DNA of 64,000 nucleotides from Pseudomonas azotoformans (lineage in GTDB: Bacteria > Pseudomonadota > Gammaproteobacteria > Pseudomonadales > Pseudomonadaceae), in the NCBI RefSeq assembly GCF_900103345.1, contig NZ_LT629702.1:2356001-2420000 (forward strand). The letters are read 5' to 3'. A program made the position numbers and the translations under genes. The notes under the pieces were generated by a model. The model was not told the origin of the DNA, did no database searches, and was given only the letters and a program-made list of their open reading frames with translations. Of this stretch, positions 1-64,000 are shown piece by piece. Every line of letters starts with the position of its first letter. The stretch's first letter is position 1.

Positions 1-21
1 CTCGCTGTGGAAACTTGCTTG

Positions 22-110
22 TGTGGGAGGGGGCTTGCCCCCGATAGCGGTGGGTCAGTCAACTGATTTGGCACTGATACACCTCTATCGGGGGCAAGCC
101 CCCTCCCACA
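22..110. repeat. REP doublet (REPIN), type GTGGGAGGGGGCTTGCCCCC
   Basis: This is an 89-bp imperfect palindrome. It opens with TGTGGGAGGGGGCTTGCCCC and closes with the reverse complement, around a variable centre. The same element recurs at 2938-3026 and, slightly degenerate, at 15402-15491. It sits directly upstream of the amino-acid transporter operon and may act as a transcript-stabilising or terminating hairpin for whatever lies upstream of the window. The call rests on seeing the inverted arms and the repeats within the window. Confidence 0.9.
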
Positions 111-158
111 AAAGGCAGCGTCCACAGTCAATCTCTGTGCTCCATCGAGATCATTTCC

Positions 159-860
159 ATGAATGAATTCCTCAACTTGCAAGGCTACGGCCCGATGCTC
201 GCCCAGGGCGCGTGGATGACGCTCAAGCTGTCGTTCCTCGCCCTGGCCTTGAGCCTCGCCCTCGGCCTGATCGCCGCCGGTGCCAAGCTCTCCAGCGCCA
301 AATGGCTGCGGGTGCCGGCCACGCTCTACACCACGCTGATCCGCAGCGTGCCGGACCTGGTGCTGATCCTGCTGATTTTCTACAGCCTGCAACTGTGGCT
401 CAACGACCTGAGCGAAGTGTTCGGCTGGGACTACTTTGAAATCGACCCGTTTACCGCAGGCGTCGTCACCCTGGGCTTCATCTACGGCGCGTATTTCACC
501 GAGAACTTCCGGGGCGCGATCCTCAGCGTGCCGGTCGGCCAACTGGAAGCGGCGACCGCCTACGGCCTGAGTCGCTGGCAGCGCTTTCACCTGGTGCTGT
601 TCCCGCAGCTGATGCGCTTTGCCCTGCCGGGCCTGGGCAATAACTGGCTGGTGCTGCTCAAGTCCACGGCCCTGGTGTCGATCATCGGCCTGTCGGACCT
701 GGTCAAGGCCGCGCAGAACGCCGGCAAGACCACCAACGAGCCGCTGTACTTCCTGATCCTCGCGGGCCTGGTGTACCTGGTGATCACCACCCTCTCCAAC
801 CGCATCTTCAAGCGCCTCGAACGGCGCTACAACCTCGGCATCAAGGGGATGGCGCGATGA
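159..860 (+). CDS. Polar amino-acid ABC transporter permease (HisQ type)
   Basis: This 233-residue inner-membrane protein is one half of the membrane channel of a histidine/lysine/arginine/ornithine-type uptake system. Several hydrophobic helices are visible, including the N-terminal one that begins near residue 20. The cytoplasmic EAA loop reads EAATAYGLSRWQRF, the motif that docks on the ATPase. It overlaps the next permease by ATGA, so the two are translationally coupled. No solute-binding protein lies in the window; it may be just upstream or unlinked. Substrate is inferred from family resemblance only; an opine or arginine-family substrate is possible. Confidence 0.9.
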   Translation: MNEFLNLQGYGPMLAQGAWMTLKLSFLALALSLALGLIAAGAKLSSAKWLRVPATLYTTLIRSVPDLVLILLIFYSLQLWLNDLSEVFGWDYFEIDPFTAGVVTLGFIYGAYFTENFRGAILSVPVGQLEAATAYGLSRWQRFHLVLFPQLMRFALPGLGNNWLVLLKSTALVSIIGLSDLVKAAQNAGKTTNEPLYFLILAGLVYLVITTLSNRIFKRLERRYNLGIKGMAR

Positions 861-1570
861 TCGAACTGTTCCAGCAATACGGCCTGGCCTACCTGTTCAG
901 CGATGGCGCAGGGTTGTCCGGCGTGGCCATGACCCTGTGGCTGTTCATCATTTCGGTAGTACTCGGGTTCTTTCTATCGATTCCGCTGGCACTGGCGCGG
1001 GTGTCCGAACACTTCTGGCTGCGCTGGCCGGTGGAGGTCTACACCTACCTGTTCCGGGGCACGCCGCTGTATATCCAGTTGCTGATTTGCTACACCGGGC
1101 TGTACAGCCTGGAAGTGGTACAGGACAACGCCTTGCTCAACCAGTTTTTCCGCAACGCGCTGAACTGCACCCTGCTGGCCTTCGTGCTCAACACCTGCGC
1201 CTACACCGTGGAAATCTTCGCCGGGGCGATCCGCAATATTCCCCACGGCGAAATCGAAGCGGCCCGCGCCTATGGCCTGCATGGCTGGCGGTTGAACCTG
1301 TTTGTGGTAGTGCCGGCAGCTCTGCGTCGCGCATTGCCGGCCTACAGCAATGAAATGATCCTGATGCTGCACGCCACCTCCCTGGCGTTTACCGCTACCG
1401 TCGCCGACATCCTCAAGGTGGCCCGCGACGCCAATGCCGAGACGTTCCTGACGTTCCAGGCCTTCGGCATCGCCGCCCTGCTCTACATGCTGCTGTCCTT
1501 TGCACTGGTGGGCCTGTTCCGACTGGCCGAACGTCGCTGGATGCGTTTTCTTGTTCCTACCCGAGGCTAA
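857..1570 (+). CDS. Polar amino-acid ABC transporter permease (HisM type)
   Basis: This 237-residue protein is the second permease subunit, pairing with the gene before it to form the HisQM-type heterodimer. It has about five hydrophobic segments and the EAA loop EIEAARAYGLHGWR. Its start overlaps the stop of the preceding permease in ATGA, and the ATPase gene begins three bases after its stop, so the three genes form one tight operon. The ligand cannot be read from the sequence. Confidence 0.9.
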   Translation: MIELFQQYGLAYLFSDGAGLSGVAMTLWLFIISVVLGFFLSIPLALARVSEHFWLRWPVEVYTYLFRGTPLYIQLLICYTGLYSLEVVQDNALLNQFFRNALNCTLLAFVLNTCAYTVEIFAGAIRNIPHGEIEAARAYGLHGWRLNLFVVVPAALRRALPAYSNEMILMLHATSLAFTATVADILKVARDANAETFLTFQAFGIAALLYMLLSFALVGLFRLAERRWMRFLVPTRG

Positions 1571-1573
1571 CCC

Positions 1574-2404
<831 letters not shown>

Positions 2405-2409
2405 AACCC

Positions 2410-2907
2410 ATGGATACCAAGGCCAACGGACCCCATTCCTCCCCTGCGCTGGACCGCATCGATGAGGCCATCATCGAAGTGCTGCGCCATCAGGGGCGCA
2501 TCACCTACGAAAAGCTCTCGTCGCTGGTGCACCTCACGCCCCGGCCCTGCCTGGAACGGGTGCGCAAGCTGGAGCGGCGCGGGGTGATCCGGGGATATGG
2601 GGCGATCATCGATGTGCAGATGGTCTCGCCAGGCTTGTCATTGCTGGTGCTGGTGGCCTTGTCCAACCAAAGCGGGCGCTCGGCGCAAAAGGCCTTCGAA
2701 GCCTGTGTTAAAGCCTGCCCGCAGGTGTTCGAATGCCAGCTGATCAGCGGGCCGTTCGACTACAGCCTGCGCATGCGCTGCCGGGACATGGAGCATTACC
2801 GGGTGTTGACGGAGACCTGGCTGAACAATGACGAATTGCACATCGATAAGTTGGTGGCGCATCCGGAGTTGGCGGTGGTCAAGAACACCGCCACCGAGTT
2901 GGCCTGA
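2410..2907 (+). CDS. Lrp/AsnC family transcriptional regulator
   Basis: This protein of about 165 residues has an N-terminal winged helix (residues about 12-60, with the family pattern LTPRPCLERVRKLERRGVI) and a C-terminal RAM ligand-binding domain. Such proteins bind amino acids and control transport or catabolism. I place the start at the ATG at 2410; a GTG at 2401 overlapping the ATPase stop would add three residues. It is the last gene of the transporter operon and is followed by a REP doublet. The likely role, inferred from position, is local control of the amino-acid importer. Confidence 0.88.
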   Translation: MDTKANGPHSSPALDRIDEAIIEVLRHQGRITYEKLSSLVHLTPRPCLERVRKLERRGVIRGYGAIIDVQMVSPGLSLLVLVALSNQSGRSAQKAFEACVKACPQVFECQLISGPFDYSLRMRCRDMEHYRVLTETWLNNDELHIDKLVAHPELAVVKNTATELA

Positions 2908-2937
2908 ACTTATCTCTCCAAAACACTGCCGATCGAA

Positions 2938-3026
2938 TGTGGGAGGGGGCTTGCCCCCGATAGCAGTGTGTCAGTCTATGCATCTGTGACTGACACTCCC
3001 TCATCGGGGGCAAGCCCCCTCCCACA
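2938..3026. repeat. REP doublet (REPIN), type GTGGGAGGGGGCTTGCCCCC
   Basis: This 89-bp element has the same arms as the copy at 22-110 and a different centre. It lies between the convergent lrp-type gene and the DNA-metabolism gene. It could fold into a long hairpin that shields both 3' ends. Confidence 0.9.
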
Positions 3027-3029
3027 TAT

Positions 3030-3869
3030 TCAACCCTGCCCGCTTAAGATTTTCTTGCCAGGCTTGGTGCCGATCAGCGTGGCTTGCCCATCCTTCTGCT
3101 TCCCCGTCCGCGCCTCGCTGATCAACCCCGGTATCAACTTGCCCTCCGGCAGGTTCTTCCAGAACCGGCTGGGCAAGTGCCCTTCCATCACCTTGGGGTT
3201 CAACCGCGCGGGGTTGAAGATGTGGCTGTAGTAGGTCAGCCACATCGCACTGTGGGGGTCCTCGACATTCTGCGCCAACTGCCGCCACGCCTCAGGGCAC
3301 TCACGCTGGTGGATCAACTGCTCGCCGTCGTAGTAAACCCCATCCAGCGGCGTCGCGATCATCCAGCGATGGCGGCCCATGCGCCCGATAAAGTGCTGGC
3401 TGGCTGATTTCAGGATGTCATGGGCCGGCTCGTGCCAGGCCACGTATTCCGGCAGTTCCGGCCTGGCGCCTGCCGGCAGCGCGATAAACCGCACAAACGC
3501 ATGCAGATGGTGCGCCTCGCGGCTGACCTGCTTGATCCGCCGCTGCAACTCGCTGCCCAGCTTGTCCCCGGCCAGCATCGCGGTGCGGTCGCCATGGCTG
3601 ACGCGCCATAACACTTCGTACAACAAGCTCCAACGCTGGTCGCCGTGATAGCAGGCAGCCGACTCCAGCAGTTCCAACAACGCTTTGGGGATCCGCGCCT
3701 GGAACGGCCCCAGGCCCTCAGGGATCGGCTCATCGGTGGCAAACAGGTCCGCCACCTCCGCCTCGCCCCAGCTCACCTGGCTGGGGTCGACCTGATGGCT
3801 GAGCAGCCAGCGTGCCTGGTCGCGCCAGGTGGCGAACAGGTTGTCGCATTCCAGGCTGATCACCCCCAC
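3030..3869 (-). CDS. TIGR03915-like DNA metabolism protein, partner of the radical SAM gene
   Basis: This 279-residue soluble protein matches the conserved companion of the putative DNA modification/repair radical SAM protein. The two genes are almost always found together in bacteria. No catalytic motif is obvious to me by eye. The start overlaps the end of the radical SAM gene by 10 bases, so the pair is translationally coupled. The family link is remembered from annotation of such pairs, where this protein is called a probable DNA metabolism protein; the actual reaction is unknown. Confidence 0.8.
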   Translation of the reverse strand: MGVISLECDNLFATWRDQARWLLSHQVDPSQVSWGEAEVADLFATDEPIPEGLGPFQARIPKALLELLESAACYHGDQRWSLLYEVLWRVSHGDRTAMLAGDKLGSELQRRIKQVSREAHHLHAFVRFIALPAGARPELPEYVAWHEPAHDILKSASQHFIGRMGRHRWMIATPLDGVYYDGEQLIHQRECPEAWRQLAQNVEDPHSAMWLTYYSHIFNPARLNPKVMEGHLPSRFWKNLPEGKLIPGLISEARTGKQKDGQATLIGTKPGKKILSGQG

Positions 3870-5080
3870 AACCCCATCTGCTGAGGTTGCGGGCGATCGC
3901 GCAGTTGCTCGCGCAGCAGCACGCTGGTGCTGTCGGCCTGTTGCGGGTGGTAGTCGCTGGTGATGAAAAACGGCTTGGCCTTGGCCAGTACGCAGCGCAT
4001 GCGCGCCAGGTCTTCGAAGCGGATCTTGCGTTCGCGGCGCAGGTCGACCAGGCGCTGGGTGGTGCGCAGCCCAATGCCTGGGATGCGTGCGATCAAGGTC
4101 GGTTCGGCGCGGTTCAGGTCCAGCGGGAACACGTCGCGATTGTCCAGGGCCCAGGCCAGTTTGGGGTCGATGTCCAGGGCCAGGTGGCCAGGGCCTTTGA
4201 ACAGTTCATTGGCATTGAACCCATAGCTGCGCAACAGGAAATCAGCCTGGTACAAGCGGTGCTCGCGCATCAACGGCGGCGCGGCCAGCGGCACGCTTTT
4301 CGGGCTGTTGGGAATGGGGCTGAACGCCGAGTAATACACGCGACGCAGCTTGAAGTTGCCGTACAACGCCTCGGCACCGTGGAGGATGGTGCTGTCATCG
4401 GTGTCGTCGGCGCCGACGATCAGTTGCGTGCTCTGCCCGGCCGGCGCAAAACGCGGTGCACGCGGTTCGTTGCGCACGGTCTGCTCGCCGGTGTAGATGG
4501 TCTGCATGGCCTGCTTGATCGAGACGATCTTTTTTTCCGGCGCCAGGGTCTGCAGGCTGGCCTCGGTGGGCAGTTCGATGTTCACGCTCAACCGGTCGGC
4601 ATAGCGCCCGGCCTCGGCGATCAGCGCCGGGTCCGCGTCGGGAATGGTCTTGAGATGGATATAGCCGCGAAAGTCATGCTCTTCACGCAGCAGCTTGGCC
4701 ACACGCACCAACTGCTCCATGGTGTAGTCGGACGAACGGATGATGCCGGAGCTGAGAAACAGCCCGCTGACGCAATTGCGCCGGTAGAAATCCAGGGTCA
4801 GGGTGACCACCTCCTCCGGGCTGAAACGCGCACGGGGCACGTCGCTGGAGCGGCGGTTGACGCAGTACTGGCAGTCGTAGAGACAGAAGTTGGTGAGCAA
4901 CACCTTGAGCAGCGACACGCAACGCCCGTCGGGCGTGTAGCTGTGACAGATGCCCATGCCATCGGTGGAACCCAACCCTGCCTTGCCCTCGGAGCTGCGC
5001 TTGGGCGCGCCACTGCTGGCGCACGACGCATCGTACTTGGCGGCGTCGGCGAGAATGCTGAGTTTTTCGATCAACTGCAT
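3860..5080 (-). CDS. Putative DNA modification/repair radical SAM protein
   Basis: This 406-residue protein carries the radical SAM iron-sulfur motif CLYDCQYC (CxxxCxxC) near residue 68. Its C-terminal part has a helix-hairpin-helix-like stretch (RIPGIGLRTTQRLVDLR) typical of DNA-binding proteins. It resembles the TIGR03916 family, whose substrate is unknown but is presumed to be DNA. It is co-transcribed with its usual partner downstream. A REP doublet separates it from pvdA, which is transcribed in the same direction but probably independently from its own iron-starvation promoter. Confidence 0.85.
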   Translation of the reverse strand: MQLIEKLSILADAAKYDASCASSGAPKRSSEGKAGLGSTDGMGICHSYTPDGRCVSLLKVLLTNFCLYDCQYCVNRRSSDVPRARFSPEEVVTLTLDFYRRNCVSGLFLSSGIIRSSDYTMEQLVRVAKLLREEHDFRGYIHLKTIPDADPALIAEAGRYADRLSVNIELPTEASLQTLAPEKKIVSIKQAMQTIYTGEQTVRNEPRAPRFAPAGQSTQLIVGADDTDDSTILHGAEALYGNFKLRRVYYSAFSPIPNSPKSVPLAAPPLMREHRLYQADFLLRSYGFNANELFKGPGHLALDIDPKLAWALDNRDVFPLDLNRAEPTLIARIPGIGLRTTQRLVDLRRERKIRFEDLARMRCVLAKAKPFFITSDYHPQQADSTSVLLREQLRDRPQPQQMGLWG

Positions 5081-5143
5081 GGAGGGCTACCGATACTGGT
5101 TTTTTGTACAGTACCAATAGCCACTCCTTGCCACAAGTGCCGT

Positions 5144-5245
5144 CTGTAGGAGCGAGCTTGCTCGCGAAGGTCGTCAACGATAACGCAGCCCTTCAGAATG
5201 AACGCGTCGTCTGGACGTTTTTCGCGAGCAAGCTCGCTCCTACAG
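5144..5245. repeat. REP doublet (REPIN), type GTAGGAGCGAGCTTGCTCGC, 102 bp
   Basis: The element runs from CTGTAGGAGCGAGCTTGCTC to its reverse complement ending CTACAG and is exactly 102 bp. A second 102-bp copy with near-identical arms lies at 36881-36982, inside a coding sequence. This copy is intergenic, downstream of pvdA. Confidence 0.92.
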
Positions 5246-5257
5246 AGGGGGCGGGTA

Positions 5258-6595
5258 TCAGCTCGCAGTTGCCAGGAGCAGGTCCTGCACCGAACGCCCC
5301 TTGCCGCGCCCACGGTCCAGGGCATACAACGACGCCGCAATTTCATCCGCGCGAATCGGCAGCACCGACAGCAAGGTGTCGCTCAAGCCGTGGCTGGCCT
5401 GGCTGAAACCCTGGATGTAGATGCCGGCGTTGCAGCGCTCGTCGGTGACGATGCGGTAGTCGCGCGCCACTTCGAAGTCGCCCAGGTAATCTTCCAGGGG
5501 CGCCAGCAAGGCGCGGTGCGTCTGGCGTTCGTAGCCGGTGGCCAGGATCACCGCGTCGTAATGGTTGACGCTGGTTTCGCCGTTGGCGTTGTTGCGCAGC
5601 GTCAGTTCGATGCCCAGTGGGCCGGGGGTGGCCTTCTCGACCACGGTCATGGTGCGGAACGCCTGGCGGGCGATTCCGGAGACTTTCTGGCGATAGAAGA
5701 TGCCGTAGATGCGTTCGATCAGGTCCAGGTCCACCACCGAATAGTTGGTGTTCTGGTACTCGGCCACCAGTCGCTCACGTTCAGCGCCTTCCTGCTGGAA
5801 CACCAGGTCGGTAAAGGCCGGCGAGAACACTTCGTTGACGAACGGGCTGTCATCGGCCGGCTTGAGCGCCGAGCCGCGCAGGATCATGTCGACCTGCACC
5901 GACGGGAAGCTATCGTTCAGGTCGATAAAGGCTTCGGCCGCACTCTGGCCGCCGCCGATGATAGCGATGCGCATGGCCTTGCCGTCGACACACGGCTGGG
6001 TGGCCATGCGCTCCAGGTATTGGGAATGGTGGAACACCCGGCTGTCGCCTTTGAGCGCCTTGAACGCCTCTGGAATGCGTGGCGTACCGCCGGCGCTGAC
6101 CACCACCGAACGGGTGGTGCGCACATGCTGCTCGCCCAGGGCATCGCGGGAGATCACGCGCAGCGCTTCAACCTGTTGCTGGTGCAGGATCGGCTCGATG
6201 GCCAGCACCTCCTCGCCGTAGCGCGCCTGCGCCTGGAACTGCCCGGCGACCCAGCGCAGGTAGTCGTTGTACTCCATGCGGCACGGGTAGAAGGTGCCCA
6301 GGTTGATAAAGTCCACCAGGCGGTCGTGGGCTTTCAGGTAGTTGACGAAGGAGTACGGGCTGGTGGGGTTGCGCAGGGTCACCAGGTCCTTGAGGAACGA
6401 GATCTGCAGCTCGCTCTGGGTGACCAGGGTATTGCCGTGCCAGCGGTAGTCGGCCTGTTTGTCCAGGAACAGCACGTCCAGTTTGCCCTGGGCCTTTTCG
6501 CGCTCCTGCAGGGCGATGACCAGCGCCAGGTTCGAAGGGCCGAAACCGATACCGATCAGGTCGTGAACCGCGGGCGAAGCAATTGCCTGTGTCAT
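5258..6595 (-). CDS. pvdA: L-ornithine N5-monooxygenase (pyoverdine)
   Basis: This enzyme hydroxylates L-ornithine at N5 using NADPH, FAD and oxygen, giving the hydroxyornithine that becomes an iron-chelating hydroxamate of pyoverdine. The 445-residue length is normal. The FAD-binding signature GIGFGPSNLAL is at the N-terminus, the NADPH motif IIGGGQSAAEAF is mid-protein, and the late ATGYERQTH segment is typical. The start is supported by AGAGGA about eight bases upstream. A PvdS-type box at 6680-6703 lies about 85 bases upstream, so iron-starvation control is expected. The adjacent ECF sigma and pvdRT-opmQ genes match the P. aeruginosa arrangement. Confidence 0.95.
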   Translation of the reverse strand: MTQAIASPAVHDLIGIGFGPSNLALVIALQEREKAQGKLDVLFLDKQADYRWHGNTLVTQSELQISFLKDLVTLRNPTSPYSFVNYLKAHDRLVDFINLGTFYPCRMEYNDYLRWVAGQFQAQARYGEEVLAIEPILHQQQVEALRVISRDALGEQHVRTTRSVVVSAGGTPRIPEAFKALKGDSRVFHHSQYLERMATQPCVDGKAMRIAIIGGGQSAAEAFIDLNDSFPSVQVDMILRGSALKPADDSPFVNEVFSPAFTDLVFQQEGAERERLVAEYQNTNYSVVDLDLIERIYGIFYRQKVSGIARQAFRTMTVVEKATPGPLGIELTLRNNANGETSVNHYDAVILATGYERQTHRALLAPLEDYLGDFEVARDYRIVTDERCNAGIYIQGFSQASHGLSDTLLSVLPIRADEIAASLYALDRGRGKGRSVQDLLLATAS

Positions 6596-6679
6596 TCCAG
6601 TGTCCTCTGGATAAGCCCCTTGGCGGTGGGGCGGGAATACCTTTCAAAGCCTGAACAACAGGCCGTGTGTTGATAGGAA

Positions 6680-6703
6680 ACGAGGACAGTGAAATAAAAT
6701 TTA
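6680..6703 (-). promoter_or_regulatory. Iron-starvation (IS) box / PvdS promoter of pvdA
   Basis: On the minus strand the sequence reads TAAAT, exactly 16 bases, then CGT. This is the known Pseudomonas IS-box pattern recognised by PvdS-loaded RNA polymerase. It ends about 85 bases before the pvdA start. An identical pattern precedes pvdR. Confidence 0.8.
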
Positions 6704-6715
6704 ACCGATCATTGA

Positions 6716-7198
6716 TCAGTGTGCTTCCCACTCGCGCATTCGCACCCGGCAGTGCTTCATGGCGTTGACGATGTGTTTTTCCACCAGGGCGCGGGAAATG
6801 CACAGGCGTTCGGCAATCTGCAAGTGAGTCAGGCCGTCGAGCTTGCGCAGCAGGAAGCTGTCGCGACAGACCGGCGGCAGCTCGGCCAGGGCGCGCTCGA
6901 GCAGTTTCAGGCGCTGGCCGTGGTCGTGGGTGGCGTGAGGTGAACAGCTGGCGAAGCGCTCTTCGGCATCGAGTACGTCCAGCGGTTCGACCTGGCGCAA
7001 GGCGTTGCGCCGGTGGCCATCGATCACCAGGTTGAGCGCGGTGCGGTACAAAAAGGCCCGGGGTTGCTCGATGGGGGTGTCGCTGGAACGTTCCAGCACC
7101 CGGACATACGCGTCATGCACCACATCCTCGGCCACCTGACGGTTGCCCAGCTTGGCGTTGAGGAAACACACCAGCTCGCGATAGTAGTTTTCCAACAT
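6716..7198 (-). CDS. fpvI: ECF sigma factor, FpvI type
   Basis: This 160-residue ECF sigma-70 factor has region 2 near the N-terminus (AEDVVHDAYVRVLE) and region 4 with a helix-turn-helix near the C-terminus (LTHLQIAERLCISRALVEKHI). I chose the ATG at 7198 (MLENYYREL), giving the usual length; an upstream extension to 7282 is not preceded by a better site. By synteny with P. aeruginosa (pvdA-fpvI-pvdR-pvdT-opmQ) it is probably FpvI, which drives transcription of the ferripyoverdine receptor gene. It does not resemble PvdS. The anti-sigma gene fpvR, expected beside it, is absent here. Confidence 0.72.
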   Translation of the reverse strand: MLENYYRELVCFLNAKLGNRQVAEDVVHDAYVRVLERSSDTPIEQPRAFLYRTALNLVIDGHRRNALRQVEPLDVLDAEERFASCSPHATHDHGQRLKLLERALAELPPVCRDSFLLRKLDGLTHLQIAERLCISRALVEKHIVNAMKHCRVRMREWEAH

Positions 7199-7280
7199 GA
7201 CTCCCGGCCGCGGGGTAGCGGCATTAGGTCCCCGGGTGCAATAAAGACAGCATTTAGGTGATGGCAGTTTGAGTGTGTGC

Positions 7281-7299
7281 AATTTATAGTAATTCTCAT
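7281..7299 (-). promoter_or_regulatory. Candidate Fur box upstream of the ECF sigma gene
   Basis: The minus strand reads ATGAGAATTACTATAAATT. About 11 of 15 positions fit the TGATAATGATTATCA core of the Fur consensus. It lies 80-100 bases upstream of the chosen sigma-factor start, where a Fur-repressed promoter would be expected. Binding is inferred. Confidence 0.5.
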
Positions 7300-7373
7300 C
7301 TACTTTTAAAGCACACTTGCATCAACGGACGATTTTTTTCTTCAAGGGAGCTGTAACTGCTTATGTAACCGCC

Positions 7374-7397
7374 TAAATCCCCGCGCAATTCTCTCGT
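7374..7397 (+). promoter_or_regulatory. Iron-starvation (IS) box / PvdS promoter of pvdRT-opmQ
   Basis: The plus strand reads TAAAT, exactly 16 bases, then CGT, ending 56 bases before the pvdR start. It is the same pattern and spacing as the box upstream of pvdA, which makes a chance match unlikely. Confidence 0.78.
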
Positions 7398-7453
7398 TTA
7401 CTTGTCAGCTCCCCGCAACTGCGGTCCGAACTTTCCTGGCTGGAAACCCACGC

Positions 7454-8623
7454 ATGAAACGCCCTCGACCTGCCCGACGCGCCTTGCTCGTTATCGCGTG
7501 CCTGATCCCCATCATCGCCGTCGCGGCCTGGCAGGTGCTGCCGCCGGGGCGTGATACCCTCACCACCGTCACCGTCACCCGCGGCAATATCGAAAACAGC
7601 GTGACCGCCCTGGGCACCCTGCAACCGCGCCGTTATGTGGACGTGGGCGCCCAGGCATCCGGGCAGATCCGCAAGATCCACGTCGAGGCCGGCGACCAGG
7701 TGCAGGAAGGCCAGTTGCTGGTGGAGATCGACCCGTCCACGCAGAAGGCCAAGCTCGACGCCAGCCGCTACGCCATCGAAAACCTCAAGGCCCAGTTGCA
7801 GGAGCAAAAGGCCCAGCACGAACTGGCGCGCCAGAAATACCAGCGCCAGCAGCGCCTGGTCGCCGGCAACGCCACCCGCGAGGAAGACGTGCAAACCGCC
7901 AAGGCCGAACTGAGCGCCACCCAGGCCCGGGTCGATATGTTCCAGGCGCAGATCCTGCAAGCCCAGGCCAGCCTGCGCAGTGATGAAGCCGAGCTCGGCT
8001 ACACACGGATTTATGCGCCGATGACCGGCACTGTGGTCGCAGTGGACGCACGGGTCGGCCAGACCCTCAACGCCCAGCAGCAGACACCGCTGATCCTGCG
8101 GATCGCCAAGTTGTCGCCGATGACCGTGTGGGCGGAAGTCTCGGAAGCCGATATCGGCCACGTCAAAACGGGCATGACCGCCTACTTCACCACCCTGAGC
8201 GGCGGCAACCGGCGTTGGACCAGCACCGTGCGGCAGATCCTGCCGATCCCACCCAAGCCCCTGAATCAGACTCAAGGCAGCGGCAGCCCCAACAGTTCGA
8301 ATAAAAGCGGCAGCGGCCGCGTGGTGCTGTACACCGTGTTGCTGGATGTAGACAACAGCGACAACGCGCTGATGGCCGAAATGACCACCCAGGTATTTTT
8401 CGTCGCCAGCCAGGCCCAGGACACGCTGACCGCACCGGTCGCTGCGCTGCAGGGCACGACGAACGCCAACCAGCAGATCGCCCGGGTGGTGGCCAAGAAT
8501 GGCCGCATCGAACAGCGCCAGGTGCAGGTCGGCATCAGCGACCGCCTGCGCGTGCAAGTGCTCGACGGCCTGAAAGAAGGTGATCACTTGCTGGTCGGCC
8601 CGGCCGACGGCAACGGGGGTTGA
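7454..8623 (+). CDS. pvdR: Pyoverdine export periplasmic adaptor PvdR (MacA family)
   Basis: This 389-residue membrane-fusion protein links the PvdT inner-membrane ATPase-permease to the OpmQ channel; the complex exports or recycles pyoverdine. One N-terminal membrane anchor is visible (residues about 9-26). It is followed by a biotinyl-lipoyl-like half motif ([20 protein letters not shown]), a long coiled-coil hairpin (about residues 95-175) and beta-barrel domains ([13 protein letters not shown]). The gene follows an IS box and is one base from the pvdT GTG start, indicating a single operon. Confidence 0.92.
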
Positions 8624-8624
8624 G

Positions 8625-10595
8625 GTGAACACGCCCCTGATCGAACTCAAGGACATCCGCAAGTCCTACGGCGGCGGCGACAGCCCGCAGGTCGACGTGT
8701 TGCGCGGCATCGACCTGGCGATCCATGCCGGGGAATTCGTCGCCATCGTCGGCGCCTCCGGCTCCGGCAAGTCCACGTTGATGAACATCCTTGGTTGCCT
8801 CGACCGCCCCAGCACCGGCGACTACCTGTTCGCCGGGGAAAACGTGGCGCACCTGGACAGCGACGAACTCGCCTGGCTGCGCCGCGAAGCCTTTGGTTTT
8901 GTGTTCCAGGGCTACCACCTGATCCCCTCGGGTTCGGCCCAGGAAAACGTCGAGATGCCGGCGATCTACGCCGGTATCAGCGCCGCCGAGCGCCATGCCC
9001 GCGCCAACGCCCTGCTCACCCGCCTGGGCCTGGCCGAGCGCACCGGCAACCGTCCGCACCAACTGTCCGGCGGCCAGCAGCAGCGGGTGTCCATCGCCCG
9101 TGCATTGATGAACGGCGGCCATATCATCCTCGCCGACGAACCCACCGGCGCCCTCGACAGCCACAGCGGCGCCGAGGTCATGACCCTGCTCGACGAACTC
9201 GCCAGCCAGGGCCACGTGGTGATCCTGATCACCCACGACCGCGAAGTGGCCGCGCGGGCCAACCGCATTATCGAGATCCGCGATGGCCTGATCATCAGCG
9301 ACTCGGCCAACCACAGCGATACCCTGCCCGTGGCCACCAGCGGCGCCCTGCAAGCCGTGGATCTGCGCCAGCGCCTGGCCGACGGCGCCGAGCACAACGG
9401 CGCCTGGAAAGCCGAACTGCTGGACGCGGTACAGGCCGCCTGGCGTGTGATGTGGATCAACCGCTTTCGCACCGCGCTGACCCTGCTGGGCATCATCATC
9501 GGCGTGGCGTCGGTGGTGGTGATGCTGGCAGTGGGCGAAGGCAGCAAGCGCCAGGTCATGGCGCAGATGGGCGCGTTCGGCTCCAACATCATCTACCTCA
9601 GCGGTTCGTCACCGAATCCGCGCACGCCGCTGGGCATCGTGACCCTCGATGACGTGCATGCACTGGCGTCCCTGCCGCAGGTGCAGCGCATCATGCCGGT
9701 CAACGGCAACGAAGCCGGGGTGCGTTTCGGCAATGTCGACTACATGGCCTACGTGGGCGGCAATGACACCAACTTCCCGGAGATTTTCAATTGGCCGGTG
9801 GTCGAGGGCAATTACTTCACTGCCGCCGACGAACGTGCGGCTGCCACCGTGGCGGTGATTGGTCATCGCGTGCGCGAGAAGCTGTTCAAGGGTGAGGTCG
9901 ACCCCATCGGCCAGTACATTCTGATTGAAAACGTGCCGTTCCAGGTGATTGGCGTACTGGCGGAAAAAGGCGCCAGCTCCGGCAACAAGGACAGTGACGA
10001 CCGGGTTGCCATCCCTTACACCGCCGCCAGCGTGCGCCTGTTCGGCAGCTACAACCCCGAGTACGTGGTGATAGCGGCGGCAGATGCGCGCAAGGTCCGC
10101 GAGGCTGAGGTGGCCATCGACCAGTTGATGCAAAAGCTGCACAACGGCAAGCGCGACTATGAGCTGACCAACAACGCCGCGATGATCCAGGCCGAGGCGC
10201 GCACGCAGAACACACTGTCGCTGATGCTCGGTTCGATTGCCGCGATTTCCCTGTTGGTGGGCGGCATCGGCGTGATGAACATCATGTTGATGACGGTGCG
10301 CGAACGTACCCGTGAAATCGGTATCCGCATGGCCACCGGCGCACGCCAGCGCGACATTCTGCGCCAGTTTCTCACCGAAGCAGTGATGCTTTCGGTAGTC
10401 GGCGGCCTGTGCGGCATCGCCCTGGCGTTGCTGGTGGGCGGCGTGCTGGTGCTGGCCAAGGTGGCGGTGCAGTTTTCCCTGGTGGCGGTGTTCGGTGCAT
10501 TCGGTTGCGCCCTCGTCACCGGCGTCGTATTCGGCTTCATGCCGGCCCGTAAAGCTGCCCGGCTCGATCCGGTTAAGGCGTTGACCAGTGAATAA
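8625..10595 (+). CDS. pvdT: Pyoverdine export ATPase-permease PvdT (MacB family)
   Basis: This fusion protein of about 656 residues has an N-terminal ABC ATPase and a C-terminal MacB permease. Walker A is GASGSGKST and the signature is [14 protein letters not shown]. One transmembrane helix follows the ATPase, then a large periplasmic domain and three C-terminal helices ([20 protein letters not shown] region). I place the start at the GTG at 8625, preceded by a G-rich ribosome site; an in-frame ATG at 8580 would lie inside pvdR. Its end overlaps opmQ by eight bases. Confidence 0.92.
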
Positions 10596-11991
10596 ACGAT
10601 TCATTTTTCTGCCTGGCGTGTGTGTGTTGCTCAGTGCCTGCACCGGCAACCCGCCAGCCCTCGACAGCGGCATTGCCCCCCCGACCGCCTGGCAATATAC
10701 CGAGCGTGCGGCGGCGCAGGCCACCAACCAGCAATGGTGGACACAGTTCGGCAGCCCGCAACTCGACCGCCTGGTCGATCAGGCTCGCCGCGACAGCTTC
10801 GACGTAGCTGCCGCCACCGCGCGCGTGCGTCAGGCCCAGGCCAGTGCAGTGATCGCCGGCGCACCGCTGTTGCCGGAGGTGAAGTTCAACCTCGCCACCA
10901 GCCGTCAAAAGTTGCTGCGCGGACCGGGCGGGCCCGATCTGGATGCGTCACGCACCAATGATGCCGTCGACAACTTTGGCGCCAACCTCACCGCCAGCTA
11001 CGAAGTGGACTTCTGGGGTGGCCGTGCCGCCGCCCGTGACAGTGCGCTGCATAGCCTGCGCGCCAGCGAGTTTGACCAGGCCACGGTGGAGTTGACCTTG
11101 CTCAGCAGCGTGGCCGACCGTTACGCGCAAACCCTGGCTGCCCACCAGCGCCAGCAGATCGCCGAACTCAACCTGGCGAACGCGCGCAACGTACTCGACC
11201 TGGTGCAGACCCGCTATGACGCCGGCTCCGCCACTGCCCTGGAACTGGCCCAGCAAAAAAGCCTGGTCGCCAGCCAGCAACGTCAACTGCCGCTTATCCA
11301 GCAACTGGCCGAAGAATCGCGCATCACCCTGGCCGCCCTCCTCGGCCAGCCCGTGCAGGCCCTGGCGCTGGGCAGCGAACCGTTCCAGGCCCTCACCTGG
11401 CCGACCATCGGCGCCGGCATGCCCAGCCAGTTGCTCAGCCGTAGACCCGACATCGCCAAGGCCGAGGCGCAACTGGCGGCGGCGCAAGCCGACGTCACCG
11501 TGGCGCGCGCGGCCATGCTGCCCGCCGTCACCCTTGGTGCGACGCTTGGCTCCGACGCTTACAAGGCCGCAGACATCCTGCGCAGCCCCTACTACACGCT
11601 GACCGCCGGCCTGGTCGGCCCGATCTTCAACAACGGCCGTTTAAGCGCTGAACGTGACAAGGCCCGCGCCCGCCAGGATGAACTGCTGCATACCTATCGC
11701 GGCGCGATCATCAACGGTTTTGCCGATGTGGAAAAAGCCCTCAGCAGCATCACCCGCCTCGACCAGCAACGCCAATGGCAGCGTGAAGAACTGCAACAGG
11801 CGCAGACGGCGTTCCAGATCGCCGAAAGCCGCTACCAGGCCGGCGCCGAGGACCTGCTCACCGTGCTGGAAACCCAGCGCACGCTGTACGCGGCCCAGGA
11901 CCAGAACGTGCAACTGCGCTTGTCACGCCTACAGGCCAGTATCGCCCTGTACAAAGCACTGGGTGGTGGCTGGCAGACAGAGATCCGATAA
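10588..11991 (+). CDS. opmQ: Outer-membrane efflux lipoprotein OpmQ
   Basis: This 467-residue TolC/OprM-type channel completes the PvdRT-OpmQ pump. It begins with a lipoprotein signal (hydrophobic stretch ending LLSACTG, Cys at residue 18). Two outer-membrane-efflux repeats follow, with the typical phrase [19 protein letters not shown] near the middle and a second near the C-terminus. It overlaps the pvdT stop, so it is translated from the same message. No further pvd gene follows. Confidence 0.92.
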
Positions 11992-12095
11992 ACAAAACTC
12001 CAGTTTCATACACGAGGCGTCCTTTCAGCCTACATTCTTCGACACAAGGTCCTTGGTAAAAACACCGTTATCACACGGTTGCCCCGGACCTCTCG

Positions 12096-12845
12096 ATGAT
12101 TGCTGCAAAACACCTGACGTGCGCCTGCCTCTGGCTGATGGCAAACCTTGCTACCGCCCAGCCGCTGATCCCCCCCACTGCCATCGACTGGTTGCTGGAC
12201 TGTCCCCTGCCCACCGTTGAACGCCTGGACCCCGCGGTACTGGAACGTACCCAGTGCGGCACCGTAAGCGTACCGCGCAATCATGCCGCGCCACGCCAGG
12301 GCCGGCTGCGTCTGTACGTGACCCGTGTCGGTGCCCGCGATCCGCTGAGCCGTGAAGGCGTGATCATTGCCCAGGCCGGCGACGCCGCCAAAAAGAACCA
12401 GGTCGGCACCTTTGCCATCCACCTGGCCAGCCTGTGGAGTTCCCACTCCCAACAGGCCTATCGCACGCTGGTCAACCGTTACGATGTCATTGAACTAAGC
12501 ACGCGCGACCTCGGCGACGACAGTGGGGTCGAACAGGCCGCTCAAGACCTGGAGTACGTACGCACCCAACTTGGCGATGCCCAGTTACTTTACCTGGGCA
12601 TCGCCACTACCGCTCGCCTGGGCAACCGCTATGCCACCCTGTTTCCCGAGCGGGTTGCACGCATGGTGCTGATTAACGCGCAACCAACCGATACGGCTGC
12701 TTCACCGGTTGAACAACTGCGCCTGAATGACCCCGTCGAGCACAACGCCAGCGGTTGCATCAACCGCTGGGTTGGCGACTATCTGGTCCATGGCAAACAT
12801 CCGCCGCGCTCATCCCGATGCCTGGACACCCGCACACCGCAATGA
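12096..12845 (+). pseudogene. Truncated alpha/beta hydrolase lacking its nucleophile serine
   Basis: The 249-residue product has a signal peptide (residues 1-21). It resembles the N-terminal half of secreted alpha/beta hydrolases of the tripeptidyl-aminopeptidase type, which are about twice this length. The nucleophile elbow, normally GxSxG (for example GVSYGT), reads GIATTA at residues 168-173, so the catalytic Ser is Ala. The oxyanion region VIELSTRDLGDDSG is also off-consensus. The C-terminal catalytic Asp/His half is missing and the reading frame ends abruptly beside the serralysin gene. It may be a decayed gene or a non-catalytic secreted protein. Confidence 0.55.
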
Positions 12846-12881
12846 TCCAGTCAGCGCCCACCTCCAAGGCCGGGAGGGCGG

Positions 12882-14342
12882 TCAAGTTGTCGTGGGTTTT
12901 GCCACCTGGATATCCGTAGGCTTCAAGGGAGATTGGCTATCAATCAATAAGACAAAGTTGGGATTGCCGTTGCCATTCACATCAATTTCCAGTCGCGCCT
13001 GTTTGATCGCAGGGTCATAACTAAGCACCGCCTGGTTACGCTTCCCGGTGAATTGGGGCACTAACTCCACCGGTCTCTGTACCTTTGTGCTTTTGCTTGG
13101 TGTGTCGCCGCGGGCGGATTTTCGGTGTAGCTCGGACAGGTCAATCTTGTCCTTTCCCGAAACAAAATCAGTGATTCTATCGGGCCGGTCCGGCGTCGAC
13201 TGCTTTGTGCTCAGAAACCGGAAGGTATTTTTGCCTCCATTGCCCGTCATCACATTTTGTGCGCGGTTACTGATAAATACGTCGTCCCCGGATCCCCCAA
13301 TCGCATTTTCAATCGTGACGCCTTTGGCAATAAATACATTGCCCTTCATCCCGCCGATGCTGGACCCCTGACCCGGATTCATATTGATGATTTGCTGATC
13401 GCTGAATCCCGAGAAATCCATGGTATCCACACCGCCGCCATCCCAGATGGTAAACACAGGCGCATCGCTGGAGTGGCTCAAACGATAGTCATCACGGTCA
13501 GCGTTGGAGTTGAAACCATAAGTGGTGTCCGTCGACCGGGCATCGGTATTGGCCCCGTAGAGTTTCTGGATTGCCGCGATGTCGTCCACCATCGGCCCCG
13601 AAGGGAAGTGCTTCACCCCATTTTTATTGAAATCCTGGCCAGTGTGATGTTCATCCCAATTGCTCATCACACTGTATCCGACCGTGTCCTGCGCATAGGT
13701 AGCGGTGTCATAGCTCATACCCTGCGGAAGGTCCCGGTGGGGGTGCGACATACCAAGTGCATGACCCACTTCATGCAGACTGGTTTTTTTCCCACCGTTG
13801 GTCGGGGTCGGCTCCCTATTGGCGTCGTCGGTGCTGTCAAAAAAAACATCCGAAACCAACCCGAAGCGTGGCATTTGTGGGTTCTTCCCCAAATACTGCT
13901 GGCTCGCTTCAGACGGCAATTTGGTAGTGATCGCGGTCGCGCCTTCGCGTTCACCTTCGTTGGTCGTGTAGTTGCTGAAGGCAATATTGCCTTCTTCAGC
14001 ACCACCCGGTGGGGCTTCGGAGAATCGTACCTTGGCGACATCCGACCAGGCTGCCATAGCGTTCCGAGCCTGTGCCTCGGCCGCGGGGTTGAGCTGACTG
14101 AACCCACGAAGCCCGTAGCCAGCGAACAGCGGGCTGGCGGTTTTTCGGAATTGATAGGAAACATCTGTTACGCCGTCGCCGTTGACATCGTGCCATCGGT
14201 CCCCAGTGCGAGTCAGCTCGTTGGCTGCCTGCTCCACGGTGTACGACGGCTTGCCATTGATCTGGCGACCACCACCACGCCCGATGTCGAAGAGCACGGC
14301 CCCAGGATGTGCGGCAACGCTGGATCCCACTGAATTAACCAT
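12882..14342 (-). CDS. Serralysin-family metalloprotease (peptidase M10), atypical
   Basis: This 486-residue protein belongs to the secreted zinc endopeptidases related to AprA. The zinc motif HEVGHALGMSH is at residues 190-200. The Met-turn reads VMSNW (225-229), where serralysins normally have Tyr in place of Asn228; that Tyr is a zinc ligand and transition-state stabiliser. The C-terminal part has a serralysin-type M10_C domain, but only one clear RTX nonapeptide (IGGSGDDVF) and one degraded repeat. The extreme C-terminus ends in KPTTT instead of the acidic-hydrophobic tail used for type I secretion. No AprI inhibitor or AprDEF exporter genes are adjacent. Confidence 0.85.
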   Translation of the reverse strand: MVNSVGSSVAAHPGAVLFDIGRGGGRQINGKPSYTVEQAANELTRTGDRWHDVNGDGVTDVSYQFRKTASPLFAGYGLRGFSQLNPAAEAQARNAMAAWSDVAKVRFSEAPPGGAEEGNIAFSNYTTNEGEREGATAITTKLPSEASQQYLGKNPQMPRFGLVSDVFFDSTDDANREPTPTNGGKKTSLHEVGHALGMSHPHRDLPQGMSYDTATYAQDTVGYSVMSNWDEHHTGQDFNKNGVKHFPSGPMVDDIAAIQKLYGANTDARSTDTTYGFNSNADRDDYRLSHSSDAPVFTIWDGGGVDTMDFSGFSDQQIINMNPGQGSSIGGMKGNVFIAKGVTIENAIGGSGDDVFISNRAQNVMTGNGGKNTFRFLSTKQSTPDRPDRITDFVSGKDKIDLSELHRKSARGDTPSKSTKVQRPVELVPQFTGKRNQAVLSYDPAIKQARLEIDVNGNGNPNFVLLIDSQSPLKPTDIQVAKPTTT

Positions 14343-14584
14343 GCTTGTTCCTCCAGTATCTTGTTACGACGTATTGACGAAACCGCCCTATCCCTGCAAG
14401 CCACAACGATGGGGCACCCTGTAAGACTCACTGCCCGCGCACGCCTCATCAATCAGATTTTTCAGCAACTGTCCGGCTCTGCGCATACCACAAGCCACTA
14501 TCTGGATTACGACCGATGCTCATTGAAAACGACATAGCCGCCGCGCTCCAATTGACGAGTTGCGGCTCGTCCGATTAAGGTCAA

Positions 14585-14607
14585 TTTATCCGCATTAATA
14601 TGATAAA
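14585..14607. promoter_or_regulatory. Inverted repeat upstream of the GntR gene, possible operator
   Basis: TTTATC and GATAAA form an inverted repeat separated by 11 bases (14585-14590 and 14602-14607), ending nine bases before the GntR-family start. Autoregulation is inferred from position alone. Confidence 0.3.
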
Positions 14608-14615
14608 CCGCATCC

Positions 14616-15383
14616 ATGCTAAGCCGCCCGCTACGACGCAAACGCCAGAAGCTATCCGATGTGATTGTCGAGTCGGTCAAGCGCTCCATCGTTACCGACG
14701 CCTTGAAGCCCGGCGACCGCCTGCCCACCGAGCGTGAGCTGATGGAAAGCTTCCAGTGCTCCAAGGGCTCTGCCCGCGAAGCACTCAAGGCCCTGGAAGT
14801 GGAAGGCCTGGTGAGCACCCGCACCGGCCCCAGCGGTGGCGCCTACCTGAACCAGGCCGGCACCGAACCGGCCAGCCGTGCACTGCGCAACTACCTGCAC
14901 TTCCAGCACCTGGACGGCGAACAGGTATACCAACTGCGCAAAGTCATCGAAGTGGAACTGGCGGTGTCGGTGCTGGGGCGCCTCAGCGAAGACGACTACC
15001 AGGCCCTGCAAGACAACGTGGATTTCTGCAGCGCCCCGGAAGACAGCGAAGCCGGCCAGCGCGAACAACGCCTGGCGGAGTTGGAGTTCCATAACCTGCT
15101 GGCCAAGGCCTGCCCCAACCCGCTGCTGAGTTTCATGGCGCAGTTCCTCAACGACCTGCTGCGCGACCTGGTGGTGCTGAAAAAAGCCTACAAGCCCAAG
15201 CGCAAGCAGTTCGACGCGGCCAACCTGGACTATCACAAGCAGTTGCTGATCGCCTTTCGTGCCGGGGATGAAAGCGCGGTGCGCAGCTTGATGCATGAAC
15301 ACATGTGCGATGCCGAACACCATATGACCGCCCTCGAAGGCCAGGTCAGCCCGCACTTTTTGCTGGAGTTCGATCACTCTTAA
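14616..15383 (+). CDS. FadR-subfamily GntR transcriptional regulator
   Basis: This 255-residue regulator has an N-terminal winged helix (about residues 12-75, with PGDRLPTERELMESFQCSKG) and a C-terminal all-helical FCD ligand domain. It is encoded immediately upstream of, and in the same direction as, the Liv-type ABC transporter and hydrolase genes, with a REP doublet between. It probably controls that operon in response to the transported compound or a breakdown product. The ligand is unknown. Confidence 0.88.
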   Translation: MLSRPLRRKRQKLSDVIVESVKRSIVTDALKPGDRLPTERELMESFQCSKGSAREALKALEVEGLVSTRTGPSGGAYLNQAGTEPASRALRNYLHFQHLDGEQVYQLRKVIEVELAVSVLGRLSEDDYQALQDNVDFCSAPEDSEAGQREQRLAELEFHNLLAKACPNPLLSFMAQFLNDLLRDLVVLKKAYKPKRKQFDAANLDYHKQLLIAFRAGDESAVRSLMHEHMCDAEHHMTALEGQVSPHFLLEFDHS

Positions 15384-15401
15384 AAAACACCACAGACCCC
15401 A

Positions 15402-15491
15402 TGTGGGAGGGGGCTTGCCCCCGATGACGCCAGCACATTCAACGTTAATGTCGACTGACACACCGCCATCGGAGGCAAGCCACCTCCCACA
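15402..15491. repeat. REP doublet (REPIN), slightly degenerate
   Basis: The left arm is the same TGTGGGAGGGGGCTTGCCCC as at 22-110. The right arm has point changes (GGAGGCAAGCCACCTCCCAC). It lies between the GntR gene and the transporter operon. Confidence 0.85.
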
Positions 15492-15608
15492 TTTTGGCTG
15501 CATTTCAACCACACACCGTTTCATCCAATAACAGGCCTGCCCACAGGCCCTTGCTCCACCGTATCGCCATTGCCACTCCTGCCAATAACTAAACCAGGGA
15601 GTCACCCC

Positions 15609-16811
15609 ATGCAGCGTCGTACGTTGTTGAAAGCCAGTCTCACCGCAGCCGCCGCCCTCAGCCTCCCGCTGAGCGTGCGTTCGGCATTTGCCGCCGAGCC
15701 CTTTACCTTTTACGGCCTCAAGTCCATGTCTGGCGCGTTTGCCAGCTATGGCAAGTTTGCCGACATGGGTTCGCGCCTGGCGGTGGAACAGCACCCCGAG
15801 GTGCTCGGTCGCCCGTTGAACTACAAGGTCATCGACACCGAAGGCAACGCCGGCAAGGCGGTGCGCAAGGTCCAGGAAGCCATCCAGCAGGACGGCGCGC
15901 GGTTCTTCCAGGGGTGCACCTTGTCGTCGTCGGCGCTGGCGGTGGCCAAGGAAGTCGACAAGGTCGGTGGCGTGTTCATGACCCCGGTGGGCGCCGATGA
16001 AGTCACCGGCAAGGACTGCAACAAGGCGACGTTCCGCTGGTCGGTGCCCACCTACGGCGCGATCCGCGAAACCATGGTGCCGTTGATCAAGCTGCTGCCC
16101 GACGCCAAGCGCTGGTACACCATTACCCCGCAATACGTGTTCGGCGAAGCCCTGCTCGAAGGCGCCAAAAACGTGCTCAAGGAACACGGCCTGGAACACG
16201 TCGGCAACAGCTACCACTCGCTGCAGGAGCAGGAATTTTCCGGCTACCTGACCAACGCGATCTCGACCAAACCCGACGTGCTGGTGCTGCTCAACTTCGG
16301 CAGCCAGTCGTCCAACACCCTGCGCCAGGCGGTGAATTTCGGCATCAAGGAGCGCATGAAAGTGCTGCTGGTGTGGTCGGCCGGCCTCGACCAGTTCCAG
16401 GAACTGGGCAGCGATGTACTCGAAGGCGTGTACCTCGGCGCGCAGTACTGGCACCAGGTCGACACCCCGCTCAACCGTGAACTGGTCAAGCTCACCCAGG
16501 CCAAGTACGGCATCAATCCCACCTACCCGCTGGCCGCCGATTACATCAGCACCAAGGTCATGCTCGAAACCATCATTGCCACCGGCAGCTTCGACGGGCC
16601 GACCGTGGCCAAGGCCATGCAGGGCCTGAGTTTCGAAGGGCCGACTGGCAAGGAATCGATCCGCGCCGGCGACCACCAGGTGATCAAGGACTACTACCTG
16701 CTGATCGGCAAGGCCAGCAACGACATGGCCGACAAGGATGACCTGGCCAAGGTGCTCAGCGCCGGCCAATCGTTCCCGCCGGTGGACGCCACGGGCTGCA
16801 CGCTCGGCTGA
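15609..16811 (+). CDS. Branched-chain/amide-type ABC transporter substrate-binding protein
   Basis: This 400-residue periplasmic protein of the LivJ/AmiC-like peripla_BP_6 family captures substrate for the permeases downstream. I use the ATG at 15609; the ATG at 15570 lacks a signal. The signal begins MQRRTLLKAS, a twin-arginine-like pattern, and ends near AFA-AE (residues about 28-30). The mature protein has the two-lobed Liv fold phrases (KVIDTEGNAGKAVRKVQEAI; VLLVWSAGLDQF). Linkage to an amidase and a carbamoylase-type hydrolase suggests an amide, ureide or carbamoyl compound as ligand. Confidence 0.88.
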   Translation: MQRRTLLKASLTAAAALSLPLSVRSAFAAEPFTFYGLKSMSGAFASYGKFADMGSRLAVEQHPEVLGRPLNYKVIDTEGNAGKAVRKVQEAIQQDGARFFQGCTLSSSALAVAKEVDKVGGVFMTPVGADEVTGKDCNKATFRWSVPTYGAIRETMVPLIKLLPDAKRWYTITPQYVFGEALLEGAKNVLKEHGLEHVGNSYHSLQEQEFSGYLTNAISTKPDVLVLLNFGSQSSNTLRQAVNFGIKERMKVLLVWSAGLDQFQELGSDVLEGVYLGAQYWHQVDTPLNRELVKLTQAKYGINPTYPLAADYISTKVMLETIIATGSFDGPTVAKAMQGLSFEGPTGKESIRAGDHQVIKDYYLLIGKASNDMADKDDLAKVLSAGQSFPPVDATGCTLG

Positions 16812-16868
16812 TCCGCTGAATTTTGTAGCGCAGGGCCGCGCAAGCGGCGTCCTGCCGAGGGTTCCTGC

Positions 16869-17729
16869 ATGCTTAATCTTTACCTGTTCCAGATCCTCAA
16901 CGGCCTTGGGCTGGGGATGATCTACTTCCTCATTGCGGTCGGGCTGACGATCATTTTCGGCCTGCTCAACTTCGTCAACTTCGCCCACGGCGCGTTCTTT
17001 TTGCTGGGTGCCTATATCTGTTACACCGCCGTGAGCCTCACCGGCAACTTCTGGCTGGCGCTGCTGATCGCGCCACTGGTGGTGGCTGCCTTGGCCTGGG
17101 TGATCGAGCGATTGTTGATCCAGCGGATCTACCACTTGCCGCACATGTTCCAGATCCTGGTGACCCTGGGCATCGCACTGATCATCCAGGAAGCCAGCGT
17201 GATGATCTGGGGCCCGGTGGGCAAGAGCGTCGCAGTACCGGAACTGCTGCGCGGCGTACTGGTGGTGGGCGACTTCGTCTACCCCTACTACCGCCTGTTC
17301 CTCATTGTGTTTTCCGGGCTGGTCGGCCTGGGCCTGTGGCTGCTGCTGGAACGCACGCGCTTCGGCGCCCTGGTGCGCGCCGGCAGTGAAAGCACTGAAA
17401 CCGTGTCGCTGCTGGGCACCAATATTTTCCGCCTGTTCTCCATGACCTTCGCCCTCGGCGTGGCCCTGGCCGGCGTCGCCGGTGTGCTGTTTGCACCGTT
17501 GCGCGGCGCGCAGCCCTTTGTCGGCCCGGAGATTCTCGGCGTGGCCTTCGTGGTGGTGGTGATCGGCGGCATGGGCTCGTTCAGCGGTGCGCTGGTCGGC
17601 GGACTGCTGGTGGGCGTGGTGCAAAGCCTGATGACCACACTCTGGCCCCAGGGTGCGAGCCTGATGATCTACGGCGCCATGGCCGTGGTGATTCTGGTCC
17701 GCCCCTACGGCCTGTTCGGGAGAGCCTGA
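16869..17729 (+). CDS. Branched-chain amino-acid-type ABC permease (LivH family)
   Basis: This 286-residue inner-membrane protein has about eight hydrophobic segments and the LivH-type phrase LTIIFGLLNFVNFAHGAFF near the N-terminus. GAGGG lies just upstream of its start. The second permease gene begins one base after its stop. It forms the translocation channel with that protein. Confidence 0.92.
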   Translation: MLNLYLFQILNGLGLGMIYFLIAVGLTIIFGLLNFVNFAHGAFFLLGAYICYTAVSLTGNFWLALLIAPLVVAALAWVIERLLIQRIYHLPHMFQILVTLGIALIIQEASVMIWGPVGKSVAVPELLRGVLVVGDFVYPYYRLFLIVFSGLVGLGLWLLLERTRFGALVRAGSESTETVSLLGTNIFRLFSMTFALGVALAGVAGVLFAPLRGAQPFVGPEILGVAFVVVVIGGMGSFSGALVGGLLVGVVQSLMTTLWPQGASLMIYGAMAVVILVRPYGLFGRA

Positions 17730-17730
17730 C

Positions 17731-18737
17731 ATGAGCGAGAAAAATCCCCTGCCGTTTGCCAAGACGCAATCGCGCGCAATGTTGCTGTGGGTGTTGGCGG
17801 TACTGATCGGCCTGCCGCTGATCCTGCCCTCGGCGACCCTGGCCACCGAGATCCTGATCTTTGCCATGGCCGCCCTGGCCTGCAACCTGTTGCTGGGCTA
17901 CACCGGGCTGCTGTCGTTTGGCCAAGGCATTTTCTTCGGCGCCGGCGCGTACTGTGCGGCGTTGCTGATGATCCACCTGCAACTGGGCCTGTTCACCGCG
18001 TTGCTCGGCGCCGCCATTGCAGGTGGGTTCCTGGCCTTGCTGGTGGGTGCCCTGGCGATCCGCCGTACCGGTATCTACTTCGTGATGCTGACCCTGGCGT
18101 TCAGCCAAATGGCGTATTTTGTCGCCTACACCCTCAGCGACTGGACCGGCGGCGACAACGGCCTGCTCAGCGTGCCGCGCCCGGAAATCCGCCTGGGTGA
18201 CACCGTGCTGCTGTCGCTTGCCGACGCCCGCGCGTTCTACGGTTTTGTCGCGGTGCTGTTCCTGCTGATCTTCATCGGTGCGCGCCGGGTGATCGCCTCG
18301 CCGTTCGGCAGCACGCTGATGGCGATCCGCGAAAACGAAACCCGCGCCTCGGCGATCGGCTACGACACGCGGCACTTCAAGATCCTGGTGTTCGTGCTGT
18401 CCGGCGCCGTCACCGGGATTGCCGGGGCGTTGTACGCCATGCTGCTGCACTTCGTGCCGCTGTCGAACATCGACCTGGCGATGTCCGAGAACATCCTGAT
18501 CATGACCATCGTCGGCGGCACCGGCTCGCTGTTTGGCTCGTTGCTGGGCGCCGGTTCCATCGTTCTGCTCGGGGATTTCCTCTCCGACCTGTGGCCGCGC
18601 TGGCTGATGCTGCTGGGGGTGATCCTGATCCTGGTGGTGATCTTCATGCGCGGTGGTTTGTGGGGCGGCCTGGCGTCGCTGTTCGAGAAGGTGCGCGGCA
18701 GCCGCAGACCCGCCGCTATCGCCAAGGAGGAAGGGCT

Positions 18738-18741
<4 letters not shown>
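17731..18741 (+). CDS. Branched-chain amino-acid-type ABC permease (LivM family)
   Basis: This 336-residue membrane protein is the second permease subunit. It carries the LivM hallmarks NLLLGYTGLLSFGQGIFFGAG and AIRENETRASAIGYD. Its stop overlaps the start of the LivG-type ATPase by ATGA, so the genes are co-translated. Confidence 0.92.
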
Positions 18742-19486
<745 letters not shown>

Positions 19487-19487
<1 letters not shown>

Positions 19488-20182
19488 TGCTGATCGTCGA
19501 GAATATTCACTCCTACTACGACAAGAGCCACGTACTGGAAGGCGTGTCGCTGAGCGTCAACCCCGGCGAACTGGTGACGTTGCTGGGCCGTAACGGCGCC
19601 GGCAAGACCACCACCCTGCGCAGCATCCTCGGCATCATCTGCCCGCGCCAGGGCCAGATCCACTTCAACGGCCAGGCGCTGGTTGGGCAGAAGATCTTCG
19701 AAATCGCCCGCCAGGGTTTGGCATTGGTGCCGGAGAACCGTGGGATTTTCCGTTTGCTCACCGTCGAGGAAAACCTGCGCATCGCCGCCCGCAAGACCAG
19801 CCGCTGGCAGCTGGAAGACGTGTACGCCATGTTCCCGCGCCTCAAGGAGCGGCGCAAAAACGCCGGCCACGCGCTGTCCGGTGGCGAGCAACAGATGCTC
19901 GCCATCGCCCGTGCCCTGCTCAACGACCCCAAGCTGCTGATCCTCGATGAACCCACCGAAGGCCTGGCCCCGGTGATCGTCGACGAGCTGGTGAAGATCC
20001 TGCGCAAGGTCAAGGACGACGGCCTGCCGGTGCTGCTGGTGGAACAGAACCTGATGGTCTGCGACAAACTCGCCGACCGCCATTACGTGCTTGAACAGGG
20101 CCGAGTGGTCTACGAAGGCAGCGCCGAAGCCTTCCGTGCCGACCCTACGATCAAAAACCGTTATTTGGCCCTGAGTGCCTGA
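19487..20182 (+). CDS. ABC transporter ATP-binding protein (LivF family)
   Basis: This 231-residue second ATPase has Walker A GRNGAGKTT, signature LSGGEQQMLAIARA and Walker B LLILDEPTEGL. With the preceding genes it completes a five-component Liv-type importer. The hydrolase gene follows 13 bases after its stop, in the same operon. Confidence 0.92.
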
Positions 20183-20195
20183 CCGGAGACTGCTG

Positions 20196-21464
20196 ATGAA
20201 CAGTTTTACGCAACCGCTCCAGAGCAACGCCCCGCTGATCAACCGCGACCGCCTGTGGCAATCGCTGATGGATTTGGCCCGACTGGGCGCCACGGTAAAA
20301 GGCGGCGTGTGCCGCCTGGCCCTCACCGACCTCGACCGCCAGGCCCGCGACCTGTTTGTGCAGTGGTGCGAAGCCGCCGGCTGCAGCGTCAGTGTCGATG
20401 CCATCGGCAATATCTTTGCGCGCCGTGCCGGGCGCAACCCCGCACTGCCCCCGGTGATGACCGGTAGCCATATCGACACCCAGCCCACCGGCGGCAAGTT
20501 CGACGGGTGCTACGGGGTGATGGCCGGGCTGGAAGTGATCCGCACCCTGAATGACCTGGACATTGAAACCCAAGCGCCGATTGAAGTGGTGGTGTGGACC
20601 AACGAAGAAGGCTCGCGCTTTCCACCGTGCATGATGGGCTCCGGGGTGTTTGCCGGGAAGTTCGACTTGCAGGACACCCTCGACAAAGTCGATGACCAGG
20701 GCCTGTCGGTGGGCGCCGAATTGCAGCGCATCGGTTACGCCGGCTCCCGCGCTGTGCTCGGCCACCCGGTAGGCGCGTATTTCGAGGCGCATATCGAACA
20801 AGGCCCGGTGCTCGAAGACCAGGCCACCACCATTGGCGTGGTCATGGGTTGCCTGGGCCAGAAGTGGTTCGACCTGACCCTTACCGGCGTCGAAGCCCAC
20901 GCCGGCCCGACGCCGATGCACCTGCGCAAGGACGCCCTGGTCGGCGCCGCCGAGGTGGTCAGCGCGGTCAACCGCATCGCCCATCAACAGCAGCCCCACG
21001 CCTGCGGCACGGTGGGTTGCCTGAGCCTGCACCCCGGCTCGCGCAACGTGATTCCCGGCCAGGTGCACATGACGATCGACCTGCGCCACCTGCACGCGGA
21101 CAGGCTGCAAGCCATGGTCGATGAAGTACGCGGCGTGATCGAAGCCACCGCCCAGCGACACGGCCTCACCTTTGAGCTGACGCCCACCGCCGATTTCCCA
21201 CCGCTGGACTTCGCCCCGGACTGCGTCAACGCGGTGCGTGACGGTGCCGAGGCCCTGGGCTTGAGCCATATGGACATCGTCAGCGGTGCCGGGCACGACG
21301 CGATCTTCGTCGCCGAACTCGGCCCGGCCGGGATGATCTTTGTGCCGTGCGAAGGCGGCATCAGCCATAACGAAATCGAAAACGCCGCGCCGGACGACCT
21401 GGCAGCCGGCTGCGCGGTATTGCTGCGCGCCATGGTCAATGCGGCACAGGGGGAAACGGCATGA
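20196..21464 (+). CDS. M20-family Zn hydrolase (N-carbamoyl-L-amino acid hydrolase / allantoate amidohydrolase type)
   Basis: This 422-residue cytoplasmic hydrolase has metal-binding phrases GSHIDTQPTGGKFDG and WTNEEGSRF, a dimerisation domain in the middle, and a late GAGHDAIF motif. Members cleave carbamoyl or ureido groups from amino-acid-like substrates. I chose the ATG at 20196, preceded by GGAGA; the upstream ATG at 20175 overlaps the ATPase gene. The gene overlaps the amidase by four bases. The exact substrate is not evident. Confidence 0.88.
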   Translation: MNSFTQPLQSNAPLINRDRLWQSLMDLARLGATVKGGVCRLALTDLDRQARDLFVQWCEAAGCSVSVDAIGNIFARRAGRNPALPPVMTGSHIDTQPTGGKFDGCYGVMAGLEVIRTLNDLDIETQAPIEVVVWTNEEGSRFPPCMMGSGVFAGKFDLQDTLDKVDDQGLSVGAELQRIGYAGSRAVLGHPVGAYFEAHIEQGPVLEDQATTIGVVMGCLGQKWFDLTLTGVEAHAGPTPMHLRKDALVGAAEVVSAVNRIAHQQQPHACGTVGCLSLHPGSRNVIPGQVHMTIDLRHLHADRLQAMVDEVRGVIEATAQRHGLTFELTPTADFPPLDFAPDCVNAVRDGAEALGLSHMDIVSGAGHDAIFVAELGPAGMIFVPCEGGISHNEIENAAPDDLAAGCAVLLRAMVNAAQGETA

Positions 21465-22864
21465 GTGAGATCGGCCAACTGACGGCGGTGCAACTGCTGC
21501 AGCATTTTCGCGACAAGACCTTGTCGCCGGTGGAGGTCACCGAGGACGCCTTGCTGCGCATCGAACGCTACAACCCGGTGGTCAATGCCTATTGCCACGT
21601 CGACCCGGAAGGCGCTTTGAATGCCGCACGCGCCTCGGAACAACGTTGGCTCGACGGCCGCCCCTGCGGTGCGTTGGACGGTGTGCCAGCGTCGATCAAG
21701 GACCTGACACTGACCATCGGCATGCCGACCCGCAAGGGCTCGCGCACCTCATCCGCCGAGGGACCGTGGGACGTCGACGCGCCCTTCACAGCCTTTATGC
21801 GCAAGGCCGGCGCGGTGCTGCTGGGCAAGACCACCACCCCGGAATTCGGCTGGAAAGGCGTGACCGACAACCCACTGTACGGCATCACCCGCAACCCCTG
21901 GGACACACGCACCACGGCGGGCGGCTCGTCCGGCGGCGCAGGCGCAGCGGCAGCGCTGAACCTCGGCGTGTTGCACCAGGGCAGCGATGCCGGCGGCTCG
22001 ATCCGCATTCCCTGCGCGTTTACCGGCACCTTCGGCATCAAGCCGACCTTCGGCTATGTGCCGCAATGGCCAGCGAGTTCCATGACGATCCTGTCGCACC
22101 TGGGGCCGATGACCCGCACGGTGGAAGACAGTGTGCTGATGCTGCAGACCATCGCACAGCCGGACGCACGGGATGGGTTGATCGGTGCACCGTGCACCAC
22201 ACCGTGGTTATCGGGCGCGATGGATTTGAAAGGCTTGCGCGTGGCCTACAGCCCGACCTTCGGTTACGTCGATGTCGACCCACAGGTGGCCAAGGTGGTT
22301 GCCGACGCGGTTCGAGGCCTGGAACAACTGGGCGCCCATGTCGAGCAGATCGACCCAGGGTTCAGCGACCCGCTGGAAGTGTTCAGCACCTTATGGGCAG
22401 CCGGCGCAGCGCGCCTGACCGGCGCCATGAGCGAGGTACAAAAACAGCTGCTGGACCCCGGACTGTTAAAGATTGCACAACGGGGCGCACAGTTGAGCCT
22501 GGACGACTACAGCGCCGCCCTTGAAGCCCGCGCCGCATTGGTGGCGCGCATGGCCGCGTTCCATGAGCATTACGATGTACTGGTGTCGCCGATGATGCCG
22601 ATCACCGCCTTCGAAGCCGGGCACGACGTACCGCCCGGCTCCGGCTTGCAGGCCTGGACGCAGTGGACCCCCTTCACCTACCCCTTCAACCTGACCCAGC
22701 AACCGGCGGCGTCGGTGCCGTGCGGGCTGGCGGCGAATGGCTTGCCGGTGGGGTTGCATGTGGTGGGCGCGAGGTTTGCCGATGAGCAGGTGTTGCGGGT
22801 GTGCCACGCCTACGCGAAGGCCTTCCCGACCCAGCACCTCCAAGCCCCACAAACCCCAACCTGA
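21461..22864 (+). CDS. Amidase signature-family hydrolase
   Basis: This 467-residue enzyme hydrolyses amide bonds. The amidase signature TTAGGSSGGAGAAAAL is clear, with the catalytic Lys in SIKDLTLT, the cis-Ser in GGSSGG and the nucleophile Ser in SDAGGSIRIP. It is the last gene of the importer operon and overlaps the M20 hydrolase by ATGA. The pairing suggests stepwise hydrolysis of an imported amide-containing compound. Confidence 0.92.
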   Translation: MSEIGQLTAVQLLQHFRDKTLSPVEVTEDALLRIERYNPVVNAYCHVDPEGALNAARASEQRWLDGRPCGALDGVPASIKDLTLTIGMPTRKGSRTSSAEGPWDVDAPFTAFMRKAGAVLLGKTTTPEFGWKGVTDNPLYGITRNPWDTRTTAGGSSGGAGAAAALNLGVLHQGSDAGGSIRIPCAFTGTFGIKPTFGYVPQWPASSMTILSHLGPMTRTVEDSVLMLQTIAQPDARDGLIGAPCTTPWLSGAMDLKGLRVAYSPTFGYVDVDPQVAKVVADAVRGLEQLGAHVEQIDPGFSDPLEVFSTLWAAGAARLTGAMSEVQKQLLDPGLLKIAQRGAQLSLDDYSAALEARAALVARMAAFHEHYDVLVSPMMPITAFEAGHDVPPGSGLQAWTQWTPFTYPFNLTQQPAASVPCGLAANGLPVGLHVVGARFADEQVLRVCHAYAKAFPTQHLQAPQTPT

Positions 22865-22874
22865 AAGGCACTCC

Positions 22875-23283
22875 CTGTAGGAGCCGGCTTGCCGGTTCCT
22901 ACAAGACTGTGTATCTACGATGCGAAGCGAGTCGCTTTTGATCTTGCTTTTGACCTTAGGCGCCCCGTCAAACACGCTGGCCGGAATTCGACAGGGATTT
23001 GGGGGGTAAACCGGCAGGGATGCCGGTTTAGCCGCCCCGCGCCATGGATGGCGCGTGGCGGCGGCCCCCCAAATCCCTGTCGGATTACGGGCACACCGAG
23101 CCTAGGCGAGGTGCCGAGTGTTGGGGCAAGAGCGTTTTGCTTACTTTTGCGCTGTTCAAAAGTGAGCCGCCGTAAGGGCGGAACCATAAGTGGCCGTTAC
23201 CTAAATAACGGATATGTACCCGGTCAGATCCAACATCCAGGTCGGCTGTCAGGCCGCCCTCGCAGGCAAGCCAGCTCCCACAG
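22875..23283. repeat. Long Pseudomonas intergenic repeat with REP hairpins
   Basis: This non-coding stretch of about 470 bases between the amidase and LysR genes begins with a single REP hairpin (GTAGGAGCCGGCTTGCCGGT, about 22877-22903). It continues with a block rich in inverted sequence: GACAGGGATTTGGGG near 23000 is complemented by CCCCAAATCCCTGTC near 23075, and GGCAGGGATGCCGG forms an inner hairpin. It ends with half a REP (GCAGGCAAGCCAGCTCCCAC) at 23260-23279. Spurious frames through it read like fragments I associate with a dispersed repeat of Pseudomonas genomes. No credible gene is present. Confidence 0.6.
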
Positions 23284-23333
23284 TTTCAACCACATTCCAT
23301 TACACTGTCCCCCATTAACTCCCAGGGGCCTTC

Positions 23334-24197
23334 ATGGACATCGAACTGGCACGCACCTTCCTCGAAATCACCCGCTGCGGCAGCCTGGCCGCAGCGGCCG
23401 AGAAACTGCACGTCACCCAGACCGCCATCACCGCACGAGTCAAAAGCCTCGAAAGCCAGCTAGGCAGCACGCTGTTCGTGCGCAACCGCGCCGGCGCCCG
23501 GCTGACCGCCGACGGCGAGGCCTTCGTGGTGTACGCCAACCAGTTGCTGCAGACCTGGGAAGCCGCCAAGCGCGACCTGCCACTGCCCGATGGCTATCGC
23601 AACGTGCTGCACATCGGCGGCGAAGTCAGCCTGTGCAACCCGCTGATGCTCGGCTGGGCCCAGGCCTTGCGCCAGAACATCCCCGGCCACGCCCTGCGCA
23701 CCGAAATCCGCGAAGGCGAATACCTGCTGCGCCAACTGGAGCTGGGTGTACTGGACGCCGCCCTGGTGTTCCAGCCGCAGTACTGGCCTGGGTTGCAGGT
23801 GGAACAGGTACTGGAAGAAAAACTGATCCTGGTGCAGCTGGTGAGCAACCCGGCGCCCTATGTGTACATCGATTGGGGACCCGGCTTTCGTCAGCAACAC
23901 GACGCCGCCCTGCCCGACAAGGCCCGCGCCGCGCTGAGTTTCAACCTGGGGCCGCTGGCATTGCAGTACATCCTTGAGAACGGCGGCGCCGGCTATTTCC
24001 GCACCCGCGTGGTGCAGAGCTACCTGGACAGCGGCGTGATGCAACGCGTGCCCAAGGCGCCGGAGTTCAGCTTCCCCACGTACCTGGTGTATTCACGGGC
24101 GCGGGATTCGGCGGTATTGCAACAGGCGCTGGCGTTGCTGCGCGAGGTGGTCAAGGCCGAAAGCGACTGGTCGCAGCGCTGGGACCCGTTGATTTGA
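23334..24197 (+). CDS. LysR-family transcriptional regulator
   Basis: This 287-residue regulator has an N-terminal helix-turn-helix (residues 1-60; CGSLAAAAEKLHVTQTAITARVKSLE) and a C-terminal periplasmic-binding-like effector domain. It stands alone between the amidase operon and the LacI gene, all on the same strand, so its target is uncertain. It could regulate either side. Confidence 0.88.
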   Translation: MDIELARTFLEITRCGSLAAAAEKLHVTQTAITARVKSLESQLGSTLFVRNRAGARLTADGEAFVVYANQLLQTWEAAKRDLPLPDGYRNVLHIGGEVSLCNPLMLGWAQALRQNIPGHALRTEIREGEYLLRQLELGVLDAALVFQPQYWPGLQVEQVLEEKLILVQLVSNPAPYVYIDWGPGFRQQHDAALPDKARAALSFNLGPLALQYILENGGAGYFRTRVVQSYLDSGVMQRVPKAPEFSFPTYLVYSRARDSAVLQQALALLREVVKAESDWSQRWDPLI

Positions 24198-24255
24198 AGC
24201 AACAATATCCGCCGCGCATGCTAGCCTGCGGGTGTTTCCTTTTGCAGCCTTACCG

Positions 24256-25260
24256 ATGAACAAGAAAAAGTCCGTCACCATCAGCGACATCGCCAAACAG
24301 GTCGGCATGACCACCATCACGGTGTCACGGGCGCTGAGCAAACCTGACCTGGTCAAGCCGGCCACCCTGGCACGCATCCTCGAAGTGGCGCGTGAGTTGG
24401 ACTATGTGCCCAACGCCTTCGCCCGCGGGCTCAAGCGCAGTGAAAGCCTGATCATCGGCGTGATCACGGCGTCGGTGGACAACCCGTTCTACAGCGAAAT
24501 GATCAAGGCGATTTCCCGCGAGGCCAAGCAGCACGGCTACACCATCATGCTGGTGGACACCGATGAACTGGAAGAACTGGAAAGCAAGGCCGTGGACACC
24601 CTGCTGGGCTACCGTGTGGCGGGGATCATCCTGTCGCCGGTCTCGGATGAGCCGGGCTACCAGCCCGACTACCTCGAACGCCTGGCCAACGGCAAGACCC
24701 CGGTGGTGCTGCTCGACCGCACGATCCACGACAGCCCGTTCAGCCGTGTGGTGCTCGACAACTACCACAGCGGCATCCAGGCCGCGCACTACCTGCTGCG
24801 CCAGACGCCCGACCTCAGGCGCCTGCTGGTGCTGACCGGCCCCGAACATTCACGCATCACCGTGGAGCGCCTCAAGGGCCTGCGCGAAGTGCTGGCCGAG
24901 CACCCGCAGGTGCAGGTCGAAGTGCAGGCCGGCGACTACACGCTGATGCCGTCCTACCTGCATACCCTCGACTACCTGGCCGAACACTCGGCGCCGGACG
25001 CGATCATGGGGTTCAACCAGTTGATCACCCTCGGCGCGCTGCGCGCGTTGCGCATGCACAACATCCCCCACGACAGCCTGACCATCTGCGGCATCGACCG
25101 CCTGCCCTTCGCCGATATCTTCGGCGTGCCCATCGCCTGCGTGGCCCATGATGCATCCCTGGCCGGCAGCAGCGCGGTACGCCTGCTGCTCGACCGCCTC
25201 GAAGATCCGAGCAAGCCCCGGGACAAGGTGGTCATCGCCGGCCAGTTGGAAAACGGCTAG
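24256..25260 (+). CDS. LacI-family repressor of the polyol operon
   Basis: This 334-residue regulator has an N-terminal HTH (ISDIAKQVGMTTITVSRAL) with the hinge helix pattern YVPNAFARGLK, followed by a sugar-binding domain. I use the ATG at 24256 (MNKKKSVTI); the upstream frame adds eight residues of no family character. It is convergent with the polyol catabolic genes, and its stop codon shares the tetranucleotide CTAG with that of the SDR gene. The CG-centred palindrome upstream of the transporter gene (32116-32133) is the likely operator. Confidence 0.88.
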   Translation: MNKKKSVTISDIAKQVGMTTITVSRALSKPDLVKPATLARILEVARELDYVPNAFARGLKRSESLIIGVITASVDNPFYSEMIKAISREAKQHGYTIMLVDTDELEELESKAVDTLLGYRVAGIILSPVSDEPGYQPDYLERLANGKTPVVLLDRTIHDSPFSRVVLDNYHSGIQAAHYLLRQTPDLRRLLVLTGPEHSRITVERLKGLREVLAEHPQVQVEVQAGDYTLMPSYLHTLDYLAEHSAPDAIMGFNQLITLGALRALRMHNIPHDSLTICGIDRLPFADIFGVPIACVAHDASLAGSSAVRLLLDRLEDPSKPRDKVVIAGQLENG

Positions 25261-25982
25261 CGGCTGGTATAGCCGCCGTCGATGGGCAGGCTGACACCGC
25301 TGATCATGCTCGCCGCCCGGCTCAGCAGGAACAGCACCGGCAGGGCCACTTCCGCGGTTTGCGCAAAACGCCCCAAAGGAATCGCCGCCAGCGCCGGGTC
25401 ACGCTTGGCCGGTGCGGACCACGCCATGGTCGCCATCGGTGTGAGCGTGACCGTGGGGTTGACGCTGTTGACGCGAATGCCGAAGCGGCCCCACTCGGCA
25501 CATTGCACGCGGGTGATCGCATCCAGCGCAGCCTTGGAGGCGCAGTAGCCAAGGTGATCGTCCAGCGCCACCAACGAGGCCTGGCTGGAGACGTTGACGA
25601 TGCTGCCGGCGATCTGCGCTTCGATCATTTTCGCCGCCACACGGCTGGCGACCTGCGCGGCGGCGCGGGCATTGACGTTCATCACTTGGTCAAATGCCTC
25701 GGCGCTGATGGCAGCGGCAGGTTCCAGGCGCGAGATGCCGGCGCAGTTGACCAGGCCGTGCAGCGGCGGCAGGTCTTGCAGGGCGTTGTCGAGGGCCGCG
25801 CTGTCAGCGATGTCCAGGCAGAGGCTGCGGCAACCGAGTTGGGCCAGGGCCTGCGCGTCGCGGCCGAGGGCAAACACGTCGGCGCCGCTGGCGATCAGTT
25901 GTAGGGCGATTTCACGGCCAATGCCGCTGCTGGCGCCGGTGACGAGGATGCGGTGGTGGGTGAAGTCGAAGGCGGCGTTCAT
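25257..25982 (-). CDS. Short-chain dehydrogenase/reductase
   Basis: This 241-residue NAD(P)-dependent oxidoreductase has the cofactor motif GASSGIG at the N-terminus and the catalytic YCASK in mid-protein. Its start is preceded by CAGGAG and follows the kinase stop directly. As the last gene of the polyol operon it probably oxidises a sugar alcohol or reduces a ketose intermediate. The substrate is inferred from linkage only. Confidence 0.9.
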   Translation of the reverse strand: MNAAFDFTHHRILVTGASSGIGREIALQLIASGADVFALGRDAQALAQLGCRSLCLDIADSAALDNALQDLPPLHGLVNCAGISRLEPAAAISAEAFDQVMNVNARAAAQVASRVAAKMIEAQIAGSIVNVSSQASLVALDDHLGYCASKAALDAITRVQCAEWGRFGIRVNSVNPTVTLTPMATMAWSAPAKRDPALAAIPLGRFAQTAEVALPVLFLLSRAASMISGVSLPIDGGYTSR

Positions 25983-27515
25983 TCAGTTCTCCTGCAGGCT
26001 GTGCATGATCGGTTTCAGGGCCGGATACAGCTTCAGGTATTCGCCGAATGCGCGGTCATACGCCTCGACGTTTTGCGCCTTGGGCTCAGCGCGCAGCTCC
26101 AGTTGCACCCAGCCCTTGTCCATCGCCGCATCACTCACCAACCCCACCGTATGCGCCGCCAACAACGCCGCGCCCAGCGCTGCCTCAACCTCCTGCACGA
26201 TGGTGTACACCGGGTACCGCGTAACGTCGGCGATGATCTGCATCCACAGGTCCGAATGGCTCGCCCCGCCCACTACGATCAAGCGCGGGTCGAGGGAATG
26301 CGCGCCGCGTGTGCCCGCTTCGATGTTATGGCGCAGGGCAAGACTCACCCCTTCCAGCACTGCGCGATACAGGTGGATTCTGCTGTGATACAGGTTCAAC
26401 CCGACAAAGCTGCCACTGGCGCGGTCATCCCACACCGGGCTGCGCTCACCCATCAGGTAGGGTAGGAACAACAACCCTTCGCTGCCCGCCGGGATATGCA
26501 TCGCCCGCTGTTCCAGCAGCACCAGGCTGTCCTGGCCGCTGGCCTCGGCCTGTTGCTCTTCCGCCTGGCAGAACTGCTCGCGAAACCAGTTCACCGAGGC
26601 ACCGGCGGTGATCGCACCGCCAAAGATGTACAGGTCGCGGTGGCCGTTGTAGACGTGGGGCATGCTGACCAAACCGTGATGGGCATCCACCTGTTGGTTC
26701 AGGTAACCCCAGCACATGCTGGTGCCGATCATTGCCACGTGGTTGCCTGGCTGAGTCACACCCGCCGCCAAGGTTGCCATGGCCGCATCGACGCCACCGG
26801 CCAGAATCGGTGTGCCCGCCTGCAGGCCCAGGAGTGTCGCCCAGGCCTCAAGCAAACCACCGACCACCTCCCCGGAATGCACCAAGCGCTGCGGCATCAT
26901 GGCCTGCGGGATACCCAGCGCATCGAGCATCTCGGCCGACCAGCCACGCGCCTTCACGTCGTAGACGCCACCAATGTTGCCGGCACTGCTGTGGTCCACC
27001 GCCAACTCACCGGTGAAGCACCAGTTGAGATAGCTGTTCGGCGGCAGCAGGTAGCGGGTCTTGGCCCACACCTCGGGTTGGTGCTGCTTGAGCCAGAGCA
27101 TCTTGGTGAAGCCGTAGTAGCTGTCCACCGAGTTGCCGGTCACCTCGAACAGGCGCTCCAGGTCCACATGCTCGCGCACCCAGGCCACCTGCTCGCCGGC
27201 GCGGCGGTCCATCCAGATCAGGCACGGGTGCAGCGGTGTGAGCTGCGCATCCACCGCAATCCCCGAACCGCCGTACAGGCTGCTGATGCACAGCGCCTTG
27301 ACCTGGTCTTTCGCCACGCCGGCCTTGGCCATGCACTGCGCCACACAGGCCTCGACGGCGTCCAGCCAGACCTGCGGCCATTGTTCGGCCCAGCGCACTT
27401 TCGGGGTATCCACCCGATACCCCTGGCTGTGCTGGGCGATGATCGTGCCTTGAGCATCCACCAGCAGCGCCTTGGTGCTCTGGGTTCCGATGTCGACCCC
27501 CATCACGTAATTCAT
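25983..27515 (-). CDS. FGGY-family carbohydrate kinase
   Basis: This 510-residue kinase phosphorylates a sugar or polyol using ATP. The N-terminal phosphate motif GVDIGTQSTKALL and the late adenosine motif VVGGASHSDLWMQIIAD are visible. I place the start at the ATG at 27515; the frame could extend two codons to a TTG overlapping the dehydrogenase stop. The family includes xylulokinase, erythrulose kinases and others. Next to a threitol-type dehydrogenase it may phosphorylate erythrulose or xylulose. Confidence 0.9.
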   Translation of the reverse strand: MNYVMGVDIGTQSTKALLVDAQGTIIAQHSQGYRVDTPKVRWAEQWPQVWLDAVEACVAQCMAKAGVAKDQVKALCISSLYGGSGIAVDAQLTPLHPCLIWMDRRAGEQVAWVREHVDLERLFEVTGNSVDSYYGFTKMLWLKQHQPEVWAKTRYLLPPNSYLNWCFTGELAVDHSSAGNIGGVYDVKARGWSAEMLDALGIPQAMMPQRLVHSGEVVGGLLEAWATLLGLQAGTPILAGGVDAAMATLAAGVTQPGNHVAMIGTSMCWGYLNQQVDAHHGLVSMPHVYNGHRDLYIFGGAITAGASVNWFREQFCQAEEQQAEASGQDSLVLLEQRAMHIPAGSEGLLFLPYLMGERSPVWDDRASGSFVGLNLYHSRIHLYRAVLEGVSLALRHNIEAGTRGAHSLDPRLIVVGGASHSDLWMQIIADVTRYPVYTIVQEVEAALGAALLAAHTVGLVSDAAMDKGWVQLELRAEPKAQNVEAYDRAFGEYLKLYPALKPIMHSLQEN

Positions 27516-27517
27516 GT

Positions 27518-28597
27518 TCAAACCACCGGCTTCAACAGCACCTTGATCGACTTGGTCGAGTTGGCCAGCTCGAAGGCTTCGGCCCAGTCGTCCAGCGGGA
27601 AGTCATGGGTGACGATGCCTTTGGACGTGACCAGGCCGCGCTCGAACAGGTCGATGGCGATCGGGTAGCAATACGGGCCAAGGTGCGCGCCGCGTACGTC
27701 CAGCTCCTTGCGGTCGCCGATGATCGACCAGTCGACGCTGGTCTCGGCGCCGAACACGCTGAACTCGACAAACCGCCCGAGCTTGCGGATCAGGTCCAGG
27801 CCCTGGGTGACGCCGGCCGGTACGCCAGTGGTTTCGATGTAGACGTCGCAACCGTAGTTGTCGGTGAGGCCGTTGATGATCTCGCGGGCGTTGTCACGGG
27901 CCGGGTTGATCACCACGTCGGCGCCAAATTGCTTCGCCAGTTCCAGTCGTTCGTCGACCATGTCGATCACCACCAGTTTCTTCGGGGTCTTCAACGCGGC
28001 GACCTGGACCATGCACAGGCCGAGGGTGCCGGCGCCGGCGATCACCACCACGTCGTCAAGCTGGATATCGCCACGGTTGACGGTGTGGATCGAGCAGGCC
28101 ATCGGTTCCACCAGCGCCGAGTCTTCCAGCGACACCGACTCGGGAATCTTGTGCACGATGGCGGTCTTGGGAATGCGCATGTACTGGGCCATGCCGCCTT
28201 CGGCCACTTCACGCTGGAAGCCGAAGATGTTGTGCACTTCGCACATCCAGTACTTGCCGGATTTGCAGAAGCGGCACTTGCCACAGGGCACGATCTGCTC
28301 GGCGATCACCTTGTCGCCGACCGCGACTTCAAAGTGCTCGGCGGCGCCCTCGCCCACTTCCACCACATAACCGAAAAACTCGTGCCCCGGCACCACCGGC
28401 GCCTTGACCCAGGGGTTGTCGCCACCCCAGAACATCGCGGCGCCCGAGTGGCATTTGCAGTCGCTGGCGCAGATACCGCAGGCGGCGATGCGGATCACCA
28501 GTTCATTGGCGCGGGCCTGGGGTTTGCCGATGCGTTCCAGGCGGTAGTCTTTGGGGCCGTGGCAGACGACGGCTTGCATATCGGTGTGCTTGTCCAT
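27518..28597 (-). CDS. Zn-dependent polyol dehydrogenase (erythritol/L-threitol dehydrogenase-like)
   Basis: This 359-residue medium-chain dehydrogenase has the catalytic zinc region GICASDCKCH and GHEFFGYVVEVGEG, the structural zinc cysteines in CGKCRFCKSGKYWMC, and a cofactor-binding GAGTLGLCMVQVAA. By memory of family annotation it is closest to erythritol/L-threitol dehydrogenases, which make L-erythrulose. It is the first enzyme gene after the transporter in a sugar-alcohol operon. Substrate specificity is inferred. Confidence 0.85.
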   Translation of the reverse strand: MDKHTDMQAVVCHGPKDYRLERIGKPQARANELVIRIAACGICASDCKCHSGAAMFWGGDNPWVKAPVVPGHEFFGYVVEVGEGAAEHFEVAVGDKVIAEQIVPCGKCRFCKSGKYWMCEVHNIFGFQREVAEGGMAQYMRIPKTAIVHKIPESVSLEDSALVEPMACSIHTVNRGDIQLDDVVVIAGAGTLGLCMVQVAALKTPKKLVVIDMVDERLELAKQFGADVVINPARDNAREIINGLTDNYGCDVYIETTGVPAGVTQGLDLIRKLGRFVEFSVFGAETSVDWSIIGDRKELDVRGAHLGPYCYPIAIDLFERGLVTSKGIVTHDFPLDDWAEAFELANSTKSIKVLLKPVV

Positions 28598-28625
28598 GGT
28601 GTCGAATCCTGTGCTTGTTAGGAGT

Positions 28626-29618
28626 TTATTTGTGGCGCTGACGGCTGATGAAAATCGCCAGCAAAATGATCGCGCCCTTGATCACGCTCTGGACGTAGGG
28701 CGACACGCCAAGCATGTTCAGGCCGTTGTTCAGCACGCCAAGCAGCATGGCGCCGAGCAAGGTGCCGACGATCACCCCGCGCCCGCCAGCAATCGATGCC
28801 CCGCCGAGTACCACGGCGGCAATCGCATCCAGCTCGAACGACACGCCGGCATTCGGCTGGCCGCTCATCAGGCGTGAGGTGAGTACCAGCCCGGCAATCG
28901 CTGCGGTCAGGCCGCTGATGCCATACACCAGCAGCTTGAAGCGCGCGGCGCGCACGCCGGACAGGCGCACCGCTTCTTCATTGCCGCCGATGGCGTAGAT
29001 GTAGCGGCCGATGCGCGTGTGTTGCAGCAGCACATAGGCGGCGGCGTAGGTGATCAGCATGATCAGGATCGGTACTTCGATGCCGAACAGGCTCTGGCGA
29101 CCGAAGAAGCCGAACCACTCCGGCAGCCCGGAAATCGGGTAGCCGTCGGTGTACATCAGGCCCAGGCCACGGGCGATGCCCATGGTCGCCAGGGTCACGA
29201 TGATCGGCGGCATGTGCAGGTAGGCGACGAACAGGCCGTTACCGATGCCGAAGGCCACACCGATCAACATCCCCGCGCCAATCGCCAGGCCCGGCGGCAG
29301 GCCCGCGACCATCAACCCGGCGGTGAGCGTACCGGACAACGCCATCACCGGCCCCACCGAGAGATCGATGCCGCCGGTGAGGATCACGCAGGTCATGCCC
29401 ACCGCGATGATCGCGTTGATCGACACCTGGCGGGCGATGTTCGACAGGTTGCTGGCCGTCAGGAAGGTATCGCTGGCGAGGATCATCACCAGAGTCACCA
29501 CCACCAGCCCCACGAACGGGTAGAACGCTGGCGAGCGCACCAGCCGCGTCAGGTTCAGGCGCAGCCGGCTGCTGTCGACGGTGTTAATGGACGTATTCAC
29601 TTGAGCCCCCTGTTGCAT
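28626..29618 (-). CDS. Sugar ABC transporter permease (RbsC family)
   Basis: This 330-residue inner-membrane protein has the RbsC-type phrases [21 protein letters not shown] and [19 protein letters not shown] and about eight to ten hydrophobic segments. The chosen ATG overlaps the end of the ATPase gene by 35 bases. A GTG at 29600, with a G-rich site upstream, is an alternative start. Confidence 0.9.
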
Positions 29619-31092
29619 GGCGCATGACCTCTTGAGGATTGACGGCGGACGCTTCGAGGACCTTGACGATCGCGCCCTTGTGGAACACGGCGACGCGGTC
29701 GCACATGCCGATGACTTCCGGCAGCTCGGAGGAAATCATGATGATTGCGTAGCCCTGTTCGGTGAGGCTGCGCATCAGCGCGTAGATCTGCGCCTTGACC
29801 CCCACGTCGATGCCTCGGGTGGGTTCGTCGAACACCAGCACGTCGCAGTGGTGGTTGATCCAGCGGGCGATCACCACCTTCTGCTGGTTGCCGCCACTGA
29901 GGTTGAACACCCGGCTTTCGCCGCTGGGCGCCTTGATCGACAGCTGGCGCATCAGGTCTTCGACGCTGGCGCTTTCCCTGGCCTTGTCGATCAGGCCCGA
30001 AGCGTTCTGGTATTTGGGCAGGTTGTTCAGCGAGATGTTTTCACGAATGCTGAAATCGGTGATCAGCCCTTCGCTCTTGCGGCTTTCCGGCAGCAGGCCG
30101 ATGCCGTGGGCGAGCGCCTGGGCCGGGTCATCCAGGGTGATTTTCTCGCCGCGCAGCCACACGTCTTTGCTCACCGACGGCCGCGCGCCCATCATGCCCA
30201 GGGCCAGCTCGGTGCGACCGGAGCCGACCAGACCCGCAAAGCCGAGAATCTCGCCCTTGTGCAACTGGAAGCTGTTGCGGGGCCCGTTGCGCACCAGCTG
30301 GATGTCCTTGACCTCCAGCAACAACGGCCCGCGTGCGCTGCTCGGTTTGGGCGGAAAACTGCATGCCAGGCGGCGCCCGACCATCATCTCGACCAGGCGG
30401 TCGATGTCACTGTCGGCCACCTCGGTGACGCCGACATTGCCGCCGTCGCGCAACACGCTGATGCGGTCGCACACCTGGAAAATCTCCTCCAGGTGATGGG
30501 AGATAAAGATCACCGCCACGCCCTGGCGCTTGAGCTCGCGCATGATCTCGAACAGCAGCTCGGCCTCGCTCGGCGTGAGGGTGGCGGTGGGTTCGTCGAG
30601 CACCAGCAGGCGCGCATCCAGGGCCAGGGCCTTGGCGATTTCGACGAACTGCTGTTCGGCCACGCTCAGGTGCTTGACCGCGCATTGCAGGTCGAGGGTC
30701 ACGCCCAGGCGCTTGAACAGCGCCTCGCTGGCCGCGACCATTTCGCGCTTGCGCAGCAGGCCGAAACGGTTGCTGAGCTCATGGCCGAGGAAGATGTTTT
30801 CCACGGCCGTGAGGTAGGGAATCAGGCTGAATTCCTGGAACACGATGCCGATGCCGGCGGCGATTGCATCGCGGTAGGTCGCAAACTGGCAGGCCTGGCC
30901 ATCGATCAGGATCTGGCCTTCGTCCTGATGCTCGACACCGCCGAGGATCTTCATCAGGGTCGATTTGCCCGCGCCATTTTCGCCGAGCAAGGCATGGATC
31001 TCGCCGCGCTCGACCTGCAGGTTGATGGACTTGAGGGCCTGTACGCCCGGGTACCGCTTACAGATGTTTTCCAGCTTCAGAAGACTGCTCAT
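29584..31092 (-). CDS. Sugar ABC transporter ATP-binding protein (RbsA family)
   Basis: This 502-residue duplicated ATPase has two ABC modules. The first has GENGAGKST and [15 protein letters not shown], the second [12 protein letters not shown] (degenerate Walker A, as usual) and [15 protein letters not shown] place the start at the ATG at 31092 with GAGG upstream; an in-frame extension to 31125 is not needed. It energises uptake of a sugar or polyol with the RbsC-like permease and RbsB-like binding protein. Confidence 0.92.
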
Positions 31093-31155
31093 GCCGCCGA
31101 CCTCGTATTCAGAAGGAGACCGCAAGCCCCACGGATGGCGTGGGGCCTGGGTGAT

Positions 31156-32079
31156 TTACCAGCTGAAATCCTTGGCCTTGGCCTGGTCGATCAGGGTGAT
31201 GTCCACCGGGATGCTGGCCGGCACTTGCGAGCCCCACTTCTTGGCCAGGGCGATGCCCAGGGCAAGGCGGATCTGGTCACGAGGGTATTGCGCCGAGGTG
31301 GCGATGAATTTGCTGCCCGGCTTCTGGATCGCCTTGATCGCTTCCGGCGCGCCGTCGACGCTGACCAGCTTCACGTCCAGGCCACTGGCTTCGATGGCCG
31401 AGAGTGCGCCGAGGGAGCCGTTGTCATTCACGCTGAAAATGCCCTTGAGCGTCGGTTGCGCCTGCAGCATGTTTTCGGTGACGGTCAGCGCCTGGTCACG
31501 TTCCTGCTTGCCGTTCTGGATGCTGACAATCTTGATGTCCGGGTGCTTGGCCACGGCTTCTTTGCAACCGCGCACACGCTCCAGGATCGGTACCACGGCA
31601 ATGCCGTCGAGGATGGCGATATTGCCTTTGTCGCCAATGCTCTTGGCCAGGTGTTCACAGGCCTGGAAGCCGGCGTCGAAGTTTTTCGAACCGACGAAGG
31701 AGTCCAGCGGGCCGTCCGCCTGGGCATCGACCGCAACCACCACTACACCGGCGGCGTGGGCGGACTTGACGGCCGATTGCACGCCGACCGAGTCGGTGGG
31801 GTTGATCAGCAGGATATCGATGCCTTTTTGCAGCATGTCTTCAACGTCGCTGACCTGCTTGGACACGTCATGGCGGGCGTCGGTGATGATCAATTTCGCA
31901 CCGATGGTCGCCCCGGCTTCTTCCAGGGCGTTTTTCATGGTGACGAAATAGGGGTTGTTGATTTCCTGGAAGGACGCGCCGATGCGGATCGGCTTGGCGG
32001 CGTCGGCAAAAGCGGGGGCAGCGGTGCCGAGGGTGATGCTTACAGCCAATAAACACAGGGTTTTCGGGAGCATTTTCAT
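31156..32079 (-). CDS. Sugar-binding periplasmic protein (RbsB family)
   Basis: This 307-residue binding protein starts at the ATG at 32079. A signal peptide (MKMLPKTLCLLAVSITLG, cleavage near AFA-DA, residue 25) precedes a ribose-binding-type two-lobe domain (GASFQEINNPYFVTMKNALE; ILLINPTDSVG). It is the first gene of the polyol transport and catabolic operon. The LacI-type operator lies 37-54 bases upstream of its start. Confidence 0.9.
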   Translation of the reverse strand: MKMLPKTLCLLAVSITLGTAAPAFADAAKPIRIGASFQEINNPYFVTMKNALEEAGATIGAKLIITDARHDVSKQVSDVEDMLQKGIDILLINPTDSVGVQSAVKSAHAAGVVVVAVDAQADGPLDSFVGSKNFDAGFQACEHLAKSIGDKGNIAILDGIAVVPILERVRGCKEAVAKHPDIKIVSIQNGKQERDQALTVTENMLQAQPTLKGIFSVNDNGSLGALSAIEASGLDVKLVSVDGAPEAIKAIQKPGSKFIATSAQYPRDQIRLALGIALAKKWGSQVPASIPVDITLIDQAKAKDFSW

Positions 32080-32115
32080 GGCGTGGTTCTCTGTTTTGTT
32101 TTTATTGTTAGAGCA

Positions 32116-32133
32116 AATGTTATCGTTAACATT
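32116..32133. promoter_or_regulatory. LacI/GalR-type operator upstream of the polyol operon
   Basis: The 18-bp sequence AATGTTATCGTTAACATT is a near-perfect palindrome centred on CG with one mismatched pair. A central CG flanked by TTA/TAA arms is the hallmark of LacI-GalR operators. It lies just upstream of the binding-protein gene, and the linked LacI-family gene at 24256-25260 is the natural candidate regulator. Confidence 0.7.
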
Positions 32134-32205
32134 TTGCGAGAAGCTAACAAGGAAATTCGGGTGACGCAAGGGGCCGCTGGTCGGCTTCGGTCGGAATGTC
32201 ACAAG

Positions 32206-32275
32206 GGGGGGGCTGCTTCGCAGCCCAACGCGGGGCAAGCCCGCTCGCCACAGCAAGCCCCTCCCACACGTGTTC
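32206..32275. repeat. Degenerate REP-like sequence
   Basis: GGGGCTGCTTCGCAGCCC forms a hairpin, and REP-like pieces (GGGGCAAGCCCGCTCGCCAC, GCAAGCCCCTCCCACAC) follow. It sits between the divergent polyol transporter and sterol-desaturase genes. Confidence 0.55.
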
Positions 32276-32355
32276 ATGTGTGCACCACAAAACCTCGCAC
32301 AATCTTGAGTACCAACTAAGCTCAGCCTCCAACAAAAAATACCGAGCTGCCTGCC

Positions 32356-33033
32356 ATGGCCCATCCCACCGAGACCTTTCGCGCCCGTTACCGTGCCCAA
32401 GTCGCGCCCCACTACAACCCCTGGCTCCACGCCAGTTTCGTGTTCGGCTACGGCATCGCGTGCATCAGCCTGGCCTGGTCATCGACGCACCAGATCACCG
32501 CGCTGCAATGGCTGACCGTGCCCGCGACGCTGGTGTTCTTCAACCTGTGTATCTACCTGGTACACCGCCACCTCGGCCACCACAAACACGCCCTGGCCCG
32601 CCTGTTTTATGCGCGCCACACCGGCGATCACCACAGTTTTTTCACCCCCGGCCACATGACCTACGACAGCCCTCGGGACTGGCGCGTCATCCTGTTCCCG
32701 GCCTGGCTGATCGTGCTGCACAGCCTGGCGATCACCCTGCCCGCCTGGTGGCTGCTCCAGCAGTTGAGCCCCAACGTCGCCGGATTGTTCGCCGGGTGCA
32801 TGATCCTCGGGTATTTGCTTTACGAATTGTTTCACGCCTGCGAACACCTGCCCGCCGACCACCCGGTGGCACGCCTGCCGTGGCTGCGCCAGATGCATCA
32901 GTTGCATGCCCTGCATCACCGCCGTGAGCTGATGCAGGGGCGCAATTTCAATATCGTCCTCCCGCTGATGGATTACTTGTTCGGCACCCTGTACTGGGAG
33001 CCGGGCCCCCACGACAACCAGGAATCGTCATGA
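32356..33033 (+). CDS. Sterol desaturase / fatty-acid hydroxylase family protein
   Basis: This 225-residue integral membrane protein carries the histidine clusters expected for the di-iron active site: HRHLGHHKH near residues 73-81, HTGDHH near 91-96, HACEH near 160-164 and HALHHRR near 181-187. Three to four hydrophobic segments separate them. It overlaps the SMP-30-like gene by ATGA, so the two probably act together. The lipid substrate is unknown. Confidence 0.85.
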   Translation: MAHPTETFRARYRAQVAPHYNPWLHASFVFGYGIACISLAWSSTHQITALQWLTVPATLVFFNLCIYLVHRHLGHHKHALARLFYARHTGDHHSFFTPGHMTYDSPRDWRVILFPAWLIVLHSLAITLPAWWLLQQLSPNVAGLFAGCMILGYLLYELFHACEHLPADHPVARLPWLRQMHQLHALHHRRELMQGRNFNIVLPLMDYLFGTLYWEPGPHDNQESS

Positions 33034-34127
33034 GTACCCGTCCCAAAAAACTGCGTCATCTGTTGTTTGTGCTGTTTCTGCTGGTGATCGCCTTCTTGCT
33101 GTTGATGCCCACCAAAGTGCAACCGGTGAACTGGACACCGCCCAAGCCGCCGTCGCTGAAGGACGGCCCCTACGCCGAAAACCAGCGCCTCAAGGGCGTG
33201 CAGAAGATCGGCGCGCAGGACATCGCCGGGCCAGAGGCGTTGCTGCTGGATGCCCAGGGTTATCTGATCAGTGGCTTGCATGACGGGCGCATCATCCGCA
33301 CCGCGCCTGACAGCCGCAGCCTGGAGGTGCTGGCCAACACCGGCGGGCGGCCTCTGGGTATGGCGCTGCACCCGGATGGGCGCTTGATCATTGCCGATGG
33401 CATCAAGGGCTTGCTCGCCCTGGATGCAAACCACCAACTCACCACCCTGAGCACGGGTGCCAATAATGTCCCCTTCGGCTTCACCAATGACGTCACCGTG
33501 GACGCCAGCGGGCGTTATACCTACTTCAGCGATGCATCAAGCCGCTGGGGTTATGGGCAGGACGGCGAAGCGGTGATCGAACATGGCGGCGATGGTCGGC
33601 TGCTGCGCTATGACTTCAGCAACGGCACCACCGAGGTGCTGCTCGACCAGCTGCAATTCGCCAATGGCGTGGCCCTGGGCCCGGATGAAAATTATGTACT
33701 GGTCAATGAGACCGGCGCCTATCGCATCAGCCGGTATTGGCTCAAGGGGGAACGTGCCGGCAGCCATGACCTGTTTATCGACAACCTGCCCGGCCTGCCG
33801 GACAACCTCAGTTTCAACGGCCAGGACCGTTTCTGGGTAGCACTGTATTCACCGCGCAACCCGCTGCTGGACAGTTTCGCCGGCTACCCCATGCTGCGCA
33901 AAGTGATGGTGCGGGCGTTGATGGTGGTGCCCAAGCCGATCGAGCGCAAAGCCTTCGTGCTGGGGTTGGATACGCAAGGCAAGGTGATTGCCAATTTGCA
34001 GGATGGCAGTGCAGGAAATTACTCGCCCATTACTACCGCTCGGGAATACGGCGAGTGGCTGTACCTGGGCTCGCTGAAGAGTACGAGCATGGCGCGACTG
34101 CCGTTGGCACTGGCGTTGGCGCCCTGA
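33030..34127 (+). CDS. SMP-30/strictosidine-synthase-like beta-propeller protein
   Basis: This 365-residue protein has a single N-terminal membrane anchor (residues about 9-26) and a periplasmic six-bladed propeller resembling SMP-30/gluconolactonase and strictosidine synthase-like (APMAP) proteins. Recognisable phrases are GRPLGMALHPDGRLIIADG, TNDVTVDASGRYTYFSDAS and FANGVALGPDENYVLVNET. Members often hydrolyse lactones or esters. It is translationally coupled to the desaturase-like gene. Confidence 0.8.
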   Translation: MSTRPKKLRHLLFVLFLLVIAFLLLMPTKVQPVNWTPPKPPSLKDGPYAENQRLKGVQKIGAQDIAGPEALLLDAQGYLISGLHDGRIIRTAPDSRSLEVLANTGGRPLGMALHPDGRLIIADGIKGLLALDANHQLTTLSTGANNVPFGFTNDVTVDASGRYTYFSDASSRWGYGQDGEAVIEHGGDGRLLRYDFSNGTTEVLLDQLQFANGVALGPDENYVLVNETGAYRISRYWLKGERAGSHDLFIDNLPGLPDNLSFNGQDRFWVALYSPRNPLLDSFAGYPMLRKVMVRALMVVPKPIERKAFVLGLDTQGKVIANLQDGSAGNYSPITTAREYGEWLYLGSLKSTSMARLPLALALAP

Positions 34128-34130
34128 CGC

Positions 34131-34165
34131 AAAAAGGGCATACAGGCGCGCGGCCCGTATGCCCT
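34131..34165 (-). terminator. Rho-independent terminator of the PPC-domain gene
   Basis: On the minus strand a 9-bp perfect stem (AGGGCATAC / GTATGCCCT) with a GC-rich loop is followed by TTTTT. It lies 23 bases after the stop of the minus-strand gene and between convergent genes, so it may also serve the plus-strand operon. Confidence 0.8.
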
Positions 34166-34187
34166 GGTGGTTACCGGTTAAACACGC

Positions 34188-35699
34188 TTAGCTCTTGGTG
34201 CTGCTGAGCAGGGTCTGCTTGCACAGGTGGCCAAAGCTGACGAACTGGACGTTGTCACCGCCGACGCCAATACCCGGATACTCGAGCACTTCCATACGCC
34301 ATACGCCGTAGTTGAAGTCGGTGCGCCAGGTGTTTTTGTAGCCCTGGGCGTAGTCGACAAAGGTGGTCTGGAAGTCACCGAAGCAGGTGCCTACGTTGAT
34401 CGTGCCCCCTGCCAGACCGGCGCTGTTGGTGGCCGCCGAATAGCCTTTGTAGACAATAGCGCCGGTGTCCGGGTTGATGTGCTGGTCGAGGTAGACGATC
34501 GGGTGCAGGCCCACCAACGGTGCGCCGGTGCTGTCCGACAGCCCCATGGTCCAGGTCAGGTCGCGATAGGCCTGGGTGGTCATGTAGCCATACCCCACGT
34601 TGGACGCGGAGGAAGGAATGCGCAACACGTTGCCTTCGCCTTTCACATCTGGGTTGTTCACCCGAGGGTTGGAACCGAAGGACAGGTTGTATTTGCCCGT
34701 CGCGCTCCAAGGCTCATTCGGGTGTTGGTTCGGACGAACACGCACCTTGACCACCCCGCCGACACCCGGGTTCGGGATCGACGTCGACACGACATTCGCG
34801 CCCACGGTGACCCACTGGCTGCCATCGAAACGCTCAAGGATCCACTTGTTGCGCGTGCTGCCACTGGCCGCGTCGGCCGTCAGCGCGATGCCTACGCTCT
34901 GGCCACGGACCGCCGTGAAATCAAAGTAGTCGACGTCGTTGAGGCTGTCGGCGTTGCCTTTGATGTAGTTCAGGGTATCCGGCAGTTGAAACGCCGTGTC
35001 GGGCGTGTCATTGGGCTCATAGGCATCGATATTGGCATCCACCGCCACACCGAACTGGAAGCTGGAACCCTGCACCGCGGCGTTGGCTTCCATGAACCAG
35101 TAGTAGTCACCGGCAGGCACCACACCGCTCAGGCTCTCATCGCCCGTACCTGGATTATTCGAGGTGCCCAGCGGGAGCGGATTGCCTTGGCCATCGTCCT
35201 GGAACAGGGTCAACGACATGTCGGTGCCTGCGGTCTGGCCGACCAGCAACGCGTTGATGCGCGCCTTCTGTGGCAGGTTGAAGTGATAGCACAGCAGGTC
35301 ACCGGTCTGCACGCCATTGAGGGTGTACAACTGGTTCACATCCAGCGTGGTTTCGCAGCCTTGGACCAGTGCCGCCTGCACGGCAGCCGCTGCCTGGGCA
35401 TCGGCTTTCCTGACCTGGGTCACCGGCGCCGGAGCGGCATGATCTTCCACCACCGAATCGGCCTGGGCCTTGGCGGCGAACGCCGGTTTTTTCAATTGAG
35501 CGCCCGCTTTGAGTTGCTGCTTGAGCGTCGCAGGGGCCTTGGTGGCCGGCACTTTACCGGCGGCCTTGAGGCTTTGCTTGATGTCAGTTTGAACGGCTTG
35601 GGCAGCCAGGTGAGGGTATTGCTCGGCCAGGGCAAAGGCCGAAACGAAGCAGGAGGCCGCCATGGCCGCGCCCAGCATAAAGGCTTTTTTCGATTTCAT
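34188..35699 (-). CDS. Secreted protein with PPC (pre-peptidase C-terminal) domain
   Basis: This 503-residue protein has a signal peptide (residues 1-25, cleavage near ALA-EQ), an Ala/Lys/Gln-rich linker to about residue 115, and a first beta-sandwich PPC-like domain (YTLNGVQTGDLLCYHFNLP; GVVPAGDYYWFMEA). A second follows from about 225 (DAYEPNDTPDTAFQLP; VDYFDFTAVRGQSVGIAL). The C-terminal 150 residues are not recognised. PPC domains usually accompany secreted peptidases, but no protease domain is present. It is monocistronic with its own terminator. Confidence 0.75.
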   Translation of the reverse strand: MKSKKAFMLGAAMAASCFVSAFALAEQYPHLAAQAVQTDIKQSLKAAGKVPATKAPATLKQQLKAGAQLKKPAFAAKAQADSVVEDHAAPAPVTQVRKADAQAAAAVQAALVQGCETTLDVNQLYTLNGVQTGDLLCYHFNLPQKARINALLVGQTAGTDMSLTLFQDDGQGNPLPLGTSNNPGTGDESLSGVVPAGDYYWFMEANAAVQGSSFQFGVAVDANIDAYEPNDTPDTAFQLPDTLNYIKGNADSLNDVDYFDFTAVRGQSVGIALTADAASGSTRNKWILERFDGSQWVTVGANVVSTSIPNPGVGGVVKVRVRPNQHPNEPWSATGKYNLSFGSNPRVNNPDVKGEGNVLRIPSSASNVGYGYMTTQAYRDLTWTMGLSDSTGAPLVGLHPIVYLDQHINPDTGAIVYKGYSAATNSAGLAGGTINVGTCFGDFQTTFVDYAQGYKNTWRTDFNYGVWRMEVLEYPGIGVGGDNVQFVSFGHLCKQTLLSSTKS

Positions 35700-35837
35700 T
35701 TTTTATCCATCCATAGTTAAAAAGTGAAGCTCAGGTGACGTCCGGTCACCTGGGATGGAATGTAGGATATGACTGGATGGATGTACAGTATTTTTTTCTG
35801 AAAAAGGCAATATCACCATTGATCGCTATGATCTTGC

Positions 35838-37016
35838 CTAATACCCAGTCATTTCCAGGTAACCCACCCCACCTTCGAACTGCACCGGGCCTTCCCAGTA
35901 CGGGATACTCAGGTTCATCCAGGCATTCGGGTTGACCGCTTGCGCGGTGATATCCAGCTGCTTGCCGGGGACCTTCAGCGACCAGCGAGTGGGGATCTTG
36001 CGCCCTTCAAGGGTCGTGGTTTCCAGGGGCTGAAGCTGGATATCCGCGTTGTGCAGGGTTTGCGTATGGCCCTCGCGATCAATCCAGGTGCCGGTCAGGT
36101 AGGACGCGCCATCGGTTTGCCGTACTCGGAACAACATCAATTGCTCGCCCCGGTCCAGGTGCAGGGAGAACCAGTCCCAGCCGGTCTGGCTGGCGGTCAA
36201 CGGCTGGCTGCTCCATTCACGGTCGAGCCAGGCCGGGCCGCTGACTTGATACACCCTGCCGTCAATGCTGACGCTGCCACGGGCACTGAAAAACGGCTGA
36301 CTGTAGTAGTAAGACGCCTGGCCCTGGTCGGATTTGCGGCTATAGCCGTGGTCGCCCTGCAGCACCAATGGACGGCTGGACGTAAGGTGCAGGTCGTAGG
36401 CGAATTGCGCACCGCTGGCCTTGAGTTGCATGTCCGCCAGAGGGCTATCGGCACCAGGGCGGGTGACGAAACTCCAATCATCGATCCAGGCGTTGAACGG
36501 CACTGCCTGGGCTCCGGCCTGGCCGACGCCGCCGCGTGCGTAACGTTCGGCGGCGTAATGGCGGGTGGCGGACGTGACAGCGGCGTGGCCGAGCCACACG
36601 GTGGAGTCGTGCCAGCCCGCTTGTACCGGCCCGGCCTTGAGCGCGTTGCGAAACAGCGTCCACTGCACGCCGAAGACATTGCCTTGCGCGTCCTTGAGGT
36701 TGGCGGTGACGTACCACCATTCGATACGAAAGCCCGCATGGGGGCCGTGATCCTCGGGGAAGCTGAACACCTTGCCGGGCACCACCCGGGAAAAATCCGC
36801 CGCGTCGCTGCCCAGGCCGGCAAAGCTCTCTACGGGAACAGGCGCTTTGTCACAGGCACTCAGCAACAACAAGGCAACCCCTGTAGGAGCGAGCTTGCTC
36901 GCGAAAAACCTCAACGATAACGCGTGCTGCCTGGTTGCACGCGTCGTCCTGGCGTTCTTCGCGAGCAAGCTCGCTCCTACAGAGAGCACGGCTTGAAACA
37001 GGGTCTTAATCTTCAT
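35838..37016 (-). CDS. AttH/CrtC-like lipocalin-domain lipoprotein with a REP doublet in its signal peptide
   Basis: This 392-residue protein resembles the AttH/hydroxyneurosporene-synthase lipocalin-like family (typical phrases DFSRVVPGKVFSFPEDHGPH, FRIEWWYVTANL, WLDREWSSQ, GWDWFSLHLD). I use the ATG at 37016, preceded by GAGGACG; a TTG two codons earlier is the only longer start. The lipoprotein signal is split: MKIKTLFQAVL, then 34 residues encoded entirely by a 102-bp REP doublet, then GVALLLLSAC with the lipobox Cys. Removing the insert restores an ordinary lipoprotein signal. The FtsX-type permease gene overlaps its start, and the ATPase gene lies beyond. Confidence 0.82.
   Translation of the reverse strand: MKIKTLFQAVLSVGASLLAKNARTTRATRQHALSLRFFASKLAPTGVALLLLSACDKAPVPVESFAGLGSDAADFSRVVPGKVFSFPEDHGPHAGFRIEWWYVTANLKDAQGNVFGVQWTLFRNALKAGPVQAGWHDSTVWLGHAAVTSATRHYAAERYARGGVGQAGAQAVPFNAWIDDWSFVTRPGADSPLADMQLKASGAQFAYDLHLTSSRPLVLQGDHGYSRKSDQGQASYYYSQPFFSARGSVSIDGRVYQVSGPAWLDREWSSQPLTASQTGWDWFSLHLDRGEQLMLFRVRQTDGASYLTGTWIDREGHTQTLHNADIQLQPLETTTLEGRKIPTRWSLKVPGKQLDITAQAVNPNAWMNLSIPYWEGPVQFEGGVGYLEMTGY
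36881..36982. repeat. REP doublet (REPIN) inserted in frame inside a coding sequence
   Basis: This is a 102-bp element with arms GTAGGAGCGAGCTTGCTCGC and its reverse complement, matching the intergenic copy at 5144-5245 in length and arms. It lies wholly within the signal-peptide region of the lipocalin-like gene and adds exactly 34 codons without a stop. Confidence 0.92.
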
Positions 37017-39468
37017 TGGCAAACGTCCTCAACAAATCCGCAGGACGGCTGCGGTACAACTGCCACAACGGCCAGGCCGACGCCAGCAAGGTCGCCAGCA
37101 TCGCCAACCCGAGCAATTGCGCCAGCTGCCACGGGAACACCTGCAATGGCAGGCGCCAGCCAAACGCTTGCACGTTGATCACCGCATCCAGGCACCAGGC
37201 CAACAGCAGGCCGAGCGGTACGGCCAGGACTAATGTGAGCACCGCCAGCAGCCAGGTCTGGCCCAGATTGAGCAGCATCAATTGCCGACGCGTGACGCCC
37301 AATGCCCACAACGGTGCAAGCTGGCCCAGGCGGTTCTGGCTCTGGGTCAACAGGCTGATGAACAACGCCACGCCGGCCACGCCCAAGGTCAGGCTGTTCA
37401 GGGCGGCAGTGGCGGCGAAGGTGCGTTCGAACACCTGGCTCGACCAGCCCTTGAGTTGTTGCTGATCGACGATACGGCTGTCGTCCAGGGCAAAGGCGCG
37501 CTGCACCTCACGTACCAGCGGCGCTACGTCCGACGACGACACCCGCAGGTTGAAACGCGCCGGTGACAGCGTCGGCCAGTGCGCCAGCAGATGTTGTGAA
37601 TTGACCAGCACATGGCCCTTGGGGTTGCCGTAGTCGGCGTAGATCCCCACCACCTTCGGCGCCCACACACCTTGGGGCGTGGGGATGTTCACGGCATCGC
37701 CCAGTTTCACCCCGAGCCGGCGCGCCAGTTGCTCGCTGAGCATCAAGGTGTCGCCCTTCTGCAACTGGTCCCAGGGTTCGCTCGTGGCCTCCAGCAGCGG
37801 CCAATGCTGGCGGTAGGTGGGATCATCGACCACACCAAACAGGTCCGCCGGCCAGCCCTGCACTTGCACGGCGACCTGCCAGGTGGGCAGCACGGTCTTT
37901 ACTATTGGCTGTTGCGCCAGCCAGGTGCCGAGTTGTTCGGCTTGGGCAGCGCTTTGAGGATTCAGATACAGCTCGGCCGTCAGTCGCTGCTCCAACCAGT
38001 TGCTGAAGGTATGCCGAAAACCCGAGGTCATGGAGCCCGCGCCGATGTTCGCGGCCAGGGCCAGGAGCAACGCCATCAGGGCCAGGCTCAAGGCCGGCAA
38101 CTGCTGGCGGCAGTCGGCGAGAAACCATTGGCCAAGCACTGAACGGCTGCGCCCCAACACCGCCTTGAGCAGGCCATTGAGCAGCACCGGCAAACCGAGC
38201 GCCGCCCCCAGCAGCAAGGCGGCCATCAGCACAAACCCGGCAGCCAGGCTATTGCCCAACCACAGCGCCAGCACAGCGATCAGCAATGCGACGGCAGCCA
38301 CCCACGCTTGACGGCGCAACCAGCGCCCATGGGCTTCATGCCAGGCCTGGGCATTGGCCAGCGCCAGCAAGGGCAGGCGCGCTGCCCGCCACAGGCTACC
38401 GGCACCGGCGAGCAACGCACCGATCAGGCTCAAGCCCAGCCCCGCGCCCCACCACCACGGGCTGAGGCTCAACTGCCCCGGGACTTCGGCGCCATACAAA
38501 CCACGCAGGCTGGCGGCCACATCCGGCAATAACAGACTGGCCAGCAGGTAGCCACTTGCGACGCCCAGCACACCCCCGAGCAACGAGAGCACGCCCAGCT
38601 CCACACTCAGGCTCACAATCAGCATGCGCACGCTGACCCCACAAGCGCGCAACGTACGCAGCAACCCGCGCCGTTGCTCCAGGGCCAGGCCGATGGCGGC
38701 ATGCACAATGAACAGCCCCACCACAAAGGACAGGAAACCCAGCGCGTCGAGGTTCAGGTGAAAGCTCTCGGTAAGGCGTGCGAGGTTGTTGTCCTCGCCT
38801 TGCTTGAGCTGCAACCCGGCGGGCGGCGTGGGTTGGCTGGCGGCGAATGCCTTGTCCACCAGCAGGCGCGACAGGCGCTCCGGCATATCGAGCACAGGCT
38901 GGGCAAAACCGATGTCGGTGAGCAACAGGCCGGGCGCCATGTCTGCTTGGGCTTGCAGCGGCGGCAGGGGGTGACCGCCCACAGTGGTCGGTTGCTGGCC
39001 TTCGCGCAGCCCCAGGGCCTGCAAGGTCTGCGGCGCAATCCAGGTACGCCCCGGCGGTTCAAAAAACGCGAGCATCTGCGCCTGGCTCAAGCGCTGCCCC
39101 GCCACGGCGCCGCTACCGGGCAACGACAACGGATCGATGCCCATCAACTGCAGGCGTACATCCTCCCGCCCCTTGAGCTGTACCCGCCCCTGCACCACCG
39201 GCGACACCGGCCACCCGGCGCGGCGCAATTGAGCAAAGACCGCCTGGGGGAAACTCGCCCCGTCCGGCGCGCCGAGGCTGGCCTGGGGTTCGCCGCCGAT
39301 CAATTGGCTGGCGCGGGCATAGCTGTCACGCGCCTGGCTGTTGAGGGCTTGCACGCCGATCAACAGTGCGGTCGCCAGCCAGAGGCCGGTGAGCACGCTG
39401 AAAAACTGCACCGGATGCCGTCGCCAGTGGCTGAGCAATGCGCGCAAGGTCCACTGAAATACCGCCAT
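37006..39468 (-). CDS. FtsX/LolCE-type ABC transporter permease
   Basis: This 820-residue membrane protein has one N-terminal helix, a large periplasmic domain, then two blocks of FtsX-type transmembrane helices (about residues 245-430 and 690-810), which makes it a double-length permease. The end reads LYRSRPADLLRTF, a common FtsX-type tail. It overlaps the lipocalin-like gene by 11 bases and begins just before the ATPase stop. The set resembles AttEFGH-type systems that move or process a lipidic or lipoprotein substrate across the envelope. Confidence 0.88.
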   Translation of the reverse strand: MAVFQWTLRALLSHWRRHPVQFFSVLTGLWLATALLIGVQALNSQARDSYARASQLIGGEPQASLGAPDGASFPQAVFAQLRRAGWPVSPVVQGRVQLKGREDVRLQLMGIDPLSLPGSGAVAGQRLSQAQMLAFFEPPGRTWIAPQTLQALGLREGQQPTTVGGHPLPPLQAQADMAPGLLLTDIGFAQPVLDMPERLSRLLVDKAFAASQPTPPAGLQLKQGEDNNLARLTESFHLNLDALGFLSFVVGLFIVHAAIGLALEQRRGLLRTLRACGVSVRMLIVSLSVELGVLSLLGGVLGVASGYLLASLLLPDVAASLRGLYGAEVPGQLSLSPWWWGAGLGLSLIGALLAGAGSLWRAARLPLLALANAQAWHEAHGRWLRRQAWVAAVALLIAVLALWLGNSLAAGFVLMAALLLGAALGLPVLLNGLLKAVLGRSRSVLGQWFLADCRQQLPALSLALMALLLALAANIGAGSMTSGFRHTFSNWLEQRLTAELYLNPQSAAQAEQLGTWLAQQPIVKTVLPTWQVAVQVQGWPADLFGVVDDPTYRQHWPLLEATSEPWDQLQKGDTLMLSEQLARRLGVKLGDAVNIPTPQGVWAPKVVGIYADYGNPKGHVLVNSQHLLAHWPTLSPARFNLRVSSSDVAPLVREVQRAFALDDSRIVDQQQLKGWSSQVFERTFAATAALNSLTLGVAGVALFISLLTQSQNRLGQLAPLWALGVTRRQLMLLNLGQTWLLAVLTLVLAVPLGLLLAWCLDAVINVQAFGWRLPLQVFPWQLAQLLGLAMLATLLASAWPLWQLYRSRPADLLRTFANED

Positions 39469-39469
39469 C

Positions 39470-40138
39470 TCAGGCGGCGCCTGCGGCTAGAACGCGCCCA
39501 CGCTGCAACACCACCTGGCGGTCCAGCCGTGCAGCGATGCGCGGGCTGTGGGTGACCATCAACAGGCTGGTGGGGCTGTCGCGCAAAAGGTCCAGCAACA
39601 GTTGCAGCACTTCGTCGCTGGTCGCCTCGTCCAGGTTGCCGGTGGGCTCGTCGGCCAACAACAGGCCCGGCCGTGACGCCAATGCGCGCCCCACCGCCAC
39701 CCGTTGCTGCTGGCCGCCGGAGAGCTGTTCCGGGTAGCGCCTGAGCAAATCCCCCAGGCCAAGGCGCTCGACCAGCTGCGCCTGCCACTGCGGGTCAAAG
39801 CGCCCCGCCAGCCGCGCCTGGAACGCCAGGTTGTCCTCGACCCGCAAGCTGCCGATCAGGTTGAACTGCTGGAACACCAGGCCGATTTCGGTACGTCGCC
39901 AATGGGCCAGTTGCGCTTCGCTCAGTTGATCAAGGCGCTGCTCGCCCACCTGGATGCTGCCGCCATCCACCCGGTCGAGCCCGGCCACCAAGTGCAGCAA
40001 GGTGCTCTTGCCGCTGCCCGACTCGCCCATCAGCGCCAGGCTGCTGCGCTGGCCCAGCTGCAGATCGACCCCGGCCAACACCGCCAACGGCCCCTGGGGG
40101 GTGGCATAGCTTTTGATCACACCTTGCACCTGCAACAT
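39470..40138 (-). CDS. ABC transporter ATP-binding protein (LolD/AttE type)
   Basis: This ATPase of about 222 residues is the motor for the FtsX-type permease encoded next. Walker A is GESGSGKST, the signature [15 protein letters not shown] and Walker B LLLADEPTGNLDE. I place the start at the ATG at 40138 (MLQVQG), where the family core begins; in-frame starts at 40165 and 40207 exist and no ribosome site is strong. Confidence 0.9.
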   Translation of the reverse strand: MLQVQGVIKSYATPQGPLAVLAGVDLQLGQRSSLALMGESGSGKSTLLHLVAGLDRVDGGSIQVGEQRLDQLSEAQLAHWRRTEIGLVFQQFNLIGSLRVEDNLAFQARLAGRFDPQWQAQLVERLGLGDLLRRYPEQLSGGQQQRVAVGRALASRPGLLLADEPTGNLDEATSDEVLQLLLDLLRDSPTSLLMVTHSPRIAARLDRQVVLQRGRVLAAGAA

Positions 40139-40266
40139 GACAACACTCGTTTGATGGGTGGCCATCGAGAATAACGGCTGCCGCCCAAGGCCACGCAAAT
40201 TTTTCACATGGATTTCACCGGCTGCCTACCCACCTTTCTTTAAATTACCCATCAAGCGTCACTTGT

Positions 40267-40286
40267 GGGCAACTTGTTAGTTGCCC
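40267..40286. other. Perfect 8-bp hairpin in the leader of the phosphatase gene
   Basis: GGGCAACT-TGTT-AGTTGCCC is a perfect inverted repeat in the intergenic region between the divergent ATPase and Ais-like genes. It could be a leader hairpin or part of an operator. Only the symmetry is seen. Confidence 0.45.
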
Positions 40287-40312
40287 TGTTTCACAACTTT
40301 TTACATGCAAGG

Positions 40313-40332
40313 TGTTCAGCGAAAAGACAGCC
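40313..40332 (+). promoter_or_regulatory. Shared upstream motif, copy 1 (Ais-like gene)
   Basis: TGTTCAGCGAAAAGACAGCC matches 19 of 20 bases with the sequence at 41106-41125 upstream of arnT. It is 76-95 bases before the phosphatase start. A common regulator binding site is possible. Confidence 0.4.
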
Positions 40333-40407
40333 GTCGTGTGACAGCCTCTGGTCCCACTAAGGACACTCGCTAAACCGTTGCGCCTAATTAATACAACACT
40401 GCCAACA

Positions 40408-41091
40408 ATGCCCATGGTGAATGAAGTGGTTGACCTTACCCTGACCAAACCGCGCTCGCCCCGGGACTTTTTCAAGCGCCTGCAACGGCTCTGGCTGGGG
40501 CTTGCTGTGGTTGGCCTATTGCTGGCGTGCAGCGTGTTCTGGCCAGCGTCGCCGCGGGACCTGGGCATCGGCAATCGCCTGCTCACCTCACAAGTGATGC
40601 CGCTGTGGCGCGATGGCGACCTGATCGTACTGGTGCGCCATGAAGAACGTTGCGACCGCTCGACCAATCCGTGCCTGGGCCCGGTGGAAGGCCTGACGGT
40701 GCATGGCAGCCAACAGGCCGAAAAGCTCGGCAACGCCTTCAAATCCTTGGGCATGGACACCAGCGACGTACTCGCCAGCCCCGCTATCCGCACGGCGCAG
40801 ACCCTGCGTTTCATGTTCGACAAAAAGGAGCTTACCTCGGGTGAAAGAACCGTCTGCGGCGCGGCCATGGGCGAGGAATTGCTCAGTCACAAGGCTCCGG
40901 GGCGCAATCTGGTGTTCGTTACCCACAGCGGTTGCATCGCCGACTTCGAAAAAACCCAGGGCTTCCCGCATGCCGCGTTCCCCGAATACGGCAGTGCGTT
41001 GTTCGTGCAGGCATTGCCCAACGGCAAGTTGAAGATCCTGGGCATCGTCAACAATCCGGATTGGCCTGCCGCGCTAAAACAGACTCACTAA
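40408..41091 (+). CDS. Ais/PmrG-like histidine phosphatase
   Basis: This protein of about 227 residues has one N-terminal membrane anchor and a periplasmic histidine-phosphatase domain. The catalytic motif reads VRHEERCDRSTNPCLG, where the usual RHG is RHE, as in the Ais/PmrG branch (RHAERCD). The second histidine is in FVTHSGCI. In enterobacteria Ais removes phosphate from LPS core heptose and lies next to the arn operon. Here it precedes two ArnT-family genes, which supports an envelope role. Start at 40408 or 40414 is uncertain; no clear ribosome site. Confidence 0.8.
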   Translation: MPMVNEVVDLTLTKPRSPRDFFKRLQRLWLGLAVVGLLLACSVFWPASPRDLGIGNRLLTSQVMPLWRDGDLIVLVRHEERCDRSTNPCLGPVEGLTVHGSQQAEKLGNAFKSLGMDTSDVLASPAIRTAQTLRFMFDKKELTSGERTVCGAAMGEELLSHKAPGRNLVFVTHSGCIADFEKTQGFPHAAFPEYGSALFVQALPNGKLKILGIVNNPDWPAALKQTH

Positions 41092-41105
41092 CTTACCCTT
41101 CGCCC

Positions 41106-41125
41106 TGTTCAGCAAAAAGACAGCC
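41106..41125 (+). promoter_or_regulatory. Shared upstream motif, copy 2 (arnT gene)
   Basis: TGTTCAGCAAAAAGACAGCC lies about 140 bases before the first transferase gene and repeats the motif at 40313-40332 with one mismatch. The two copies suggest a duplicated promoter or operator. Confidence 0.4.
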
Positions 41126-41265
41126 CTGTTCTGGCATGTTTAGTTGCGCCTTTTAAATAAGGACGTCATGAATATTTTCTGCAATTGCGTGAACGCTGTG
41201 ACTTTTTCCGCTATTACTTCATTAAATCAACTATCTACCACTGAACGTCAGGGAGCGACGTTTTC

Positions 41266-42921
41266 ATGACTCGATTGAAACCATTGCCAGTGCTGTTGCT
41301 GGCCTTTGTTGCGTTTTACCTGTTGCCCCTGGGCCTGCATGGCCTGTGGATCCCCGACGAAACCCGCTACGCCCAGATCAGCCAGGAGATGCTCCAGAGC
41401 GGCAACTGGGTGTCCCCGCATTTCATGGGCATCCGCTACTTCGAAAAACCCGCCGGCGGCTACTGGTTGATTGCCCTGGGCCAGGCGGTGTTCGGCCAGA
41501 ACCTGTTCGGTGTGCGCATCGCCTCGGCGCTGACCACTGGCTTGAGCGTGCTGCTGGCCTACCTGATCGCCCGTCGCCTGTGGAACGACCCACGCAAGAG
41601 CTTCACCTGCGCCCTGCTCTACCTGAGCTTCGGCCTGGTAGCCGGGCAGGCGGGGTACTCCAACCTCGATCCGCAATTCACGTTCTGGGTCAACCTGAGC
41701 CTGGTGGCCCTGTGGTTTGCCCTCGATAGCGCCACGCTGCGAGGCCGCCTCTGGGCCTGGACCGTCGTGGGCCTGGCCTGCGCCATGGGTTTCATGACCA
41801 AGGGCTTTTTGGCCTTGGCACTGCCAGTACTGATTGCAGTGCCTTACATGCTCTGGCAACGCCGCCTGGGTGAGCTGCTGCGCTATGGCCCACTGGCGAT
41901 GGTGGTCGCAGCGTTGGTCTGCCTGCCTTGGGTGCTGGCGGTCCACCTTCAGGAACCGGACTTCTGGCGCTTCTTTTTCTGGAACGAACACATTCGCCGC
42001 TTCAGCGCCGACAACGCGCAGCATGTACGGCCGTGGTGGTTCTTCCTGCCGATCATCGCCGTGTCCAGCCTGCCGTGGGCCGGGCTGCTGCCGTCTGCCC
42101 TGCACAAGACCTGGCAGGAAAAACGCCAGCCGGCGATTACCTTCCTGGCGTTGTGGCTGCTGCTGCCCCTGGGCCTGTTCAGCTTGAGCAAAGGCAAGCT
42201 GCCGACTTACATCATGCCGTGCCTGCTGCCCCTGGCATTGCTGATGGGCCATACCCTGATCGACCTGGTCAAGCAGGGCAAAGCCCGCACGATCTGCCTC
42301 AATGGCCTGTTCAACTTCGTGATCGGCATGGCTGCCATGATCGGCCTGATCTATCTGCAAATCGCCCGGCCGCTGTACAGCAACAGCCACGCAGAAATGT
42401 TCAGCTTGTCCCTGGCTTTCATCGTGTTGCTGGCATGGATCCTCGCCAATCTGCTGCAAGTGATTCGCCCATTGACACTGTGGGCGATGCCTGCGCTGGG
42501 CATCGGCGTGCTGGTGATCCTGCTGCCGGCGAGCATGCCGTCGTGGATCGCGGACAACGAAATGCCCGACCAGTTTGTGCTTGAACACCTGGAAGAACTG
42601 CAACAGACCCAGGCACTGCTGAGCAATGAACTGGGGAGTGCCAGCGCCCTGGCCTGGCGCCTGAAACGACCAGAAGTATCGCTGTATGACACCGAGGGCG
42701 AACTGCGCTACGGCTTGCAATACGCGGGCTCGGTGCATCGCAAAGTGGAACTGGATGAGGTCCAGGCTTGGCTAAAGAATGCGCGCCAGCAGGGGTCGGT
42801 GGGCGTGTTGCTGCGGGTCAACAGCACCAGTGAAATGCGCGAAGCCGGGCAACTGCCGCCCGGCGGCAAACGTTATTACAAGGGTTATCTCGAACTGATC
42901 ATCTACCCGAAATTGCCCTGA
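41266..42921 (+). CDS. arnT: ArnT-family aminoarabinose (GT83) lipid A transferase
   Basis: This 551-residue inner-membrane glycosyltransferase moves 4-amino-4-deoxy-L-arabinose from undecaprenyl phosphate to lipid A, which lowers affinity for cationic peptides. It has about 12 hydrophobic helices. The periplasmic catalytic acidic motif [16 protein letters not shown] is at the N-terminus and [15 protein letters not shown] follows. Length and motifs fit ArnT. No arnBCADEF genes are present here, so the sugar donor would be made elsewhere. It overlaps the next transferase by ATGA. Confidence 0.85.
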
Positions 42922-44441
42922 TGACGACATTCTGGAAGACCGAACGCGGCGCCCTGCTGCTGTTGCTGGGCGTCACCGCGCTGCTCCTGCTGAGCGGCCT
43001 CGGCGCACGCGACCTGTGGGGCCCGGAAACCCGCTGGGCAAACATCGCCTTGCAGATGCTGCAGAGCGGGAATTACTTCGACCCCTACCTCAAGGGCGCG
43101 CCCTATTACGACAAACCCCTGCCCTCCTACTGGCTGATCACCGCCGCCGCCCACCTGATGGGCGGCCTCGGTCCGTGGTCACTGCGCTTGCCCTCGGTGA
43201 TCGGCGCCTGGCTGAGTGTGTGGCTGGTCTACCTGCTCGGTGAGCAACTGATGCGCAAGGGCACCGGGCTGATCGCCGGCTGGATGCTCGCCACCACCTT
43301 CTACTTTCTGTTCTGGGCGCGGGTGGCCACGGCGGATGTGCTGACGGTGTGCGGCGTGCTGGCCGCCGTCTGGTGGTACTGGCGTGGGCCGGAGGACACC
43401 CGGCTGGGTCGCTATACAGTGTTCTTCCTGCTGCTGGCCGTGACCTCGCTGTTCAAGGGCTTGATCGGCTTTGTGCTGCCGGGCCTGGTCCTGCTGCCAC
43501 ACCTGCTCGGCGAGCAGCGCTACAAGCGCCATCTCAACCTGCGCCTGGTGTTCGCCCTGCTGATCGCCGCCGCGGTGTATGCCGTGCCGTTCGTGCTGTC
43601 GCATATCTACGGTGCGCCCTCCTATGGGCAAAGCGGCCTGGCGCTGGTGTTCCGCGAAAACGTGGTGCGTTTCTTCGATCCGTTCGATCACATGGGGCCG
43701 ATCTACACCTACCTGATCTACCTGCCCGCCTACACCCTGCCGTGGGTGCCGTGCTGGCTGCTCGGCCTGTGGCTGGCGCTGCGGCACTGGCGCCAGACCC
43801 CGCCAAACGTGCGATGGCTGGTGTGGGCCCTGGGCCTGCTGTTTGTGTTCTTCACCGTCAGTGGCAGCCGGCGCAGCTACTACGTGTTGCCGCTGGTGCC
43901 CTTCGCCCAGCTGCTCGGCGCCTGGTGGCTCAGCGAACGCCTGCAGGCCAGGCCCGCCAGCCGGCCGCGCTGGAGCAAAGGGTTCGCCATCGCTGCCCTG
44001 TTGATGCTGCTGACCATTGGCGTGGCCTATCCATGGAGCAACGGCAATGGCGGCGTCACCCGCTTGGCCGAGGACGTGCGCACTGAAGCCGTCAAAAGCG
44101 CGCCGTGGGAGGAGTGGCAACTGGTGCTGGTGGAAGTGGACAACAAGGTGCCGATGTACCTGCAAAACGGTGGCAAGCCGTTCTACTACGTGGCCGAGAC
44201 CCAGGACTTCCCGCGCCAGGGCGACAGCGCAGCGTTCATGGCCTGGTTGCAGAAAACCAGCGGCAAGGCCTTCGACCCGCAGCGCACGATCATCATCGCG
44301 CAGTATTCCAAGGACGACCCGACACCGTTGGCCTACCTGGGCGCGGATCACCAGGTCATCACCACCCAGCCAGACAACGGCGAGCGAATGTTTCAAAAAC
44401 GCCAGGACGGCAGCGTGGCGTTCGTTCCAGTGTCCAAATAG
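42921..44441 (+). CDS. Second ArnT-like (GT83) glycosyltransferase
   Basis: This 506-residue multi-pass membrane protein is related to the preceding ArnT. The N-terminal catalytic loop reads RDLWGPETRWANIALQML, with GPE in place of PDE, and YYDKPLPSYWLITAAAHLMGG follows. Many helices and a C-terminal soluble domain are visible. It is translationally coupled to arnT. It may add a different sugar or act on another acceptor; the specific reaction is unknown. It ends ten bases before the convergent microcin-type cluster. Confidence 0.82.
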   Translation: MTTFWKTERGALLLLLGVTALLLLSGLGARDLWGPETRWANIALQMLQSGNYFDPYLKGAPYYDKPLPSYWLITAAAHLMGGLGPWSLRLPSVIGAWLSVWLVYLLGEQLMRKGTGLIAGWMLATTFYFLFWARVATADVLTVCGVLAAVWWYWRGPEDTRLGRYTVFFLLLAVTSLFKGLIGFVLPGLVLLPHLLGEQRYKRHLNLRLVFALLIAAAVYAVPFVLSHIYGAPSYGQSGLALVFRENVVRFFDPFDHMGPIYTYLIYLPAYTLPWVPCWLLGLWLALRHWRQTPPNVRWLVWALGLLFVFFTVSGSRRSYYVLPLVPFAQLLGAWWLSERLQARPASRPRWSKGFAIAALLMLLTIGVAYPWSNGNGGVTRLAEDVRTEAVKSAPWEEWQLVLVEVDNKVPMYLQNGGKPFYYVAETQDFPRQGDSAAFMAWLQKTSGKAFDPQRTIIIAQYSKDDPTPLAYLGADHQVITTQPDNGERMFQKRQDGSVAFVPVSK

Positions 44442-44450
44442 ACGGCGGTC

Positions 44451-45161
44451 TTACATTTTTTTGCTGACGGCATGGATAAATGCCTCATCCAGGCTTTGGG
44501 CGTCGTACGCGTCCATGAAGCCTTGCGCGTCAGTGAACCGGTTGAATCGCCTTTGGCTCAGCATATAAAAATCATCGCAATGCGCGACGATCTCATCGAC
44601 GTTATGTGATGAAACCAAGACCGCGACACCCTCTGCCGCTGCCCCCTCCAGACAGCGCCAAATGTGATAACGAAATTCCGGATCCACACCCGCGGTGGGC
44701 TCATCCAGTATCACCAGGTCTGCATTTGCACAGAGCAACGACAACGTAAAAAACCAGCGTTTCTCTCCATAGCTGCAGAGCGCAGATTTTTTGTTCCAGA
44801 TCTCGCAGTACCGCTCGGCGATGCCGGGGCTCCATTTTTCGATTTTATCGAGCGCATGTTGTTGGGTAACCCGGGTGTCGGAGCAAAACAGCATGGCCAT
44901 TTTGAAGATGTCGAACATGCGAAATACAGGGGGTGTGCTGATGACCTGCGACAGGTACAGCAGCTTGGAGAAGGAGCTGTTTATTTCACCACCCTCCACT
45001 TTCTTTAGGCCGCACAGCACATCAAAAAAAGTGGTTTTACCGGAGCCGTTTGGGCCGAGAAGGCCTGATATGCAACCGGCCTCAACTGTCAGCGAAGCCT
45101 GATGAAACACGGTATGAGTTCCATACCTGACACCGAGAGAGTCTACGAGAAGCCTCGCCAT
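44451..45161 (-). CDS. mcbF: McbF-like ABC transporter ATPase (LAP export/immunity)
   Basis: This 236-residue ATPase is the last gene of the microcin B17-like cluster. Walker A is GPNGSGKTT, the signature is weak (LCSYGEKRWFFTLSLL), and Walker B is LVILDEPTAGVD. I place the start at the ATG at 45161, overlapping the permease stop by one base. In the E. coli cluster McbEF exports the toxin and gives self-protection. The gene shares the A+T-rich composition of the island. Confidence 0.85.
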   Translation of the reverse strand: MARLLVDSLGVRYGTHTVFHQASLTVEAGCISGLLGPNGSGKTTFFDVLCGLKKVEGGEINSSFSKLLYLSQVISTPPVFRMFDIFKMAMLFCSDTRVTQQHALDKIEKWSPGIAERYCEIWNKKSALCSYGEKRWFFTLSLLCANADLVILDEPTAGVDPEFRYHIWRCLEGAAAEGVAVLVSSHNVDEIVAHCDDFYMLSQRRFNRFTDAQGFMDAYDAQSLDEAFIHAVSKKM

Positions 45162-45904
45162 CAATATCGACTCCAAACAGGATTAATCAACAAAAAACGA
45201 CATAGCACTAAAAACAACAACAGAAGGGAAAGGGTAACCACCCAGACAAGCAACGCGCACTCCACCACGCCGCCCAACATTATTTTATTCGCCCACCACA
45301 GGGGGTTGAAAAAATTGACAACCGTTAATAACGGACTGACTGAACCCATACTGACGATCCCAACAGCCAACATCAAAAGGGACAGAATAGAAAAGAGCGT
45401 ACTCGCATTTTGAAAACCTAACGGGACCAGCGTCAGCAATAACGCGGGAATAGAGAAAAGCAGAAAGCAAACATAAAATCGCCCTACAATCATGAGGTAC
45501 TCCGCACTATCAAGCCCCCCTGAATACATTCGCGTGAGCATATAAAATACGGAGCAATATACTATTGAAACAACTGAGTAAGCCAAAAACTGCCCAAACA
45601 AAAACACAACCTTCGTACGGCCCGTGTAAACAAAAGATCGAAGGAAGCCACTTTCCCTTCGCCCGACGATGTAAAAGGCCAGACCAAACAACGCCACATT
45701 GGAGGACACAAATGCGTAAAACCATGAAGTCCCCGAAAGATAATCCACAGCCTCACCACTCAGCGGCGCACGCGCATAGGTAATCAAGTAATAGGTCACC
45801 ACGGGAGACACGACTGTCCACAATAATGCAACCGGCTCTCTGAGTTGCTCTTTTATGAATAACGCCGCTAGCACAGCCGGCCTCGACACACAATAAAAGT
45901 CCAT
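45161..45904 (-). CDS. mcbE: McbE-like ABC-2 permease (LAP export/immunity)
   Basis: This 247-residue protein has about six hydrophobic helices in the ABC-2 arrangement and forms the membrane half of the exporter. The ATG at 45904 is preceded by GAGG eight bases upstream; a GTG at 45916 overlaps the YcaO stop. Synteny (A-B-C-D-E-F) supports the McbE role. Sequence similarity to E. coli McbE cannot be judged by eye. Confidence 0.8.
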   Translation of the reverse strand: MDFYCVSRPAVLAALFIKEQLREPVALLWTVVSPVVTYYLITYARAPLSGEAVDYLSGTSWFYAFVSSNVALFGLAFYIVGRRESGFLRSFVYTGRTKVVFLFGQFLAYSVVSIVYCSVFYMLTRMYSGGLDSAEYLMIVGRFYVCFLLFSIPALLLTLVPLGFQNASTLFSILSLLMLAVGIVSMGSVSPLLTVVNFFNPLWWANKIMLGGVVECALLVWVVTLSLLLLFLVLCRFLLINPVWSRY

Positions 45905-45912
45905 GATTGACC

Positions 45913-47106
45913 TCACGGAAACGGGACCATCACGCCTAGCCTAGTGCTGAGTATCGACGACTCAAACTCCTTGGAGTACTTATTTATCAAATTGAAATTC
46001 TGCGAATTATTCATATGAAGAAACAAATCAGGAGAGACAAACTTAACAAAGACGCCTGCCACTCCATTAATTTCTTCTAATCTGGAATAAAAATAGCCAG
46101 CGATATCTAACTGCTTCAGCACAAGCAAAAATTCAGGCAATGTAAAATCTTGTATAGATCCCACACCTCCACACTCGAGCACATTGACGGTTTCCAGATA
46201 GGTCTCATAAGCATTGCAACTTAAAAAGTAACGTATATATGAGTCCTCAAGCTTTTCCTCGTCAGAGTTAGTTGCCTTGAACACATTCATAAAACGAAAA
46301 GTTTGCCAGAGTTCTAGCAAGGACTTTTCTAAAGCGAGCGTCATATTCGAAGAATAGGCCATACCAGCACAATAATTCACATGACGATCATTTCTTTCCT
46401 GTCCATACACAACCAATATGCAACACCCTGGAAATCTGGAATCCGATATATCTAAAAAAGTAATATCCCCGGACATAGATAGAAGACCATATAAGTGCCT
46501 GACTTCCCGACTCGCCAACAATTTCCTCGCTTCTGTAGCCGGGATCAGTGAACGACACATTTTCGTTAACCAGAACCTGATAAGAAACTGACGTTCAAGG
46601 TATTCTTTTATGGCCCCTAGAAAGGCAGTATTTGGGCACCAGTGAAAACTGCACCCACAGGTATCCCGCAAAGGGTAGAACACGTTATCATCACCGACGC
46701 TATGGGACGAGAGCGAAATACAGACAGTAGGAATAAAACACGTAGAGAAGTCAGAGGCTCTGGCCACTTGACTTAAAGCAAATCTGTGCGCGCTAACCTC
46801 TGCTAGAGTGGTTTTCTTATTCGCAGTCTGAATGAATGCTTCCGCAAAACCCAGAGACTCGCTTCCTGATAGAGATTCACTAAGGCAACCGCGTTCTTTT
46901 GCCAAAACTTCCCTATAGAAATGCCGGCGCTCGAAATACTCACCTGTAGCAGTTTTTATCGAATTCGAGCCTCCTCCGACACCAGATCCATTAACAGAAA
47001 GGAAATCCGATATTTCTACGGAGCTTGGCAGACCGAGTATGCCCGCAGGCTGAAAAAGGATTATCCCGGGCAAATCCGGATTATGCATACCATTAATAAG
47101 CTTCAT
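45913..47106 (-). CDS. mcbD: YcaO cyclodehydratase (McbD-like)
   Basis: This 397-residue YcaO protein uses ATP to cyclise Cys and Ser side chains of the precursor to azolines. The ATP-site elements are visible: SGVGGGSNSIKTATGEYFER near residues 40-60 and AIKEYLERQFL in mid-protein. The C-terminus ends VPFP, a short version of the Pro-rich tail that is important in YcaO enzymes. Its start overlaps the dehydrogenase gene by 14 bases. In microcin B17 McbB, McbC and McbD form one synthetase complex. Confidence 0.9.
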   Translation of the reverse strand: MKLINGMHNPDLPGIILFQPAGILGLPSSVEISDFLSVNGSGVGGGSNSIKTATGEYFERRHFYREVLAKERGCLSESLSGSESLGFAEAFIQTANKKTTLAEVSAHRFALSQVARASDFSTCFIPTVCISLSSHSVGDDNVFYPLRDTCGCSFHWCPNTAFLGAIKEYLERQFLIRFWLTKMCRSLIPATEARKLLASREVRHLYGLLSMSGDITFLDISDSRFPGCCILVVYGQERNDRHVNYCAGMAYSSNMTLALEKSLLELWQTFRFMNVFKATNSDEEKLEDSYIRYFLSCNAYETYLETVNVLECGGVGSIQDFTLPEFLLVLKQLDIAGYFYSRLEEINGVAGVFVKFVSPDLFLHMNNSQNFNLINKYSKEFESSILSTRLGVMVPFP

Positions 47107-47899
47107 GCTGCTTACCTACAAAATGAACGCACATCGGAAAAAACAGAGCAGGGTTAATTCCCAAAACCTTGCACAGCATAAGGTCCGTATAAGCCGACCA
47201 TAGCCGACATGACAGCCCCAAGAGCTTTGCTTGCAGTTCGACAAGCATGTAAATTGAGCCAACCTCCATCAAGGCCATTCGATACGCACGATACCGATAC
47301 TTGAAGAGATTTTTGGGCATATAGACCGCGTAAACTATTGCCAGACTGGGCGTTCCAATTTTATTAGAAGAGAACAGCAATGCCGCTTTGAGTTCATCTA
47401 CGGCAATTTGAATTTGCATCACCTCAAATTTTCGGGACTTCGGAAGCAAATGGAGTACTTTTCCAGGACAGGGCCAAGTAGGATCATCCTCAATCATCGA
47501 ACAGAGAAAAACCTCAGCCGGATACAGTGCACCACCGCTCGGATATCCTCTTTTACAAGAGTCCAAATCCCGTGACAGTAATGGGAACATCAATTTCTCT
47601 ACATCTGAAAACTCTAACAAGAGAGATGCAAAATCCTCACACGACTCATTCCTGTATAATGCTCCCTCTCTATCGTCCTGGGATATATTGATCGCCAGCG
47701 ACAGGTCCATATCGGGATAAAGCGCCAATTCATTACCCGTTAGTTGCTCCAAACTTTTCTCATCCAACCGATGGAGAACTGTACGGCCTTTAGTAGCGCC
47801 ATGAAATGTAAAATTACCCTTATTATGAAATTCAAGCACCTCATCGTAAACTGACGACTCTATAAACCTAAGATAATAATCATGCGGTATATTTTTCAT
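47093..47899 (-). CDS. mcbC: McbC/SagB-type FMN dehydrogenase
   Basis: This 268-residue nitroreductase-fold protein oxidises azolines to thiazoles and oxazoles using FMN. Typical phrases are RGYPSGGALYPAEVFLCS and YRYRAYRMALMEVGSIYM, the latter carrying the Lys/Tyr-type motif region (KYRYRAY). Its start overlaps mcbB by ATGA and its end overlaps the YcaO gene, showing tight co-translation of the B-C-D synthetase genes. Confidence 0.88.
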   Translation of the reverse strand: MKNIPHDYYLRFIESSVYDEVLEFHNKGNFTFHGATKGRTVLHRLDEKSLEQLTGNELALYPDMDLSLAINISQDDREGALYRNESCEDFASLLLEFSDVEKLMFPLLSRDLDSCKRGYPSGGALYPAEVFLCSMIEDDPTWPCPGKVLHLLPKSRKFEVMQIQIAVDELKAALLFSSNKIGTPSLAIVYAVYMPKNLFKYRYRAYRMALMEVGSIYMLVELQAKLLGLSCRLWSAYTDLMLCKVLGINPALFFPMCVHFVGKQHEAY

Positions 47900-48753
47900 T
47901 TACCCGCCCTCAAACAATCACACATATACCAATGCGAGTTAGACTCTTCTGACATCTGACCATCTATCAGCTGAATATATGAACCATGCAAAACGTCATC
48001 CTGATATTTATGCATATCATTATACTCGGTGAAAAACTTAACTTTTTTGATAACCGCACCAACAACAATCATTTCCTGATAAAGACTGAGCGTCTTAGCG
48101 GGCACACCTATATGTTCATTCTTACAAAATGCCAAAACACTCGCCCAGTTATTCTTTGCAGCCGTCACTGACTGGTTATGAAGAAGCCTGTCGACGCTAC
48201 AAAAATGACACGGGTTCCCTATCTCTGCGATATGAGGCTGACCAACGCAAAAAATGCTACCCATTTGCAAACAAACACTAATGGCGCTTTTAGGGGACGC
48301 GCGCGCAAGATCAAAATATAAATTTTTAACGCGATCATAATCATACGTATAGCACAACAGCACAATAAAACACCTAAGATTCCGGACTGACTCGACCAGC
48401 TCACCTGAAAACGACTTAAACTCCAAACACGTGGAAAGCTCACATCTGAATAGGCGTTCAATATCAACCTGACCTGCCCACTCATGAACAACTATCGTTT
48501 TTTCAAAAAATATTTCCTCAGCTAGCCGCAGGGGAACTACTCTTTCTAAAAATTCAAAAGCACCACTTTGACTCAAACCATTTTCCGCCAAGACCTCTTC
48601 CAGCTCTACTTTCGTCATTAACTTCGACAGCTTTATTTGTCGAAGAGCTTTCAGTAACGACTGAGAATGAATTTTCGAAATCCCAACATCGGAGATCAGC
48701 AGACTCTCCGTTTCGAAGTTCAATATTTCATAATTTGGTATGATTATATTCAT
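47896..48753 (-). CDS. mcbB: McbB-like leader-binding zinc scaffold (E1-like)
   Basis: This 285-residue protein is the expected McbB partner that binds the precursor leader and presents the core to the YcaO enzyme. Four Cys in two clusters (PCHFC mid-protein and MCDC near the C-terminus) match the tetrathiolate zinc site of this family. The N-terminal half holds a winged-helix-like region (TKVELEEVLAENGLSQSGAF) fitting a peptide-recognition element. It is the first modification gene after the precursor, separated by a hairpin. Confidence 0.82.
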   Translation of the reverse strand: MNIIIPNYEILNFETESLLISDVGISKIHSQSLLKALRQIKLSKLMTKVELEEVLAENGLSQSGAFEFLERVVPLRLAEEIFFEKTIVVHEWAGQVDIERLFRCELSTCLEFKSFSGELVESVRNLRCFIVLLCYTYDYDRVKNLYFDLARASPKSAISVCLQMGSIFCVGQPHIAEIGNPCHFCSVDRLLHNQSVTAAKNNWASVLAFCKNEHIGVPAKTLSLYQEMIVVGAVIKKVKFFTEYNDMHKYQDDVLHGSYIQLIDGQMSEESNSHWYMCDCLRAGK

Positions 48754-48769
48754 TGTACGATCCCCTGTA

Positions 48770-48797
48770 GAGGTTTTCTGACAAACCAGAAAACCTC
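48770..48797 (-). other. Perfect 11-bp hairpin between precursor and mcbB
   Basis: GAGGTTTTCTG and CAGAAAACCTC form a perfect 11-bp stem with a 6-base loop in the gap of about 66 bases between mcbA and mcbB. No run of T follows on the minus strand, and a G-rich ribosome site for mcbB comes soon after. It is therefore better read as a processing or partial-termination structure that keeps precursor RNA in excess over enzyme RNA. Confidence 0.7.
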
Positions 48798-48819
48798 ATT
48801 AGGTGAGTGAATACTGAAT

Positions 48820-49020
48820 TTACTCATCCGTTGATGCAGGCTCCATTATCGAGTTATGGCAGCCCCCGCTTCCCCCATTACACCCGCCGCCCCCACCACA
48901 CCCTCCGCTACCACCGCACCCACCTTGACTTCCTGACGCTCCGGCATTACCTGCGTACGGGTTGAACCCTTCTTCACTTTCGAAACTAAAAACAACTTCT
49001 CCAAACTCTTCGCTGTTCAT
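48820..49020 (-). CDS. mcbA: Microcin B17-like LAP precursor peptide
   Basis: This 66-residue peptide is encoded first in the cluster, with GGAGG about eight bases upstream. The leader (residues 1 to about 28) begins MNSEEFGEVVFSFE and shares the EFGxVV pattern of E. coli McbA (SEFGVVLSV), whose Phe contacts McbB. The core (about 29-57) is Gly-rich with Cys at 35, 41, 47 and 54, each after Gly-Gly, and Ser at 29, 31, 38, 51 and 57. There is no Ser-Cys or Cys-Ser pair. A 12-residue non-Gly tail (HNSIMEPASTDE) follows the last Cys. Up to four thiazoles and a few oxazoles are predicted. Confidence 0.9.
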   Translation of the reverse strand: MNSEEFGEVVFSFESEEGFNPYAGNAGASGSQGGCGGSGGCGGGGGCNGGSGGCHNSIMEPASTDE

Positions 49021-49390
49021 TTCGGGCCTCCAGTTTCAGCCTTATACATATATTGACTCAGGTTGCTCACCATCATGCAACAAAACCAAATCTAGTCCAA
49101 CTGGAGAATATCGCAACAACAATAAAATCTTCATGTAGGAAACATAACTACCAACTTTAGGAAATTTCACTCACACAATTCAGAAGATCAACAATTGCCC
49201 AAAACATCAAAGCCATCACTCATCGCGCCTCAAAAAATCAATCCATGCGAATTTAATAACTTAAAAATTATCGGACTAATAGAATCAACTTATATCCACG
49301 CAGGTGTCTTTTGCAAAACAGAACTTAGTCCTACAGACGCGAACAAAAAAAACCGACAAACGGCACTGGTTAGTTCTTAATGTTTGTCAT
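49021..49390. promoter_or_regulatory. A+T-rich upstream region of the LAP cluster
   Basis: About 370 bases of A+T-rich DNA upstream of mcbA. It must contain the cluster promoter on the minus strand. A weak sigma-70-like pair (TTGCGA, 16 bases, TAGATT) lies about 75-105 bases before the precursor start, too poor to assign. An open frame at 49195-49380 on the plus strand starts with TTG and has no coding character. No tRNA or attachment site is seen. Confidence 0.4.
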
Positions 49391-49399
49391 CCGCGCTAC

Positions 49400-49890
49400 G
49401 CTAATACCGGCTTCGCTCATCTGTGTAATGACTACATCGCCGAGGATGTGTGAACAGACGGCCAAACTCGCGTAGTGCTTTCAGCACACCCGCAGGTGGT
49501 GTGTATGGTGCAGAGTACCTCCTTGGTTTTTTCTGCCTCGCGAATGAATGCGATGCGCCCTTCGGGCTCTTCGCAGTGGGCATCGCTCGCTGCGCCATAA
49601 GCCCGCAATCAAGTATCCGGATTGATCCGGCTTTTGCGCTGCGCACTCGCCAAGTTCCGGCTGTTAAGGTCGCTGTTCCGTCTGCCCGCTTGCAGGACGA
49701 TGGCGCGGTTGGTCACCCGTTGCAGGTCGGATAAGCGCTGAGAAATGCAAAGGATGACTACGCAGCGGGCGTGTTGGCAGTGTGTGTGGTGAGCGTATAG
49801 GTAGCCTTGGACTGCGTGGCGCAAGCGGCAATAGCCAGAAAACGAGTCGAACAAATAGTCATGCGCCGCAGGGAAGAACAATCATCTTAA
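49400..49890. repeat. GC-richer non-coding patch, probable dispersed repeat or remnant
   Basis: About 490 bases much richer in G+C than the flanks. Several short open frames run on both strands (for example 49401-49646 and 49609-49881 minus) but none has a ribosome site or a family I can name. Frames of this kind are often annotated as hypothetical proteins in Pseudomonas, suggesting a dispersed element. It sits between the LAP precursor promoter and an unknown gene, inside the A+T-rich island. Confidence 0.4.
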
Positions 49891-50045
49891 TCACCTGCAA
49901 GATAGTTAGGCTCATCAAAACCAACAGCTCCATATAACCTCCCGACACATGGATACTCGCTTTTTATACCTGTCAACATTCACAGTTTACACACGCCTGA
50001 AACTTGAAATAATTGGAGCACACCCACGCAAAGGAAGCTCTCATC

Positions 50046-50534
50046 ATGTCTCAGGCACACTTGAAAGACCTCATTCATCACAACGATCCCGGCAAAAGCA
50101 CAGCAACTGGAACATTCAACGTAACACTGCATGATGCTCAATTCCCACTACCACGACAAAAACGATTGGACTTCGAGAAACATCTCGGCGACGATCCTTC
50201 CGAAGCCAGATGGATTGGCAGGAGAGTAGGTGAGCAGGCTGACGCCAACTATCAAGCCGTTGTATTGGCCATTTCAGATTCGGTCCCCGATGGCACTCAT
50301 CAAGTTACATACTTTGGAGCCGTAGCGGTGATTTACGCTCTTGTTATAAACGATGTCATCGTCAGTTATTATGCAACGGAAGGAGAACTCACCCTCACCT
50401 CTAATCGCACACCTGGACAGGAGCATATTTCTGGCACTTTCTCCAATTGCCGAATGGTTCAGGATGGGGCGCCGCATAATGAGTTCCGGATGTCGGGCAA
50501 TTATGACCTGGAGGGAGTTCACAACATTCCTTGA
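50046..50534 (+). CDS. Hypothetical protein, unrecognised
   Basis: This 162-residue soluble protein starts at the ATG at 50046, with GGAAG nine bases upstream; an ATG-less extension to 50013 is less likely. No signal peptide or membrane segment is visible. The C-terminal half is beta-rich with a regular pattern (TYFGAVAVIYALVINDVIVS; GTFSNCRMVQDG). It has no pentapeptide repeats, so it is not McbG. Composition is intermediate between the island and the NRPS. Its job is unknown; linkage to the LAP cluster is by proximity only, on the opposite strand. Confidence 0.7.
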   Translation: MSQAHLKDLIHHNDPGKSTATGTFNVTLHDAQFPLPRQKRLDFEKHLGDDPSEARWIGRRVGEQADANYQAVVLAISDSVPDGTHQVTYFGAVAVIYALVINDVIVSYYATEGELTLTSNRTPGQEHISGTFSNCRMVQDGAPHNEFRMSGNYDLEGVHNIP

Positions 50535-50569
50535 AAAAAGGGGGGCGGTGCCAATTGCAGCCGCCCCCC
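50534..50569 (-). terminator. Rho-independent terminator of the NRPS gene
   Basis: A 9-bp GC stem (GGGGGGCGG / CCGCCCCCC) is followed on the minus strand by TTTTTT, directly after the NRPS stop. It lies between convergent genes and may act in both directions. Confidence 0.75.
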
Positions 50570-50577
50570 CCCTCACT

Positions 50578-53500
50578 TCAAATCCGCCGCCGCCGCCCCA
50601 ACTGCGGAATAGCCGCCTGAGGCACCTCCACCCGCTGAACCTGCGTCAACACACACCCCGCCAGTTGCGCCACCGTCGGATGACTGAACAACGCCCGCGC
50701 ATCCACCTCCACCCCCGCCTTGCGCATCCGCGCCACCAGGTTCACCGCCAACAACGAATGCCCGCCCAGCTCAAAGAAATGATCATGCCGCCCCACCCGC
50801 TCCAACTTCAGCAACTCAGCCCAGATCCCGGCCATCAACACCTCCACCGCCCCGACCGGCGCCGCATAGGCCCGGCTAACCACCGCCCCCAACCCCGGCT
50901 CCGGCAACGCCTTGCGGTCAAGTTTGCCCGCCGGATTGAGCGGCAACGCGTCAAGCTGCACAAACGCCGCCGGCACCATGAACTCCGGCAACTGTTCCAG
51001 CACATGGGCGCGCAACGCATCCAGGCTCGGCGCCTCGCCACGCACGGTGAAATACGCCACCAGGCGTTCATCGCGAATCAACACCGCCACTTCACGCAAC
51101 GCCGGATGCACCAGCAGCCGTGACTCGATCTCCCCCAGTTCCAGGCGCACACCGCGCAGTTTGACCTGGAAGTCGTTACGCCCGAGGAACTCCAGATTGC
51201 CGTCAGGCAGGTAGCGCACCAGGTCGCCAGTGCGATACAGCCGATCACCGGCCACGAACGGGCTGTCGATAAAGCGCTCGGCGGTCATCTGCTGCAGCCC
51301 CAGGTAACCCCGGGCCACACCGACCCCACCGATATGCAATTGACCGCTCACGCCCATCGGCACCGGCGCATCGTGTTCATCCAGCACATACAGGCGCGTG
51401 TTGTTGATCGCCCGCCCAATCGGCAACTGCAATGCCGGCACCGGCGCGCCGGGTTCCAGGGTCCAGGCGCTGCTGTCCACCGTGGCTTCAGTGGGACCGT
51501 AGACGTTATGCAGGCGCACCTTGGGCAAGCGCGCCTGCACGCCATGGGCCAGGGCTTCGGTGAGCTCGCCACCGCCGCACAGCACATCAGTGAGGCTGGT
51601 ACACAACGCCGATTCTTCCAGCTCAAGGAACTGCTGCAACATCGCCGGCACGAACTTGATCACCGTGATCTGCTGCTCACGAATCACCTGCGCCAGGTAG
51701 GCCGGTTCGCGATGGCCGTCGGGCCGTGCCAGCACCAGGCGCATGCCGTTGGTGAGCGGCCAGAACAGCTCCCACACCGAACCGTCGAAGCTGAACGGCG
51801 CCCGCTGCAACAGCGCGCCGCCTTCGGCATTGGGGCACAGCTGCGAGCCCCAGTGCATCAGGTTGCCGAGGCCACGGTGTTCGATCATCACGCCCTTGGG
51901 TGTGCCGGTGGAGCCCGAGGTGTACATCACGTAGGCCAGGTTGGCCACGCTCAGCCCCGGCACCAACGGGTTGCCGACAGGTGCCTGGCTCCAGGCGCAG
52001 TGGTCGAAGTCGATCACCGGGATCGACACGTCACCCGGCACGTCACGGGTGGCGGCATGTACCAGCAGCGCCACCGGCTGGCTGTCGTGGAGCATGTAGG
52101 CCAGGCGCTCGCGCGGGTAGCCCGGATCCAGCGGCACATAGGCACCGCCGGCCTTGAGGATGGCCAGCAGGCCCACCACCAGTTCCAAGCCGCGCTCGAC
52201 GCACAGCGCGACGCGGGCGTCCGGTTGCACACCGCGCTCACGCAGGTGGAAGGCCAATTGGTTGGCGCGTTCGTTGAGTTCGCGGTAGGTCAGTTGCAAC
52301 TCGCCGGCCTGCACCGCGATGGCATGGGGGATATGCCGTGCGTGGGCTTCGAACAGCGCCTGCACCGTGAAAGTGTCGGGGTAGTCGGTGTCGGTAGCGT
52401 TGAAGTCCACCAGCAGGGTTTTCAGCTCGTCGGCGGGCAGTACCTGGACGTCGCGCAAAGGTGTCTGTGGCGCCTGGTCCAGCATGTCCGCCAGGTTGAC
52501 CAGGGTGGTTTCGAGGTAGTCCAGCAGGCGCTCGGCGCCGACCTTGTGTGGCGCCTTGGCCTTGATGCGCAAGCCTGCAGCCGTGTCGTCCACGGTCAGC
52601 ATCAGCGGGTAGCTGAGGATGTCCTCGCTGCTGAGCAAGGCAATGCCCGGCACCAGGGTCAGGTCACGCTCGGCGTCGGTGTGCCGGTAGTTGAGCAGGC
52701 TGTTGAACAACGGTGACGCGCCGCTGCAACGCTGGGCCAGCGCAAGGGAGGCTTGTTCATGGGCAAGCAAGGCGCTGAGTCGGACGTGGGTGTGCGTGAG
52801 CGCATCGGCCACGGTTCGCCCGGCCAGGCGCACCCGCAGCGGCAGGGTGTTGATGAACATGCCCAGGGCGCGGTCGGCGCCCTCGCCCGCCTGCAAACGG
52901 CCGAGCAGCACGGTGCCGAAGACCACGTCATCACGGCCGGCGACACGGCTGAGCACCTGGGCCCAGGCCAGGTGGAACAGGCTGGCGGTGCTCACGCCCA
53001 CGCCACGCGCCTGGGCACGCAAACGCTGATTGAGGCTGTCACTCAAGCCACGTTCGGCTTGTTCGGTGTGCGCCCGATCCGCCTGGCGCTCCTGTAGACC
53101 GAAGGCCAGGGTCGGCTCGTCGACATCCCCCAACTGCTCGCGAAAGAACGCCTCGTGCGCCGCTTGACGTGCCGGCGAACGGGCTTGCACCACCACATTG
53201 CGATACGGCACCGGCACCGGCAACTGCGCCTGCTGGCCGAGCAAGTGGGCGCGGATTTCCTGCATCAGGAGCGTGGTCGAGGTGGCGTCATTGACCAGGT
53301 GATGGAAACGCAGCCGCGCCACCCAACGCGAGTGCTGCGGCTCTTCGGCATAGTCCAGGGCCATCAGCGGCGCCTGGCGCAAATCCAGCGGCGCAGGGTC
53401 TTCGCGCAGCGGCTCAACGCGTAATTGCGCCTGACGCCACACCACCTGCATCGGTTGCTCCAGGGCCTCCCACACCAGGCTGGTACGCAGGATGTCATGG

Positions 53501-56500
53501 CGGTTGATCACCTGTTGCAGGGCCTGGGCAAACGCGTCCAACTGCTCGCGCTGCGCAAAGCTGAACAGCGCCTGCTGCTGATACGGATCGCGCTCATCAG
53601 TGATGTGGTGGTAGAGCAAGCCTTCCTGCAACGGCGCCAGCGGGTAGATGTCCTGCACATTGGCCGCGCCGCCGGGGATGCGCGCGACGATAGGCGCCAG
53701 GCTGTCGGGGTCGAGTTCGGCCAGGTCCGGCGCGTCCACGTCGCTGAGTTCACTCGCCGCCGCCAGGGCCGCCAGAGTCGGCTGGCCGAACAGCACCTGC
53801 ACATCGGCGCGCAAGCCGACCTGGCGCATGCGTTGCACCAATTGCACGGCCAGCAACGAATGCCCGCCCAGTTCGAAGAAGTGGTCGTGGCGCCCGACCT
53901 GCTGCACCTGCAACAGCTCGGCCCAGATCTGTGCGAGTACGCTTTCCGCGCCGGCGTGCGGTGCTTCGTACAGGCGGGTGACGAATGCGTCTTGGGTCGG
54001 TGCGGGCAACGCCTTGCGATCCAGCTTGCCGTTGGCGGTCAGGGGCAACACGTCCAACTGCACGTAGGCGGCCGGCAGCATGTAGTCGGGCAGCGACGCT
54101 TGCAGGTGGGCGCGCAGGGCTTCGATCGGCACCGCTTCACGCGGGACGAACCAGGCCAGCAACTGCCCTTCGCGGGCCTGTACCACGGCGTCCTGAATAT
54201 GCGGGTGCGTGGCCAGGGCCGATTCGATTTCACCCAGTTCAATGCGCACGCCGCGGATTTTCACCTGGTCGTCATTGCGCCCCAGGTATTCAAGGTTGCC
54301 GTCCGGCAGCCAGCGCACCAGGTCGCCGGTGCGGTACATGCGCCCCTGGGTAAAGGGGTCGTCGAGGAAACGCTCGGCACTGAGGTCGGGACGCTTGAGA
54401 TACCCGCGCGCGATGCCCTTGCCGCCCACGTACAACTCCCCTGCCACGCCGATGGGCAGCGGCCGTTGCTGCGCGTCCAGCACGTACACCGTGGCATTGG
54501 CGACAGGCGCGCCGATATGCAATGGCCGGCCGACAGCCATGGGGCCAGAGGTGGCGACCACCGTGGCTTCGGTAGGGCCGTAGTTGTTGATCACGGCGAA
54601 GGACTGCGCCTGGGTGAACGCGCGCAGACGGTCGCCGCCGATCAGCAGGGTGCGCAGTGTCGGGTGGTGCAGGCCCTGGCTGAAGGCGTACTCCGCCACG
54701 GGCGTCGGCAGGAAGCACACGTCCAGCGGCTGCGCCTGCCACCAACCGAGCAGCGCGTCGATGTCTTCGGCGCCGTCATGGGCCGGCGGCAGGTGCAGCG
54801 TGGCGCCCACGCACAACGCCGGCCAGACCTCCCAGGCCATCGCGTCAAAACCGAAACCGGCGACGCTGGCGGTATGGCTGCCGGCATGCAGGTCGAAGGC
54901 CCGGCAGTGCCAGTCCACCAGGTTCGAGACGCTGTGGTGCTCGACCATCACGCCCTTGGGCAAACCGGTGGAGCCGGAGGTGTAGATCACGTAGGCAAGG
55001 TGCGAGGGGCTGATCGCTACGCGGGGGTTGGTGCCCAGGTGGAAGGTCGGGCGGTCGAGTTGGATCACCGGCACCGTCAACGGGGGCAACCGATGCAGCA
55101 AATCGTGCTGGGTCAGCACCACTACCGGGTCGCTGTCCTGCAGCAGGTAATTCAGGCGCTCGGCGGGATGGGCCGGGTCTACCGGCACGTAGCAGGCGCC
55201 GGATTTGAGGATCGCCAGCAACCCCACCAGCGTGTCCAGCCCGCGCCGCGCCAGGATCACCACGCGGTCGTCCGGCCGCACGCCGCGCTCCAGCAGTTGA
55301 TGGGCCAGCGCGTTGGCCTGCTGGTTGAGTTGGGCGTAGCTCAGGTGCCGCCCCTGATACACCGCCGCGATGGCGTCCGGCGCACGCGCAGCCTGGGCTT
55401 CAATGCGCGCGTGCAGGGTTTGTGGCTGGGTAACGGGCTCGGCAGTGGCGTTCCATTGCTGCAACCGGGCCTGCTCGGCAGGTGTCACCAGCGAAAAATC
55501 GCGGATCGTCAGCGCGGTGTCTTCCAGCCCCTGTTCCAGCAACCAGGTCAAGCGTTGCGCCAGGGCCGCCACTTCATCGTGCTGGAAGTACGCTTCGTTG
55601 TAGACGCAATGCAGGCACGCAGTGTCCTGGTAGCGATTGCTGCGCAGGTGCAGGGCCAGCGGCAGCGGCTCATGGTGGTTGGACACCTTGACCGCACGGC
55701 CTGCGGTCGTGCCGTAGCGCAGTTCATGATCGTCCTGCTCGAAGGACACCGACAGGTCGAACAGCTGGCCGCGATCGCTGCGACGCAGGCGCAACTCGCG
55801 GTTCATCTCGCTCAGGGGGAAACGCTGATGGCGGAAATCCTGCTTGAGCTGGTCGCGCACCCCACGCACCACCGCGCTGAACGGCGACTGCTCATCAAAC
55901 TGCAAGCGCACGGCGCTGACCTGGGTGAACAGCCCGACGGTGGAGCGGAACCGCGCATTGGAACGGTTGAGAATCGGCAACCCCACTACCCACTCCTGGC
56001 GTTGAGCGGTACGGGTGAAATACACATACAGCGCCGCCAACAGCACATGAAACGCCGACGCCTGGTAACGGTTGGCCACCTGCTCCATGCGGTTGAGCAG
56101 TGCCACCGGAAACGCCTGCGCCAGGGTATTGCTCGTGGCCTTGGCCGTGTGCCGCGGGGTCAGCAGCGGCTCGGGAATCAGCCGGTACTTGTCCAGCCAA
56201 TAGGCGCGGTCGCGGGCATAACGGGCGGACGCGTGGTAGTGCTGGTCTGCGTCGATAAAGTCGATGTAAGACGGCGCCGGCGACTCCGCTTGCCGGCCTT
56301 GCGCCAGGGCGGTGTACAGCTGCGCGAGGGATTGCAGCATCTGGCCGAAGCCCCAGCCGTCGAGGATCAGGTGGTGGGCCTGGGTGCCGAGGCGATAGTG
56401 GTTGTCGTCGAGCTTGACCAGGAAAAAGCGGAACAGCGGCGCGCCCTGCATCGCATAAGGCCGGGCCATTTGCGCCTGCATCAGGGCGTGGCTCGCGGCC

Positions 56501-56787
56501 TGCGGGTCGCAACCCTTAGAAACGTCATGCAGCGCCAGGTCCACAGCCAACGTGGCAGCAAAGGTTTGGCGAGGCAGGCCGTCGGCGTCGCTGTGCAGTT
56601 GCGTGCGCAACGCGTCGTGCCTGGCGACCAGACGTTCAACAGCGCGCTGCATCAGGCCGGGGTCAATGGCGCCGGCAAAATCCACATAACCACCAATGTT
56701 GTACAGCGGCGAATCGCCTGCACGCAGTTGGTCGAGCCAGATGTCCTGCTGGGCGGCGGTGAGGGGGAAGCTGGGTGAATGCTTCAT
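50578..56787 (-). CDS. Dimodular NRPS, lipopeptide starter type (Leu, then probably Glu)
   Basis: This 2069-residue synthetase starts at the ATG at 56787 (AAGGA upstream). Domain order: C1 (HHLILDG at 138-144), A1 (about 455-940), T1 (LGGHS, Ser977), C2 (about 1045-1450, motif HHLVNDA at 1162-1168), A2 (about 1480-1975), T2 (LGGHS, Ser about 2011). There is no thioesterase or epimerase. The A1 specificity code reads DAWFLGNVVK, the known Leu code. A2 reads DGWKLGVVDK, not certain but compatible with Glu by analogy. Size, modules and the LuxR/NodT neighbours match ViscA/MassA-type starters with a lipo-initiating first C domain; the remaining modules would be elsewhere. Confidence 0.9.
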   Translation of the reverse strand: MKHSPSFPLTAAQQDIWLDQLRAGDSPLYNIGGYVDFAGAIDPGLMQRAVERLVARHDALRTQLHSDADGLPRQTFAATLAVDLALHDVSKGCDPQAASHALMQAQMARPYAMQGAPLFRFFLVKLDDNHYRLGTQAHHLILDGWGFGQMLQSLAQLYTALAQGRQAESPAPSYIDFIDADQHYHASARYARDRAYWLDKYRLIPEPLLTPRHTAKATSNTLAQAFPVALLNRMEQVANRYQASAFHVLLAALYVYFTRTAQRQEWVVGLPILNRSNARFRSTVGLFTQVSAVRLQFDEQSPFSAVVRGVRDQLKQDFRHQRFPLSEMNRELRLRRSDRGQLFDLSVSFEQDDHELRYGTTAGRAVKVSNHHEPLPLALHLRSNRYQDTACLHCVYNEAYFQHDEVAALAQRLTWLLEQGLEDTALTIRDFSLVTPAEQARLQQWNATAEPVTQPQTLHARIEAQAARAPDAIAAVYQGRHLSYAQLNQQANALAHQLLERGVRPDDRVVILARRGLDTLVGLLAILKSGACYVPVDPAHPAERLNYLLQDSDPVVVLTQHDLLHRLPPLTVPVIQLDRPTFHLGTNPRVAISPSHLAYVIYTSGSTGLPKGVMVEHHSVSNLVDWHCRAFDLHAGSHTASVAGFGFDAMAWEVWPALCVGATLHLPPAHDGAEDIDALLGWWQAQPLDVCFLPTPVAEYAFSQGLHHPTLRTLLIGGDRLRAFTQAQSFAVINNYGPTEATVVATSGPMAVGRPLHIGAPVANATVYVLDAQQRPLPIGVAGELYVGGKGIARGYLKRPDLSAERFLDDPFTQGRMYRTGDLVRWLPDGNLEYLGRNDDQVKIRGVRIELGEIESALATHPHIQDAVVQAREGQLLAWFVPREAVPIEALRAHLQASLPDYMLPAAYVQLDVLPLTANGKLDRKALPAPTQDAFVTRLYEAPHAGAESVLAQIWAELLQVQQVGRHDHFFELGGHSLLAVQLVQRMRQVGLRADVQVLFGQPTLAALAAASELSDVDAPDLAELDPDSLAPIVARIPGGAANVQDIYPLAPLQEGLLYHHITDERDPYQQQALFSFAQREQLDAFAQALQQVINRHDILRTSLVWEALEQPMQVVWRQAQLRVEPLREDPAPLDLRQAPLMALDYAEEPQHSRWVARLRFHHLVNDATSTTLLMQEIRAHLLGQQAQLPVPVPYRNVVVQARSPARQAAHEAFFREQLGDVDEPTLAFGLQERQADRAHTEQAERGLSDSLNQRLRAQARGVGVSTASLFHLAWAQVLSRVAGRDDVVFGTVLLGRLQAGEGADRALGMFINTLPLRVRLAGRTVADALTHTHVRLSALLAHEQASLALAQRCSGASPLFNSLLNYRHTDAERDLTLVPGIALLSSEDILSYPLMLTVDDTAAGLRIKAKAPHKVGAERLLDYLETTLVNLADMLDQAPQTPLRDVQVLPADELKTLLVDFNATDTDYPDTFTVQALFEAHARHIPHAIAVQAGELQLTYRELNERANQLAFHLRERGVQPDARVALCVERGLELVVGLLAILKAGGAYVPLDPGYPRERLAYMLHDSQPVALLVHAATRDVPGDVSIPVIDFDHCAWSQAPVGNPLVPGLSVANLAYVMYTSGSTGTPKGVMIEHRGLGNLMHWGSQLCPNAEGGALLQRAPFSFDGSVWELFWPLTNGMRLVLARPDGHREPAYLAQVIREQQITVIKFVPAMLQQFLELEESALCTSLTDVLCGGGELTEALAHGVQARLPKVRLHNVYGPTEATVDSSAWTLEPGAPVPALQLPIGRAINNTRLYVLDEHDAPVPMGVSGQLHIGGVGVARGYLGLQQMTAERFIDSPFVAGDRLYRTGDLVRYLPDGNLEFLGRNDFQVKLRGVRLELGEIESRLLVHPALREVAVLIRDERLVAYFTVRGEAPSLDALRAHVLEQLPEFMVPAAFVQLDALPLNPAGKLDRKALPEPGLGAVVSRAYAAPVGAVEVLMAGIWAELLKLERVGRHDHFFELGGHSLLAVNLVARMRKAGVEVDARALFSHPTVAQLAGCVLTQVQRVEVPQAAIPQLGRRRRI

Positions 56788-57276
56788 AAGATCCTTCTCA
56801 TGGAGGTCAGGCACTGGCCGCGCAGGGGTGCCCATTACGACGAATGGGCCGGATTGGAGCATGGGGGCCAGGGGCTGTCTGTCACCCTAAACCCGGACAT
56901 CCGAAGGGATAGACCAGGCTTGGCTGATGGTTCATTGCTGAAACGATTAAAGAGTTGTAGGACATTGGCTATATTTGGCCGATGCCGGTTTGAATTGAAC
57001 ATTTCAAAAAATATATTTTTATCTTATTTATCATATGGTTAATTAACTCTAAAAAATCCGCTTGGTGACTCGTAGTCGGAATTACCTCTCAGAAACGTCG
57101 AATTAATGACGCGGTTTCTATGGCAGGTTGTGTCCCTCGTTTCCGCTACATACGTAGGACAAATCCACTGGCTAAATACACTTTCGAATACCGACTCTGG
57201 TGTGTGAGCAACGGATCGCCCCCGCAGAGGCCCAGAGCGTCTGTACACGGTTTTCGATATCAAGGATGAGAAGGCT
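56788..57276. promoter_or_regulatory. Divergent intergenic region between NRPS and luxR-type gene
   Basis: About 490 bases with no gene. The centre (about 57000-57060) is very A+T-rich. GTAGGACA occurs twice (about 56955 and 57154). TGTCC at 57131-57135 and GGACA at 57157-57161 form a weak inverted repeat that includes the second copy. These are candidates for LuxR-type binding sites, but nothing is close enough to a known box to assign. Confidence 0.35.
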
Positions 57277-58068
57277 ATGAGTTTGACCAGCAGTATTGCC
57301 AACACACAAAGCCCGCATTTCTACGCCGAAATGGGCGAGTTGATTGCCAGCAGTGGCCACCCGGGCTTTGCCGCCCACATGCTGCACCTCGTGGGCAAAT
57401 GGGTGCCGATCCACCTGGTGGATCTGAGCGAATGGACCCTCGACGAGCTGCGCGACCGCGTGCTCGATATCACGTTGCTGGGCAGCGCCGGCCAGACGCA
57501 GGACCTGCCGCCCCTGGCCCTGAATTCCATGGACGACCATCCCTTATTGCGCGAGATGCTCGGCATGCAGGACCCGCTGCTGATCCAATTGAAGGCCAAG
57601 GCCAACAGCGCTCACCCGCGTGGCACCTCGCACCAGTGCAACCTGGTGTCGCGCCAGGGCAACCGGCGCTGTGTGATTTCGTTTTATCGCCCGCCGACCC
57701 AGCGCGGGTTTTCCCTGGCCGAGTTGTCGTTTCTCAAGTGCCTGTCGGACACGCTGCTGCCGCTGATCGAGTGCCACGCCCAGAGCCTGCGCCAGGCACC
57801 GCACACCGAGGTTGAACCGGCCCACACGTTGCTGGAGCAGTCGCAATTGCAACGTGAGTTCTACAAGCGCCTGTCCCTGGGCGACATCACGTTGTCGGCG
57901 CGCGAGCAGGAGGTGTGCCTCGGCTTGCTGACCGGCGGCACCGTGCCGCAGATCGCGGAGAAACTGAGTGTGAAGAACAGTTCCATCGAGACCTACCTTA
58001 AACGCGCCGCCGCCAAGTTGGGCGTGAGTGGCCGGCACGGCCTCGCCAAGTGGATGGTGGGCGCCTGA
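57277..58068 (+). CDS. LuxR-type transcriptional regulator of the NRPS locus
   Basis: This 263-residue protein has a C-terminal LuxR/GerE helix-turn-helix (about residues 205-260; [20 protein letters not shown] then [20 protein letters not shown]). The N-terminal part has no autoinducer-domain signature that I recognise. Such regulators flank Pseudomonas lipopeptide synthetase genes and activate them. It is divergent from the NRPS, and its stop overlaps the start of the NodT-type gene, so the two are co-transcribed. Confidence 0.88.
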
Positions 58069-59519
58069 TGCATAAATTGAGCACCTTCGCGATGGTCTGG
58101 ATGCTTGGCGGCTGCTCGCTGATCCCGGACTACCAACGGCCTGCGGCCCCTGTGCCTGCGCAGTATCCCCAGGAAGGCGTGTATGCGCTGGCGCAGTCCG
58201 GCACGTCGGACTGGCAGCAGCTGTTCCACGACCCGGCGCTGCAAGGGTTGATTGGCGATGCACTGGTCAATAACCGCGACCTGCGCGTGGCCGCGCTGAA
58301 CGTCGAAGCGTTCCAGGCGCAGTACCGTATCCAGCGTGCCGACCTGTTCCCGGCGGTGTCCGCTACCGGCGCCGGCCAGCGTCGGCGTGTGCCTGGGGAC
58401 GTGACCGGCACCGGCAAGGCCGCCATCACCTCCAGCTATTCCGCGACCCTGGGTATCAGCGCCTACGAGCTGGACCTGTTTGGCCGCATCCGCAGCCTCA
58501 GCGAACAGGCCATGCTCACCTACCTGGGCACCGAAGAGGCGCGACGCACCGCGCAACTGAGCCTGGTCGCCAACGTCGCCAATGCCTACCTGACCTGGCG
58601 CGCAGACCAGGAATTGCTGGCCCTGGCCCGGCAAACCCTGGTGGCCAACGAACACAGCCTGCGCCTCACCGGCCGCAGCAAAACCGCCGGCAAAGCCTCG
58701 GCGCTGGACGTGGTGCAAGCCACCACCAGCGTCGAAAGCACCCGCGCCAGCGTGGCCCGCTATGAGCGCCAGGTGGCCCAGGACCTCAACAACCTCGCCC
58801 TGCTGGTAGGCGGCCCGGTGGACGAACAGTTGCCGTCACGTCCACTTGCCGCCGACCTGGTGGCGCGCGTACCGGCCGGCCTGCCCTCGGACTTGCTGCA
58901 ACGCCGCCCGGATATCCTCCAGGCCGAATACCAGTTGCGCGCCGCCAACGCCAATATCGGCGCGGCCCGCGCAGCGTTTTTCCCGTCGGTGAGCCTGACC
59001 GCCAACGCCGGCAGCGCCAGCACCGAACTGTCGGGGCTGTTCAAGGGTGGCTCGGGCAGCTGGACGTTCCAGCCGCAGATCAACCTGCCGATCTTCAACG
59101 CCGGCAGCCTGCGCGCCAGCCTCGACTACGCCAAACTGCAAAAAGACATCAGCGTGGCGCAGTACGAAAAATCGATCCAGACCGCCTTCCAGGAAGTCGC
59201 CGATGGCCTGGCGGCGCGGCAAACCTATACCGACCAGTTGCAGGCGCAGCGGGATTTCGTCGCGGCCAACCAGCAGTATTACAACCTGGCCGAGCATCGC
59301 TACCGCAGTGGCGTCGACAGCAACCTCACCTTCCTGGACGCGCAGCGTGCGTTGTTCAGTTCGCAACAGGCGCTGATCGTCGACCGCCTGGCGCAACTGG
59401 TGGCGGAGGTGAAGTTGTACACGGCGCTGGGCGGCGCGTGGAACGTCAGCGCAAGCCCGACTGCCGCAGCCGATACTCCCCCGGCGTCACCTGGGCATAC
59501 CGAAGGAAAAACCGGCTGA
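58068..59519 (+). CDS. NodT-family outer-membrane efflux lipoprotein
   Basis: This 483-residue TolC-like channel has a lipoprotein signal ([14 protein letters not shown], Cys at residue 16) and two OEP repeats with [21 protein letters not shown] mid-protein. I use the ATG at 58068, overlapping the LuxR stop. OM channels of this type accompany lipopeptide loci and work with MacAB-like pumps for export; no pump genes are present here. Its 3' end overlaps the convergent hpaA-type gene by 74 bases. Confidence 0.88.
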
Positions 59520-60306
59520 AATACGCCGGGTCCTTGAAGCCCAGCTGGTAGCAGATCTCGTTGGCGGAACTGCCGGTGAACAGCAACAGGCGCTTGGCTT
59601 CCTGCATCACACGTTCCAGGATCAGGCGCTTGGACGGCAGGTCAGCCAGGCGCCGACACACCTCATTGAGGCGCGCCTCGGTCACGCCAATCCCCTCGGC
59701 GTAGCGCGCCAGCGGCCAGTGCTCCAGATAGTGGGCCTCGATCAGTTCGTTGAAGCGATGGAAGATGCGCAGGTCTTCGTGCCGGGTCGGGCGCGCCGGC
59801 AGTGAGTGGGCGCACAGGCGCAGCAGACGAATCATGATCAGGCGCGTGAGGCTGTCCAACGCGGCGGCGCGCCCTGCCCGCGCGGCGTTGATCTCCTCGT
59901 TGAGCTCTTCGAACAGTTGATCCAGGCCGTGGTCACCCGCCGTCAGTGCCACGCAGGCTGCGCCGGAGGCCAGGCTGGGATCAGCGTCGATCAACCCCCA
60001 TACCAACTGCTGGCGCACCGTCAGCACATGCCCATCGGCATCCGCCTCGGTGACGAAGGCGTGGGGCACCGTGGGCGGCGTGAGGAAGAACATCGGCCCG
60101 GACTCCACGAACTGGCGGTCATCCAGGTACACCCGCACCGCGCCGCTCTTCACGTAATGCACCTGGAAAAACCGGTCATGCCGATGCACGGGCATGTTGC
60201 GCCCGAAAAATCCCGCCAGGTTGCCGAGCTTGTCGTAATGCACCTCGGCATCGCTGTAACGCTGGTCGTAGACCTGCCCGATGTTGATGTTGGGGATCGG
60301 CTTCAC
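59446..60306 (-). CDS. hpaA: AraC-family regulator of 4-hydroxyphenylacetate catabolism (HpaA-like)
   Basis: This 286-residue regulator has an N-terminal cupin-like sensing domain ([20 protein letters not shown]) and a C-terminal AraC double HTH (about residues 185-283; [20 protein letters not shown] then [20 protein letters not shown]). It is divergent from hpaG1 and is probably the 4-hydroxyphenylacetate-responsive activator of the upper hpa genes. The last 74 bases are antisense to the nodT-type gene, so the two coding ends overlap. Confidence 0.85.
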
Positions 60307-60360
60307 GGTGCCCTCTTTTTGTTGTTTTGATGCTGCCTGATTTTGCCACGCTTGACGGTA

Positions 60361-60395
60361 GTTAACATATTAATTATAACGTTAACACATTAACG
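60361..60395. promoter_or_regulatory. Candidate operator of the hpa operon
   Basis: The hpaA-hpaG1 intergenic region holds GTTAAC twice (60361 and 60381), and a perfect palindrome CGTTAA-CACA-TTAACG at 60380-60395, 40 bases before hpaG1. It could bind HpaA or the MarR-family repressor HpaR usually found in such clusters. Only the symmetry is seen. Confidence 0.45.
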
Positions 60396-60434
60396 AACTG
60401 CCTATGCAGCAGTCGCCACCGCCAGGAGAAACGC

Positions 60435-61100
60435 ATGAGCCGTACCCTGCATGATGTTGCCAGCGGCACCCTGCTCGGCGTTGCGCTGAACTACCAGGGT
60501 CTGCTGGACCAGCATCTCGCCGCCTTCCAGCAGGCGCCCTACCAGAAGCCGCCGAGCAAGCCGGTGCTGTTTATCAAGACTCCCAATACGCGCAACGAGC
60601 ACGCTGGCGTGGTGCGGCACCCCCAGGGTGAACGCCTGCAACCCGGCCCCGCTTTAGGCGCGGTAATCGGCCAGCGCGCCAGTCGTGTCAGCCTGGAAAA
60701 CGCCATGGCCCATGTGGCCGGCTATGTGGTGGTGAATGAATTCAGCCTGCCGGAAGACAGCTACTACCGCCCGGCCGTCAAAGCCAAATGCCGCGATGGT
60801 TTTTGCGTCCTCGGGCCACAGTTGATCCCACGGGACCAGGTGGCCAACCCCAATCAACTGAGCCTCAGGCTGTGGGTCAACGGCGAACTGCGCCAGGAAA
60901 ACACCACGGCCAATTGGGTGCGCGATATCCCGCAACTGATCGCCGAAATCAGCGAATTCATGACCCTGCACCCCGGCGACGTGCTGATCACCGGCACCCC
61001 CGAAGGCCGCGTCGATGTGCTGCCGGGCGACAGGGTAGAAGTCGAGATCAGCGGCGTGGGCCGTCTGCTCAATCACATTCAAGCGGAGACTCCAGCATGA
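60435..61100 (+). CDS. hpaG1: HpaG N-terminal subunit (OPET decarboxylase/HHDD isomerase)
   Basis: This 221-residue FAH-family enzyme acts in the homoprotocatechuate meta-cleavage pathway, decarboxylating 5-oxopent-3-ene-1,2,5-tricarboxylate and/or isomerising the product. The C-terminal FAH phrase HPGDVLITGTPEGRVDVLPGD and the NYQGLL start are typical. In E. coli the two halves are fused; here they are separate overlapping genes. AGGAG lies upstream of the start. Confidence 0.9.
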   Translation: MSRTLHDVASGTLLGVALNYQGLLDQHLAAFQQAPYQKPPSKPVLFIKTPNTRNEHAGVVRHPQGERLQPGPALGAVIGQRASRVSLENAMAHVAGYVVVNEFSLPEDSYYRPAVKAKCRDGFCVLGPQLIPRDQVANPNQLSLRLWVNGELRQENTTANWVRDIPQLIAEISEFMTLHPGDVLITGTPEGRVDVLPGDRVEVEISGVGRLLNHIQAETPA

Positions 61101-61867
61101 AACACGCCCGTATCCGCTTTGAAGGTGCCGTGCACGCCGTACAGGTGCAAGCCGACAACGCCGTGCGCCTGGGCGATGGTCGCCTGCTCGCCGAAGACCA
61201 GGTGCAATGGCTTCCACCGGCCACCGGCAACATGTTCGCCCTCGGCTTGAACTACGCCGACCATGCGGCTGAACTGGCCTTCACCCCGCCCACCGAACCC
61301 CTGGCCTTCATCAAGTCCGTTGGCACCTACACCGGCCACCGCCAGGTCACCTGGCGCCCGGACAACGTCGCCTACATGCACTACGAGTGCGAGTTGGTGG
61401 CCGTGATCGGCAAGACCGCGCGCAACGTCAAGCGCGCCGACGCCCTGGACTACCTGGCCGGCTACACGGTGTGCAACGACTACGCGATCCGCGACTACCT
61501 GGAAAACTACTACCGCCCCAACCTGCGCGTGAAAAACCGCGACGCCACCACCCCGGTCGGCCCGTGGATCGTCGATGTGGCCGATGTGCCCGACCCCGGC
61601 AACCTGACCCTGCGCACCTGGATCAACGGTGAGCTGCGTCAGGAAGGCAGCACCCGCGACATGATTTTCGACATCCCCTACCTCATCGAATACCTGTCCA
61701 GCTTCATGACCCTGCAACCCGGCGACATGATCGCCACCGGCACGCCCGAAGGCCTGGCCGATGTGGTGCCCGGCGATGAAGTGGTGGTGGAAGTCGAAGG
61801 CGTGGGCCGTCTGGTCAACCGAATTGTCAGCGAGGCGGAGTTTTTCTCCGCCCGGAAAGAGGCGTGA
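61097..61867 (+). CDS. hpaG2: HpaG C-terminal subunit (HHDD isomerase/OPET decarboxylase)
   Basis: This 256-residue second FAH-family half starts at 61097, overlapping hpaG1 by ATGA. Metal-binding phrases are MHYECELVAVIGKTARNVK and GDMIATGTPEG. With HpaG1 it forms the bifunctional isomerase/decarboxylase. It is co-transcribed with hpaE. Confidence 0.9.
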   Translation: MKHARIRFEGAVHAVQVQADNAVRLGDGRLLAEDQVQWLPPATGNMFALGLNYADHAAELAFTPPTEPLAFIKSVGTYTGHRQVTWRPDNVAYMHYECELVAVIGKTARNVKRADALDYLAGYTVCNDYAIRDYLENYYRPNLRVKNRDATTPVGPWIVDVADVPDPGNLTLRTWINGELRQEGSTRDMIFDIPYLIEYLSSFMTLQPGDMIATGTPEGLADVVPGDEVVVEVEGVGRLVNRIVSEAEFFSARKEA

Positions 61868-61872
61868 GCAGC

Positions 61873-63333
61873 ATGATCAAACACTGGATCAACGGCCGTG
61901 AGGTCGAAAGCAAAGACACCTTCATCAACTACAACCCGGCCACCGGCGAGGCGATTGGCGAAGTCGCCAGCGGCGGTGCCGAGGAAGTGGCCCAGGCCGT
62001 AGCGGCCGCCAAAGCGGCGTTCCCGAAGTGGGCCAACACCCCGGCCAGGGAACGCGCACGCCTGATGCGCAAGCTCGGCGAACTGATCGAACAGAACGTG
62101 CCGCACCTGGCCGAACTGGAAACCCTCGACACCGGCCTGCCGATCCACCAGACCAAGAATGTGTTGATTCCCCGCGCCTCGCACAACTTCGATTTCTTCG
62201 CCGAAGTCTGCACGCGCATGGATGGCCACAGCTACCCGGTGGACGACCAGATGCTCAACTACACCCTGTACCAACCGGTGGGCGTGTGCGGGCTGGTATC
62301 GCCGTGGAACGTGCCGTTCATGACCGCCACCTGGAAGACCGCGCCGTGCCTGGCGTTGGGCAATACGGCGGTGTTGAAGATGTCCGAGCTGTCGCCGCTG
62401 ACCGCCAATGAACTGGGGCGCCTGGCGGTGGAAGCCGGAATTCCCAACGGTGTGCTCAACGTGATCCAGGGCTATGGCGCCACGGCTGGTGACGCGCTGG
62501 TGCGGCACCCGGATGTGCGCGCCATTTCGTTCACCGGCGGCACCGCCACCGGCAAGAAGATCATGCAGACCGCCGGCCTGAAAAAGTACTCCATGGAACT
62601 GGGCGGCAAGTCGCCGGTGCTGATCTTCGAGGATGCCGAGCTTGAGCGCGCCTTGGATGCGGCGCTGTTTACCATCTTTTCCCTGAATGGCGAACGTTGC
62701 ACCGCCGGTAGCCGTATCTTTATCCAGGAAAGCGTGTACCCGCAGTTTGTCGCCGAGTTCGCCGCCCGCGCCAAACGCTTGATCGTCGGTGACCCACAGG
62801 ATCCGAAGACCCAGGTCGGCTCGATGATCACCCAGGCGCATTACGACAAGGTCACTGGCTACATCAAGATCGGCATCGAGGAAGGCGCCACCCTGCTCGC
62901 TGGTGGCCTGGAACGCCCGGCCAACCTGCCGGCGCACCTGAGCAAAGGCCAGTTCATCCAGCCGACCGTGTTTGCCGATGTGAACAACAAGATGCGCATC
63001 GCCCAGGAAGAAATCTTCGGCCCGGTGGTGTGCCTGATCCCCTTCAAGGACGAAGCCGAGGCCCTGCAACTGGCCAACGACACCGAGTACGGCCTGGCCT
63101 CCTACATCTGGACCCAGGACATCGGCAAGGCCCATCGCCTGGCGCGCGGGATCGAAGCCGGCATGGTATTTATCAACAGCCAGAACGTGCGCGACCTGCG
63201 CCAGCCGTTTGGCGGGGTGAAAGGTTCCGGCACCGGACGTGAAGGCGGCCAGTACAGCTTCGAAGTGTTTGCCGAGATCAAGAACGTGTGCATTTCCATG
63301 GGCAGCCACCACATCCCGCGTTGGGGTGTGTAA
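61873..63333 (+). CDS. hpaE: 5-carboxymethyl-2-hydroxymuconate semialdehyde dehydrogenase
   Basis: This NAD-dependent aldehyde dehydrogenase of about 486 residues oxidises the ring-cleavage semialdehyde. The catalytic Cys is in NGERCTAGSRIF and the Glu in MELGGKSPVLIFED. Long identical stretches with E. coli HpaE are evident from memory, such as GLPIHQTKNVLIPRASHNF. I use the ATG at 61873; a GTG at 61864 overlapping hpaG2 would add three residues. Confidence 0.95.
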   Translation: MIKHWINGREVESKDTFINYNPATGEAIGEVASGGAEEVAQAVAAAKAAFPKWANTPARERARLMRKLGELIEQNVPHLAELETLDTGLPIHQTKNVLIPRASHNFDFFAEVCTRMDGHSYPVDDQMLNYTLYQPVGVCGLVSPWNVPFMTATWKTAPCLALGNTAVLKMSELSPLTANELGRLAVEAGIPNGVLNVIQGYGATAGDALVRHPDVRAISFTGGTATGKKIMQTAGLKKYSMELGGKSPVLIFEDAELERALDAALFTIFSLNGERCTAGSRIFIQESVYPQFVAEFAARAKRLIVGDPQDPKTQVGSMITQAHYDKVTGYIKIGIEEGATLLAGGLERPANLPAHLSKGQFIQPTVFADVNNKMRIAQEEIFGPVVCLIPFKDEAEALQLANDTEYGLASYIWTQDIGKAHRLARGIEAGMVFINSQNVRDLRQPFGGVKGSGTGREGGQYSFEVFAEIKNVCISMGSHHIPRWGV

Positions 63334-63380
63334 CACCGGGTCATGCGCTCCAACAACAATAATGAATCTGGAGAATCATC

Positions 63381-64000
63381 ATGGGCGAAGTGGTCCTGGC
63401 AGCGAAGATCTGCCACGTACCGTCGATGTACCTGTCGGAACTGCCCGGCAAGCATCACGGCTGTCGCGAAGCGGCGATTGCCGGGCACAAGGAGATCGGC
63501 CGCCGCGCCCGCGAACTGGGCGCCGACACCGCAGTGGTGTTCGACGTGCACTGGCTGGTCAACAGCGGTTACCACGTCAATTGCGGCGAGCGGTTCCAGG
63601 GCACCTACACCAGTAACGAACTGCCGCACTTCATCAAGAACATGCAGTACGCCTACCCCGGTTGCCCCGAACTGGGCGCGTTGATCGCCGCCGAGGCCAA
63701 CCTGGCCGGCGTGCGCAGCATGGCCCACAACATCCCGAGCCTGGAGCTGGAATACGGCACCCTGGTGCCCATGCGCTACATGCACATGGACGTGCCGGAG
63801 GATGAGACATTCAAGGTTATTTCCATCGCCGCCTGGTGCGCCTGGCACCGCCTGGAAGACAGCTTCGCATTCGGTGCCGCCGTGCGCCGGGCTATCGAAA
63901 AGAGTGACCGCAAGGTGCTGGTGCTGGCCTCGGGCTCGCTGTCGCACCGCTTTTCGGACGACCGTCAGGCCGAGGCGAATATCCACACCTGGACCCGCGA
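63381..64000 (+). CDS. hpaD: Homoprotocatechuate 2,3-dioxygenase, 5' part
   Basis: The frame opens at 63381 and runs off the window end after about 206 codons. It matches class III extradiol dioxygenases (HpaD), which cleave 3,4-dihydroxyphenylacetate. Visible residues include HVPSMYLSELPGKHHG at the N-terminus and VFDVHWLVNSGYHVNC. The C-terminal third is missing because the window ends. It is the last gene of the hpaG1-G2-E-D order seen here. Confidence 0.9.
   Translation, partial: MGEVVLAAKICHVPSMYLSELPGKHHGCREAAIAGHKEIGRRARELGADTAVVFDVHWLVNSGYHVNCGERFQGTYTSNELPHFIKNMQYAYPGCPELGALIAAEANLAGVRSMAHNIPSLELEYGTLVPMRYMHMDVPEDETFKVISIAAWCAWHRLEDSFAFGAAVRRAIEKSDRKVLVLASGSLSHRFSDDRQAEANIHTWTR

Follow-up and report, generated by a model that had tools for sequence, protein, structure and literature searches.

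According to the accessible portions of the sources cited here, one of the closest known relatives of the locus that we analyzed is the Escherichia coli plasmid operon mcbABCDEFG, which directs the synthesis of microcin B17. In E. coli, TldD and TldE remove the leader of this peptide (PMC5810440), its bis-azoles are described as essential for its action on gyrase (PMC7680869), and its C-terminal end matters for gyrase poisoning (PMC3622597). A microcin B17 fragment without the first bis-azole retained full cleavage activity (PMC3622597), and the second pair may therefore be the only one that matters. A review assigns both secretion and self-immunity to mcbE and mcbF (PMC9517006). Within Pseudomonas, microcin B-like operons that include mcbG are known from P. 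syringae (Metelev 2013, cited in PMC8719888 and PMC7680869; mcbG content from PMC8719888), clusters of the P. fluorescens group differ from these in lacking mcbG (PMC8719888), a microcin B17-like region has been noted in strain A506 (PMC3390384), and a count of 30 clusters has been given for E. coli together with three species of Pseudomonas (PMC4603692). In addition, two microcin-resistant E. coli strains carry mcbG and an mcbF orthologue, flanked by transposases, with no biosynthesis genes (PMC10926693); they provide a precedent, on a smaller scale than that reported below, for immunity in strains that do not produce.

The window analyzed here is a stretch of 64,000 nucleotides from the Pseudomonas azotoformans chromosome (contig NZ_LT629702.1). 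An earlier note on this DNA had placed six minus-strand genes in the order mcbA-B-C-D-E-F at positions 44451 to 49020, and we found all six frames open there. The features are as follows.

mcbA, 48820-49020, minus strand: open frame for a 66-aa precursor
Approximate McbA core plus tail, 48823-48948, minus strand: predicted residues 25 to 66
mcbB, 47896-48753, minus strand: putative zinc-binding, leader-recognition partner of the cyclodehydratase (TIGR04424; 6GOS McbB)
mcbC, 47093-47899, minus strand: putative FMN-dependent azoline dehydrogenase (6GOS McbC)
mcbD, 45913-47106, minus strand: putative YcaO ATP-dependent cyclodehydratase (6GOS McbD; PF02624)
mcbE, 45161-45916, minus strand: putative membrane part of an ABC exporter/immunity pump; the ATG start at 45904 is likelier
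mcbF, 44451-45176, minus strand: putative ATPase of the McbEF pump; the ATG start at 45161 is likelier
arnT, 41266-42921, plus strand: conserved anchor gene adjoining the cluster (NF009784, 759 bits, above cut-off)
Two-module NRPS, 50578-56862, minus strand: on the other flank of the mcb cluster from arnT

As listed, the frames overlap at the B/C, C/D, D/E, and E/F junctions; with the likelier starts, mcbD and mcbE lie a few bases apart and mcbE and mcbF are joined by ATGA, so the coordinates bear out the earlier statement that the genes overlap or almost touch. That note had also described an exact E. coli mcb order, which is correct from mcbA to mcbF but not beyond it, since E. coli has mcbG after mcbF and there is none here. 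The region is A+T rich, as had been remarked, with a G+C content of 0.448 (44.8%) over mcbB to mcbF versus 0.629 (62.9%) in those parts of the window that lie more than 1 kb from it, and the G+C content is 0.39 to 0.50 across loci with mcbD or an mcbD fragment. We found no tRNA or Rfam matches inside the mcb cluster.

The cluster is not a chance arrangement of frames, since McbB scored 228.5 bits against the NCBIfam model TIGR04424 (cut-off, 65), McbD matched the YcaO model PF02624 above its cut-off (E value of 4.5e-13), and McbB, McbC, and McbD gave near full-length matches to the chains of PDB 6GOS, the structure determined for the microcin B17 synthetase of E. coli. The match of McbB to its 6GOS counterpart covers residues 5 to 282 (E value of 3.3e-10), with conservation of CxxC and CxC motifs whose cysteines we take to be zinc ligands. 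McbC matched the 6GOS McbC chain with an E value of 1.6e-38 and the SagB-domain model TIGR03605 with one of 8e-17, under the model cut-off, while the McbD match (E value of 3.8e-57) extends over residues 18 to 397 of a protein that, like E. coli McbD, has MVPFP as its C-terminal end. For the pump proteins, phmmer comparison with the frames of the E. coli mcb plasmid locus (L105) gave E values of 2e-26 for McbE and 3e-40 for McbF; McbF also matched ABC_tran (1.3e-14), and McbE reached only 0.021 against PF12698, below cut-off. Genes for TldD (763 bits) and PmbA/TldE (558 bits), identified with equivalog models, are present in the same genome, which also encodes one SbmA/BacA-family protein. The window cluster has the features of LAP/TOMM systems, namely a YcaO protein (McbD), a McbB-type zinc partner with a leader-binding domain, a McbC dehydrogenase, and an adjacent Cys/Ser-rich precursor, together with features of microcin B17 proper, the putative McbEF exporter and the host genes for TldD/TldE. 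The homology check proposed in the earlier note for the five proteins McbB to McbF and its assignment of the cluster to the microcin B17-like LAP/TOMM class were both upheld, the assignment drawing on sequence for McbB to McbD and for both components of the pump, and on gene architecture in the case of the precursor.

In comparison with the plasmid microcin B17 system, the window cluster shares the A-to-F order, a homologous McbB/C/D synthetase, the McbEF pump, host TldD/TldE genes, and a Gly-rich Cys/Ser core. It differs in that it is chromosomal, beside arnT, lacks mcbG, has an McbA with no SC or CS pairs and with an acidic tail instead of the SHI end, and encodes an McbD that is about 32% identical to plasmid versions among the matches listed. 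The clusters of the P. fluorescens group (PMC8719888, appendix) resemble it in having mcbA to mcbF without mcbG in the same genus group. Since mcbG-less clusters of this group are already in print (PMC8719888), this kind of cluster is known, in line with the earlier view that the class is not new, and the cluster of this strain looks like a further example, an unremarkable find within the P. fluorescens group. In their accessible portions, PMC8719888 and PMC3390384 describe no precursor cores, arnT site, product, or loci that have only mcbE and mcbF.

The McbA precursor opens with an acidic leader containing EEFGEVVFSF and ends in an acidic tail. Between them is a Gly-rich core that has, in its repeat part, Cys at positions 35, 41, 47, and 54 and Ser at positions 29, 31, 38, and 51. 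None of the family models matched the precursor. The leader of E. coli McbA, which is 26 residues long (PMC5810440), served as our model for placing the probable leader/core boundary before residue 25. For a core starting at residue 25, 27, or 29, the calculated [M+H]+ of the unmodified peptide is 3558.31, 3373.23, or 3245.17, and each azole would lower it by 20.026; judging from the numbers of Cys and Ser, there would be no more than about eight azoles. McbA is 83 to 92% identical in five loci (L001, L002, G141, G185, and G217) and about 72% identical in more distant ones. A pattern search with the core motif found the Gly/Cys/Ser core in 25 Pseudomonas loci, a conservation that arises partly from selection of the sample, since the 25 precursors were collected with a pattern built on that motif. 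Leaders and tails vary widely among these precursors, and the core is kept among relatives. The core is common to other Pseudomonas species and so is not unique to this strain, contrary to the earlier suggestion that the precursor may be new.

The Gly-rich part of the window McbA has no adjacent Cys-Ser or Ser-Cys, and neither do the Gly-rich cores of the other five loci that carry the full set beside arnT, so the window core offers no site for the fused bis-azoles of microcin B17; the E. coli McbA in L105 has the pairs SC, CS, and CS. Among the 25 Pseudomonas cores, the residue after the Cys of GGGGGC is Ser in 11 and Asn or Lys in 14, giving a Cys-Ser bis-azole site in the former and none in the latter, and two of the 14 pairless cores (G161 and G318) are accompanied by a Ser-Cys in the tail.

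The mcbG gene encodes a pentapeptide-repeat protein, and mcbF is followed by such a gene in the clusters examined from E. coli, Rahnella, and Klebsiella; none was found after mcbF in the window. Among the matches listed for the 28 Pseudomonas genomes that have mcbD, whole or in part, no PF00805 match fell on the mcbD contig at a distance of 50 kb or less, with the contig ending within about 500 bases of mcbF in three of them (G002, G171, and G362). The window's own genome has nine PF00805 matches in three frames. One of these frames lies about 68 kb away from mcbD and begins like a signal peptide, and we suspect that it is PedD, the pentapeptide protein reported from the ped cluster (PMC12997753). 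Another encodes a 245-aa protein that resembles Qnr/MfpA and other pentapeptide proteins and could provide unlinked immunity. Since there is no linked mcbG, the McbEF pump is probably also the main means of self-immunity.

We surveyed 398 Pseudomonas genomes. Sequences related to mcbD, fragments included, were found in 28 genomes and mcbE in 56, and mcbE was present in all 28 genomes with mcbD. The 56 mcbE loci were then scored with profiles run on stop-to-stop frames, a gene counting as intact when at least 85% of it lay in one frame. The B-to-F set is complete in 22 of the 56 mcbE loci (strictly 21, since G324 has a stop), some of mcbB, mcbC, and mcbD are broken or missing in 4 (G111, G057, G072, and G020), and the remaining 30, which we call E-F-only loci, have no intact mcbB, mcbC, or mcbD. 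In 28 of these 30, mcbE and mcbF are both intact, the exceptions being a broken mcbE in G239 and a broken mcbF in G263. Debris of mcbA to mcbD was detected in seven E-F-only loci, consisting of mcbD in G403 and G159, mcbA in G342, mcbB and mcbC in G195, and mcbB in G317 and G022, plus, by eye, an A-like frame in G022 and an A-like frame ending like mcbD in G137; none was detected in the other 23. The DNA alignment of G342 skips from the mcbD 3' end to just past the mcbA stop, and the locus is the product of one internal deletion. Among 12 named Pseudomonas loci, 11 have B-to-F matches, and in the remaining one (L012, P. fluorescens PS691) an mcbA-like frame, recognized by eye, precedes what is left of the set, namely the end of mcbD and then mcbE and mcbF.

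A search with the McbB family identified 29 of the 398 genomes at an E value of 0.001, 26 of them over the cut-off, and two (G338 and G021) were outside the mcbE list. The G338 contig ends in mcbC and is uninformative on the pump; G021 retains only a 60-residue piece of mcbB, with no mcbE or mcbF in the 14 kb examined, so complete decay also occurs. Among the loci found by this search of the 398 genomes, none had working-looking making genes without the pump. Pieces from the N terminus of mcbB, about 60 to 82 residues long, occur in G195, G317, G022, and G021; we considered whether they represent a retained leader-binding domain, but chance deletion ends explain them equally well. The accessible portions of the open-licence literature searched make no mention of Pseudomonas loci of the E-F-only type, which is a weak negative.

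On a tree of the McbE and McbF proteins, made by a quick method from 58 rows, three of them long and with G239 excluded, the E-F-only and full loci are interleaved and the E-F-only loci are not basal. The E-F-only label changes 20 times on this tree, with at least 13 changes forced by starred branches, and it changes no fewer times than it does when labels are shuffled; such changes do not separate loss from gain, and horizontal swaps of mcbE and mcbF could add to their number. The direction of change is fixed by debris for seven loci, and for the 23 of 30 E-F-only loci without a trace of mcbA to mcbD, loss is assumed by analogy. For 10 pairs of E-F-only loci, dN/dS of mcbE and mcbF was 0.06 to 0.33 (17 of 20 values; 3 were not computable), and for two full-locus pairs it was 0.06 to 0.15; since several dS values exceed 2 and are saturated, and since some E-F-only pairs may have lost mcbA to mcbD separately, these ratios only suggest constraint after loss.

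Downstream DNA on the arn side of the window cluster is common to 5 of the 12 named loci (P. simiae, P. cedrina, P. veronii, P. cyclaminis, and P. marginalis). Orthologues of arnT, taken as rows with at least 77% identity (the next rows drop to 70%), were found in 55 of the 398 genomes, and in 16 of these, including the window's own genome, mcbE lies within about 8 kb of arnT. Of these 16 loci, 10 are E-F only and 6 are complete, with mcbD interrupted by an in-frame stop in one of the 6 (G324). We examined the arnT flank in 30 of the 55 genomes, the 16 with mcbE and 14 with nothing at the site, and on a quick arnT tree of these 30 the full, E-F-only, and empty states are interleaved, with 10 changes of the E-F label, at least 7 of them forced by starred branches. 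NRPS DNA is also found near arnT in several genomes without mcb.

The same arnT site is occupied in 16 of 55 genomes, so the island is old and no recent arrival; a recent horizontal insertion in this genome is ruled out by occupation of this arnT-side site in other species. Of the horizontal transfer proposed in the earlier note, then, a recent event does not stand, and the low G+C content still suits an old foreign origin. The genomic context, which that note thought might be new, recurs: the cluster or its E-F part sits at the arnT site in other genomes. We also rejected plasmid carriage, having found no DNA-level PLSDB match and only protein-level matches of less than 60% identity, none of them in Pseudomonas.

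Taken together, we think it probable that the window contains a microcin B-type operon with McbEF as exporter and immunity pump, and that repeated loss of mcbA to mcbD in the genus has left immune non-producers. McbB, McbC, and McbD would dock on the leader of McbA and form thiazoles and oxazoles from the Cys residues of its core and from some of the Ser residues there, host TldD and TldE would trim the leader, and McbE and McbF would export the mature peptide. Decay of the operon would be mostly in one direction, with mcbA to mcbD lost repeatedly while mcbE and mcbF stay intact, and E-F-only non-producers would probably stay immune to the peptide of their neighbors. A pump that protects without mcbG would explain why mcbE and mcbF are not seen to be lost before mcbA to mcbD and are often kept after them. 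The operon content, synthetase homology, TldD/TldE genes, and loss and retention pattern are what the sequences show; we infer azole formation, export, and immunity by McbEF alone, and our greatest doubt concerns whether the product shares with microcin B17 the poisoning of DNA gyrase. Several observations count against this reading: the core is pairless and the peptide has an acidic tail instead of Ser-His-Ile; G021 lacks mcbE and mcbF and G239 and G263 have one of them broken, so the pair is not always kept; and the Qnr-like pentapeptide protein could be the source of immunity. We hold more tentatively, as possible but somewhat doubtful, the wider proposal that roughly half of Pseudomonas mcb loci belong to immune non-producers, which would have arisen many times through internal deletions taking out mcbA to mcbD but not mcbE or mcbF, that McbEF is sufficient without McbG, and that the target or binding of the window peptide differs from that of microcin B17.

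The pairless core bears directly on whether the product, an azole peptide made by the microcin B route, could act on something other than DNA gyrase, such as the 70S ribosome hit by related LAPs (PMC7680869). The absence of a bis-azole site from the window core, the 5 other full arnT-site loci, and 14 of the 25 Pseudomonas cores in all would fit another target, as would the absence of a linked gyrase-protecting mcbG among the matches listed in 28 mcbD genomes. However, the P. syringae microcin B-like peptides are reported as gyrase inhibitors (PMC7680869), a gyrase target is compatible with immunity by the pump alone, and we judge another target unlikely. It is also improbable, in our view, that the E-F-only loci are a free-standing transporter for some other substrate that was recruited into mcb operons. 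The 23 loci without detected debris and a label as scattered as a shuffled one are what such a transporter could leave, but remains of mcbA, mcbB, mcbC, or mcbD lie upstream of mcbE in seven loci, 10 E-F-only and 6 full loci share the arnT site, and the E-F-only loci are interleaved rather than basal in the E+F tree.

That the cluster of this strain is itself a silent or decaying relic is very unlikely, since all six frames are open with their motifs kept and the McbA core is conserved among relatives while leader and tail drift. Decay is nevertheless common in the genus, as seen in the four loci with broken or missing mcbB, mcbC, or mcbD beside intact genes and in the in-frame mcbD stop of G324, and a promoter scan of the region gave fewer sites than shuffled sequence, a result that makes the scan uninformative.

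Returning to the reading of a microcin B-type operon with a protective pump, two points go further and deserve a test, first that McbEF is kept across the genus where the making genes are gone, and second that the core lacks a bis-azole site. Unlike the E. coli strains of PMC10926693, as described in its accessible portions, the loci found here retain mcbE together with mcbF, with 28 intact pairs lacking intact mcbB, mcbC, and mcbD among 398 genomes and 10 E-F-only loci at the arnT site. With the window cluster, a small family whose target is valued gains one more predicted peptide. It also raises the question of whether an ABC pump alone is sufficient for immunity without a gyrase-protecting protein. 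Finally, producer, immune non-producer, and presumably sensitive lineages occur at one chromosomal site, as models of bacteriocin competition assume, and this pattern makes an ecological question testable with natural strains.

The N-terminal 60 to 82 residues of McbB, which we take to be the leader-binding domain, are still present in four decayed loci of the microcin B17-like mcb cluster (L163, at 5523-5807, and those of genomes G195, G317 and G022). In the E. coli locus L105, on plasmid pMRE600-1, the profile match to mcbC is split into two pieces, and no covering CDS was found among those listed in the gene table, which is incomplete by design. This mcbC is possibly broken, or the split possibly reflects a sequencing error.

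Three frames lie at or beside the A+T-rich island in the window:

49609-49881, minus strand, short frame
50013-50534, plus strand, 173-aa frame adjoining the A+T-rich stretch
50578-56862, minus strand, two-module NRPS of 2094 aa adjoining the island

By-eye comparison showed that the short frame resembles longer frames 5' of mcbE in genomes G087 and G322. It looks like the terminal part of a sugar ABC-transporter ATPase, and it is perhaps the remnant of an older gene once at this site. The sole family match of the 173-aa frame was a weak one, to DUF6252 (E 0.021). The top NCBIfam match of the NRPS was SolG, with a score under the SolG cut-off, and the DNA of this NRPS was also found close to the anchor gene arnT in several genomes lacking mcb.

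Elsewhere in the window, an RNA motif scored above its gathering score:

22973-23099, plus strand, TwoAYGGAY RNA motif

The window's own genome also encodes a pentapeptide-repeat protein distant from the mcb cluster:

contig position 3352147-3352662 (L082, the locus read there, 576-1313), minus strand, Qnr/MfpA-like pentapeptide-repeat protein of 245 aa

This protein is a possible source of unlinked immunity.
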